A DNA stretch of 38,581 nt from NCBI GenBank assembly GCA_948468595.1, contig CAOKIU010000016.1, positions 1 to 38,581 on the forward strand, given 5' to 3'. Each line of letters starts with the position of its first letter. The stretch's first letter is position 1. This document shows positions 1 through 38,581 of this stretch, piece by piece. The notes beneath the pieces were generated by a model. That model searched no databases, was not told where the DNA came from, and worked only from the letters and a program-made list of their open reading frames with translations. The stretch comes from an uncultured Christensenella sp. (GTDB lineage: Bacteria > Bacillota > Clostridia > Christensenellales > UBA1750). The position numbers and the translations under genes are program-made.

Positions 1-2
1 TA

Positions 3-98
3 GGCGGAGATGTGGAAAATATTGAAATTCTATTGGATAAAGAAGGGCGGACAATTAAATTGATTGATTTGATGCCCGAATATCCACGACATAAATAA
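3..98 (+). CDS. C-terminal end of an unidentified protein (5' truncated by window edge)
   Basis: An open frame enters from the left edge and ends at TAA 96-98. It encodes 31 residues, ending IDLMPEYPRHK. The stretch is clearly AT-richer than the genes that follow. No motif is recognisable in so short a tail. The frame is inferred only from being open to the edge and using plausible codons, so function is unknown and even its coding status is uncertain. Confidence 0.4.
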   Translation, partial: GGDVENIEILLDKEGRTIKLIDLMPEYPRHK

Positions 99-163
99 AT
101 TCCCGTGCGAAGAATTGTCGGGTAAATGCAAATCCGTGATCATATGTGAAGATATACAAAGAA

Positions 164-195
164 AAAACCATGCGCGTGCATACGCGCATGGTTTT
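164..195 (-). terminator. Intrinsic terminator of the phosphoesterase unit
   Basis: A perfect 14-bp stem (164-177 with 182-195) has a 4-nt GCAT loop. Read leftward it ends in a run of U residues (the A run at 162-167 on the plus strand), so it mainly serves the leftward genes ending at 248. The A-U base of the stem could also stop transcription of the gene ending at 98. Confidence 0.85.
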
Positions 196-247
196 AAAAA
201 GCGCCTCGGGGGATTCTCTTCCTACCTAAGTTAAGCAATGGCGGCGC

Positions 248-940
248 TCAAAGCTCGAATTGATGCAATTGAAAGCCCAGACCGTCGCATGAGACCTGAT
301 GGTAATTCACGCCGCCGCGCTCGCCGCTGACCGCATACTTGAGCCCCTCGCCATGCAGGTGGCCATAGACGCAGTGCCTCACCGCGTAGCTCTCCATTAG
401 CTCCGTAAAGCCGCTGCCCTCCTTTTTGTCCCCGAAGGGAGGAAAGTGGAGCAAAACGACGATGGGTCTGCCGCCCCCCTTCTGTGCGGCGGCCTTGAGC
501 GAGAGCTCCAGGCGCATCACCTCGCGCCGGTAGATCTTGTAATCCCGCTCGTTCGCGGCGGAGGGCGCCACCGTCCATCCTCTGGTGCCGGCAAAGACGG
601 CATCCCCCAGGACGCAGGCGTCGTTTTGCAGGGCAAAGGCCTCGGGCGGCAGCAGGCCGCGCACGCGGGTGAGCGAGGACCACCAATAGTCGTGATTGCC
701 GCGCAGCAGAATCTTTCTGCCCGGCAGGCCGCACACAGCCTCAAGGTCCGGCGCGGCCTCCTCCAGCGTCATGGCCCAGGAAAGGTCGCCCGGCAGCAGC
801 ACCACGTCCTCCTGCCCCACGCGCGCGCGCCAATCCTGCGCGATCTTTTCAAAATGCCCCGCCCAGTGCGCGCCGAACACGTCCATCGGCTTGGATTGGC
901 CGCCCGGCAGATGGAGGTCTCCGATTGCAAAAATGCGCAT
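248..940 (-). CDS. Calcineurin-like metallophosphoesterase
   Basis: This is a 230-residue, probably cytoplasmic, binuclear-metal phosphoesterase. The family signature is complete and in order: GDLH at residues 7-10 (D8, H10), LPGDLSWAM around 49-57 (D52), RGNHD at 80-84 (N82, H83), LLHFPPF around H165, and YGHLHG at 192-197 (H194, H196). It resembles the family of stand-alone predicted phosphohydrolases (COG1768 type). The substrate cannot be told from sequence. The start is ATG 940 with AAAGGAG about ten bases upstream. It begins 20 bases after the zinc-ribbon gene and is very likely cotranscribed with it from the promoter at 1508-1536, ending at the hairpin at 164-195. Confidence 0.88.
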   Translation of the reverse strand: MRIFAIGDLHLPGGQSKPMDVFGAHWAGHFEKIAQDWRARVGQEDVVLLPGDLSWAMTLEEAAPDLEAVCGLPGRKILLRGNHDYWWSSLTRVRGLLPPEAFALQNDACVLGDAVFAGTRGWTVAPSAANERDYKIYRREVMRLELSLKAAAQKGGGRPIVVLLHFPPFGDKKEGSGFTELMESYAVRHCVYGHLHGEGLKYAVSGERGGVNYHQVSCDGLGFQLHQFEL

Positions 941-960
941 GGGCTTACGGCTCCTTTACG

Positions 961-1365
961 TCAATCTTTGAGGTCGTCCTCGTCCTCTTCCTCCACATCG
1001 TCGTCCATGCCCAGCTCCTTGTGGATCTCGCTGTACTCGGTGGAGGGGATCTCCTCATCCACCACGTCCAGCTCGATCTCCTCCAATTCGCTGGTCGCCT
1101 CCAGGGAAACCACATCCGTCTCCTCCGGCACGACGGGGTCATCCTCTTCCACGCTCGCCACAACGCCCTCCTGGCGGGTCAGTTCTTTTAAACAGGTGGC
1201 GCAGAGCTCTTCACCGGGCACGGCAGGATGCTCGCCGCACGCGGAGCACAGCTCCAGCTCCGGCTGCTCGTCCTCGCCCCGCATCTCGCGCTTACAAACC
1301 GCACAATAACGCTCGGTATCGGGCATATAGTTGAGTTCACAGCGCGGGCACTTGATAAAACCCAT
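961..1365 (-). CDS. Acidic zinc-ribbon protein of unknown function
   Basis: This 134-residue protein has an N-terminal pair of zinc-ribbon knuckles: CPRC at 7-10 with CAVC at 21-24, then CSAC and CATC near residues 41-60. These are followed by a strongly acidic, low-complexity tail rich in Glu and Asp (roughly 75-134). The cysteine pairs strongly suggest zinc binding. The acidic tail suggests a protein- or basic-surface-binding role, but no function is known to me. The start is ATG 1365 behind GGAGGTAG. It is the first gene of a two-gene unit with the phosphoesterase. A possible link is a nucleic-acid or ribosome role, which is speculation. Confidence 0.8.
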   Translation of the reverse strand: MGFIKCPRCELNYMPDTERYCAVCKREMRGEDEQPELELCSACGEHPAVPGEELCATCLKELTRQEGVVASVEEDDPVVPEETDVVSLEATSELEEIELDVVDEEIPSTEYSEIHKELGMDDDVEEEDEDDLKD

Positions 1366-1507
1366 AAGGCTACCTCCAGATCGTTTTCATTCGTTTTGAG
1401 CATTTGTATGCGTCATCGTCTACACAGGTGCATAAATCGGCCGAATTTCTCGGCATTTTGGCACGTTATGGACCTTTGAGCGCTCCTGCATACTTTTTTC
1501 GGAGATC

Positions 1508-1536
1508 ATTATAGTACGAACCGGTAGCAGATGCAA
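1508..1536 (-). promoter_or_regulatory. Housekeeping-type promoter for the zinc-ribbon/phosphoesterase unit
   Basis: Read on the minus strand this is TTGCAT-N17-TATAAT (-35 at 1536-1531, -10 at 1513-1508). The predicted start near 1500 leaves a leader of about 135 nt before ATG 1365. No structured element was recognised in that leader. Confidence 0.7.
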
Positions 1537-1697
1537 GATCAAGCGCCGTACTTTTAAGAAATATCCCATTCTTAACATTTCTTGCGCGCAAACCGCTCGC
1601 TTCAAGGTTATACAGCAATAAACATAACGCGGCGTCTTTTCACCAATAATCCGCTGTATATCCCGTTATTTTCATTTTTAATTTTACATAAACTTTA

Positions 1698-1726
1698 TTG
1701 ACGAATGGCATATTGCGTGATATATT
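1698..1726 (+). promoter_or_regulatory. Housekeeping-type promoter upstream of the methyltransferase
   Basis: TTGACG (1698-1703), 17-bp spacer, TATATT (1721-1726). The predicted start near 1733 gives a leader of about 170 nt before the methyltransferase ATG at 1905. That leader contains its own terminator at 1848-1880. Confidence 0.7.
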
Positions 1727-1732
1727 GTAGTC

Positions 1733-1880
1733 ATGACAGGTTACCTTCTTTAGATTCATATCTTTTAACAGTCTCATTTTAATCCTATTTTGCTGAACCA
1801 TCAGCTCACTTCTCATATCCTATCTCAAGGTGCCTGCGCTGAATGCCGCGGTCAATTGCTATGATTGACCGCCTTTTCTT
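1733..1880 (+). ncRNA. Candidate leader RNA or small RNA ending at an intrinsic terminator
   Basis: The segment from the predicted transcription start (about 1733) to the U-run near 1880 is bounded by a good promoter and a good terminator and has no convincing open frame with a ribosome site. It could be an attenuated 5' leader of the methyltransferase gene or an independent RNA of about 147 nt. I do not recognise any known riboswitch class in it. The remaining part of this gene-free stretch (1366-1697) contains the divergent promoter at 1508-1536 and otherwise nothing I can name. Confidence 0.4.
1848..1880 (+). terminator. Terminator hairpin just upstream of the methyltransferase start
   Basis: A 9-bp perfect stem (1848-1856 with 1864-1872) with a 7-nt loop is followed by C and TTTTCTTT. 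It ends only about 25 nt before ATG 1905, so full-length mRNA from the promoter at 1698 requires readthrough or antitermination. Confidence 0.7.
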
Positions 1881-1904
1881 TATCTATGCGAAAAAGAGGC
1901 GCTT

Positions 1905-2501
1905 ATGTATCAAACAATGCTATGGGGGCAGACGCTGTGCATCGAAGCGGAAGCCGGTTTGTTCTCTCCCTCTCATGCGGACGCGGGTACGCTGCTCATG
2001 GCGTCCCAGGTAATGCTGGAGCCCGGTCAGAAGCTGCTGGATCTGGGCTGCGGCGCAGGATTGGTGGGCATTGCCGCGGCCAAGGTCCTGGGCCCGGAGA
2101 ATGTCTACATGACCGATGTGGACGCATCGGCCGTGCGCTGCGCACGGGAAAACGCCGCGCGCAACGGGGTCGCGGGCGTGCACATCGTCCTGGGCGACGC
2201 GCTGGAAGCGGTCCCCGTGGCGGACTTTGACTGGATTTTGTCCAACCCGCCGTATCACGCGGATTTTTCCGTGGCCAAGCGATTCATCGAAAAGGGATTC
2301 AATCGCTTGAAGGTGGGCGGGCGCATGGTGATGGTGGTCAAGCGAGATAAGTGGTATCGCAACAAGCTCACCGCCATCTTCGGCGGCGTGCGCACTTTTG
2401 AGGCGGACGGATACATCGTCTTTACCGCCTGCAAGCGCAGTCTCTCCTACGCTCCCAAGCGGCAAAAGCCGCCCAAGACGCCTCCAAAGTCCGCAAAATA
2501 G
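1905..2501 (+). CDS. RsmC-like class I SAM-dependent methyltransferase
   Basis: This 198-residue methyltransferase has the SAM-binding motif LDLGCGAG (45-52), an acidic end of strand 2 (TDVD 70-73) and the catalytic NPPY motif at 114-117. That combination is typical of N-methyltransferases acting on guanine or adenine amines in RNA, as in the C-terminal half of RsmC, which makes m2G in 16S rRNA. Unlike E. coli RsmC, the N-terminal pseudo-domain is absent; short single-domain versions are common in Bacillota. The C-terminus is lysine/proline-rich (residues 180-198) and may contact RNA. The start is ATG 1905 with GAGG five bases upstream. rRNA as substrate is inference. Confidence 0.85.
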   Translation: MYQTMLWGQTLCIEAEAGLFSPSHADAGTLLMASQVMLEPGQKLLDLGCGAGLVGIAAAKVLGPENVYMTDVDASAVRCARENAARNGVAGVHIVLGDALEAVPVADFDWILSNPPYHADFSVAKRFIEKGFNRLKVGGRMVMVVKRDKWYRNKLTAIFGGVRTFEADGYIVFTACKRSLSYAPKRQKPPKTPPKSAK

Positions 2502-2528
2502 TGCGCTCCGCTTCCTTTTAATTTTATT

Positions 2529-2585
2529 GCATACAAAAGACAGGGGTCAGGCTCTTTTCTCGCCTGGTCCCTGTCTTTTGTATGC
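2529..2585. terminator. Long bidirectional terminator hairpin
   Basis: Arms 2529-2545 and 2569-2585 are perfectly complementary over 17 bp. The inner bases extend the stem further through two wobble pairs and CAGGC/GCCTG (2548-2552 with 2562-2566). It separates the convergent methyltransferase and cyclophilin genes and carries AAAA/TTTT tracts within the arms, so it can act in both directions. Confidence 0.8.
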
Positions 2586-2592
2586 CGAAGGC

Positions 2593-3105
2593 TTACTTGC
2601 GCTCGGGAGAATACGCCTGGCCGAAGGTCTCCACCGTCACTTCCGCCATTACGGGGTAGTCGCGCGGCCGGTCCATATAGTTGGTCTCCAGCGCGGCGAT
2701 GTGGTCCACCGCCTCGATGCCCTCGATGACCTTGCCAAAGGCCGCATAGCCGCCGTCCAGGTGCGGCGCATCCGCATGCATGATGAAGAACTGGGACCCA
2801 GCGGAGTTGGGCGCCTGGGTGCGCGCCATGGACAGGACGCCGCGCGTGTGCTTGAGGGGATTGTCCACGCCGTTTTGACGGAACTCGCCCTTGATGGTGA
2901 AGCCCGGGCCGCCCATGCCCGTGCCGTCCGGGTCTCCGCCCTGAATCATGAATCCGGGGATGACGCGGTGAAAGCCCAGGCCGTTGTAGAAACCGTCCTG
3001 GCAGAGCTTGACAAAGGAAGCCACCGTGTTGGGCGCCACCTCGGGGTACAATTCAATCTTCATCACGTCGCCGTTCTTCATTTTGATCGTCACAATGGGG
3101 TTCAT
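2593..3105 (-). CDS. Cyclophilin-type peptidyl-prolyl cis-trans isomerase
   Basis: This 170-residue cytoplasmic cyclophilin (no signal peptide) catalyses proline isomerisation during protein folding. The catalytic region FHRVIPGFMIQGGD at 45-58 includes R47, F52 and Q55. SQFFI at 104-108 and the DGGYAAFGKV segment at 117-126 complete the fold. The position equivalent to the cyclosporin-contacting Trp of human CypA appears to be His (H115), as often seen in bacterial versions. An upstream in-frame ATG at 3141 is rejected because it lies inside the -10 element. ATG 3105 has GGAGG eight bases upstream. Confidence 0.93.
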   Translation of the reverse strand: MNPIVTIKMKNGDVMKIELYPEVAPNTVASFVKLCQDGFYNGLGFHRVIPGFMIQGGDPDGTGMGGPGFTIKGEFRQNGVDNPLKHTRGVLSMARTQAPNSAGSQFFIMHADAPHLDGGYAAFGKVIEGIEAVDHIAALETNYMDRPRDYPVMAEVTVETFGQAYSPERK

Positions 3106-3139
3106 GTACGCTACCTCCAAGTTCAACTTCTTGGTAACC

Positions 3140-3148
3140 ATTATAGCA
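3140..3148 (-). promoter_or_regulatory. Extended -10 promoter of the cyclophilin gene
   Basis: Read leftward this is TGCTATAAT, an extended -10 element. The matching -35 (TTTCCC, 3168-3163) is weak. The predicted start lies about 28 nt before ATG 3105. The rest of the gap to 3325 is GC-rich with no supportable gene. Confidence 0.55.
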
Positions 3149-3325
3149 GAATTCGCCGCCGTGGGAAAGCCGTCTTTCCATCTTTTCCCACGGCCCTCGG
3201 TTGGGGAAGAGGCTCTTGTCCAGCCTCTCCCCCGCAGATGCGCATTGCCCGGGGTGGATCTCCCACAAGGCGCCCGTCGGGCGGTTCCCCGCTCAACAGG
3301 CGCAAAGGAAGACCCCTTCGCAAAG

Positions 3326-3358
3326 AAAAAGCCCCGCAGGCACAGCGCCTGCGGGGCC
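3326..3358 (-). terminator. Terminator of the GH4 glycosidase gene
   Basis: An 11-bp perfect GC-rich stem (3331-3341 with 3347-3357) has a 5-nt loop. Read leftward it is followed by five U residues (A run 3326-3330). It lies 28 bases past the stop at 3385. Confidence 0.85.
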
Positions 3359-3384
3359 TTTAAAACCCGTGAAATAGGGCAGGA

Positions 3385-4692
3385 TCAATGGTACTTGGGC
3401 AGCCAGTTTCCATGCGCCTCAATCAGATCGTCGCACAGAGCCACAATGTCGTCAATGGAGAGCTCCGCGGCGGTATGCGGATCGAGCATGGCCGCGTGGT
3501 AGATGTGCTCCTTTTTGCCGGTCAAAGCGGCCTCCACGGTCAGGAGCTGGACGTTGATATTGGTGCGGTTCATGGCCGCGCACTGCGGCGGCAGAGCGCC
3601 GACATAGGTGGGCGCCACGCCCGACTTATCCACCAGGCAGGGCACCTCCACCGCGGCCTCGGCGGGCAGGTTGGGGATCAGGCCGTGGTTGAGCACGTTG
3701 CCGCCGAACTTGTAGGGCACGTTGGTCTCCATCGCCTCCATGATGTGGGAGGCGTATTCCTTGGACCGCACGTGCGTCAAATCGTGCTTTTCCACCAGCT
3801 CCTGGCGCATCTTGCCCCAGCGGTCGATCTGCTCGATGCACCGGCGCGGATATTCGTCCAGCGGAATGTTGAACCGCTCGATCAGCTCCGGGTATTTGTC
3901 CTTAATAAAGTAGGGCATGTATTCGGCGTTGTGTTCCGAGGACTCGGTCACGTAATAGCCAAACCGCTTCATGATCTCATAGCGCACCATGTCCTTGTGC
4001 TTTTCGGTCCGAGCCGCGGCGCGCGCCTTGATCTCCGGATACAGGTCCTTGCCATCCCTTGTGATCTCCAACAGCCAGGCTTGGTGGTTGATGCCCGCGA
4101 TTTTCCATTGCACTTGATCGTCATAGGGCATATCCAGGCCGGTCAGCAGGTCCTTTGCGCAGGATTGCACGCTGTGGCACAGTCCCACGGTCTTTACTCC
4201 CGTCCCGCGCAGCATGGCGGCGGTGAGCATGGCCATGGGATTGGTGTAGTTGAGGAACCACGCATCCGGGCAGACCTCCTCCATGTCCCTGGCAAAGTCC
4301 AGCATCACGGGGATGGTGCGCAGGGCGCGGAAGATGCCGCCAATGCCCAGGGTATCGGCAATGGTCTGGCGCAGGCCGTATTTCTTGGGCACCTCAAAAT
4401 CAATGATGGTGCAGGGGTCGTAGAGCCCCACCTGGATGGCGTTGACCACGTAGGAGGCGCCGCGCAGGGCGTCCTTGCGCCTCTCCACGCCGAGATATGC
4501 CTCGATTTTGGCCTTGCCGCCGTTGTTGCGGTTGATGTTCTCCAGCATCATGCGGGAGTCCTCCAGCCGCTGGGCGTCAATATCGTACAGGGCGATGGTG
4601 CTCTCGCTCAGTGCCGGCGTCATCATGGAATCGCCCAGCACGTTCTTGGCAAAAACGGTGCTCCCCGCACCCATAAAGGTGATCTTCGGCAT
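3385..4692 (-). CDS. melA: Glycoside hydrolase family 4, alpha-galactosidase (MelA-like)
   Basis: This 435-residue enzyme belongs to the NAD- and Mn-dependent GH4 family, which cleaves glycosides by an oxidation-elimination route in the cytoplasm. Visible motifs are the nucleotide-binding GAGS at 8-11, DTLGIGGIFRALRTIP around 113-128 (resembling melibiases), NYTNP at 148-152, the metal-ligand Cys in GLCHS (C172), and the metal-ligand His in GINH (H203). Alpha-galactosidase is the best guess over alpha-glucosidase or galacturonase. An upstream in-frame ATG at 4755 is rejected because AAGGAGG lies eight bases before ATG 4692. No transporter or regulator accompanies it; it is a single-gene unit with its own terminator. 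Confidence 0.88.
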   Translation of the reverse strand: MPKITFMGAGSTVFAKNVLGDSMMTPALSESTIALYDIDAQRLEDSRMMLENINRNNGGKAKIEAYLGVERRKDALRGASYVVNAIQVGLYDPCTIIDFEVPKKYGLRQTIADTLGIGGIFRALRTIPVMLDFARDMEEVCPDAWFLNYTNPMAMLTAAMLRGTGVKTVGLCHSVQSCAKDLLTGLDMPYDDQVQWKIAGINHQAWLLEITRDGKDLYPEIKARAAARTEKHKDMVRYEIMKRFGYYVTESSEHNAEYMPYFIKDKYPELIERFNIPLDEYPRRCIEQIDRWGKMRQELVEKHDLTHVRSKEYASHIMEAMETNVPYKFGGNVLNHGLIPNLPAEAAVEVPCLVDKSGVAPTYVGALPPQCAAMNRTNINVQLLTVEAALTGKKEHIYHAAMLDPHTAAELSIDDIVALCDDLIEAHGNWLPKYH

Positions 4693-4732
4693 GGTCTTCC
4701 CCTCCTTGGCGGTATTACATTCTACTCCCCCC

Positions 4733-4741
4733 ATCATAGCA
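4733..4741 (-). promoter_or_regulatory. Probable extended -10 element for the GH4 gene
   Basis: Read leftward this is TGCTATGAT, about 40 bases upstream of ATG 4692. No good -35 hexamer at standard spacing was found, so this rests on the extended -10 alone. Confidence 0.35.
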
Positions 4742-4810
4742 GAAGCAAGAGGCAAAGAATATGTAAAAATGAAGGGAGAAAATGTAAATTTGATGTATTT
4801 GCCTCCCCGC

Positions 4811-6913
4811 TTATACGCCTCCCTTCTTGATCAACCGCAGCACGCCCACGGTCATATCGTCCTGATGCTCGCCCACCGCGCGCGCCCGGCCGATGATGCG
4901 CCGCGCCGCGCCCTCGGGATTGCGCGCGTCGATGTCCAGAATCTCCTTGTTGAGCCAAACCTCATTGCCGCCCACCGCGTCGATCACGCCGTCGGACAGC
5001 ATCACCAGCACGTCTCCATCCTGCATTTGCAGCTGCGTCACCGACGGCCGCACCTTTTCCATGATGCCCATGGGCAGCGCGTCGCCGGTGATGGAGATGA
5101 CGCGCCGGCCCCTGCGGATGTAGGAGGAGACCGCGCCGATCTTCATGGCGCGCAGCGTCCCCTTGGTAAGGTCGATCAGCGACAGGTCCATCGTGGAAAA
5201 GCACTCCTCCTTTTCGCGGTGCAGCAGCAGGTCGTTCACCCCGCATAGCGCCGCCTCCGGCTCAAAGCGCGCCAGCAAAAAGTCCTCCATCAGGTCCACC
5301 GCCGCCCGGCTCTCCTCCTGCGCCAGCTTTCCATGCCCCATCCCGTCGGCCAGGGCCATCATGTATTGCCCCTCGGGCAGCTGCACGGTGGTCAGCGTGT
5401 CGCCGCAGTCGCTCCCGCCGTCCGGCGCCAGGGAGCAAAAGCCCACGCTCGCTTCGTAGACATAGGCCTCCTCCAGCGTCAGGCTGCACGGCCCTTCTTT
5501 GGGGCAGATGCCCGTCTGGCGCACCCGCAGCGGCAGCCCCGTTGCCAGGGACGCCACCTGCACCATGCGCTTGTCGCACAGCCCGTCGCGCCGCTTGCAC
5601 TGAAGCTGCACGCACACGCGGCACTTGTCCCCCACCCTCTGCGCCTGCACGCCCTCGACGCGGATGTGGGCGCGGTCCAACTCCTGGGCGATCTCGCGGG
5701 AGAGCTGAGGCTGATCGCTCACGGGCTGGGACAGGTCGCCCGCCACGGCGTGAAGCGCGGAGCTTACGGCCGCGTACTGCCCGCCCGAGCCATACCCCGA
5801 CAGCGTCTGCGCCATGCGGCCGTAAAGCGTGGCGTATTCCCGCAGCTTTCCGCATACCTCGCCGCGCACGCCGCCCTGCGTGAGCACCGCGCGGGAGCGC
5901 ACCTGTTCCTCCCGGCTGACAAATACGCGCAGCCGCGACCATACCCCGTTGCGCACGCAGATAAAGCCGGTTAGGGCCAGCGCCGCCTCCGCCGCCCGCT
6001 GCCAGGTCAGAAATTGGGCGTCCAGCGCGCCCGCCAATACCGCGGCCACCGGCACCGCCGCAGCGGCCCCCCACTTGCCCAGCTTGGAAAAGATGCCCGG
6101 CAGCAGACCCATGAGCACCATGCCGCCCATCAAATAGGGCTGTACGGGCAGGGTAACGCCCATGAACAGGCCCGTCATCGCGCCCACCGCCGCGCCGATT
6201 CCCGCCCCGCAAAGGTAGCCCGCGGAAACGCACAAAAACAGGAGCAGGGCAATCACCGGCGACATCTCAAGGACCGTCAGCGAACGAAAGCCCGTCAGCA
6301 CCCCCGCCGCCATCAGGGCCAGGCTGATGATCTCCTCGGCCGAGAGCAATTCCCGGTCGTAAAGCCGGATGCGCAGGGCGGAGGCGTACATGCGCGCCAG
6401 CACCATGGCCACCGCCGCGCCCGTCAGCGCCATGAGATGATCGTAGAGCGTTTGGGCAAAGAGCACGGGGCAAAGATACGTCGCCAGCCCCGCTGCCGCC
6501 ACGCACGTCAAATCGTTGGGCGCAAGGTCTGTGGCCTTGAGCGCGGCGTAGAGGATGAACAGCAGCGCGCAGGCCAGCAGCATCGGCGGCGACCCGCCAA
6601 TCAGCGCGCCCAGGGCGCACCCCACGGCCGCCCAGGCCACCGACCGGCCGCGCATCATCGCGCCCGCCAGCAGGGCCGAGGCAAAGGGCATGGACCCGCC
6701 GACGAGCCGGCCCTGCCCCGCGAACAGACAGATGAGCAGCACCGGCAGCCCTTCCCGGATGCTCACCCCCGCGCGGCTGTCCAAAAAATTCTGTACATTT
6801 TCTTCCACCTTTAGGCTCTCCCAGAGCGATTCCCTGCCCCCCAGGTTCATGCTCCAGACCCGTGCCGGCCGGTTTTTCGCAGGCTCCGCCACGATGCAGC
6901 ACCTCTTTTCCAT
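4811..6913 (-). CDS. spoIIE: Stage II sporulation protein E, SpoIIE (PP2C phosphatase)
   Basis: This 700-residue membrane-bound serine phosphatase in endospore formers dephosphorylates SpoIIAA and so activates sigma-F in the forespore. Residues about 52-330 form a polytopic membrane domain with many hydrophobic segments. The middle region (330-490) is the FtsZ-interaction/oligomerisation part with several Cys residues. The C-terminal PP2C domain has ADGMGHG at 522-528 (D523), SDGVIDAVGG at 640-649 (D641) and HQDDMTVGV near 683-691. It is shorter than the roughly 830-residue Bacillus protein, mainly at the N-terminus. ATG 6913 has no clear Shine-Dalgarno sequence, so the true start could be internal (Met22 is an alternative). 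A weak Spo0A-box-like match, TTTGTCGCT, lies at 6957-6965. Confidence 0.93.
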   Translation of the reverse strand: MEKRCCIVAEPAKNRPARVWSMNLGGRESLWESLKVEENVQNFLDSRAGVSIREGLPVLLICLFAGQGRLVGGSMPFASALLAGAMMRGRSVAWAAVGCALGALIGGSPPMLLACALLFILYAALKATDLAPNDLTCVAAAGLATYLCPVLFAQTLYDHLMALTGAAVAMVLARMYASALRIRLYDRELLSAEEIISLALMAAGVLTGFRSLTVLEMSPVIALLLFLCVSAGYLCGAGIGAAVGAMTGLFMGVTLPVQPYLMGGMVLMGLLPGIFSKLGKWGAAAAVPVAAVLAGALDAQFLTWQRAAEAALALTGFICVRNGVWSRLRVFVSREEQVRSRAVLTQGGVRGEVCGKLREYATLYGRMAQTLSGYGSGGQYAAVSSALHAVAGDLSQPVSDQPQLSREIAQELDRAHIRVEGVQAQRVGDKCRVCVQLQCKRRDGLCDKRMVQVASLATGLPLRVRQTGICPKEGPCSLTLEEAYVYEASVGFCSLAPDGGSDCGDTLTTVQLPEGQYMMALADGMGHGKLAQEESRAAVDLMEDFLLARFEPEAALCGVNDLLLHREKEECFSTMDLSLIDLTKGTLRAMKIGAVSSYIRRGRRVISITGDALPMGIMEKVRPSVTQLQMQDGDVLVMLSDGVIDAVGGNEVWLNKEILDIDARNPEGAARRIIGRARAVGEHQDDMTVGVLRLIKKGGV

Positions 6914-7119
6914 ATGCGTTCACTTTTATAGACTGTAACCGTTTCCCCGCGCGTTCTTTGTCGCTCCGGCGCAGAAATTTGCCCTGTTTCCCGCCATTTC
7001 CCGTCGATGCAAAAATCAGCTTTTTCTGTTTTTTCGCTTCCTCCCGCCTGGAAATCCGTTTTAAAAAACCGTTGTTTTTTCCGGCGCTCGTCCCCTTTTT
7101 AACAATTCCCATTTTTCTC
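6914..7119. other. Divergent intergenic region between spoIIE and the pot operon
   Basis: Gene-free stretch. It holds runs of A/T and a seven-of-nine match to the Spo0A box (TTTGTCGCT, 6957-6965), which would suit spoIIE control but is weak. No clear sigma-A promoter for spoIIE was found; in Bacillus that promoter has abnormal spacing, so absence of a consensus is not surprising. Confidence 0.3.
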
Positions 7120-7148
7120 TTGACAACCGGAGAGATTTATGGTTAAAT
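7120..7148 (+). promoter_or_regulatory. Promoter of the regulator-potABCD operon
   Basis: TTGACA (7120-7125), 17-bp spacer, TTAAAT (7143-7148). The predicted start near 7155 gives a leader of about 155 nt containing two related inverted repeats (7163-7179 and 7263-7281). Confidence 0.75.
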
Positions 7149-7162
7149 ACCTATTGTTTTTC

Positions 7163-7179
7163 GTTTAGTGTTTCTAAAC
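7163..7179. promoter_or_regulatory. Putative operator, inverted repeat 1
   Basis: GTTTAG-N5-CTAAAC lies just downstream of the predicted transcription start, a position suited to repression. It shares half-sites (in opposite order) and spacer length with the repeat at 7263-7281. It may be the autoregulatory site of the adjacent XRE-cupin protein (inference). Confidence 0.5.
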
Positions 7180-7262
7180 TTCCCGTCCAATATTATGGTC
7201 TTTTTCGAGAAGCTATTCACCCATTGTAAACATGCCGCTCACCATTTGTGCGGCTTGACGTT

Positions 7263-7281
7263 GCTAAACCCGCCGTTTAGC
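7263..7281. promoter_or_regulatory. Putative operator or RNA hairpin, inverted repeat 2
   Basis: GCTAAAC-N5-GTTTAGC has 7-bp arms and lies about 12 bases upstream of the AAGGAGG ribosome site of the regulator gene. Its centre is 101 bp from that of repeat 1. In RNA it would form a hairpin close to the ribosome site. Confidence 0.45.
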
Positions 7282-7310
7282 GGGCAGACCTTAAGGAGGC
7301 GCTTTCTTTC

Positions 7311-7850
7311 GTGGATCTTGGCGAAAAAATCAAGCGGTTGCGGCTGCGGCACGGCCTTACGCAGGAAGAGCTCGCGCTGCGGTGCGACCTGTCCAAGGGC
7401 TTTATCTCCCAATTGGAGCGCAACCTCACCTCTCCCTCCATTGCGACGCTGATGGACGTGCTCGAGTGTTTGGGCACCGACCTGCGCACCTTCTTCTCCG
7501 ACCAGGAGGAGGAAAAGATCGTCTTCGGCGCCCAGGACGTCTTCGATACCCGCGACGAGGAAAAGGGTCTTTCCATCTCCTGGCTCATTCCCAACGCGCA
7601 GAAAAACGAGATGGAACCAATCCTGATGGAGATTGACGCGGGCGGCGCAACCGTGATGGACGACCCCCACGCCGGCGAGGAGTTCGGCTACGTGCTGGGC
7701 GGTCAAATCACCATTCGCCTGGGGGAAAAGACGCATAAGTGCCGCAAGGGCGAGAGCTTCTACTTCCATCCCGACGCCCCGCACCGGCTGGAGAACCACG
7801 GCAAGATCGTGGCCAAGGTGCTGTGGGTTTCCTCCCCGCCCACTTTTTAA
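7311..7850 (+). CDS. XRE-cupin transcriptional regulator of polyamine uptake
   Basis: This 179-residue two-domain regulator has an N-terminal lambda-repressor-like helix-turn-helix (about 7-60, with [21 protein letters not shown]) and a C-terminal cupin sensor (about 105-175, with the HAGEE loop at 120-124 and HPDAPH at 153-158). This PuuR/SinR-cupin architecture usually senses a small ligand. Being the first gene before potABCD, control by polyamines is the natural inference. The start is GTG 7311 with AAGGAGG eleven bases upstream; no ATG fits. potA follows after 19 bases. Confidence 0.88.
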
Positions 7851-7869
7851 TTCGGAGGTGACAGATCGC

Positions 7870-8949
7870 ATGTCCGTTGTGGAAAACGCGCGCCTGATCG
7901 AGCTTAAAGACCTCTCCAAGTCCTACGACGGGGAGACGGAGGCGCTCAAGCACTTAAATCTCTATATCCGCAAAAAGGAATTCCTCACCTTGCTGGGCCC
8001 CTCCGGCTGCGGCAAGACCACCACCCTGCGCCTCATCGCCGGGTTTGAAACGCCCTCCTCCGGTTCCATTGTCTTTGACGGCGTGGACGTGACCCATCAG
8101 CCCCCGCACAAGCGCCGCGTCAACACCGTCTTCCAGAAGTACGCCCTCTTTACCCATCTGAACGTCTTTGAAAACATCGCCTTTAGCCTGCGCCTTCAAA
8201 AGCGGCCGCGGGCGGAGGTGGAAAAAAAGGTGGAGGACATGCTGCGCCTGGTGGGCCTTCAGGGGTTTGGCAAGCGCGGGGTGGACACCCTCTCCGGCGG
8301 TCAGCAGCAGCGCGTGGCCATCGCCCGGGCGCTGGTGGGCGAGCCGGAGGTTCTCCTTCTGGACGAGCCGCTGGGCGCGCTGGACCTAAAGAAGCGCAAG
8401 GAGATGCAGCTGGAGCTCAAGAGCATGCAGCAGCGCCTGGGCATCACCTTTGTCTACGTCACCCACGACCAGGAAGAGGCGCTTTCCATGTCCGATACCA
8501 TCGTGGTGATGAAGGACGGCCTGGTGCAGCAGGTCGGCGCGCCGCAGGACATCTATAACGAGCCCAAGAACGCCTTTGTGGCGGACTTTATCGGGGAGAG
8601 CAACATCCTTGCCGGCACCATGGCGCGCGACGAATGGGTGGAGTTTGACGGCCGCGGGTTTGCCTGTGTGGACCGGGGCTTTGGGGAAAACGCGCCGGTG
8701 GACGTGGTGGTGCGGCCCGAGGATGTGCGCATCGTGGAGCCGGGCAAGGGCCAGCTCCTGGGCGTGGTTGAGTCGGTGATCTTCAAGGGCGTGCACTACG
8801 AAATGATGATCCGCACCCCCTCCTTTTCCTGGATGGTACACTCCACTGCCTGCCGCGCGGCGGGGGACCAGGTGGGCCTTGCCATCGCGCCGGGCGACAT
8901 CCACGTCATGCGCCGCTCCGCGCCCGCCAAAGGGGAGGGAGCGCCGTGA
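7870..8949 (+). CDS. potA: Spermidine/putrescine ABC transporter ATPase PotA
   Basis: This 359-residue ATP-binding subunit energises polyamine import. Walker A is GPSGCGKT at 43-50, the ABC signature LSGGQQQR at 141-148, Walker B with the catalytic Glu is LLLDEP at 162-167, and the H-loop is H199. A C-terminal TOBE-like regulatory domain (about 240-359) fits the CUT1/PotA class. A GTG at 7858 lies inside the ribosome site GGAGGTG (7854-7860), so ATG 7870 is the real start. It overlaps potB by four bases. Confidence 0.93.
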
Positions 8950-9776
8950 ACCGCAAGTACCTGGCCGCGCCCTTCTCCCTGTGGATGGCGCTCTTTACCA
9001 TCGTCCCCATTCTCCTGGTGGCGGTCTACGCCTTTACCGACGCCGGCGGGACGTTCACGCTGGAGAACTTCTCAAAAGTGCTGGATCCCCTTTACCTGGG
9101 CGTGCTTCTGCGCTCGGTGGGCATGGCGCTGCTGTGCACGCTGATCTGCCTTGTGATCGGGTATCCGGCGGCCTACTTCCTGGCCAAGAAGGAGATCGAC
9201 CCCCGGGGCGCGTTGGTGCTGCTGTTCATCCTTCCCATGTGGATGAATTTTCTGCTGCGCACCTATGCGTGGCTGGCGCTGCTGGAGAGCAACGGCCTGA
9301 TCACCTCCACGCTCAACCGCCTGCTAACGCTCCTGGGCGCTGAGGGCGAGGTGCGCCTGCTCTATTCCTACGGCGCGGTGCTCATGGGCATGGTCTATAA
9401 CTACCTGCCCTTCATGGTGCTGCCGCTGTACACGGTGCTTTCCAAGATCGACCCGCGCGTTGTCGAGGCCGCGCAGGACTTGGGCGCGGGCCGGGCGCAG
9501 GTCCTCTCCCGCGTGGTGCTGCCCCTGTCCCTGCCGGGCGTCGCCTCCGGGGTGACGATGGTGTTCATGCCGGCGGTGACCACCTTTGTCATCTCCCGCC
9601 TGCTGGGCGGCGCGCAGTTCAAGCTCTTTGGCGATCTGATCGAGCAGCAATTCCTCTTTACCGGGGATTGGAACCTCGGCTCGGCCATGTCGCTGATCAT
9701 GATGGCGCTGCTTCTGCTCTCCATGGGGCTGATGAAGGGCTTTGGCGACAAAGAGGAAAGGGGGCAAGACGCATGA
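8946..9776 (+). CDS. potB: Polyamine ABC transporter permease PotB
   Basis: This 276-residue inner-membrane permease has about six hydrophobic segments. The EAA loop, [11 protein letters not shown] followed by a VVLPLSLPG segment, contacts the ATPase. It starts with GTG 8946 in a GTGA overlap with the potA stop and ends in an ATGA overlap with potC, so the three genes are translationally coupled. It partners PotC to form the heterodimeric channel. Confidence 0.92.
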
Positions 9777-10570
9777 AAGCCGAGAGACGGAAAGGGGGCG
9801 CGGGGCGCTTTTTCCAGCGGATGTATCTGGCGCTGGTGCTGCTCTTCCTCTACGCTCCCATCCTTACGCTGATCGTCTTTTCCTTCAACGCCTCCAAGTC
9901 CCGCGCGCGCTGGGACGGCTTTACCCTGCGCTGGTACGCCGAGCTCTTCCGCGATCCGGACATCCTCAACGCCCTTTATGTGACGCTGGGCGTGGCGGTG
10001 CTGGCGGCGGCGCTGGCCACGGTGATCGGCACGCTGGGCGCCATCGGCATCCATCGCATGCGCCGCCGGTCCAAAGCCCTGTGGCTCCTGGTCAACAACG
10101 TCAATATGCTCACCCCCGACATCGTCATCGGCGTAAGCCTGATGCTCCTCTTCCTCTTCTTTAAGCTGCCGCTGGGGTTCTTCACCATGCTGCTGGCGCA
10201 CGTCACCTTCAACATCCCCTACGTGGTGCTCTCAGTGCTGCCCAAGCTCAGGCAGATGAACGAGAGCGCCTACGAGGCGGCGCTGGACCTGGGCGCCTCG
10301 CCCGGACAGGCGCTGTGCAAAGTGGTGGTGCCTGAGATCCTGCCCGGCATTCTTTCGGGCGCGCTGCTGGCCTTTACCCTTTCGCTGGACGACTTTGTGA
10401 TCTCCTTTTTCACCACCTCGCAGGTGCAAAACCTCTCCACCCTCATCTACTCCATGGCCAAGCGCGGCATCAACCCCACCATCAACGCGCTCTCCACGCT
10501 GCTCTTTGCCGCGGTGCTGCTCCTTCTGCTTCTGCTCAACAAGCGGGTGGACCTGGCCGAGCAGCGCTGA
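9773..10570 (+). CDS. potC: Polyamine ABC transporter permease PotC
   Basis: This 265-residue second permease has a basic N-terminus (KAERRKGG), about six membrane segments and the EAA loop YEAALDLGAS followed by VVVPEILPG. The start ATG 9773 overlaps the potB stop (ATGA); the longer upstream reading is out of context. It ends 26 bases before potD. Confidence 0.92.
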   Translation: MKAERRKGGAGRFFQRMYLALVLLFLYAPILTLIVFSFNASKSRARWDGFTLRWYAELFRDPDILNALYVTLGVAVLAAALATVIGTLGAIGIHRMRRRSKALWLLVNNVNMLTPDIVIGVSLMLLFLFFKLPLGFFTMLLAHVTFNIPYVVLSVLPKLRQMNESAYEAALDLGASPGQALCKVVVPEILPGILSGALLAFTLSLDDFVISFFTTSQVQNLSTLIYSMAKRGINPTINALSTLLFAAVLLLLLLLNKRVDLAEQR

Positions 10571-10596
10571 CTCTCACTTTGGAAAGGAAACAATCG

Positions 10597-11637
10597 ATGA
10601 AAAGACTGCCTGTACTGCTTGCTTCCCTTCTCGCCCTTGCGCTCCTGCTCGCCGGCTGCGCGCCGGCCAAGGAGAGCATCACCGTCTACAACTGGGAGGA
10701 CTACATCTGTCCCGAGGCGCTGGACCTGTTCACCGAGGAGACGGGCATCCAGGTCAACTACGTGCGCTTTACCACCAACGAGGAGATGTACATCAAGCTC
10801 GCCCGCGGCGGCGCGAGCTATGACGTGGCCTTCCCTTCCGATTACATGATCGAACGCATGATCACAAACGACATGCTCCTTCCGCTCGACCATGAAAAGC
10901 TCCCGAATTTTTCCAACACCTCCGCCTGGCTTCAGGACCCCGATTACGATCCCGGCAGCAAGTACTCCGCGCCCTACATGTGGGGAACGGTGGGCATCCT
11001 GTACAACACCAAGATGACCGGCGGTCCCATCGATTCCTGGGAGGCGATGTGGGACGAAAAATACCAGCGCAACGTGCTGATGATGGACTCGGTCCGCGAT
11101 TCCCTCGGCGTGACGCTCTGCTCCCTGGGCTACGATCTCAATACCCGCGCGCTTACGGAGCTTGAGCAGGCGCGCGATAAGCTGATCCGCCAGCGGGAAA
11201 GCGGCGTGCTGCTGGCCTACGGCGTGGATGAAATCAAGGACAAGATGGCCAACAACGAGGCCGCCCTGGGCCTGGTCTGGTCGGGCGACGCCATAACCAG
11301 TATTGACATTAATCCCGATTTGGCGTATTGTGTACCCAAGGAAGGATCAAACATCTGGGCAGATGGCATGGTCATCCCGAAGACGAGCAAAAATCCCGAC
11401 GGCGCGATCCGGTTCATCGACTTTATGATGCGTCCGGAAATCGCGGCGATGAACAGCGAATATATCGGCTATTCCACTCCTAACGACGCGGCGCTAGCGC
11501 TTCTTGACGATGATCTGGTCAGCGACCCCACCTTCAATCCGTCCCCTGAGGTCATTGCGCGGTGCTCGTTCTTCCACGACGTTGCGGACGTTGCCGATCT
11601 TTACGACCGCATCTGGGTGGAAGTGACCGCCAACTAA
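10597..11637 (+). CDS. potD: Polyamine-binding lipoprotein PotD
   Basis: This 346-residue extracellular substrate-binding lipoprotein has an N-terminal lipoprotein signal with lipobox LLAGC (cleavage before C21). The mature part opens with YNWEDYI (31-37), the hallmark of spermidine/putrescine binding proteins. The acidic and aromatic residues expected to hold the polyamine are present, but individual ligands were not assigned. The start is ATG 10597 with AAAGGA upstream; an earlier in-frame codon at 10579 would spoil the signal peptide. It is the last gene of the operon, closed by the terminator at 11647-11685. Confidence 0.92.
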   Translation: MKRLPVLLASLLALALLLAGCAPAKESITVYNWEDYICPEALDLFTEETGIQVNYVRFTTNEEMYIKLARGGASYDVAFPSDYMIERMITNDMLLPLDHEKLPNFSNTSAWLQDPDYDPGSKYSAPYMWGTVGILYNTKMTGGPIDSWEAMWDEKYQRNVLMMDSVRDSLGVTLCSLGYDLNTRALTELEQARDKLIRQRESGVLLAYGVDEIKDKMANNEAALGLVWSGDAITSIDINPDLAYCVPKEGSNIWADGMVIPKTSKNPDGAIRFIDFMMRPEIAAMNSEYIGYSTPNDAALALLDDDLVSDPTFNPSPEVIARCSFFHDVADVADLYDRIWVEVTAN

Positions 11638-11646
11638 ATCACATAC

Positions 11647-11685
11647 AAAAAATGCCCAGACTCGAAAGATTCCGGGCGTTTTTTT
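11647..11685 (+). terminator. Terminator of the pot operon
   Basis: Arms 11647-11657 and 11674-11684 pair over 11 positions (A-rich base, one wobble, GCCC/GGGC core), with a T run at 11679-11685. It lies only 23 bases before the start of the Cys-rich gene, for which no separate promoter was found. Confidence 0.8.
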
Positions 11686-11708
11686 CTGTTAATTTATGGG
11701 AGGGAAGC

Positions 11709-11888
11709 ATGCAAAAGAGTCGGGAGGACTGTCCCTGCAAGCGCGCGCGCTGCCCACGCCATGGCAATTGCGAGGCGTGCCGCGCGCACCACGCGGGGAG
11801 CAAATACAGCGCGGCATGCGACCGCGCCGTCGCAAGGGCGCCCAAAAAAGCGGGGTCCGGCGGCGCGGCCCCAACCCAACCCAGATAA
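11709..11888 (+). CDS. Small six-cysteine protein, possible metal-binding mini-protein or radical SAM partner
   Basis: This 59-residue protein has six Cys in 30 residues (C8, C10, C15, C21, C24, C37) in the pattern C-x-C-x4-C-x2-HG-x-C-x2-C-x3-H, then a basic, Ala/Pro-rich tail. The Cys/His layout suggests zinc or iron-sulfur binding. Similar short proteins occur in Clostridia without an assigned function, as far as I recall. The start ATG 11709 has a strong GGGAGG site five bases upstream; the longer upstream frame reads through the end of potD and its terminator. A radical SAM gene follows after 36 bases, so it could be that enzyme's substrate or accessory, but there is no leader-peptide signature. 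Confidence 0.7.
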   Translation: MQKSREDCPCKRARCPRHGNCEACRAHHAGSKYSAACDRAVARAPKKAGSGGAAPTQPR

Positions 11889-11924
11889 AAACCGCAAGAG
11901 ATTCTCAGAATGGGAGCGTGACCA

Positions 11925-12908
11925 ATGGCGGGCATCTTCAAATTGACTTCCGGCGGCCTGATTGTGAACTACCGCTGCCAGGCGCGGTGCGGGCACTGCC
12001 TCTACCACTGTTCCCCGGACCGGGAGCCGGATTACCTCTCCCCCGAGGGGGCGCGTGAAATCTTTACCCGCGCAAAAGAACTGGGCGCGCCCTCCATGCA
12101 CGTCAGCGGCGGCGAGCCCTTTATGGATATGGACGCGCTGTGCCAGGTGCTTGCCGTGGCGCAGGCGCAGGGCATGCCCATCGATTATGTCGAGACCAGC
12201 GCCTCCTGGGTGGAGGACGAGGCGTGCGCGCGCCTTGCGGTGGAGCGGGTCCGCGCGCTGGGCGTGCGCACGCTGAGCGTCTCCATCTCCCCGTACCAAA
12301 ACGAGTTCATCCCCATGGACAAGGTGTTCTTCCTCACCCAGGCTTGCCGGGATCAGGCCGTGACCCCCGCGCTGTGGATCGACGAGTTCTTTCCCGACCT
12401 TACCGCCTTTCCCACCGATCGCCCGCACGCTCGCGCGGAATACGAGGGCTATTTCGGCAAGAACTATTGGGCGCAGTTGCGGCCCCGATACGCCCTGAAC
12501 ATGGTGGGCCGTGCGCTGTGCACGCACAAAGGGGATATGCCCACCTTCCCCACCACCCGCATCCCGCACATGTGCCGGTCCTGCCAGGAGCTGGGCGGCC
12601 GGTCGCACTACCACATCGATCTATACGGCGGCTACATCCCGCCGGGGTGTCCGGGGCTGGCGCTGCCCCTGGAGGCGCTGGGAAAGGAGCTGGACCCGGA
12701 GGAATTCCCCATCTACACGCGCTTGGCCCAGGACCCCAAGAGCCTGCTGGATTTTTGCAAGGCACAGGGCTTTACGCCCAAGAGCAGCTACTACAACCGC
12801 TGCCATCTTTGCCAGGATATGCGCCTGTTCCTCTATCACAGGCATCCCGGCAAATACCGGGAGTTGGCGCCCGCCTCGTTCTACGAGGCCATCGACACGG
12901 AAACTTAA
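11925..12908 (+). CDS. Radical SAM enzyme with extra C-terminal cysteine pairs
   Basis: This 327-residue radical SAM protein has the cluster motif C-x3-C-x2-C at C18, C22 and C25, followed by SGGEP at 61-65 for SAM binding. The C-terminal third has further cysteines, C199, C217, C220, C242, C293 and C296, that could hold an auxiliary cluster in a SPASM/twitch-like manner, although the exact SPASM spacing is not obvious. Family and substrate are not recognised. The start is ATG 11925 with GGGAG upstream. It is directly downstream of the Cys-rich mini-gene and probably cotranscribed with it. The next gene (metY) has its own promoter. Confidence 0.82.
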   Translation: MAGIFKLTSGGLIVNYRCQARCGHCLYHCSPDREPDYLSPEGAREIFTRAKELGAPSMHVSGGEPFMDMDALCQVLAVAQAQGMPIDYVETSASWVEDEACARLAVERVRALGVRTLSVSISPYQNEFIPMDKVFFLTQACRDQAVTPALWIDEFFPDLTAFPTDRPHARAEYEGYFGKNYWAQLRPRYALNMVGRALCTHKGDMPTFPTTRIPHMCRSCQELGGRSHYHIDLYGGYIPPGCPGLALPLEALGKELDPEEFPIYTRLAQDPKSLLDFCKAQGFTPKSSYYNRCHLCQDMRLFLYHRHPGKYRELAPASFYEAIDTET

Positions 12909-12909
12909 A

Positions 12910-12938
12910 TTGAAATGCGGAACAAATGCGTGTATAGT
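12910..12938 (+). promoter_or_regulatory. Promoter of metY
   Basis: TTGAAA (12910-12915), 17-bp spacer, TATAGT (12933-12938). The start near 12945 leaves a short leader to ATG 12968 with GGGAGGAG between. No SAM riboswitch or T-box fits in the space. Confidence 0.7.
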
Positions 12939-12967
12939 AATTAAAAACATGCTTGGGAGGAGAAACC

Positions 12968-14230
12968 ATGGAACTGGAAACCCTTGCCCTGCGCGGCGGC
13001 TATAAGCCGGGCGACGGCGAAACGCATACCATGCCCATCTATCAATCCACCACCTATGAATACACCTCCGCCGATCACATGGCCCACCTGTTCGATCAGC
13101 CCACCGAGGGACACATCTACTCCCGCATCTCCAACCCCACGGTCGGATTTGTGGAGGAGAAGATCGCCGCGATGGAGGGCGGCGTGGCGGCGATGCTGAC
13201 CACCTCCGGCCAGGCGGCCTCGCTGCTGTCGGTGCTGAACCTGTGCAAATCGGGGGATCACATCCTGTGCACCGCGGGCGTCTACGGCGGCACGGTCAAC
13301 CTCTTTGGCGTCACGCTCAAGCGCTTTGGCATCGACTGCACTTTCGTCTCTCCCGACGCCACGGTTGACGAGCTGAACGCCGCGCTGCGCCCCAACACGC
13401 GCCTCATCTTCTCCGAGACGCTGACCAATCCCACGCTCGTGGTCTGCGATATTGAAAAGTTTGCCTCCTTCGCCCACAAAAACGGCATCCCCCTCATCGT
13501 GGACAACACCTTTGCCACGCCCATGCTCTGCCGCCCCTTTGCCTTCGGCGCGGATGTTGTGATCCACTCCACCACCAAGTACATGGACGGTCACGCGGTG
13601 GTTGTGGGCGGCGTCATTGTCGACGGCGGGTCCTTTGACTGGTGCAACGGCAAGTTCCCGGAGTTCACCGAGCCCGACCCCACCTACCACGGCACGGTCT
13701 ACGCCAATTACGGCGCGGCGGCCTACATCATCAAGTGCCGGATGCAGCTGATGCGCGATTTCGGCGTGCTGCCCAGCGCGCAGGACGCCTTCCTGCTGGA
13801 TCTCGGACTGCAAACCCTGCCCGTGCGCATGGAGCGGCACTGCCAGAACGCCCTGAAGGTGGCTCAGTTCCTCTCCAAGAGCGACAAGGTGGAGTTCGTC
13901 AACTACCCCGGCCTGCCCTCCGACAGCCAGCATGAAAAGGCGAAGAAATACCTGCCCAAGGGCTGCTCGGGCGTCATCGCCTTCTCCATCAAGGGCCCGC
14001 GCGAGAACGCTGCGCGCTTTATGGACGCCCTGAACATCGCCTCCACCGTCACGCACGTTGCGGACATCCGCACCCTTGCCTTGCAGCCCGCCAACACCAC
14101 CCACCGCCAGCTCACCGACGATCAGCTCCGGGCGGGCGGCATCACCCCCGGCCTCATCCGCTTCTCCGTGGGCCTGGAGAACATCGACGACATCCTCGCC
14201 GATGTCCAGCAGGCGCTGGAAAAGGTGTGA
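12968..14230 (+). CDS. metY: O-acetylhomoserine sulfhydrylase / Cys-Met metabolism PLP enzyme
   Basis: This 420-residue cytoplasmic PLP enzyme of the cystathionine gamma-synthase family makes homocysteine (or methionine precursors) from O-acetylhomoserine and sulfide. Visible signatures are YSRISNPT around 51-58, the GQAA turn at 81-84, VDN at 178-180, and the Schiff-base lysine in STTKYMDGH (K204). The close neighbours methionine gamma-lyase and cystathionine gamma-lyase share these motifs, so the exact reaction is probable rather than certain. The start is ATG 12968 behind GGGAGGAG. It has its own promoter and terminator (14259-14298). Confidence 0.85.
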   Translation: MELETLALRGGYKPGDGETHTMPIYQSTTYEYTSADHMAHLFDQPTEGHIYSRISNPTVGFVEEKIAAMEGGVAAMLTTSGQAASLLSVLNLCKSGDHILCTAGVYGGTVNLFGVTLKRFGIDCTFVSPDATVDELNAALRPNTRLIFSETLTNPTLVVCDIEKFASFAHKNGIPLIVDNTFATPMLCRPFAFGADVVIHSTTKYMDGHAVVVGGVIVDGGSFDWCNGKFPEFTEPDPTYHGTVYANYGAAAYIIKCRMQLMRDFGVLPSAQDAFLLDLGLQTLPVRMERHCQNALKVAQFLSKSDKVEFVNYPGLPSDSQHEKAKKYLPKGCSGVIAFSIKGPRENAARFMDALNIASTVTHVADIRTLALQPANTTHRQLTDDQLRAGGITPGLIRFSVGLENIDDILADVQQALEKV

Positions 14231-14258
14231 TGGATCGGGCCGTTGCGATCGCATCACT

Positions 14259-14298
14259 CCGCAAAAAAGAAGAGGCGCGGCCTCTTCTTTTTTTGCGG
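14259..14298 (+). terminator. Terminator of metY
   Basis: Arms 14259-14275 and 14281-14298 pair through CCGC, an A run and GAAGAGG, with the T run embedded in the descending arm. A strong intrinsic terminator about 30 bases after the stop. Confidence 0.85.
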
Positions 14299-14354
14299 GG
14301 CGCAGGCATATGCTGATCACCACACGGCGAACCGCCGGGAAAGGAGCGATTCCC

Positions 14355-15047
14355 TTGAAAATAACCGTCATTCACGGACAGAACCATCAGGGCTCCACCT
14401 GCCACATCGCCCGCATGCTCTCCAATAAGCTGGGCGGCGAGGTTGCAGAATTCTTTCTTCCCCGGGATTTCGGCGCTTTCTGCACGGGCTGCGCACGTTG
14501 CTTCACCGTCAGCGAAACCCTCTGCCCGCACTTTGAACAACTCAAACCCCTGACCAAGGCCATGGACGAGGCGGACGTCATCGTGCTGGCCAGCCCCGTC
14601 TACGTCTACCATGTCACAGGGCCGATGAAGGCCTTCCTGGATCACTATGGCTACCGCTGGATGGTGCATCGCCCCGAGGCGGGCATGTTCCGCAAGCAGG
14701 TGGTGTGTCTATCCACCGCCGCAGGCGCGGGCACCCGCAGCACCAACCGGGACCTAGCCGACAACGCCTTTTTCTGGGGCGCGGCCAGGATCTATCGCCT
14801 GGGCGCGGCGGTCAGGGCGGTCAACTGGGACGGCGTATCCCCAAAGCTCAAGGCGCGCTTGGAAGCACAGACGACGGCGCTTGCGGCGCGCATCCGCAAA
14901 AACGCGGGCCGCGTGTCGCCCTCCCTGCGCACCCGGGCCTTCTTTCACTTCATGCGCCTGATGCAAAAGCACGGATGGAACGAGGCGGATTGCGCCTATT
15001 GGCGGCAGAAGGGCTGGGACAAGCGCGCCCGCCCCTGGAAGGCCTGA
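14355..15047 (+). CDS. Flavodoxin-fold FMN oxidoreductase with iron-sulfur-type cysteine motif
   Basis: This 230-residue NADPH-dependent FMN reductase/flavodoxin-like protein has the FMN phosphate loop GQNHQGST at 8-15 and ASPVYVYHVTGPMK at 79-92, which shape the flavin site. C43-x2-C46-x2-C49-x7-C57 matches the compact cysteine motif (C-x2-C-x2-C-x4-7-C) of iron-sulfur flavoproteins from anaerobes, so a 4Fe-4S cluster is plausible. The C-terminal region from about 175 is basic and unassigned. The start is taken as TTG 14355, with AAGGAG eight bases upstream. ATG 14310 is in frame but has no ribosome site and lies close to the metY terminator. Confidence 0.8.
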   Translation: MKITVIHGQNHQGSTCHIARMLSNKLGGEVAEFFLPRDFGAFCTGCARCFTVSETLCPHFEQLKPLTKAMDEADVIVLASPVYVYHVTGPMKAFLDHYGYRWMVHRPEAGMFRKQVVCLSTAAGAGTRSTNRDLADNAFFWGAARIYRLGAAVRAVNWDGVSPKLKARLEAQTTALAARIRKNAGRVSPSLRTRAFFHFMRLMQKHGWNEADCAYWRQKGWDKRARPWKA

Positions 15048-15131
15048 TCGCGCCTGCCCCAAACGGGCGGTGTGATGCGCGGCGATCGGCCGCCGTTCCC
15101 GTCCCTTTCAAGGGCGCTCATCCCGTTTCAA

Positions 15132-15177
15132 CGAAAACAAAAGAGCCTTGTGCGCGCACAAGGCTCTTTTGTTTTCG
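15132..15177. terminator. Perfect 46-nt palindrome, bidirectional terminator
   Basis: Two 23-nt arms are perfectly complementary without a spacer. Each carries AAAACAAAA/TTTTGTTTT at its base and a GC-rich core. It separates the convergent flavoprotein and XRE genes and suits termination both ways. Confidence 0.8.
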
Positions 15178-15204
15178 CTCCGCGCAAGAGGCGGGGCGCG
15201 ATGA

Positions 15205-15591
15205 TCATTTGTTTTTATCCTCCCGCGTGATGCGCGTCCAGAACAGACCGGTCGCCATGTCGCAGATGCGCCGCTTATCCACCTCGCTGACCACAACGCC
15301 GCCCACGGTGATGGTGTGGCCGCCCATGAACTCGGATAGCTCGTAGGAATCCTTTTCCTTATATTCCTTGGCCGTCAGCCTTTCGTCCGTGCGGCAAAGC
15401 AGGTAGTCCACCGACACACCGAAATACTCCGAAAGCTGCAACAGCAGCTCCAGCGTCGGCTCGCGCAGGTTGCGCTCATAGGAACCGATTGCGCTGGAGG
15501 AGAGGTTGTATAGATCGCCCAACTCCCTTTGCTGCATGCCGCGCTCCTTGCGCAGTCCCCGCAAACGATCCCCAAAGGTATCCCCCGCCAT
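15205..15591 (-). CDS. XRE-family transcriptional regulator
   Basis: This 128-residue protein has a helix-turn-helix domain at about 6-65 (GMQQRELGDLYNLSSSAIGSYERN, split around residues 19-42), similar to SinR/phage-repressor types, and a C-terminal part (70-128) with no recognised ligand domain. It probably binds DNA as a dimer. The GTG at 15597 is rejected in favour of ATG 15591, which has GAGG seven bases upstream. An inverted repeat TTTAGCTT/AAGCTAAA brackets its promoter, suggesting autoregulation. Its relation to the upstream aldo/keto reductase unit, 102 bases away in the same direction, is unknown. Confidence 0.85.
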   Translation of the reverse strand: MAGDTFGDRLRGLRKERGMQQRELGDLYNLSSSAIGSYERNLREPTLELLLQLSEYFGVSVDYLLCRTDERLTAKEYKEKDSYELSEFMGGHTITVGGVVVSEVDKRRICDMATGLFWTRITREDKNK

Positions 15592-15634
15592 ACGCACACC
15601 TCAACCGTCTTTTTTCCGCCCGCCACGGCATTTC

Positions 15635-15681
15635 TTTAGCTTATCCATTATAACATAATTCTTCGCTTAAAGGAAGCTAAA
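15635..15681. promoter_or_regulatory. Inverted repeat bracketing the XRE promoter, putative operator
   Basis: TTTAGCTT (15635-15642) and AAGCTAAA (15674-15681) form a perfect 8-bp inverted repeat with a 31-base gap. One arm lies at the predicted start, the other overlaps the -35 box. This layout is typical of autorepression by a dimeric or looping repressor (inference). Confidence 0.45.
15647..15675 (-). promoter_or_regulatory. Promoter of the XRE regulator gene
   Basis: Read leftward: TTCCTT (15675-15670), 17-bp spacer, TATAAT (15652-15647). The start is predicted near 15640, about 50 nt before ATG 15591. Confidence 0.6.
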
Positions 15682-15693
15682 ATCTTCTCTCTG

Positions 15694-16080
15694 CTAGTAG
15701 ATGTCTTCCGCCATGTCGCGGCTGGTCGCGCGCCAGCCCTCGCCCTCCCAAACGCGAGAGACTTCCTGGGCCGCCTCGTGTTCCAGCGCTAGGCGCATTC
15801 GCGCAGGCCGACGGGGGTCCGGCGCGCCGGACCCCTCCTGACAAGCCTCTTGAAGCGAAAGGGTTTGACCCGCAAAGGGCGCGTCCACCACAAAGAGATA
15901 GGCGTCGTCCTCCCCGATGCTCCCAGCGCCGGCAAACCTGGCGCCCGCGGGCAGGAGCGCCTGCGGCAGGCTCAGGGGCGGAAGCGGCAGCATGGGCGCG
16001 CAGAGCCTTCCCGTTTCCGCGGGCGCGACGCCCACGCGCCCCCCATGGATGTAGAGCGGAACCACGAAGCACCGCGCCAT
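15694..16080 (-). CDS. Hypothetical protein, unknown family
   Basis: This is a 128-residue protein that I do not recognise. It begins with a hydrophobic, glycine-containing stretch (MARCFVVPLYIHGGRVGV), is Ala/Pro/Leu-rich in the first half, and ends with an acidic, aromatic tail (DMAEDIY). There is no clear signal peptide, membrane span or metal motif. ATG 16080 is preferred over GTG 16104 because GGGGGAGG lies just before it. It starts 27 bases after the aldo/keto reductase stop and is almost certainly in the same transcript. Confidence 0.65.
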   Translation of the reverse strand: MARCFVVPLYIHGGRVGVAPAETGRLCAPMLPLPPLSLPQALLPAGARFAGAGSIGEDDAYLFVVDAPFAGQTLSLQEACQEGSGAPDPRRPARMRLALEHEAAQEVSRVWEGEGWRATSRDMAEDIY

Positions 16081-16107
16081 GCCGCCTCCCCCTTTCTCAC
16101 GCACTCT

Positions 16108-17241
16108 TTAGGCCAAATCGCGCGTGACGCACTTGAGCTGCTCGATGATGTTGATGTGCTGCGGGCAGGCGGCCTCGCACGCGCCGCAGGCCACGCAGTT
16201 GGTGGGGCTGTTGCCCGCGCCGGCCAGCTTGGCGTACCCCGCGTCGCCCTTCTTCAGGCCGCTGTAGAGGGATGCGTTGTTCCACGCCGAGAACGCGCCG
16301 GGAATGTCCACGCCCTGGGGGCAGGGCATGCAGTAGGCGCAGCCCGTGCAGCCCACCTTGATGCGGCTGTTGTAGGCGTCGCGCACGCGGTCGATCAGGT
16401 CCAATTCCTCCTGGGACATGCAGCCCGGCTCCACGCTGTCAAAGATGCGCAGGTTGTCCCGCACCTGGTCGGGCGTGGTCACGCCCGAGAGCACCGTGGC
16501 CACCTGGGGATGGTTGCACAGCCAGCGGAAGGCCCACTCCACCGGCGAGCGCTTGACGGGGAAGGCATCGTAGAGCGCCTGCACGTTGTCGGGCGCCACG
16601 GCGAGGCGGCCGCCCAGCAAGCCCTCCATGATGACCACGGGGATGCCCTTTTTCCCCGCGAGCTCAAGGCCCTTGGTGCCCGCCTGGTTTTCCACGTCCA
16701 TGTAGTTATACTGGATCTGCACCATATCCCAGTCGTAGTCGTTCAAAATGGTCTCAAACGCCTCGTAATCGTCGTGGAAGGAGAAGCAGGCATAGCGGAT
16801 CTTGCCCTCTTTTTTCAGGCGGTCCAGGAAGCGGCAGACCCCCAGCGCCTTGATCTTAGGCCAGCGCTCTTTATTGAGCGAGTGGACCAGGTAAAAGTCG
16901 ATGTGGTCGGTCTGAAGGCGCTCCAGCTCCTCGTCAAAGAAGCGCTGCATGTCCTCTTCCTTTTCCACCATCCAGGTCGGCAGCTTGGTGGCGATGGTGA
17001 CCTTTTCGCGGTAACCATCCTGCAGCGCACGGCCCACCACGCTTTCGGACTGCTGTCCCAAGTATACATAGGCGGTATCCAGATAGGTCACCCCGCCGTC
17101 AATGGCCGTGCGGATGATCTTAACGGCGTTCTCCTCATCCACGACGTCCTTGCCGTCCACCTTCTTCATGGGGAAGCGCATGCAGCCCAGGCCGAAAGCC
17201 GAGCCCTGAATCCCCAGTTTTCCAAAGGAGCGCATCTTCAT
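16108..17241 (-). CDS. Aldo/keto reductase with two C-terminal 4Fe-4S cysteine clusters
   Basis: This 377-residue oxidoreductase has an N-terminal AKR barrel with the catalytic tetrad D55, Y60, K86 and H120 (in YLDTAYVY, ATKLPTW and LVHS). The C-terminal extension has C298-x2-C301-x2-C304-x2-C307-P and C349-x2-C352-x2-C355-x3-C359-P, the classic ferredoxin arrangement for two 4Fe-4S clusters. This corresponds to the COG1453-type predicted oxidoreductases of anaerobes. It probably couples carbonyl chemistry to ferredoxin or flavin electrons rather than only NADPH, but partner and substrate are unknown. The start is ATG 17241 with GGAGG ten bases upstream. First gene of a leftward unit. Confidence 0.9.
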   Translation of the reverse strand: MKMRSFGKLGIQGSAFGLGCMRFPMKKVDGKDVVDEENAVKIIRTAIDGGVTYLDTAYVYLGQQSESVVGRALQDGYREKVTIATKLPTWMVEKEEDMQRFFDEELERLQTDHIDFYLVHSLNKERWPKIKALGVCRFLDRLKKEGKIRYACFSFHDDYEAFETILNDYDWDMVQIQYNYMDVENQAGTKGLELAGKKGIPVVIMEGLLGGRLAVAPDNVQALYDAFPVKRSPVEWAFRWLCNHPQVATVLSGVTTPDQVRDNLRIFDSVEPGCMSQEELDLIDRVRDAYNSRIKVGCTGCAYCMPCPQGVDIPGAFSAWNNASLYSGLKKGDAGYAKLAGAGNSPTNCVACGACEAACPQHINIIEQLKCVTRDLA

Positions 17242-17287
17242 AAAACCAATTCCTCCCTGCGGTGTTCCGCTGTATATTTACCTAATT

Positions 17288-17315
17288 ATCATATCATATT
17301 TACGCCCCTTTGCAA
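17288..17315 (-). promoter_or_regulatory. Promoter of the aldo/keto reductase unit
   Basis: Read leftward: TTGCAA (17315-17310), 16-bp spacer, TATGAT (17293-17288). It is divergent from the promoter at 17336-17364. Confidence 0.5.
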
Positions 17316-17335
17316 ATGGCCGGGCGAGATTTTCT

Positions 17336-17364
17336 TTGCGCAAGCTGGGTGAACCTGCTATACT
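17336..17364 (+). promoter_or_regulatory. Promoter of the GNAT gene
   Basis: TTGCGC (17336-17341), 17-bp spacer, TATACT (17359-17364). ATG 17386 follows after only about 15 nt of leader, with AAAGGAG between. Confidence 0.6.
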
Positions 17365-17385
17365 GGCCCAAAAGGAGTGGATTGC

Positions 17386-18345
17386 ATGTTGACGCTTCAG
17401 AGGGCCCGGCCCAGAGATCTTCCCGCCTGCGCGCGCCTGGCTGAGCGCGCTTTTGAAGCGGAACGCGCCCGCTCTGGCGCGCTGCCCCCGTCCGCGCGGG
17501 CGGGCGTTGCCCCCCTGCTTGAGGACCTGCTCGCCCGCGGGGCGTTTTACGCCGCGTGGGAGGGGGAGGCGCTGGCGGGATATCTCGCCTTTCTCCCGCC
17601 CTTTGCCGGCGCGTTTGGCCGCTGCCAGGGCGTCTTTTCCCCGCTGGGCGCTTCCGTCTTTGCGGGAAGCGCGCCGGATAGGACCTTTGACGCCCTTTGG
17701 GCGCGCGCTGCCCAGGACCTGACCGCCAGGGGCGTGACCTCCTTTGCCGTGGCGCGCTTTGCGCACGAGGAGGCGGCCCAGCGCGCCTTGGTGCTAAACG
17801 GCTTTGGCGCGCGCTGCTGCGACCTGATGCGCTGCGCGCAAGCGCCCCTGCACGCGCCCGCGCAGGACCTGGACCTGCGCCTGGCCGCGCCCGCCGAGCT
17901 TGCCGGCATCGCCGCGTTGGAGGCCGCGCTGGACGCGCACTTGGGGCGCTGCCCTGTCTTTCTGTTCAAGCCGCCCGCGCCGCCGCAGCGCTTTGCGCGG
18001 GACGTGGAGCGCGACGGCCTTGCGGTGTTTGCCGCCTTTGACGGCGCGCGGCCCGTGGCCTACCTCTCCGTGGGCGGGGGCGGGGAGACCTTCGTAGACG
18101 GCGCGCCCTTGACCCGGCACATCCACGGGGCCTATTGCCTGCCCGCGCTGCGCGGCACGGGCCTGATGGATGCGCTGCTCGCCCACGCGCTGGATTGCGT
18201 CCGCGCCGAGGGCACGCTCTGGCTCGGCGTGGACTGCGAAACCCTCAACCCTCCCGCATACCGCTATTGGCGCAAGCACTTTACTCCCTACTGCCTCAGC
18301 TACGTGCGCCGCGTGGACGAGCGCGCCATCGCGCCCGCCCAATAG
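17386..18345 (+). CDS. GNAT-family N-acetyltransferase, probably two-domain
   Basis: This 319-residue acyl-CoA-dependent acetyltransferase has, in its C-terminal half, the acetyl-CoA pyrophosphate-binding loop LRGTGLMDALL at about 254-264, then NPPAYRYWRKHFTPY near 285-300, typical of GNAT ends. The N-terminal half looks like a degenerate second GNAT domain (AERAFEAE, GYLAFLPP). The substrate is not deducible. It is unusually GC-rich even for this window. The start ATG 17386 has AGGAG nine bases upstream; the GTG at 17377 abuts the ribosome site. It is a single-gene unit with its own promoter. Confidence 0.82.
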   Translation: MLTLQRARPRDLPACARLAERAFEAERARSGALPPSARAGVAPLLEDLLARGAFYAAWEGEALAGYLAFLPPFAGAFGRCQGVFSPLGASVFAGSAPDRTFDALWARAAQDLTARGVTSFAVARFAHEEAAQRALVLNGFGARCCDLMRCAQAPLHAPAQDLDLRLAAPAELAGIAALEAALDAHLGRCPVFLFKPPAPPQRFARDVERDGLAVFAAFDGARPVAYLSVGGGGETFVDGAPLTRHIHGAYCLPALRGTGLMDALLAHALDCVRAEGTLWLGVDCETLNPPAYRYWRKHFTPYCLSYVRRVDERAIAPAQ

Positions 18346-18357
18346 GTTCTTACCGCC

Positions 18358-18386
18358 TTGCCTGCTGGGGAAAATTGTTGTATACT
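18358..18386 (+). promoter_or_regulatory. Promoter of the SDR-creatininase operon
   Basis: TTGCCT (18358-18363), 17-bp spacer, TATACT (18381-18386), about 27 bases before ATG 18413. Confidence 0.6.
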
Positions 18387-18412
18387 CATACAAAAAGGGG
18401 GATTGATCTTTC

Positions 18413-19174
18413 ATGCGAATGCAGAACAAGTGCGCCGTGATCACCGGCGCGGCGTCGGGCATCGGCGCGCGCGCGGCAGTGCGGCTGGCGGCTGAGGGCG
18501 CCAAGTGCTTCCTGATGGATGTAAACGCCGAGGGCCTTGACGCCACCAAGAAACAAATCGAGCAGGCGGGCGGAAGCGCCGTTGCCTGTGCATGCGATGT
18601 CTCCGACGAGGAAGCCGTCCGGGCCGCGATTGAGCAGGCCGCGGCGGTCTTTTCGCGCATTGATATTTTGGTCAACGTCGCCGGCGTGCAGGTGACCAAG
18701 CTCCTGACCGATACTACCAAGGGCGACTACGACCGCATGATGGACATCAACGTGGGCGGCACGTTCCTGACCATGCGTTATGTGCTGCCGCTGATGAAGG
18801 CGCAGGGAAGCGGCGCCATCGTCAATTGCGCCTCGGAGCTGGCGTTTGTGGGCTATCACGAGCTGGCGGTCTATACCGCCACCAAGGGCGCGATGGTCAG
18901 CCTGACGCGCTCGGTCGCGCTGGAAGCCATCCCCTTTGGCGTGCGCGTCAACTGCGTCTGCCCCGGCGCCACGGATACGCCCATCTTCTGGGAGGGCGAG
19001 ACCGACCCGGATAAGCGGCGCAAGCTGCTGGACCAGGTGGCCGTAGAAAAGCCCATCGGCCGGCTGATCACCACCGACGAGGTGGCCAACGGCATCCTGT
19101 TCCTGGCCAGCGACGAGGCCAGCGGCGTTGTGGGCGCCAGCCTCATCATCGACGGCGGCTTTACCGCGCAGTAA
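18413..19174 (+). CDS. Short-chain dehydrogenase/reductase (SDR)
   Basis: This 253-residue classical SDR oxidises or reduces an alcohol/carbonyl substrate with NAD(P). TGAASGIG at 11-18 binds the dinucleotide, NVAG lies at 88-91, and the catalytic set is N113, S141, Y154 and K158 (YTATK). An aspartate at the end of strand 2 (MDVN, D36) favours NAD(H) over NADP(H). The C-terminal IIDGGFTAQ is typical. It is the first gene of a row with a creatininase-family enzyme (46 bases further), suggesting a shared small-molecule pathway. A second ATG (M3) is an alternative start. Confidence 0.9.
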   Translation: MRMQNKCAVITGAASGIGARAAVRLAAEGAKCFLMDVNAEGLDATKKQIEQAGGSAVACACDVSDEEAVRAAIEQAAAVFSRIDILVNVAGVQVTKLLTDTTKGDYDRMMDINVGGTFLTMRYVLPLMKAQGSGAIVNCASELAFVGYHELAVYTATKGAMVSLTRSVALEAIPFGVRVNCVCPGATDTPIFWEGETDPDKRRKLLDQVAVEKPIGRLITTDEVANGILFLASDEASGVVGASLIIDGGFTAQ

Positions 19175-19219
19175 GCCGCCCGCCCTTCCCAAATCATCGA
19201 AAATCAGGAGAGAAAAACT

Positions 19220-20053
19220 ATGTATCAGGATGAAGAACTGCTCTATGAGGTCCGCGGACCCAAGAACATCACCGAGCTTACCGCGGCGGAGCTGAAGGAA
19301 AAGCTCAAGACTTGCGATACCATCGTATTTTCCTTCGGCGCGCTGGAAAACCACGGCAAGCACCTGCCGCTGGGCTGCGACACCTTCCAGGGCAACGTGC
19401 TGGTGCGCCGCGTGGCGCAGTACCTGGAGAAAAAGGGCATGGAGGCCGTGCCCGGCTTCGCCTTCCCTCTGGGCGTGCAGACCAATCAGTTTGAGCGGAC
19501 GGAAAACTTTGGCAACGGCTATCTGACTCAAAAGACGCTCATCGCCATGACCGAGGAGGTCTGCCTCTCCCTTGCAAAGAGCGGGTTTAAGCGGTTCATC
19601 TTCTGCGTCAGCCACGCGGAAAACCTGGCCGTGATGAACGTGGCGGCCAAGGACCTCTACGAGGAGCACGGCCTGACGGCGATGGTTTTAAACTGGATTC
19701 CGCCCATGAACGACGAATGGCCCAAGTTCCTCAAAAACCCCGAGCATCAGGGACACGGCGGCGAGGACGAGACCAGCTGCACGATGGTGGCGGTCCCCAA
19801 GCTGGTCAACCTCAACGACCTGCCCTCCTGGTATCCGCCGGAGAGCGATAAGAGCTACAAGCTGGACGGCCTGTACTACTACGGCGGCGCCATGGCTCTC
19901 TACGCGCCCACGGGCACGGCCCAGTGCCCCGGCTATGTGGGCGACCCTGCGGACGCCACCATTGAGGCGGGCGAAACCTGCTTTGACCTGTACGCCGACT
20001 GGATCTCCGATGTGGTGATCAAGTACCTGGGCGGAGCCTCTGTAAAGGGCTAA
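19220..20053 (+). CDS. Creatininase-family amidohydrolase
   Basis: This 277-residue protein belongs to the creatininase family, metal-dependent hydrolases of cyclic amides and related C-N bonds. Metal ligands match the family: GALENHGKHLPLGCD gives E43, H45 and D54, SHAEN gives H132 and E134, and GHGGEDETS lies at 178-186. The S-H-A-E-N motif is nearer to true creatininases than to the MftE-like branch, which carries GHGGN. The natural substrate remains unknown; creatinine, a formamide or a lactam are possible. The start is ATG 19220 behind AGGAGAG. A strong hairpin (20063-20109) follows, so downstream genes would need readthrough or a promoter that I do not see. Confidence 0.87.
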   Translation: MYQDEELLYEVRGPKNITELTAAELKEKLKTCDTIVFSFGALENHGKHLPLGCDTFQGNVLVRRVAQYLEKKGMEAVPGFAFPLGVQTNQFERTENFGNGYLTQKTLIAMTEEVCLSLAKSGFKRFIFCVSHAENLAVMNVAAKDLYEEHGLTAMVLNWIPPMNDEWPKFLKNPEHQGHGGEDETSCTMVAVPKLVNLNDLPSWYPPESDKSYKLDGLYYYGGAMALYAPTGTAQCPGYVGDPADATIEAGETCFDLYADWISDVVIKYLGGASVKG

Positions 20054-20062
20054 GCGCAGGTC

Positions 20063-20109
20063 GCGCCGCGAGGGCGGGCCGCCCGGGCTCGCCTTCGCGG
20101 CGCTTTTTT
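20063..20109 (+). terminator. Terminator after the creatininase-family gene
   Basis: Arms 20063-20076 and 20090-20103 pair over 14 bp with one G-U wobble, followed by six T (20104-20109). It may be partial, since the next gene starts 30 bases later with no clear promoter. Confidence 0.8.
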
Positions 20110-20139
20110 GATAAAACGGTGATAAATGGAGGGATCGTC

Positions 20140-20913
20140 ATGCTTCCTACGCGCAATCCCGTCAGGGCACGCCAGGTGTCCCTGGGCGGGGTGATGGTTT
20201 CACAGGTGTGTTTTGGCACCGAGCACATCAACCGGTCCGTGCCCGAGTTTGGGGGCGACATTTTGGCCGACGCCGCCCGCCTGCACGGCATCAATTTCTG
20301 GGATACGGACAATGCCTACGGCAGTCACACCCAGGTGGCCGCCGGCCTTGCGCAGTTCCCCAGGGAGGAGATCGTCATCACCTCCAAGACCTACGGCCGC
20401 TCGCGCGCGGAGGCGGAGTACGATTTGACGCGCACCCTGCGCGAACTGGACACGCCCTACATCGACATCTTCCTTCTGCACGAAGTGGCGGCCGGCTCTC
20501 TTGACGAGAAGATGCCCGCCTTCCAATACATCCTGGAGATGCAGAAGAAGGGCTTCATCCGCGCGGTGGGCCTTTCGACGCACTGCGCGCCCATCATCTC
20601 GGCCGCCGCCGACATTCCTCAGGTGCAGATCGTCTGCGCGCCCTTCAACCGCGAGGGGTCCCGCATCGAGGAGGGCACGCTGGAGGACATGGAGCGCGCG
20701 CTGCGCAAGGCGCACGCGCGGGGCAAGGGCGTCTACGTCATCAAGGTGCTGGGCAAGGGCGAGCTGACGTACGATATTCCCGGCGCGCTGCGCTGGGCCT
20801 TTGAGCGCCGGGACTTCATCGACGTCTATAACCTGGGCGTGGCCAATCTTTCCGAGGCGCGGGAAAACTTGAGCGTGCTGAACGCTCTGTACGACGGGGA
20901 GGCGCGGCAATGA
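20140..20913 (+). CDS. Aldo/keto reductase
   Basis: This 257-residue soluble AKR has the catalytic tetrad D55, Y60, K83 and H114 (FWDTDNAYG, TSKTYG and FLLHEV). It lacks the C-terminal ferredoxin domain seen in the reductase at 16108-17241. It presumably reduces a carbonyl intermediate of the pathway encoded by its neighbours. The start is ATG 20140 with GGAGGG six bases upstream; the earlier GTG at 20119 is rejected for lack of a site. Its stop overlaps the next gene by four bases (ATGA), so the two are coupled. Confidence 0.88.
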   Translation: MLPTRNPVRARQVSLGGVMVSQVCFGTEHINRSVPEFGGDILADAARLHGINFWDTDNAYGSHTQVAAGLAQFPREEIVITSKTYGRSRAEAEYDLTRTLRELDTPYIDIFLLHEVAAGSLDEKMPAFQYILEMQKKGFIRAVGLSTHCAPIISAAADIPQVQIVCAPFNREGSRIEEGTLEDMERALRKAHARGKGVYVIKVLGKGELTYDIPGALRWAFERRDFIDVYNLGVANLSEARENLSVLNALYDGEARQ

Positions 20914-22187
20914 AAACCATCGTCAAGGGCGGTCTGGTCATCACCTTCATCCACGAGGGGTATCATTCCATCAAAATGAAATACGCCGACCTCCTCATTG
21001 AGGACGGCCGGTTCCTGGACATCAAGGAGGAAATCACGGATGCAAGCGCCCGGGTGGTGGACGCGCACGGCCTTTGGGTGCTGCCCGGCCTTGTGGACGT
21101 GGCTTCCTCGGCGGCGGGGGCCGTGCTGCTCAACGGCCTCCTGCCCGACTATTCGCGCGCCCGCTGGCAGGGCAGCATGATCCATGGCCGCGCGCTGCCG
21201 GTGCTGGAGATCGCTTCGGACCTATTGAGCGAGGAGGAGAAGCGGGCGGTCATGCGCTATGCTCTGCTCCTGATGCTGGACGGCGGCGCCACCACGCTTG
21301 CCGATCTCACCCCGCCCGCCTTTGCCGGGGCCCTGCGCCATGAGGCGGAAAGCCTGGGCATCCGGGCCCTGATCTACCCCGAGCGCACGGCCCAGGGCAC
21401 GCCCGCCGCCGAGCACAGCGGCCTGCTGCGCGTACCCCCGCGAAAGGGCGGTGAATTCGCCCCCGGCGACGCCTTGTTCTCGGTGGAGACGACCTCGCCG
21501 GAGATGTATGCGCAGGCGCGCCGCGCACAGGGGCCGCTGTTGGTGCGCGCGGCCTACTGCGAGTACGAGCGACAGGTCAGCCGCATGGCCTTTGGCGCGT
21601 CTCCCCTGGAAAAGCTGGACAAGGAGGGCCTGCTCACCGGCCGCACGATCGTGGCCGGCGGCTACCAGACCGACTTTTTCGACCGCGAGCGCCTGCGCAC
21701 GGCGGGGGCGTCGGTCGCCATGTCGGCCGTCACCGCCATGCAGGACGGCGTCCCCTTCCCCATCGTCACCCTGCTTAAACAGGATGTCAACACCTGCCTT
21801 TCCACCGGCTATTTCGGCCTGAGCATGCTGGACGAAATGCGCCAGGCGGCCTTTGGCGGCAAGCTGGAGAGCAGCGCCACGCAGTTCCAGGCCTCCGACG
21901 CCTTCTACGCGGCCACCATCGCCGGCGCGCAGGCCCTGGGCGAGCAAATCGGCCGCATCGAGCCGGGCTACAACGCGGATCTGCTCTTTGTGGACCCCAC
22001 GGCCCTGGGGCCGCACAACTACCCCCTGATCCAGCTCGTCTACCGCGGCGGAAGCCGCGACATCGTCTCCCGCATGGTGGGCGGGCGGATGCTCCCCTTG
22101 GAGCGGGCGTCCCTTGCCTCAAGCGCCGCCGCCGCGCAGCGGGCCGCCCAAAGGGTCTGGGCCGAGGCGCGCAAGACCATCCTGTAG
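20910..22187 (+). CDS. Amidohydrolase-superfamily protein lacking the metal-binding residues
   Basis: This 425-residue protein has the overall layout of chlorohydrolase/SsnA/AtzA-type amidohydrolases: an N-terminal beta-sandwich (VKGGLVITF, DLLIEDGRFLDI), VLPGLVD at 57-63, the barrel, and the late segment GRIEPGYNADLLFVD at 348-362. Every expected metal ligand is missing. The HxH after PGLVD reads A65-S-S67, the third-His region reads RAAYCEYE (213-220), the AHC(V)H segment reads AGGYQTDF (249-256), and GTDG reads STGY (298-301). It is therefore probably catalytically dead as a hydrolase, or uses different chemistry. The frame is intact and translationally coupled to the AKR, which argues against decay. 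Confidence 0.82.
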   Translation: MKTIVKGGLVITFIHEGYHSIKMKYADLLIEDGRFLDIKEEITDASARVVDAHGLWVLPGLVDVASSAAGAVLLNGLLPDYSRARWQGSMIHGRALPVLEIASDLLSEEEKRAVMRYALLLMLDGGATTLADLTPPAFAGALRHEAESLGIRALIYPERTAQGTPAAEHSGLLRVPPRKGGEFAPGDALFSVETTSPEMYAQARRAQGPLLVRAAYCEYERQVSRMAFGASPLEKLDKEGLLTGRTIVAGGYQTDFFDRERLRTAGASVAMSAVTAMQDGVPFPIVTLLKQDVNTCLSTGYFGLSMLDEMRQAAFGGKLESSATQFQASDAFYAATIAGAQALGEQIGRIEPGYNADLLFVDPTALGPHNYPLIQLVYRGGSRDIVSRMVGGRMLPLERASLASSAAAAQRAAQRVWAEARKTIL

Positions 22188-22255
22188 CGCGCCATGTATA
22201 CGCTGTGAATATATGCACTTTCAAGCGCTTAACATGTAAAATTATGCGTTATCGC

Positions 22256-22284
22256 TTGCATACGCGCGCACAAGCGGCTATAAT
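22256..22284 (+). promoter_or_regulatory. Promoter of the amino-acid ABC transporter genes
   Basis: TTGCAT (22256-22261), 17-bp spacer, TATAAT (22279-22284). Three copies of CAAGCG or its complement lie at 22222-22227, 22253-22258 and 22271-22276, the last two as an inverted pair across the -35/spacer region. Confidence 0.75.
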
Positions 22285-22335
22285 GTCACCGTACAACTTC
22301 GCAACGTTTGACGTTTTAAGGAGATGCTGTTCAAC

Positions 22336-23268
22336 ATGAAAAAGTTCTCAAAGATTCTTGCGCTGGTTTGCGCGCTGATGATGGTGGCGGGCCTTGCGGC
22401 CGGCTGCCAGTCCACGCCGGCTGCCGAGCCCACCGCAACGCCGGAGGCCACTGCGACCCCTGAGGCCACCGTGGCGCCCGAAACGTCCCCGGAAGCCTCT
22501 AACGAACCCGCTCCGGAAGAGAGCGCCGCCGCTACCCCCACCTTGGACGCGATCCGTCAGCGCGGCACGCTGATCCTGGGCACCGAGTCCACCTATCCTC
22601 CCTTTGAGTTCATCGTCGTGGAAAACGGCGAGTCCAAGGGCGTGGGCTTCGACGTCTCCCTGGCCGAGATCATCGCCGAGAAGCTGGGCGTTGAGCTGGT
22701 CACTTCCGAGATGGCCTTCGATTCCCTGATTCCCGCGCTGCAGGCGGGCACCATCGATATCGCCGCTTCCGTCACCCCCACGCAGGAGCGCAAGGAAGCC
22801 GTCGATTTCTCCGACAACTACTATGACACCACCAACTGCTTTGTGGTGCGCATCGCCGAGAAGGACAACTTCACCGCGCAGGAGAGCTTTGCCGGCAAGA
22901 CCATCGGCGCGCAGCTGGGCACCGCCCAGAACACCCTGGTCACCGATGTGCTGACCGACTCCAAGAACCTCATCCTGCCCAAGTGCTCCACGCTGATTCA
23001 GGAGCTCAAGACCGGCAACATCGACGCCATCTGCCTGGAAAAGCCCGTTGCCGACACCTATGTCGCGGCGCATGCGGCCGACCTTGCGGTGTGCCCCTTT
23101 GAGATGCCGGTGGAAGAGGGCGGCGTGGCCATCCCCGTTGCCAAGGGCAAGGAGGACCTGATCGCCTTCATCAACGACGTCATTGCCGAGCTCAAGGCCA
23201 ACGGCGAGATGCAGCGCATCTACGACGAGGCCGTGACGCTGGCCATCGACCAGATCGGCGAGGAGTAA
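22336..23268 (+). CDS. Polar amino-acid type ABC transporter substrate-binding lipoprotein
   Basis: This 310-residue family 3 solute-binding lipoprotein has a signal sequence with lipobox LAAGC (C24). A long linker of PEAT-like repeats (about 28-66: TPEATATPEAT and variants) precedes the binding domain (about 68-310), with GTLILGTESTYPPFEF and TPTQERKEAVDFSDNYY typical of glutamine/cystine/arginine binders. The ligand is not certain. The start is ATG 22336 with AAGGAG twelve bases upstream; ATG 22324 overlaps the ribosome site. The linker probably spaces the domain from the membrane through the cell wall. Confidence 0.9.
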   Translation: MKKFSKILALVCALMMVAGLAAGCQSTPAAEPTATPEATATPEATVAPETSPEASNEPAPEESAAATPTLDAIRQRGTLILGTESTYPPFEFIVVENGESKGVGFDVSLAEIIAEKLGVELVTSEMAFDSLIPALQAGTIDIAASVTPTQERKEAVDFSDNYYDTTNCFVVRIAEKDNFTAQESFAGKTIGAQLGTAQNTLVTDVLTDSKNLILPKCSTLIQELKTGNIDAICLEKPVADTYVAAHAADLAVCPFEMPVEEGGVAIPVAKGKEDLIAFINDVIAELKANGEMQRIYDEAVTLAIDQIGEE

Positions 23269-23299
23269 GCGCTCCTCTCTTCCCTAACCGTCGCACGGT

Positions 23300-23336
23300 A
23301 AACGCGGATCGGTGCTGAACCTGATCCGCGTTTTTT
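23300..23336 (+). terminator. Intra-operon attenuating hairpin after the binding-protein gene
   Basis: Arms 23301-23310 and 23323-23332 pair perfectly (10 bp, extendable with one bulge), followed by a T run to 23336. It lies between the binding-protein gene and its permease, a common way to keep binding protein in excess. Confidence 0.75.
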
Positions 23337-23369
23337 CCGACAGGATGAAAAAGAGAAAGGTTGCGTTGC

Positions 23370-24056
23370 ATGGAACTGAATTTCAGCTTTATGACCAAGT
23401 ATTGGCCGCTATTTGTGCGGGGCGCGGGCACCACGCTGGTCCTGTCGGTGTTCACCGTGCTCATCGGCCTCATTGTGGGCGTTGTGCTGGCGCTGATGCG
23501 GCTGGGCAAATTCAAGCCCCTCTCCTTTCTTTCCGCGGCCTACACCGAGTTTATTCGCGGCACGCCGCTGATGGTGCAGATCTTCTTCATCTTCTACGCC
23601 TTGCCGCAGATGGGCTTTAAGATTCCCAACATCACGGGCCTGGGCTTTGATTTCCCGCGCTTTGCCTCGGGTATTCTGGCCATGGGTCTCAATTCCGCCG
23701 CCTACGTGGGCGAGATCGTGCGCGCGGGCATTCAGGCCGTGGACAAGGGCCAGACCGAGGCCGCGCGCTCCCTGGGCATGACCGCCTGGCAGACGATGCG
23801 CCGCGTCGTCCTGCCCCAGGCGTTTAAGAACATCCTGCCCGCGCTCGGCAACGAATTTGTCACCGTCATCAAGGAATCCTCCATCGTCATGGTCATCGGC
23901 ATCACGGAGCTGATGTTCAACACCTCCCAGGTGTATTCCAGCTCCTACCGCTATTTTGAGTCGCTGATCGTCTGCGCGTTGGTCTATTTTGTGATGACGT
24001 TCACCACCTCGCGGCTGCTGGCCGTGATGGAAAGGAGGATGAAGCGCGATGCCTGA
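23370..24056 (+). CDS. Amino-acid ABC transporter permease (HisM/GlnP family)
   Basis: This 228-residue inner-membrane permease has about five hydrophobic segments and the EAA loop [20 protein letters not shown] in the second half. It is probably a homodimer, since only one permease gene is present. [18 protein letters not shown] is typical of the polar amino-acid permease family. The start ATG 23370 follows AAAGG by nine bases. It overlaps the ATPase gene by eight bases. Confidence 0.92.
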
Positions 24057-24795
24057 GCAAAATGACGTCATTCTCAAGGTGCAAGGCCTTCAGATGCGCT
24101 TTGGCAAGCTGGAGGTGCTCAAGGGCGTGGATACCGTCATTCGCCGCGGCGAGGTGATCGTGGTCATCGGCGCGTCCGGCGCGGGCAAATCCACTTTTCT
24201 AAGGTGCCTCAACCGCTTGGAGACGCCCACGGGCGGCGACATCCTCTTTGAGGGGGAATCGGTCGTGCACGCGGGCCGCAATCTCAACCATCTCCGCCAG
24301 CGCATGGGCATGGTGTTCCAGCAATTCAACCTCTTCAACAACCTCAGCGTTTTGGACAACATCACCCTGGCGCCCATCATCGTCAAAAAAATGGAGAAGG
24401 CCGCGGCCCAGCAGGAGGCCATGCAGCTCCTTGCCCGCGTGGGCCTTCAGGACAAGGCGCAGGCCTTCCCCGCGCAGCTCTCCGGCGGTCAGCGGCAGCG
24501 CATCGCCATCGTCCGCGCCCTGGCCATGCATCCGGACGTCATGCTCTTTGACGAGCCCACCTCCGCCCTGGACCCGGAGATGGTGGGCGAGGTCTTGGAC
24601 GTGATGCAGCAGCTCGCCGCCGACGGCATGACCATGGTGGTGGTCTCCCACGAAATGGGCTTTGCCCGCAAGGTGGCCAACCGCATTCTCTTCATGGAGA
24701 ATGGCGTCATTCTGGAGGACGGTTCTCCGGAGGATATCTTCGATCACCCGGCCTCCGACCGCCTGAAGGAATTCCTGGGCAAGGTACTACACTAA
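24049..24795 (+). CDS. Amino-acid ABC transporter ATPase (GlnQ/HisP family)
   Basis: This 248-residue ATPase of the importer encoded by the two preceding genes has Walker A GASGAGKS at 41-48, the signature LSGGQRQR near residue 144, Walker [14 protein letters not shown], and H-loop VSHEMGFA. These features are typical of glutamine/histidine/cystine uptake ATPases. The start ATG 24049 lies inside the permease end (eight-base overlap). A hairpin at 24812-24846 closes the unit. Confidence 0.93.
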
Positions 24796-24811
24796 AACAT
24801 CTTCCATTATC

Positions 24812-24846
24812 GGGGAGGGGCGCGCGCCTCTCCCCCTCTTTCTTTT
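24812..24846 (+). terminator. Terminator after the amino-acid ABC transporter
   Basis: GC-rich arms 24812-24821 and 24826-24835 pair with one wobble around a short GCGC turn, followed by a pyrimidine/T-rich tract ending about 24846. Confidence 0.65.
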
Positions 24847-24861
24847 AGGAGGTATGGTTTC

Positions 24862-25728
24862 ATGGCCAAGGTTGGATTGGTGTTAGAGGGCGGCGGGATG
24901 CGCGGCTCCTACACGCTGGGCGTGCTGGATGCCTTTCTGGAAAACGCCCTCTTTTTTCCCTATGTCATCGGGGTTTCCGCGGGCGCGTGCAACGCGGCCT
25001 CCTACGTCTCGCGCCAACACGGCCGCGGCCAGCGCATTGCCCTGACCTACGCCCCGGACAAGCGGTATATGAGCGCGCGCAACCTCTTCACCCGCGGGCG
25101 CTCGGTGTTTGGCATGGATTTCATCTTCGAGCGCATCCCCTCGGAATTGGAGCCCTTTGACTACGATACCTTCTATGCTACGGGCACGCGCACCGTCATC
25201 GGCGTCACCGACGTCGCCACCGGCGCGCCGCTCTACGTGGAAAACCCGCCCCGCGAAACGCTCAACACCTACTTCCGCGCTTCCAGCTCCATTCCGCTGT
25301 TCTCCCCCATCGTCCGCGTGGACGGCCTTCTCCTGCTCGATGGGGGCGTCGCCGATCCCATCCCCTTTGCCCAGGCCCTGACCCAGGTGGACAAGGTCGT
25401 GGTGGTGCTCACGCGCTGCCGCGACTATCAAAAGCGGCCCGCGCCTGCGCCTTGGGCCTATCGCCGCGCCCTGCGCGCGCACCCGCAAATGGCGGAAACC
25501 TGCGCCCGGCGCCACGAGGTGTATAACGCCCAGCGCGCCCAGCTGGATCGCCTCGTTCAGGAGGGCCGCGCGTTTGCCTTCTATCCTGAGAAAATGGATG
25601 TGGACGTGTTTGAGAAGCGCCCCGAGCGCCTCCAAGCGCTCTATCTGGACGGCCGCAGCCAGGTTCTTGCGCGCCTTGAGGCGCTGACCGCCTTCCTCTC
25701 CGACGCCGAGGACCTTCTGCCCGGCTGA
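24862..25728 (+). CDS. Patatin-like phospholipase (RssA/YjjU type)
   Basis: This 288-residue serine hydrolase of the patatin family probably acts on acyl esters or lysophospholipids in the cytoplasm. The oxyanion loop is GGGMRG at 10-15, the nucleophile elbow GVSAG at 37-41 (S39), and the catalytic Asp lies in LLDGGV (D160). The catalytic Ser-Asp dyad is thus complete. The C-terminal part, basic and Arg/Gln-rich (about 185-288), is typical of this bacterial subgroup. The start is ATG 24862 with TTAGGAGG upstream. It may be transcribed by readthrough from the transporter operon. Confidence 0.9.
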   Translation: MAKVGLVLEGGGMRGSYTLGVLDAFLENALFFPYVIGVSAGACNAASYVSRQHGRGQRIALTYAPDKRYMSARNLFTRGRSVFGMDFIFERIPSELEPFDYDTFYATGTRTVIGVTDVATGAPLYVENPPRETLNTYFRASSSIPLFSPIVRVDGLLLLDGGVADPIPFAQALTQVDKVVVVLTRCRDYQKRPAPAPWAYRRALRAHPQMAETCARRHEVYNAQRAQLDRLVQEGRAFAFYPEKMDVDVFEKRPERLQALYLDGRSQVLARLEALTAFLSDAEDLLPG

Positions 25729-25790
25729 TCCCGACGGTCCAGCCCCTGCGCGCCGCTCATCCAAAACTTCCACGAAAACCTCCCGCCCCC

Positions 25791-25819
25791 TTGCAATCCA
25801 CCCTTTGCTTGACTATAAT
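25791..25819 (+). promoter_or_regulatory. Promoter of the apiosidase-like gene
   Basis: TTGCAA (25791-25796), 17-bp spacer, TATAAT (25814-25819). A leader of about 70 nt runs to ATG 25893. Confidence 0.75.
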
Positions 25820-25892
25820 GGACCCAATCCAAATCAAGAGCGCAACTGCAAGCGTCCGGACAAAGAGCCGGCGCATACAGGAGGATAAGACG

Positions 25893-27176
25893 ATGAAAAA
25901 ACTCAAGATTCAGGGCCGATACCTCGCCTGGGAAGACGGCGAGCCGTTCTTCTACCTGGGCGACACCGCCTGGGAGCTGTTCCATCGGCTCAGCCGCGAG
26001 GAAATGGCGCACTACTTTTCCCAGCGCGCCCGCCAGGGCTTTACCGCCGTGCAGGCCGTGGCCTTAGCCGAGTTTGAGGGCGTGACCGTGCCCAATTACT
26101 ACGGCCGCCTGCCGCTGTGCTTCACCAACGACCGCCCCGATCCCACGAAGCCGGACACCGCCAGTGGTTACTCCTATTGGGACCATGTGGATTACGCCGT
26201 GGAAACCGCGGCGGAGAACGGCCTGTTCGTGGCGCTGCTGCCCACCTGGGGCGATAAAATCAACCTCTGCTGGGGCAAGGGCCCGGTAATTTTTGACGAG
26301 GAGAACGCCTATCTCTACGGCAAATGGATTGCGGACCGCTACAAGGACCGCTGGAACATCATCTGGATGCTGGGCGGCGACCGCCCGTTGGAGGCTTCCC
26401 ACCGCGCCGTGATCGACAGCATGGCCCGCGGCATCCGTCAGGTGGATCAAAACCACCTGATCACCTTCCATCCCCCGGGCGCGAAGGATTCCACGGATTT
26501 CCTTCTGGACGCGGACTACATCGATTTTCATACCTCGCAAACGGGCCACAGCACCGATCAGTGCTACGCCACGGACGAAATCATGGGCAAAATGGCCGCC
26601 GCATCTCCCAAGCCCTATCTGGATTCCGAGCCCCGCTACGAGGACCATCCCGCGTGCTTCAACGACCGCATCGGCTACTTCTGGAACGACCAGGACGTGC
26701 GCCAAAACGCCTACTGGAACGCGCTTGCCGGCGCGTGCGGGCACACCTATGGCAACCACAGCATTTGGAGCATGACGCGCCAGCCCACCAGCTATTTCCC
26801 CTACACCTGGTCGGAAGCGCTCACCCATCCGGGCGCGGAGCAGATTGGGTATGTCAAGAAGCTGCGCCTCAGCCGCGATTACTTTTCGCTGCGCCCGGCC
26901 CCTCAGCTCCTTGAGGAGACCTTTGCCGGCATGGGGCACATGGCCGCGGCGCTGGGAGAGGACTACGCCTATTTTTACGCGCCGCTGGGCGTGCCCTTCA
27001 CGGTGAAGCTGGACCTCTTCCCCGGCTGCAAGCAAGTGCGCGCGCTCTGGTTCGACCCGCGCACGGGCGAGGAATGGGTTTTTGCCATCCTGCACAACGC
27101 GGGCAGCACGCTGCTCGCGCCGCCCACCCAGGGCAAGGGCTGCGATTGGGTACTGATCTTGGAGGCCGTAAGGTAG
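25893..27176 (+). CDS. DUF4038/apiosidase-like glycoside hydrolase (GH140-like)
   Basis: This 427-residue TIM-barrel protein resembles the GH140 apiosidase/DUF4038 group. FFYLGDTAWELFHRL at 19-33 is the family opening. WNIIWMLGGDRP (D163) and KPYLDSEPRYED (E246) carry the likely catalytic acids. A C-terminal beta domain (about 340-427) resembles the small sandwich often fused to this barrel. There is no signal peptide, so it works in the cytoplasm on imported oligosaccharides. The exact sugar is not known; apiose specificity is only family-based. The start is ATG 25893 with AGGAGG eight bases upstream; the longer upstream frame runs through the promoter and is rejected. Confidence 0.82.
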   Translation: MKKLKIQGRYLAWEDGEPFFYLGDTAWELFHRLSREEMAHYFSQRARQGFTAVQAVALAEFEGVTVPNYYGRLPLCFTNDRPDPTKPDTASGYSYWDHVDYAVETAAENGLFVALLPTWGDKINLCWGKGPVIFDEENAYLYGKWIADRYKDRWNIIWMLGGDRPLEASHRAVIDSMARGIRQVDQNHLITFHPPGAKDSTDFLLDADYIDFHTSQTGHSTDQCYATDEIMGKMAAASPKPYLDSEPRYEDHPACFNDRIGYFWNDQDVRQNAYWNALAGACGHTYGNHSIWSMTRQPTSYFPYTWSEALTHPGAEQIGYVKKLRLSRDYFSLRPAPQLLEETFAGMGHMAAALGEDYAYFYAPLGVPFTVKLDLFPGCKQVRALWFDPRTGEEWVFAILHNAGSTLLAPPTQGKGCDWVLILEAVR

Positions 27177-27187
27177 CGCGGCCAAGA

Positions 27188-27235
27188 CGCGCAAAGCGCC
27201 CCGCATACTGCGCAGTATGCGGGGCGCTTTGCGCG
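27188..27235. terminator. Perfect 48-nt palindrome between convergent genes
   Basis: Two 24-nt arms are perfectly complementary with no spacer. It has a GC-rich base and lacks a good T run on either side, so terminator activity is likely but not canonical. It separates the apiosidase-like gene from the leftward GNAT gene. Confidence 0.7.
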
Positions 27236-27270
27236 TTTAATCTCATTGCCCGATGCTTGCGGCCGCTGCC

Positions 27271-27807
27271 CTAACGATTCTCCCACTCTTTCTTTAAAAT
27301 CGCATATTGGTAGGTATTTTCGTACCGCGGCGTGCCGTCGGGGTTATTGATGAAGGAAATAAACTCCAGGAAGAGCCCTTCCCTTCTCATATGCAGCTTC
27401 TCGCAGAGCCTTTGAGAGGCGAGATTGTCCTCTTCCGTATAGGCGTAGAGGCGCCTGGCTCCCTTTTGCGCAAAGAGGTAGCCGCAAAAGGCGTGCGCCG
27501 CTTCGTAGGCATATCCCCTTCCCTGGTAAGCCGCGTTGAGCATCCAGCAAGGGCTGAAGGTATCGGCCGCGCCCCCTTCCGGATGCGCAAAGATCTCGCC
27601 GATGACCTTGTTGGTCTCTTTAAGGCAAACGGCAAAGTAGTATTCTCCGTCCTGACTGCGCTCCCTTGCCGCCGCCCGAGCCTCTTCAAGGGATGACAAC
27701 GCCATCTCCGCAAAGCAGTTTACGGCCGGCTTGGCAAGGTATTCAAGCATATCCTCCGCGTCGTCCTCTAAAAACGGCCTGAGGATCAGGCGCTCGGTCT
27801 CCAGCAT
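27271..27807 (-). CDS. RimJ/RimL-type GNAT acetyltransferase
   Basis: This 178-residue acetyltransferase opens with LETERLILRPF, the signature of the RimJ/RimL (Acetyltransf_3) group. The acetyl-CoA loop is QGRGYA at 95-100, followed by N-x-A-S-x-R-L-C-E-K (NLASQRLCEKLHMRREG) typical of the family end. The target could be a protein N-terminus, an amino sugar or an antibiotic. Two adjacent ATGs exist; 27807 has the better spacing (seven bases) from AAGGAG, 27810 is the alternative. It starts 33 bases after the purB stop with no terminator between, so it is probably cotranscribed with purB. Confidence 0.85.
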   Translation of the reverse strand: MLETERLILRPFLEDDAEDMLEYLAKPAVNCFAEMALSSLEEARAAARERSQDGEYYFAVCLKETNKVIGEIFAHPEGGAADTFSPCWMLNAAYQGRGYAYEAAHAFCGYLFAQKGARRLYAYTEEDNLASQRLCEKLHMRREGLFLEFISFINNPDGTPRYENTYQYAILKKEWENR

Positions 27808-27840
27808 CATCGTTCTCCTTTGTCAGCGCTTTCCACCTGG

Positions 27841-29277
27841 TTACACGTTGACCTGCGCGTCCACTTGCACGCCGCCCTCGCGCTCCAGGATGGGCTTGAC
27901 GCAGGCATCGAGGAACTCGTCCACCTGCTCGGGGCAGCGGCCGATGTACAGGGCGGGGTCCAGCACCGCCTCGAGCTGCTCCATGGTGAGTCCAAAGGCA
28001 GGGTCGCTCGACAGGCGGGTCATCAGGTCGCAGTCCGCGCCTTCCTCCTTCATGCGGCGGGAGGCCTCCATGGAATGCTGGCGAATGCGCTCGTGCAGCG
28101 CCTGGCGGTCGCCGCCGCGCTTGACGGCCTCCATCAGGATGTTTTCCGTGGCCAGGAAGGGCAGGAATTCGCGCAGCCGGCGCTCGATGATCTTGGGATA
28201 GACCACCATGCCGCTGGTGACGTTGATGTAGAGGGAGAGCACCGCATCCGCCGCCAGGAACGCCTCGGAGATGGAGAGCCTGCGGTTGGCGGAGTCATCC
28301 AGCGTGCGCTCCAGCCACTGGGTGGAGGCGGTCATGGCGGGGTTCTCCATCAGGGACATGACGTAGCGCGACAGCGAGCAGATGCGCTCCGAGCGCATGG
28401 GGTTGCGCTTGTAGGCCATGGCCGAGGAGCCCACCTGGTTCTTCTCAAAGGGCTCCTCCATCTCGCGCATGTGCTGCAACAGCCTCAGGTCGTTGCCAAA
28501 CCGGTAGGCCGACTGGGCAAGCCCGCCCAGCACGCCCAGCACCCGGGAATCCAGCTTGCGCGGATAGGTCTGGCCGCTGACGGGGTACACGCCCTCCATG
28601 CCCATCTTGCGGGCGATGCGCTCGTCCAACTGCTTCACCTTTTCGTGGTCGCCGTCAAACAGCTCCAGGAAGGAGGCCTGCGTGCCCGTCGTTCCCCGGG
28701 AGCCCAGAAGCCTGAGCTGCCCCTGCATGTAGCACAAATCGCTGTAATCCATCAGCAGGTCCTGCATCCATAGCGTGGCGCGCTTGCCCACGGTCACGGG
28801 CTGGGCGGGCTGCAAATGCGTGTAGCCCAGCGTGGGCAGGGCGCGGTACTTGCTGGCAAAGGCCGAAAGGTTCTCCAGCACCTTGACGATCTTAAGCCGG
28901 ATGATCTCCAAGCCCTGCTTGAGGATGAGCACATCGGCGTTATCGGTGACATAGCAGGAGGTCGCGCCCAAATGGATGATCCCCTTGGCCTTGGGGCACT
29001 TGACGCCATAGGCATAGACGTGCGCCATTACGTCGTGACGAATCTCCTTCTCCTTGGCCGCCACACACTCGTAGTCAATATCGTCCACATGCGCGCGCAG
29101 CTCGTCCACCTGCTCCTGGGTAATGGGCAGGCCCAGCTCCCGCTCGGTCTCCGCCAACGCCACCCACAGCTTGCGCCAGGTGCCATAGCGGGTGTTGTTG
29201 GAAAAAAGCTCAAGCATCGCCTTGGATGCGTATCTCCCCTGCAAGGGGCTCTGATAGGATGCGTTTAAGTTGGACAT
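27841..29277 (-). CDS. purB: Adenylosuccinate lyase PurB
   Basis: This 478-residue fumarase/aspartase-superfamily enzyme releases fumarate twice in purine synthesis (SAICAR to AICAR, adenylosuccinate to AMP). The catalytic flexible loop SSAMAYKRNP is at 284-293. Catalytic histidines are in RHDVMAH (H81 or H86) and GYTHLQPAQP (H154), and GTTGTQAS at 195-202 binds substrate. The start is ATG 29277 with AAAGGA seven bases upstream; an ATG at 29295 lies before that site. It is transcribed from a perfect consensus promoter (29337-29365), divergent from purE. Confidence 0.96.
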   Translation of the reverse strand: MSNLNASYQSPLQGRYASKAMLELFSNNTRYGTWRKLWVALAETERELGLPITQEQVDELRAHVDDIDYECVAAKEKEIRHDVMAHVYAYGVKCPKAKGIIHLGATSCYVTDNADVLILKQGLEIIRLKIVKVLENLSAFASKYRALPTLGYTHLQPAQPVTVGKRATLWMQDLLMDYSDLCYMQGQLRLLGSRGTTGTQASFLELFDGDHEKVKQLDERIARKMGMEGVYPVSGQTYPRKLDSRVLGVLGGLAQSAYRFGNDLRLLQHMREMEEPFEKNQVGSSAMAYKRNPMRSERICSLSRYVMSLMENPAMTASTQWLERTLDDSANRRLSISEAFLAADAVLSLYINVTSGMVVYPKIIERRLREFLPFLATENILMEAVKRGGDRQALHERIRQHSMEASRRMKEEGADCDLMTRLSSDPAFGLTMEQLEAVLDPALYIGRCPEQVDEFLDACVKPILEREGGVQVDAQVNV

Positions 29278-29336
29278 AGGGACATCCTTTCGCATAATCT
29301 TCTTGATCCCATAAAAAGGCGTACATTCCTCTTTCC

Positions 29337-29365
29337 ATTATAATTCGGCAAATCAGGGGTGTCAA
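29337..29365 (-). promoter_or_regulatory. Consensus promoter of purB
   Basis: Read leftward it is a perfect TTGACA (29365-29360), 17-bp spacer, TATAAT (29342-29337). The start is near 29330, about 53 nt before ATG 29277. Confidence 0.85.
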
Positions 29366-29408
29366 CGATTGTTTCAGTTAAAAATCCCGGCACGTCCGCG
29401 CAAAAACA

Positions 29409-29418
29409 CGAACGTTCG
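29409..29418. promoter_or_regulatory. Putative PurR-box palindrome between purB and purE
   Basis: CGAACGTTCG is a perfect palindrome flanked by A/T-rich bases (AAAACA on the left, AAAAT on the right). Each half resembles the Bacillus-type PurR box core CGAAC next to A/T. It lies about 45 bp from the purB -35 and 35 bp from the purE -35, the expected place for shared purine repression. Bacillus boxes are normally two sites about 16 bp apart, so this overlapping arrangement is unusual. Confidence 0.45.
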
Positions 29419-29452
29419 AAAATCAATGAAGTTTTCTGTACGGATATTTAAC

Positions 29453-29481
29453 TTGCGGTCCCTCCATGGATACGGTACAAT
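29453..29481 (+). promoter_or_regulatory. Promoter of the purE operon
   Basis: TTGCGG (29453-29458), 17-bp spacer, TACAAT (29476-29481). A leader of about 60 nt precedes ATG 29551. It is too short for a purine riboswitch, and none was seen. Confidence 0.65.
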
Positions 29482-29550
29482 AGGGGCGCAGGGCGGTTGT
29501 CCCTAAAAAACGATTCATCCATACGTTAGGATAAATGAGGAGGGAATCTC

Positions 29551-30051
29551 ATGAACAAGAAGGTTGCCGTGATCATGGGGAGCGATTCGGATTTACCCGT
29601 GGTCAAGGGCTGCATCAAGACGCTAAAATCCTTCGGCATCCCGGTGGAGGCGCGCGTGCTCTCCGCACACCGCACGCCGGAAGCGGCGGCCGAGTTTTCC
29701 AGGACCGCCAGGGAGAATTCCTTCGGCGTGATCATCGCGGCGGCGGGCAAGGCCGCGCACCTTGCGGGCGTGCTGGCGGCGCACACCACGCTGCCCGTCA
29801 TCGGCATTCCCATCAAGTCCTCCACGCTGGACGGCTTGGACGCGCTGCTGGCCACCGTTCAGATGCCCAAGGGCATTCCCGTTGCAACGGTCGCCATTGA
29901 CGGCGCGGAAAACGCCGCGTATTTGGCCATTGAGATGCTTGCCCTTCAAGACGACGGGCTTGCGGAAAAACTCACTGCCTTCAAGGCGAAAATGGCCCAA
30001 GAGGTCATGGATAAAAACGAGAAATTGCAGGAAGAGGTGCGTGCGCTGTGA
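29551..30051 (+). CDS. purE: PurE, phosphoribosylaminoimidazole carboxylase catalytic subunit / N5-CAIR mutase
   Basis: This 166-residue PurE makes CAIR in the purine pathway. Substrate-binding motifs are GSDSD at 10-14, SAHRTP at 38-43 and [12 protein letters not shown] around 63-74. No purK lies in this locus, so it may use CO2 and AIR directly, as has been described for class II enzymes, or purK may be elsewhere; class was not assigned with confidence. The start is ATG 29551 with GAGGAGGGA upstream. Its stop overlaps purC by four bases (GTGA). Confidence 0.95.
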
Positions 30052-30764
30052 AGGTTCAGAAACTCAATCAGCTCTATGAGGGCAAGGCCAAAAAGGTCTT
30101 TGAAACGAGCGATCCCGAATTGCTCATCGTCGACTACAAGGACGACGCCACCGCCTTTAACGGCCTTAAGAAGGGCACCATCGAATCCAAGGGCATTGTC
30201 AACAACAAGGTGAGCAACTTCTTGATGAAGATGCTGGAGGAAAAGGGCATCCCCACCCACCTGGTGGAGGAGATTTCCGACCGCGAAACCATCGTCAAGC
30301 GCGTGACCATCGTGCCGCTGGAGGTCATCGTGCGCAACATAGCCGCCGGCTCCCTTTCCAAGCGTCTGGGCCTGCCCGAGGGTACCAAGATGAAGCGCAC
30401 GGTGCTGGAATTCTGCTACAAGGACGACGCGCTGGGCGATCCCATGGTCAACGAGTACCACATCCTCGCCATGGACCTGGCCACCCCCGAGGAGCTCCAG
30501 CGCATTTCCGATTATGCGCTCGCCATCAACCGCATTCTCTCCGAATTCCTGGCGCAGGCCAAGATTGAGCTGATCGACTTTAAGATTGAGTTCGGCCGCA
30601 CCAGCGACGGCGCCATCATTCTGGCGGACGAGATCTCCCCGGATACCTGCCGCTTCTGGGACAGCGAGACGGGCGAGAAGCTGGACAAGGACCGCTTCCG
30701 CCGCGACCTTGGCAACGTCGAGGGCGCCTATCGCGAGATCATGCACCGTTTGCTGGGGCTGTAG
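30048..30764 (+). CDS. purC: SAICAR synthetase PurC
   Basis: This 238-residue ATP-dependent ligase joins aspartate to CAIR. Family motifs are [10 protein letters not shown] near the N-terminus, [12 protein letters not shown] at about 29-40, [15 protein letters not shown] at about 88-102, and the [11 protein letters not shown] segment. The start is GTG 30048, overlapping the purE stop (GTGA), so the genes are translationally coupled. An 79-base gap to purF follows without a clear hairpin. Confidence 0.96.
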
Positions 30765-30843
30765 GAAGATCCATCGAGGAACGAACGCCGGGGCCCTTGT
30801 GTCTCCGCGTACATTTGGACTTTTAGGACGGAAGGGGAGCAAC

Positions 30844-32283
30844 ATGACAGACTACGAAAAGCTGCACGAGGAATGCGGCGTATTCGGCATTTATTCGGAT
30901 CGCGACGATGAGAACGTCGCGGGCAGCGCGTATCTCGCGCTCTACGCCTTGCAGCACCGCGGCCAGATGAGCTGCGGCATCGCGGTGGGCGACCACGGCA
31001 TCATCAAAAGCCACAAGGACAACGGACTGGTCCCCGAGGTATTCACCCGGGATATGCTGGACTCCTTGGGCGACGGCCACATCGCGGTGGGTCATGTGCG
31101 CTACGGCACCAGCGACAATGCCGACCGCGCCTCCGCCCAGCCCATGGTCATCCGCCATGTGCGCGGCAACATCGCCATCTGCTTTAACGGCCAGCTCACC
31201 AATGCGCGCGAGCTGCGGCGGGAGCTGGAGCTCTCCGGCGCGATCTTCCACACGGCCAACGACTGCGAGGTGATCGCCTATGCCTTCACCCGCGAGCGGC
31301 TCAATGCCGCCTCGACCGAGGAGGCGCTGGCGGAGACCATGAAAAAGCTCAAGGGCGCCTATTCCATCGTGATGATGAGCGCCAAGAAGCTCCTGGCCGC
31401 GCGCGATCCGCAGGGCTTCCGCCCGCTGTGCGTGGGCAAGCGCGAGGGGCAGTACATCTTCGCCTCCGAGTCCTGCGCGCTCTCCACGCTCAACGCCGAG
31501 TTCGTGCGCGACGTGGAACCCGGCGAGATCTTGGTGGCAAGCGCCGACGGTCTGACCTCCCTTCCCGCGCTGTGCGGCCAGAACACCGGGCTTTGCGTGT
31601 TTGAATTCGTCTATTTTGCCCGCCCCGATTCCGTCATCGACGGCGCGGGCGTGCACGAGGCGCGCCAGCGCGCCGGCTCCTACCTGGCGCTGGAGCACCC
31701 CGTGGCCGCGGACGTGGTTGTGGGCGTGCCGGATTCCGGCTTGGACGCGGCGCTGGGCTTTGCCAAGCAATCGGGCATCCCCTACCAAATGGGCTTTATC
31801 AAGAATCGCTATGTGGGCCGCACGTTCATCGAGCCCACGCAGAAGATGCGCGAGGACGCGGTGCGCATCAAGCTCTCCGCCATCCAATCCGTGGTTGCCG
31901 GCAAGCGCGTGGTGCTCGTGGACGACTCCATTGTGCGCGGCACCACCTGCGCGCGCATCGTCAACCTGCTGCGCGACGCCGGGGCGACCGAGGTGCACAT
32001 GCGCGTCTCCTCCCCGCCGTTTATCCATCCCTGCTACTTCGGCACCGACGTCGCCAGCGAGGACAAGCTCATCGCCTGCCGCCTCCACTGCGACGTGGAC
32101 GCCATCGCCAAGGAAATCGGCGTGGATTCCCTGGGCTATCTGAGCGTGCCGGACATTCAGAAAATCGCGGCGGGCAGCAAGTGCAAGTTCTGCGTTGGCT
32201 GCTTTACCGGCCATTATCCCGTCGATCCGCCCGCTAAGCTTCCGGCGGACAAGTTTGAAAGCAAGTACGAGGAAGAGGACTGA
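30844..32283 (+). CDS. purF: Amidophosphoribosyltransferase PurF
   Basis: This 479-residue enzyme catalyses the first committed step: glutamine plus PRPP gives phosphoribosylamine. A ten-residue propeptide (MTDYEKLHEE) would be cut to expose the nucleophile C11 in ECGVFGI. The PRPP loop is VVLVDDSIVRGTT at 356-368. C251, C397, C447 and C450 (with C453 next) fit the four ligands of the 4Fe-4S cluster of Bacillus-type PurF, which is oxygen-sensitive. The start ATG 30844 has AAGGGGAG upstream; the longer reading from 30586 overlaps purC and is rejected. Confidence 0.96.
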   Translation: MTDYEKLHEECGVFGIYSDRDDENVAGSAYLALYALQHRGQMSCGIAVGDHGIIKSHKDNGLVPEVFTRDMLDSLGDGHIAVGHVRYGTSDNADRASAQPMVIRHVRGNIAICFNGQLTNARELRRELELSGAIFHTANDCEVIAYAFTRERLNAASTEEALAETMKKLKGAYSIVMMSAKKLLAARDPQGFRPLCVGKREGQYIFASESCALSTLNAEFVRDVEPGEILVASADGLTSLPALCGQNTGLCVFEFVYFARPDSVIDGAGVHEARQRAGSYLALEHPVAADVVVGVPDSGLDAALGFAKQSGIPYQMGFIKNRYVGRTFIEPTQKMREDAVRIKLSAIQSVVAGKRVVLVDDSIVRGTTCARIVNLLRDAGATEVHMRVSSPPFIHPCYFGTDVASEDKLIACRLHCDVDAIAKEIGVDSLGYLSVPDIQKIAAGSKCKFCVGCFTGHYPVDPPAKLPADKFESKYEEED

Positions 32284-32298
32284 AAAGGAGCGCATCGC

Positions 32299-33339
32299 AT
32301 GAATACGAACAGCCATTCCGAAAGCTATAAGGCGGCGGGCGTGGATGTGACCGCCGGCTACAAGGCCGTAGAGCTGATGAAAGCGCACGTCAAGCGCACG
32401 ATGACGCCCCAGGTGCTGGACTCCATCGGCGGGTTCGGCGGCCTGATGGAGCTCGACCTCACGGGCATTCGCCATCCTGTTTTGGTCAGCGGCACCGACG
32501 GGGTGGGCACCAAGCTCAAGCTCGCCTTTTTAAAGGACAAGCACGATACCATTGGCATTGACTGCGTGGCCATGTGCGTCAACGACGTGCTGTGCGTGGG
32601 CGCCAAGCCCCAGCTCTTCCTGGATTACATCGCCTGCGGCAAGAACGTGCCCGAGCGCATCGCGCAGATTGTCTCCGGCGTTGCGGAGGGCTGTGTGCAG
32701 GCGGGGTGCGCGCTGGTGGGCGGCGAGACCGCCGAAATGCCCGGCTTCTACCCCGAGGACGAGTACGACCTGGCGGGGTTCTGCGTGGGGCTGGTGGACA
32801 AGGAAAAGATCCTGGACAAGCGATGCGTAAAGCCCGGCGACGTCCTTATCGGCCTGGCTTCCTCCGGCGTCCATTCCAACGGCTTTTCGCTGGTGCGCAA
32901 GGTGCTAGGCGTTGGGGAAAGGGACCTGACGGCTTACGACGCGGACCTTGGATGCAGCCTTCTGGACGCGCTGCTCGTGCCCACCAAGATCTACGTCCGC
33001 CCCATCCTCTCCCTGCTTGAGCAGGTGGAGGTCAAGTCCATCTCCCACATCACCGGCGGCGGCTTCTATGAAAACGTGCCGCGCGCGCTGCCCCAGGGCG
33101 TCTCCGCCCGCATTGAGAAGGCGGCCTATCCCGTGCCCCCCATCTTTCAGAAGATCCAGCAGGCGGGCGGCATTCCGGAGCGCGATATGTACAACACCTT
33201 TAACATGGGCATTGGCATGTGCGTCACCGTTGCGGCAGATCAGGCGGATCGAGCGCTTCAGGTGCTCAAGGATGCCGGCGAGACGGCCTGGCGCATCGGC
33301 GAGATCGTCTCGGGCGGCGAGGGTGTGGAGCTATGGTAA
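32299..33339 (+). CDS. purM: AIR synthetase PurM
   Basis: This 346-residue phosphoribosylformylglycinamidine cyclo-ligase closes the imidazole ring using ATP. Family motifs are [16 protein letters not shown] at the N-terminus, [14 protein letters not shown] at about 64-77, [11 protein letters not shown] at about 141-151, and [15 protein letters not shown] near 250-264. The start is ATG 32299 with AAAGGAG upstream, 15 bases after purF. It overlaps purN by seven bases. Confidence 0.96.
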
Positions 33340-33944
33340 GAGTTGCGGTATTGGTCTCCGGCGGCGGCACCAATTTACAGGCGCTGTTGGACGCGCAGGA
33401 TCGGGGCGAATTGGGCGCGGCGCGCATCTCCCTTGTGGTCTCCAATCGCAAGGCGGCCTACGCGCTGGAACGCGCGCGGGCGCACGGCGACATTGAGACG
33501 GCGGTGCTCTCCAAGGTCATGCAGCCCGATCCCGCAAAGTATGACGCGCAGCTAAACGAAATCCTCGTCTCCAGCGGGGCGGATCTGATCGTGCTGGCGG
33601 GCTTCCTGGGCATTTTGGGGGAAAGGGTGCTGGAAACCTATTCGGGCCGCATCCTCAACATTCACCCCGCGCTCATCCCCTCCTTCTGCGGCAAGGGCTT
33701 CTACGGCCTGCATGTGCACGAGGCGGTGCTCAACAGGGGCTGCAAGGTCACAGGCGCCACGGCGCATCTGGTGACCGCGGGCGTGGACGAGGGGCCGATC
33801 CTGCTGCAAAAGGCGGTGGACGTGCTGCCCGGCGACACGCCCGAGGCGCTGCAACGCCGCGTAATGGAGCAGGCGGAGTGGATTCTGCTGCCCAAGGCGG
33901 TAAAACTCATGGCGGAAAAATTGGAAGGCAGGGAGATAAAATGA
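33333..33944 (+). CDS. purN: GAR transformylase PurN
   Basis: This 203-residue enzyme transfers a formyl group from 10-formyl-THF to GAR. The opening [15 protein letters not shown] is the phosphate-binding loop. Catalytic residues are N109 and H111 in [12 protein letters not shown], and D152 in [10 protein letters not shown]. The start ATG 33333 lies inside the purM end (seven-base overlap); its stop overlaps the next gene by four bases (ATGA). Confidence 0.95.
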
Positions 33945-34648
33945 AGAATTTAGCGGAAGTTTTGAGCGCCAACACCTATCCCGGCCGCGGCATTGTGTTG
34001 GGCAAGAACGAGGCGGGGACGCATGCGGTCATCGCGTATTTTATCATGGGCCGGTCGGTCAACAGCCGCAACCGCGTCTTTGTGCCCGACGGAGACGGCA
34101 TCCGCACCAAGGCCTTTGACGAGAGCAAGCTGACCGATCCCTCTTTGGTCATCTACGCGCCTGTGCGCGTGCTGGGCGAGAATACCGTTGTCACCAACGG
34201 CGACCAGACCGATACCATCTGGGACGCGCTTGCATCCGGCGGGGATTTCGCCTCCGCGCTGCGCACGCGCTGCTTCGAGCCGGACGGCCCCAACTGGACG
34301 CCCCGCATCAGCGGCCTGGTGCGCGTGGCCGACGGCAACGCGCTGTACAAGCTCTCCATTTTGAAGGCGGGGGATGCCGAAGGCTCCTTCTGCAACCGCT
34401 TTTTCTACGAGTATCCCGATTGCCCGGCGGGCGTGGGCCGGCTGATTCACACCTACCGCTGTGACGGCGCGCCCATCCCCTCCTTTGAGGGCGAACCGCA
34501 GGCCGTCGCGCTCAGCGGCAGCATTGACGAGTTCACCGACGCGACGTGGCAGGGCCTGAACGCGGAAAACAAGGTCTCCCTCTTCGTGCGCTACATCGAT
34601 CTTGCCACCGGCGCCTTTGAGACGCGCATCGTCAACAAAAACAAATAA
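33941..34648 (+). CDS. purO: PurO-like IMP cyclohydrolase
   Basis: This 235-residue protein resembles the archaeal-type PurO/IMP cyclohydrolase family, which has an Ntn-hydrolase-like fold. The opening YPGRGIVLG and the AVIAYFIMGRSVNSRNRVF region (split around residues 29-47) are the features recognised. It would close the second ring (FAICAR to IMP), the job normally done by the N-terminal domain of PurH. Genomic context is decisive: it sits between purN and a gene for only the other half of PurH. The start is ATG 33941, overlapping the purN stop, with GGAGA upstream. The gene symbol is by analogy. Confidence 0.82.
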   Translation: MKNLAEVLSANTYPGRGIVLGKNEAGTHAVIAYFIMGRSVNSRNRVFVPDGDGIRTKAFDESKLTDPSLVIYAPVRVLGENTVVTNGDQTDTIWDALASGGDFASALRTRCFEPDGPNWTPRISGLVRVADGNALYKLSILKAGDAEGSFCNRFFYEYPDCPAGVGRLIHTYRCDGAPIPSFEGEPQAVALSGSIDEFTDATWQGLNAENKVSLFVRYIDLATGAFETRIVNKNK

Positions 34649-34661
34649 GAAGGGTGCAAAG

Positions 34662-35837
34662 ATGAACGAACTGCAATTGAAATACGGCTGCAACCCCAAT
34701 CAGAAGCCCTCGCGCATCTTCATGGAAAACGGCGCCGAGCTGCCGGTTACGGTGCTCAGCGGCCGGCCGGGATACATCAATTTTCTGGACGCCTTCAACG
34801 GCTGGCAGCTGGTAACAGAGCTAAAGAGGGCCACGGGCCTGCCTGCGGCCACCTCCTTTAAGCACGTCTCCCCCGCCGGAGCCGCGGTGGGCAAGCCGCT
34901 GACCGACGTGGAGCGCAAGATCTACTTTGTCGGCTCCCGCCCCCTCTCCCCGCTCGCCTGCGCCTACGCAAGGGCCCGCGGCGCGGACCGCATGTCCTCC
35001 TTTGGGGATTTCATCGCCCTGTCCGACGAATGCGATGAGGATACGGCAAAGCTGATCAGCATGGAGGTATCCGACGGCGTGATCGCGCCGGGCTACTCCG
35101 AGGCGGCGCTGAGCATCCTTCAGGCAAAGCGCAAGGGGAGCTACAACATCATTAAGATCGACCCGGCTTACCGCCCCGCGCCCATTGAGCGCAAGCAGGT
35201 CTACGGCATCACCTTTGAGCAGGGCCGCAATGAGCTGGATATCAACCGCGAAATGTTCCAAAACATCGTGACGCAGAACAAGGAGCTGCCCGAAAGCGCG
35301 GTCATCGATTTGCAGATCGCCATGATTACGCTCAAGTACACGCAGTCCAACTCCGTTTGCTACGTCTACAACGGCCAGGCCATCGGCATCGGGGCCGGGC
35401 AGCAGAGCCGCATCCACTGCACGCGCTTGGCGGGCGGCAAGGCGGACAACTGGTTCCTGCGCCAGCATCCCAAGGTGCTGGGCTTGCAATTCAAGAAGGG
35501 ACTGGGCCGCGCCAACCGCGACAACGCCATCGACGTCTACATCGGCGAGGAGTGGGAGGACGTGCTGGGCGACGACGTTTGGGCCGATACCTTTGAAGTG
35601 CGCCCTGAGCCGCTCACGCGCGAGGAAAAGAAGGAATGGATCGCGCGCTTTACGGGCGTGACGCTGGGGTCCGACGCCTTCTTCCCCTTCGGAGACAACA
35701 TCGAGCGCGCACACAAGAGCGGCGTGAAGTACCTGGCGCAGCCGGGCGGCTCCATCCGCGACGACCAGGTGATCGCCACCTGCGATAAATACGACATGGT
35801 GATGTGCTTTACCGGCATTCGTTTGTTCCACCACTGA
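34662..35837 (+). CDS. purH: Stand-alone AICAR transformylase (PurH C-terminal domain equivalent)
   Basis: This 391-residue AICAR formyltransferase makes FAICAR from AICAR and 10-formyl-THF. Catalytic K67-H68 lie in TSFKHVSPAGAA. DRMSSFGDFIALSD, YTQSNSVCYVYNGQAIGIGAGQQSR (split across about 228-252), DAFFPFGDNIERAHKSGV and the QPGGSIRDDQVI end are all typical. The MGS-like IMP cyclohydrolase domain that forms the first third of bifunctional PurH is absent; the preceding PurO-like gene supplies that activity. The start is ATG 34662 with AGAAGGG upstream, 13 bases after the previous stop. Confidence 0.92.
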   Translation: MNELQLKYGCNPNQKPSRIFMENGAELPVTVLSGRPGYINFLDAFNGWQLVTELKRATGLPAATSFKHVSPAGAAVGKPLTDVERKIYFVGSRPLSPLACAYARARGADRMSSFGDFIALSDECDEDTAKLISMEVSDGVIAPGYSEAALSILQAKRKGSYNIIKIDPAYRPAPIERKQVYGITFEQGRNELDINREMFQNIVTQNKELPESAVIDLQIAMITLKYTQSNSVCYVYNGQAIGIGAGQQSRIHCTRLAGGKADNWFLRQHPKVLGLQFKKGLGRANRDNAIDVYIGEEWEDVLGDDVWADTFEVRPEPLTREEKKEWIARFTGVTLGSDAFFPFGDNIERAHKSGVKYLAQPGGSIRDDQVIATCDKYDMVMCFTGIRLFHH

Positions 35838-36068
35838 TGAGCTCTTGGTCAAACTGCGGGAGCGCACCCGCTCGCGCACAGGGCCCGCGGCCCTGCACAC
35901 TCGGGGTGCACCCAAAATCGGGATCTGCCTGCGGCCGGCACAGCCGGCCTCCGGCATTTTTATGTCAAGGGGGCGCGACGCCCCCCTGACTACCCCCGGG
36001 AAAGCGCCCCCCCCCCCCCGCCCCCGGCCCCGCCCCGCAAAGGGGTGGCTTAAGAAAGCGGCGCATTT
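35838..36068 (+). other. GC-rich hairpin-rich intergenic segment with a C13 tract
   Basis: This 231-base gap is in an operon whose other junctions overlap or are 79 bases or less. It contains a terminator-like hairpin (35927-35960), a second hairpin (35969-35975 with 35979-35985, further extended by TCA/TGA), and a run of 13 C at 36007-36019 followed by more C-rich blocks. No gene with a ribosome site is visible. It may be an inserted intergenic element or a region of assembly error. Confidence 0.6.
35927..35960 (+). terminator. Possible attenuator between AICAR transformylase gene and purD
   Basis: GGCCGGC (35933-35939) pairs with GCCGGCC (35943-35949) around a 3-nt loop, with outer GCC/GGC pairs, followed by a T run (about 35956-35961). 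It would reduce expression of purD and purL relative to upstream genes. Confidence 0.5.
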
Positions 36069-37373
36069 GTGGGGGCAAGGCGTATCCTGGGGAGACTCGT
36101 CAGTGGCGGCGGCGGCAGAGAGCACGCCATCATCCGCAAAATCAAGGAGAGCCCCGACTGCGGCACGGTATACTGCGCGCCGGGCAACGGCGGCATCGCG
36201 TCGGACGCAATTTGCGTGCCCGAGGTCAAGGCAACCGACATTGAGGGCGCGGTCAAGCTCGCGCAGGAGAAAAAAGTGGACTTTGTCATCGTCGCTCCCG
36301 ACGACCCGCTGGTGGCCGGCATGGTGGACGCGATGGAACGCGCGGGCATCCCCGCCTTTGGCCCCAACAAGGCGGCCGCCATCATCGAGGGCAGCAAGGC
36401 GTTTTCCAAGGATCTGATGAAAAAGTACGGCATCCCCACGGCAAAATACGAAATCTTCACCCAAGCGGACCCGGCCATCGCCTATGTCCGGGCGCAGAAT
36501 GAATACCCCACCGTCATCAAGGCGGATGGATTGGCGCTGGGCAAGGGCGTGATCATCGCCAAGGACGAGGCGGAGGCCATCACCGCCATTACTGACATGC
36601 TGGAGGGCAACAAGTTCGGCGCATCCGGCAGCCGCATCGTCATCGAGCAATACTTAAGCGGTCCCGAGGTTTCCGTGCTGGCGCTGACGGACGGCAACAT
36701 CATGCGGCCGCTCGTCTCGGCCATGGATCACAAGCGCGCCCTGGACGGCGACGAGGGCCTCAATACCGGCGGCATGGGCACCATCGCCCCCAATCCGGCT
36801 TTCACCGAGGAAGTCGCGGAAAAGGCGATGCAGCGCATCTTCCTGCCGACGATGCAGGCGATGAACAAGGAGGGCCGCACCTTCCGCGGCTGCCTGTTCT
36901 TTGGCCTGATGGTCGTGGCGGGCGAGCCTTACGTCATCGAATACAACTGCCGCTTCGGCGACCCGGAGGCGCAGGTGGTGCTGCCGCTCCTGGAGGGCGA
37001 TCTGCTCCGGGCCATGGTTGCCACCGCCAAGGGCGAGCTCGCCTCCGTGCCGCTGGGACGCAAGGCGGGCAGCGCTGCGTGCGTGGTGATGGCCAGTGGC
37101 GGCTATCCGGTCGCCTACGAGAGCGGCAAGGAGATTTCCGGTCTGGACGCGCAGGGCCAGGCAAAGGGCGCGACGGTTTACCACGCGGGCACCAAGCAAT
37201 TGGACGGCCGCTTCTACACGGCCGGGGGCCGCGTGCTGGGCGTGACGAACCGGGGAAGCGACCTCAACGACGCGCTGGACCAGGCCTACGCGGCGGTAAA
37301 ATCCATTTCCTTTGAAAAAGCGCATTACCGTCACGACATCGGAAGAAAGGCAGGCGGCAAGTATGGCCATTAA
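36069..37373 (+). CDS. purD: GAR synthetase PurD, abnormal 5' end
   Basis: This enzyme of up to 434 residues joins glycine to phosphoribosylamine using ATP. GGGGREHAI at 13-21, APGNGGIASDA at 37-47, the ATP-grasp region (EYPTVIKADGLALGKGV and EQYLSGPEVSVLAL), and NCRFGDPEAQVVLP are all typical. The start is unclear. GTG 36069 is the only conventional start after the in-frame stop at 36051, has no ribosome site, and gives about six extra residues. Alignment to standard PurD places the start at CTG 36087 (MGRLVSGGGGREHAI if used), preceded by AAGG. Either a non-AUG start, a damaged start or a sequence error is possible. It overlaps purL by eleven bases. Confidence 0.9.
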   Translation: MGARRILGRLVSGGGGREHAIIRKIKESPDCGTVYCAPGNGGIASDAICVPEVKATDIEGAVKLAQEKKVDFVIVAPDDPLVAGMVDAMERAGIPAFGPNKAAAIIEGSKAFSKDLMKKYGIPTAKYEIFTQADPAIAYVRAQNEYPTVIKADGLALGKGVIIAKDEAEAITAITDMLEGNKFGASGSRIVIEQYLSGPEVSVLALTDGNIMRPLVSAMDHKRALDGDEGLNTGGMGTIAPNPAFTEEVAEKAMQRIFLPTMQAMNKEGRTFRGCLFFGLMVVAGEPYVIEYNCRFGDPEAQVVLPLLEGDLLRAMVATAKGELASVPLGRKAGSAACVVMASGGYPVAYESGKEISGLDAQGQAKGATVYHAGTKQLDGRFYTAGGRVLGVTNRGSDLNDALDQAYAAVKSISFEKAHYRHDIGRKAGGKYGH

Positions 37374-38581
37374 TCGAGTCTACGTGGAAAAACGTCCCGA
37401 GCACGCGGTGGAGGCGGGCGCGGTGCTCGCCGATCTGCGCGCGGTGCAGGGCATCGAATCCCTCAAGGGCGTGCGCATCTTCAATCGCTATGACGTCGAG
37501 GGCCTGACGGAGGAAGAGTTCGCCACGGCCGTGCGCAACGTGCTCTCCGAGCCGCAGCTCGACCTCACCTATGAGCACTTGCCCCCCCGCACCAAGGGCG
37601 AGCGCACGCTGGCGGTGGAATACCTGCCCGGTCAGTTTGACCAGCGCGCGGACTCCGCGGCGCAGTGCATTCAGTTTCAGACCTGCAAGGAGCGTCCCAC
37701 CGTGCGCACGGCCAAGGTCTATCTCTTTGACGGAGAAATGACCGATGCGCAGATGGCGGCGGTGAAGCGCGCGCTCATCAACCCCGTGGAGGCGCGCGAG
37801 GCATCCTTGGACCGCCCGGAAACCCTTCAGGCCGACTATGAGATTCCCACCACCGTCCAGGTGCTCTCCGGCTTTAACGCGCTGGACCGGGCAGGGCTAA
37901 AGCAGTTCATTCAGGACTATGGCCTGGCCATGGATGAGGACGACATCGCATTTTGCCAGAATTACTTCAAGAGCGAAGAGGGCCGCGAGCCCACCATCAC
38001 CGAGATCCGCATGATCGACACCTATTGGTCCGATCACTGCCGCCACACCACCTTCTTGACGCAGATCGACAAGGCGGATATCGAATACGAGGCGGTGCGC
38101 GATACCTACGACAAGTATTTGGAGATCCGCTCCACTCTCTATTCCGGCCGCAAGGACAAGCCCATCACGCTGATGGACCTGGCCACCATTGGCGCCAAGG
38201 CGCTCAAAAAAGCGGGCTTGCTGCGCGATCTGGACGAATCCGAGGAGATCAACGCCTGCTCGGTGCGCATCCCGGTGGATGTGGACGGCGAAATCCAGGA
38301 TTGGGTGCTGATGTTCAAGAACGAGACGCACAATCACCCCACCGAGATCGAGCCCTTCGGCGGCGCGGCCACCTGCCTGGGCGGCGCGATCCGCGACCCG
38401 CTCTCCGGCCGCAGCTACGTCTACCAGGCCATGCGCGTCACCGGCGCAGGCGATCCGACGGTTCCCTTTGACAAGACCCGCGAGGGAAAGCTCCCCCAGC
38501 GCAAGCTGACCACCACGGCCGCGGCCGGCTACTCCTCCTACGGCAACCAGATCGGCCTGGCCACGGGCCATGTGGCAGAGG
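37363..38581 (+). CDS. purL: FGAM synthetase PurL, long type (3' truncated by window edge)
   Basis: The first 406 codons of a large FGAM synthase run off the right end. The enzyme converts FGAR, glutamine and ATP to FGAM. MIDTYWSDHCRHTTF (217-231) and FKNETHNHPTEIEPFGGAATCLGG (split around 323-346) are hallmarks. The presence of a PurS-like N-terminal region (RVYVEKRPEHAVEAGAVLADL) indicates the single-chain form, which normally carries its own glutaminase domain at the C-terminus, instead of separate PurS/PurQ. The start is ATG 37363, inside the purD end, with GAAAGG and GGCGG upstream. The last base is one past a complete codon. Confidence 0.94.
   Translation, partial: MAINRVYVEKRPEHAVEAGAVLADLRAVQGIESLKGVRIFNRYDVEGLTEEEFATAVRNVLSEPQLDLTYEHLPPRTKGERTLAVEYLPGQFDQRADSAAQCIQFQTCKERPTVRTAKVYLFDGEMTDAQMAAVKRALINPVEAREASLDRPETLQADYEIPTTVQVLSGFNALDRAGLKQFIQDYGLAMDEDDIAFCQNYFKSEEGREPTITEIRMIDTYWSDHCRHTTFLTQIDKADIEYEAVRDTYDKYLEIRSTLYSGRKDKPITLMDLATIGAKALKKAGLLRDLDESEEINACSVRIPVDVDGEIQDWVLMFKNETHNHPTEIEPFGGAATCLGGAIRDPLSGRSYVYQAMRVTGAGDPTVPFDKTREGKLPQRKLTTTAAAGYSSYGNQIGLATGHVAE

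Follow-up and report, generated by a model that had tools for sequence, protein, structure and literature searches.

The gene PSE, a pseudo-amidohydrolase in the window (the whole 38,581-nucleotide stretch of gut-bacterial DNA analysed here), encodes an amidohydrolase-fold protein from which every metal ligand has been lost, and the same losses recur in five further loci. Catalytic residues lost across a whole family, together with purifying selection on what remains, are the marks of a retained pseudoenzyme, and PSE is a new, rare family of this known kind. With moderate confidence, we propose that PSE is a former hydrolase that now serves, in the manner of pseudo-dihydroorotase (pDHO), as a non-catalytic subunit, with the aldo-keto reductase (AKR) whose gene it overlaps as the likeliest partner. 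Features of the locus are collected in Table 1.

Table 1. Genes, residues and signals at the PSE locus (window coordinates)
Feature	Position	Strand	Remarks
SDR, short-chain dehydrogenase	18413..19174	+	first of the conserved four genes
CRE, creatininase-family protein	19220..20053	+	E43, H45, D54, H132, E134, H179 invariant
Terminator-like hairpin	20063..20109	+	18 pairs then T6; CRE/AKR junction; -43.3 kcal/mol
AKR, aldo-keto reductase	20140..20913	+	4-nt overlap with PSE; D52, Y57, K80, H111 invariant (aligned-stretch numbering)
PSE, pseudo-amidohydrolase	20910..22187	+	425 aa; clean frame, Pfam, AlphaFold, Foldseek
N-terminal hairpin 14-31 with invariant HEGYH (15-19)	20949..21002	+	most family-specific conserved stretch
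A65-S66-S67, HxH ligand position	21102..21110	+	A/G-S-S, GAS or GSW across all six relatives
Residues 80-88, DYSRARWQG	21147..21173	+	conserved; low model confidence, as the HEGYH loop
R213-A-A-Y216, third His ligand and HxxE acid position	21546..21557	+	MAFFT, hhalign
G250, fourth-His position	21657..21659	+	MAFFT, hhalign
G300, ligand-Asp position	21807..21809	+	Gly in 6/6
Family-3 amino-acid-type solute-binding protein	22324..23268	+	downstream of PSE
ABC permease	23361..24056	+	part of importer downstream of PSE
ABC ATPase	24049..24795	+	part of importer downstream of PSE

An amidohydrolase fold without its metal site

The PSE frame is clean, running for 425 codons from an ATG at 20910 to a stop at 22185-22187. 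Its product matches Pfam family PF01979 above the family cut-off (3e-16) and falls far short of the NCBIfam equivalog cut-off, the best model giving 100.6 bits where 609 are required. The AlphaFold model (mean pLDDT 91.7) contains a full-length amidohydrolase TIM barrel and a beta-sandwich. Its top PDB matches in Foldseek are 3lnp (E 3.1e-28) and AtzA, and the fold spans the full length against 3lnp, 4v1x and 4dyk (query-normalised TM-score 0.81-0.85). A confident model with these best matches indicates that the amidohydrolase fold survives. A stretch of about 20 residues is missing beside the fourth barrel strand; it corresponds to helix 182-198 of the metal-site-intact amidohydrolase that we name AH989 (genome G989, L039:7910-9292, minus strand), and the most distant PSE member has lost more, near residues 154-180 and 218-232. 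Two low-confidence blocks of the model (64 and 59) hold the HEGYH and 80-88 stretches.

What has become of the metal site? In an alignment of 29 sequences, comprising six PSE family members, 22 control amidohydrolases and AH989, all four metal ligands, as well as the second-shell His, are kept in the 22 controls and in AH989, and not one of them in the six PSE members. The HxH pair, H/H in all controls, is A or G followed by S or W in the family. The third His (22/22 controls) is replaced by R/R/R/R/Y/V, the HxxE acid (Glu in 21/22) by Y/Y/Y/Y/Y/S and the fourth, second-shell His (22/22) by G/G/G/G/Q/Q, while the ligand Asp, again constant among the 22 controls, is Gly in every PSE member. An hhalign comparison of the PSE family profile with a clean intact-enzyme profile gave the identical pairing over 408 columns (E 9.5e-52), and the agreement of MAFFT and hhalign rules out misalignment as the source of the loss. 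The only invariant His residues of the family, H15 and H19, both lie in the N-terminal sandwich hairpin; with no invariant replacement His in any barrel-mouth loop of the six aligned sequences, the lost ligands have no obvious His substitute at the barrel mouth. The conclusion that PSE does not carry out hydrolysis by the metal mechanism is strongly supported and follows from the chemistry of the lost ligands. A preliminary description of this DNA had reported an amidohydrolase fold and the absence of all metal ligands from an intact 425-codon frame: its motifs lie where it put them, at A65-S66-S67, R213-A-A-Y-C-E-Y-E, A-G249-G250-Y and S-T-G300-Y, the predicted structure bears out the fold, and the sequence comparison speaks against the substitute ligands at the barrel mouth that it had considered.

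Conservation, in turn, has shifted to new parts of the protein. Pairwise NG86 estimates of dN/dS, whose absolute values are rough at this high G+C content, are 0.25-0.49 among the five closer PSE members and 0.44-0.63 against the most distant one (G450); for the same closer genome pairs they are about 0.08-0.15 for CRE, 0.13-0.36 for AKR and 0.15-0.28 for SDR. PSE is constrained, yet evolves faster than these three neighbours, CRE being the slowest of the set. There are no stops or frameshifts in the six copies, at identities down to 37%, and by these sequence measures PSE is under purifying selection. Six intact amidohydrolases of similar divergence served as the reference for conservation, with significance assessed by circular shifts (n=424). 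The ligand loops score 0.47 in PSE and 0.70 in the intact enzymes, against 0.55 and 0.46 for the rest of the protein (0/424 shifts as low), loop 213-221 being the most eroded. Hairpin 14-31 scores 0.88 in PSE and 0.19 in the intact enzymes (0/424 shifts as high). Loops 190-197 and 272-285 at the barrel mouth have kept a fair degree of conservation, and R259, Q278, T295, Q325 and Y333 are among the family-specific invariant residues.

Gene order, distribution and origin

The order SDR-CRE-AKR-PSE is identical in all six loci, and AKR and PSE overlap by 4 nt (ATGA) in five of them and by 8 nt in the sixth. To judge by their invariant residues (Table 1), CRE and AKR appear to have kept their catalytic sites, the four residues in AKR being, as we take it, the known catalytic tetrad of aldo-keto reductases. 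The ABC importer genes lie 3' of PSE in L021, L022 and L024 as well; the L023 contig stops short of that region, and the G450 contig shows none of them. Two neighbours outside the conserved set may be recorded here. Another aldo-keto reductase, carrying a 4Fe-4S dicluster domain at its C-terminus (window 16108-17241, minus strand), is divergent from the operon and is kept beside it in three congeneric relatives, and an apiosidase-like (PF13204) glycoside hydrolase (window 25893-27176, plus strand) follows a patatin-like gene, both of them also present in L022.

The five further loci with the same ligand losses are 76, 69, 68, 55 and 37% identical to PSE and fall into three lineages: the genus itself (three more genomes), Candidatus Fimivivens faecavium (L024, 55%) and a third represented by G450 (L029, 37%). 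The assemblies that supplied the close homologues are all drafts, and the known lineages number three. The loss being common to six loci, a single degenerate copy is ruled out. The family is rare, with members in 4 of 396 sampled genomes of the order, one more among 391 of the class and no further one among 398 sampled genomes of the phylum beyond it. One genome within the genus has neither PSE nor CRE, and among 38 related genomes those with CRE (E<=1e-20) are precisely the four with PSE. Two of the three lineages may be linked by horizontal transfer. No PSE relative was found among viral contigs; plasmids yielded only metal-dependent amidohydrolases, about 30% identical to PSE, two of which sit in amino-acid-transport and carbamoyl/dihydroorotase-like gene sets. 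Literature searches for the SDR-CRE-AKR-PSE cluster found no description of it.

The terminator-like hairpin at the CRE/AKR junction is absent from the four close relatives inspected, whose junctions are short; its effect, in the window genome only, may be to uncouple AKR-PSE from SDR-CRE. The gene had earlier been placed in a creatininase operon. CRE does lie upstream on the same strand, but in the window this strong hairpin intervenes, so that the placement stands only in part. The ATGA coupling to AKR, by contrast, is real and conserved, and homologues with the same substitutions in the same neighbourhood, which the preliminary description had proposed to seek, exist in the five further loci.

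Where does PSE come from? Its closest metal-site-intact relative found is AH989, from a genome of another class. AH989 (461 aa) keeps H67, H69, H240, H277 and D327, carries Gln in place of the usual acid Glu (HLAQT), and has in common with PSE the FI.E.Y pattern, an extended 80-100 segment and an ASDAF motif. It lies directly 3' of an AKR that is 51% identical to the window AKR, across a gap of 57 nt; a search for a close AKR elsewhere in the phylum gave generic AKRs everywhere and a close one only in G989. The SDR upstream of AH989 is only distantly related to that of the window (33%). In a midpoint-rooted tree the six PSE sequences come together (100/100) at the end of a long branch, with AH989 as the next to join (98/93). 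Because AH989 is intact, stands beside an orthologous AKR and groups with PSE in the tree, the metal site was probably lost after the association of amidohydrolase and AKR arose.

The lack of a CRE gene beside AH989 would fit replacement of the hydrolase by CRE, but a CRE orthologue (52% identity) is present in G989 on a different contig from AH989-AKR. CRE and a metal-site-intact amidohydrolase can therefore coexist, which makes a simple takeover of the hydrolase reaction by CRE unlikely. The G989 cluster itself (L039 7253-10926) comprises a phosphoribosyltransferase, AH989, AKR and SDR, and its chemistry may also depart from deamination. Two metallo-beta-lactamase-fold-like genes of G989, read by eye (L069 6238-6843, minus strand; L043 2058-2687, plus strand), lie near the CRE orthologue and a hydantoinase-like/racemase-like set, respectively.

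Candidate roles of PSE

What might a hydrolase without its metal site be kept for? In the model that we favour, PSE would trace back to a metal-dependent member of the SsnA/AtzA/adenosine-deaminase group of amidohydrolases, already encoded next to AKR. The whole metal site was lost in one lineage, and the protein would then have been kept as a structural or regulatory subunit. The likeliest partner would be AKR, made from the same message via the start-stop overlap. It is the strictness of this overlap that points to AKR; overlapping genes are common in operons. The new interaction surface would consist of the HEGYH hairpin and the 80-88 segment: both are conserved yet modelled with low confidence, which suggests surfaces that a partner completes. 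Together with the ABC importer, the four genes would probably import and degrade a small compound with an amide or lactam group. Faint hints of small amide or ureide substrates come from the type of importer, from CRE and from the carbamoyl/dihydroorotase-like plasmid neighbours. A phloroglucinol-type pathway is ruled out, for there the ring is opened by a relative of isatin hydrolase and not by a creatininase (PMC10470551).

That the partner is CRE and not AKR, with PSE as its non-hydrolytic companion or allosteric subunit, is a minority possibility. CRE accompanies AKR-PSE in all six loci, matches the distribution of PSE among the 38 related genomes and evolves slowest; the four genomes in which the two co-occur nevertheless represent one genus, the terminator-like hairpin separates CRE from AKR-PSE in the window, and the position of the G989 CRE on another contig suggests that the pairing of AKR with the amidohydrolase came first. 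Of the roles offered by the preliminary description, we infer that a protein partner is the best supported, with the amendment that the tightest genetic link is to AKR rather than to the creatininase-family protein. Its broader proposal of a selected non-hydrolytic role has held up, the loss being present in 6/6 loci with synteny kept, dN/dS of 0.25-0.49 for the closer pairs and conservation moved off the ligand loops.

New chemistry and ligand sensing are also possible roles. Some members of the amidohydrolase superfamily are known to work without metal, a precedent for metal-free chemistry or a sensor in the old barrel pocket of PSE, and the five invariant residues named above and the conserved mouth parts 190-197 and 272-285 would be compatible with a bound ligand or a new reaction. 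We regard this reading as unlikely: the ligand loops, chiefly 213-221, are less conserved than in the matched active enzymes, one barrel helix is gone and the most distant member has two further deletions. Decidedly unlikely, in our judgement, is a site centred on HEGYH in the sandwich that, by metal-free or relocated-metal chemistry, acts on or channels an AKR intermediate. Relocation of the metal site as such, with H15, E16 and H19 of HEGYH (an HExxH motif) binding a metal, perhaps together with D80, seems to us very improbable. The motif is invariant in 6/6 members and AH989 has NEAYE in its place, so that the two His probably arose in the same lineage in which the old ligands disappeared, and HExxH appeared in only 118/20,000 shuffles. 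Zincins, however, carry HExxH on a helix, whereas HEGYH is in a low-confidence strand-strand loop of the N-terminal sandwich. Least credible is a passenger gene, an unused hydrolase slowly decaying in the operon, which would fit the barrel deletions and a dN/dS above that of the neighbours; six copies free of stops and frameshifts, the invariant hairpin, the retained AKR overlap and purifying selection speak against it.

Relation to known pseudoenzymes

The subunit role that we favour has a precedent in pDHO, which is inactive yet required for the activity and assembly of Pseudomonas ATCase (PMC7053772). Like PSE, pDHO (class A2 ATCase, yeast Ura2) has the same superfamily fold, has lost its ligands and has been retained; it demonstrates that an amidohydrolase fold can serve as a non-catalytic subunit. 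The two differ in origin: dihydroorotase gave rise to pDHO, whereas PSE goes back to the AtzA/SsnA/adenosine-deaminase group and stands beside an AKR, its presumed partner. PSE did not emerge as a pDHO member: there is no ATCase among the neighbours examined, and its nearest families are those of the chlorohydrolase/deaminase group. The dihydropyrimidinase-related proteins (CRMP/DRP) are likewise amidohydrolase-fold proteins that have lost catalysis and turned into binding proteins. They match PSE only weakly at the N-terminus and, unlike PSE, are eukaryotic and derive from dihydropyrimidinase. The SsnA/AtzA/TrzN/adenosine-deaminase-type enzymes (PF01979) have a fold like that of PSE, which differs from them in lacking any metal ligand. 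Annotation pipelines will label PSE an amidohydrolase, which is misleading.

To our knowledge, most documented pseudoenzymes of the amidohydrolase superfamily belong to its dihydroorotase and dihydropyrimidinase branches. PSE is a bacterial pseudoenzyme family from the AtzA/SsnA/deaminase branch, with an intact relative beside the same reductase gene. AH989 and PSE thus represent the states before and after the change, so that a direct test is possible of how catalysis disappeared and a new conserved surface arose.
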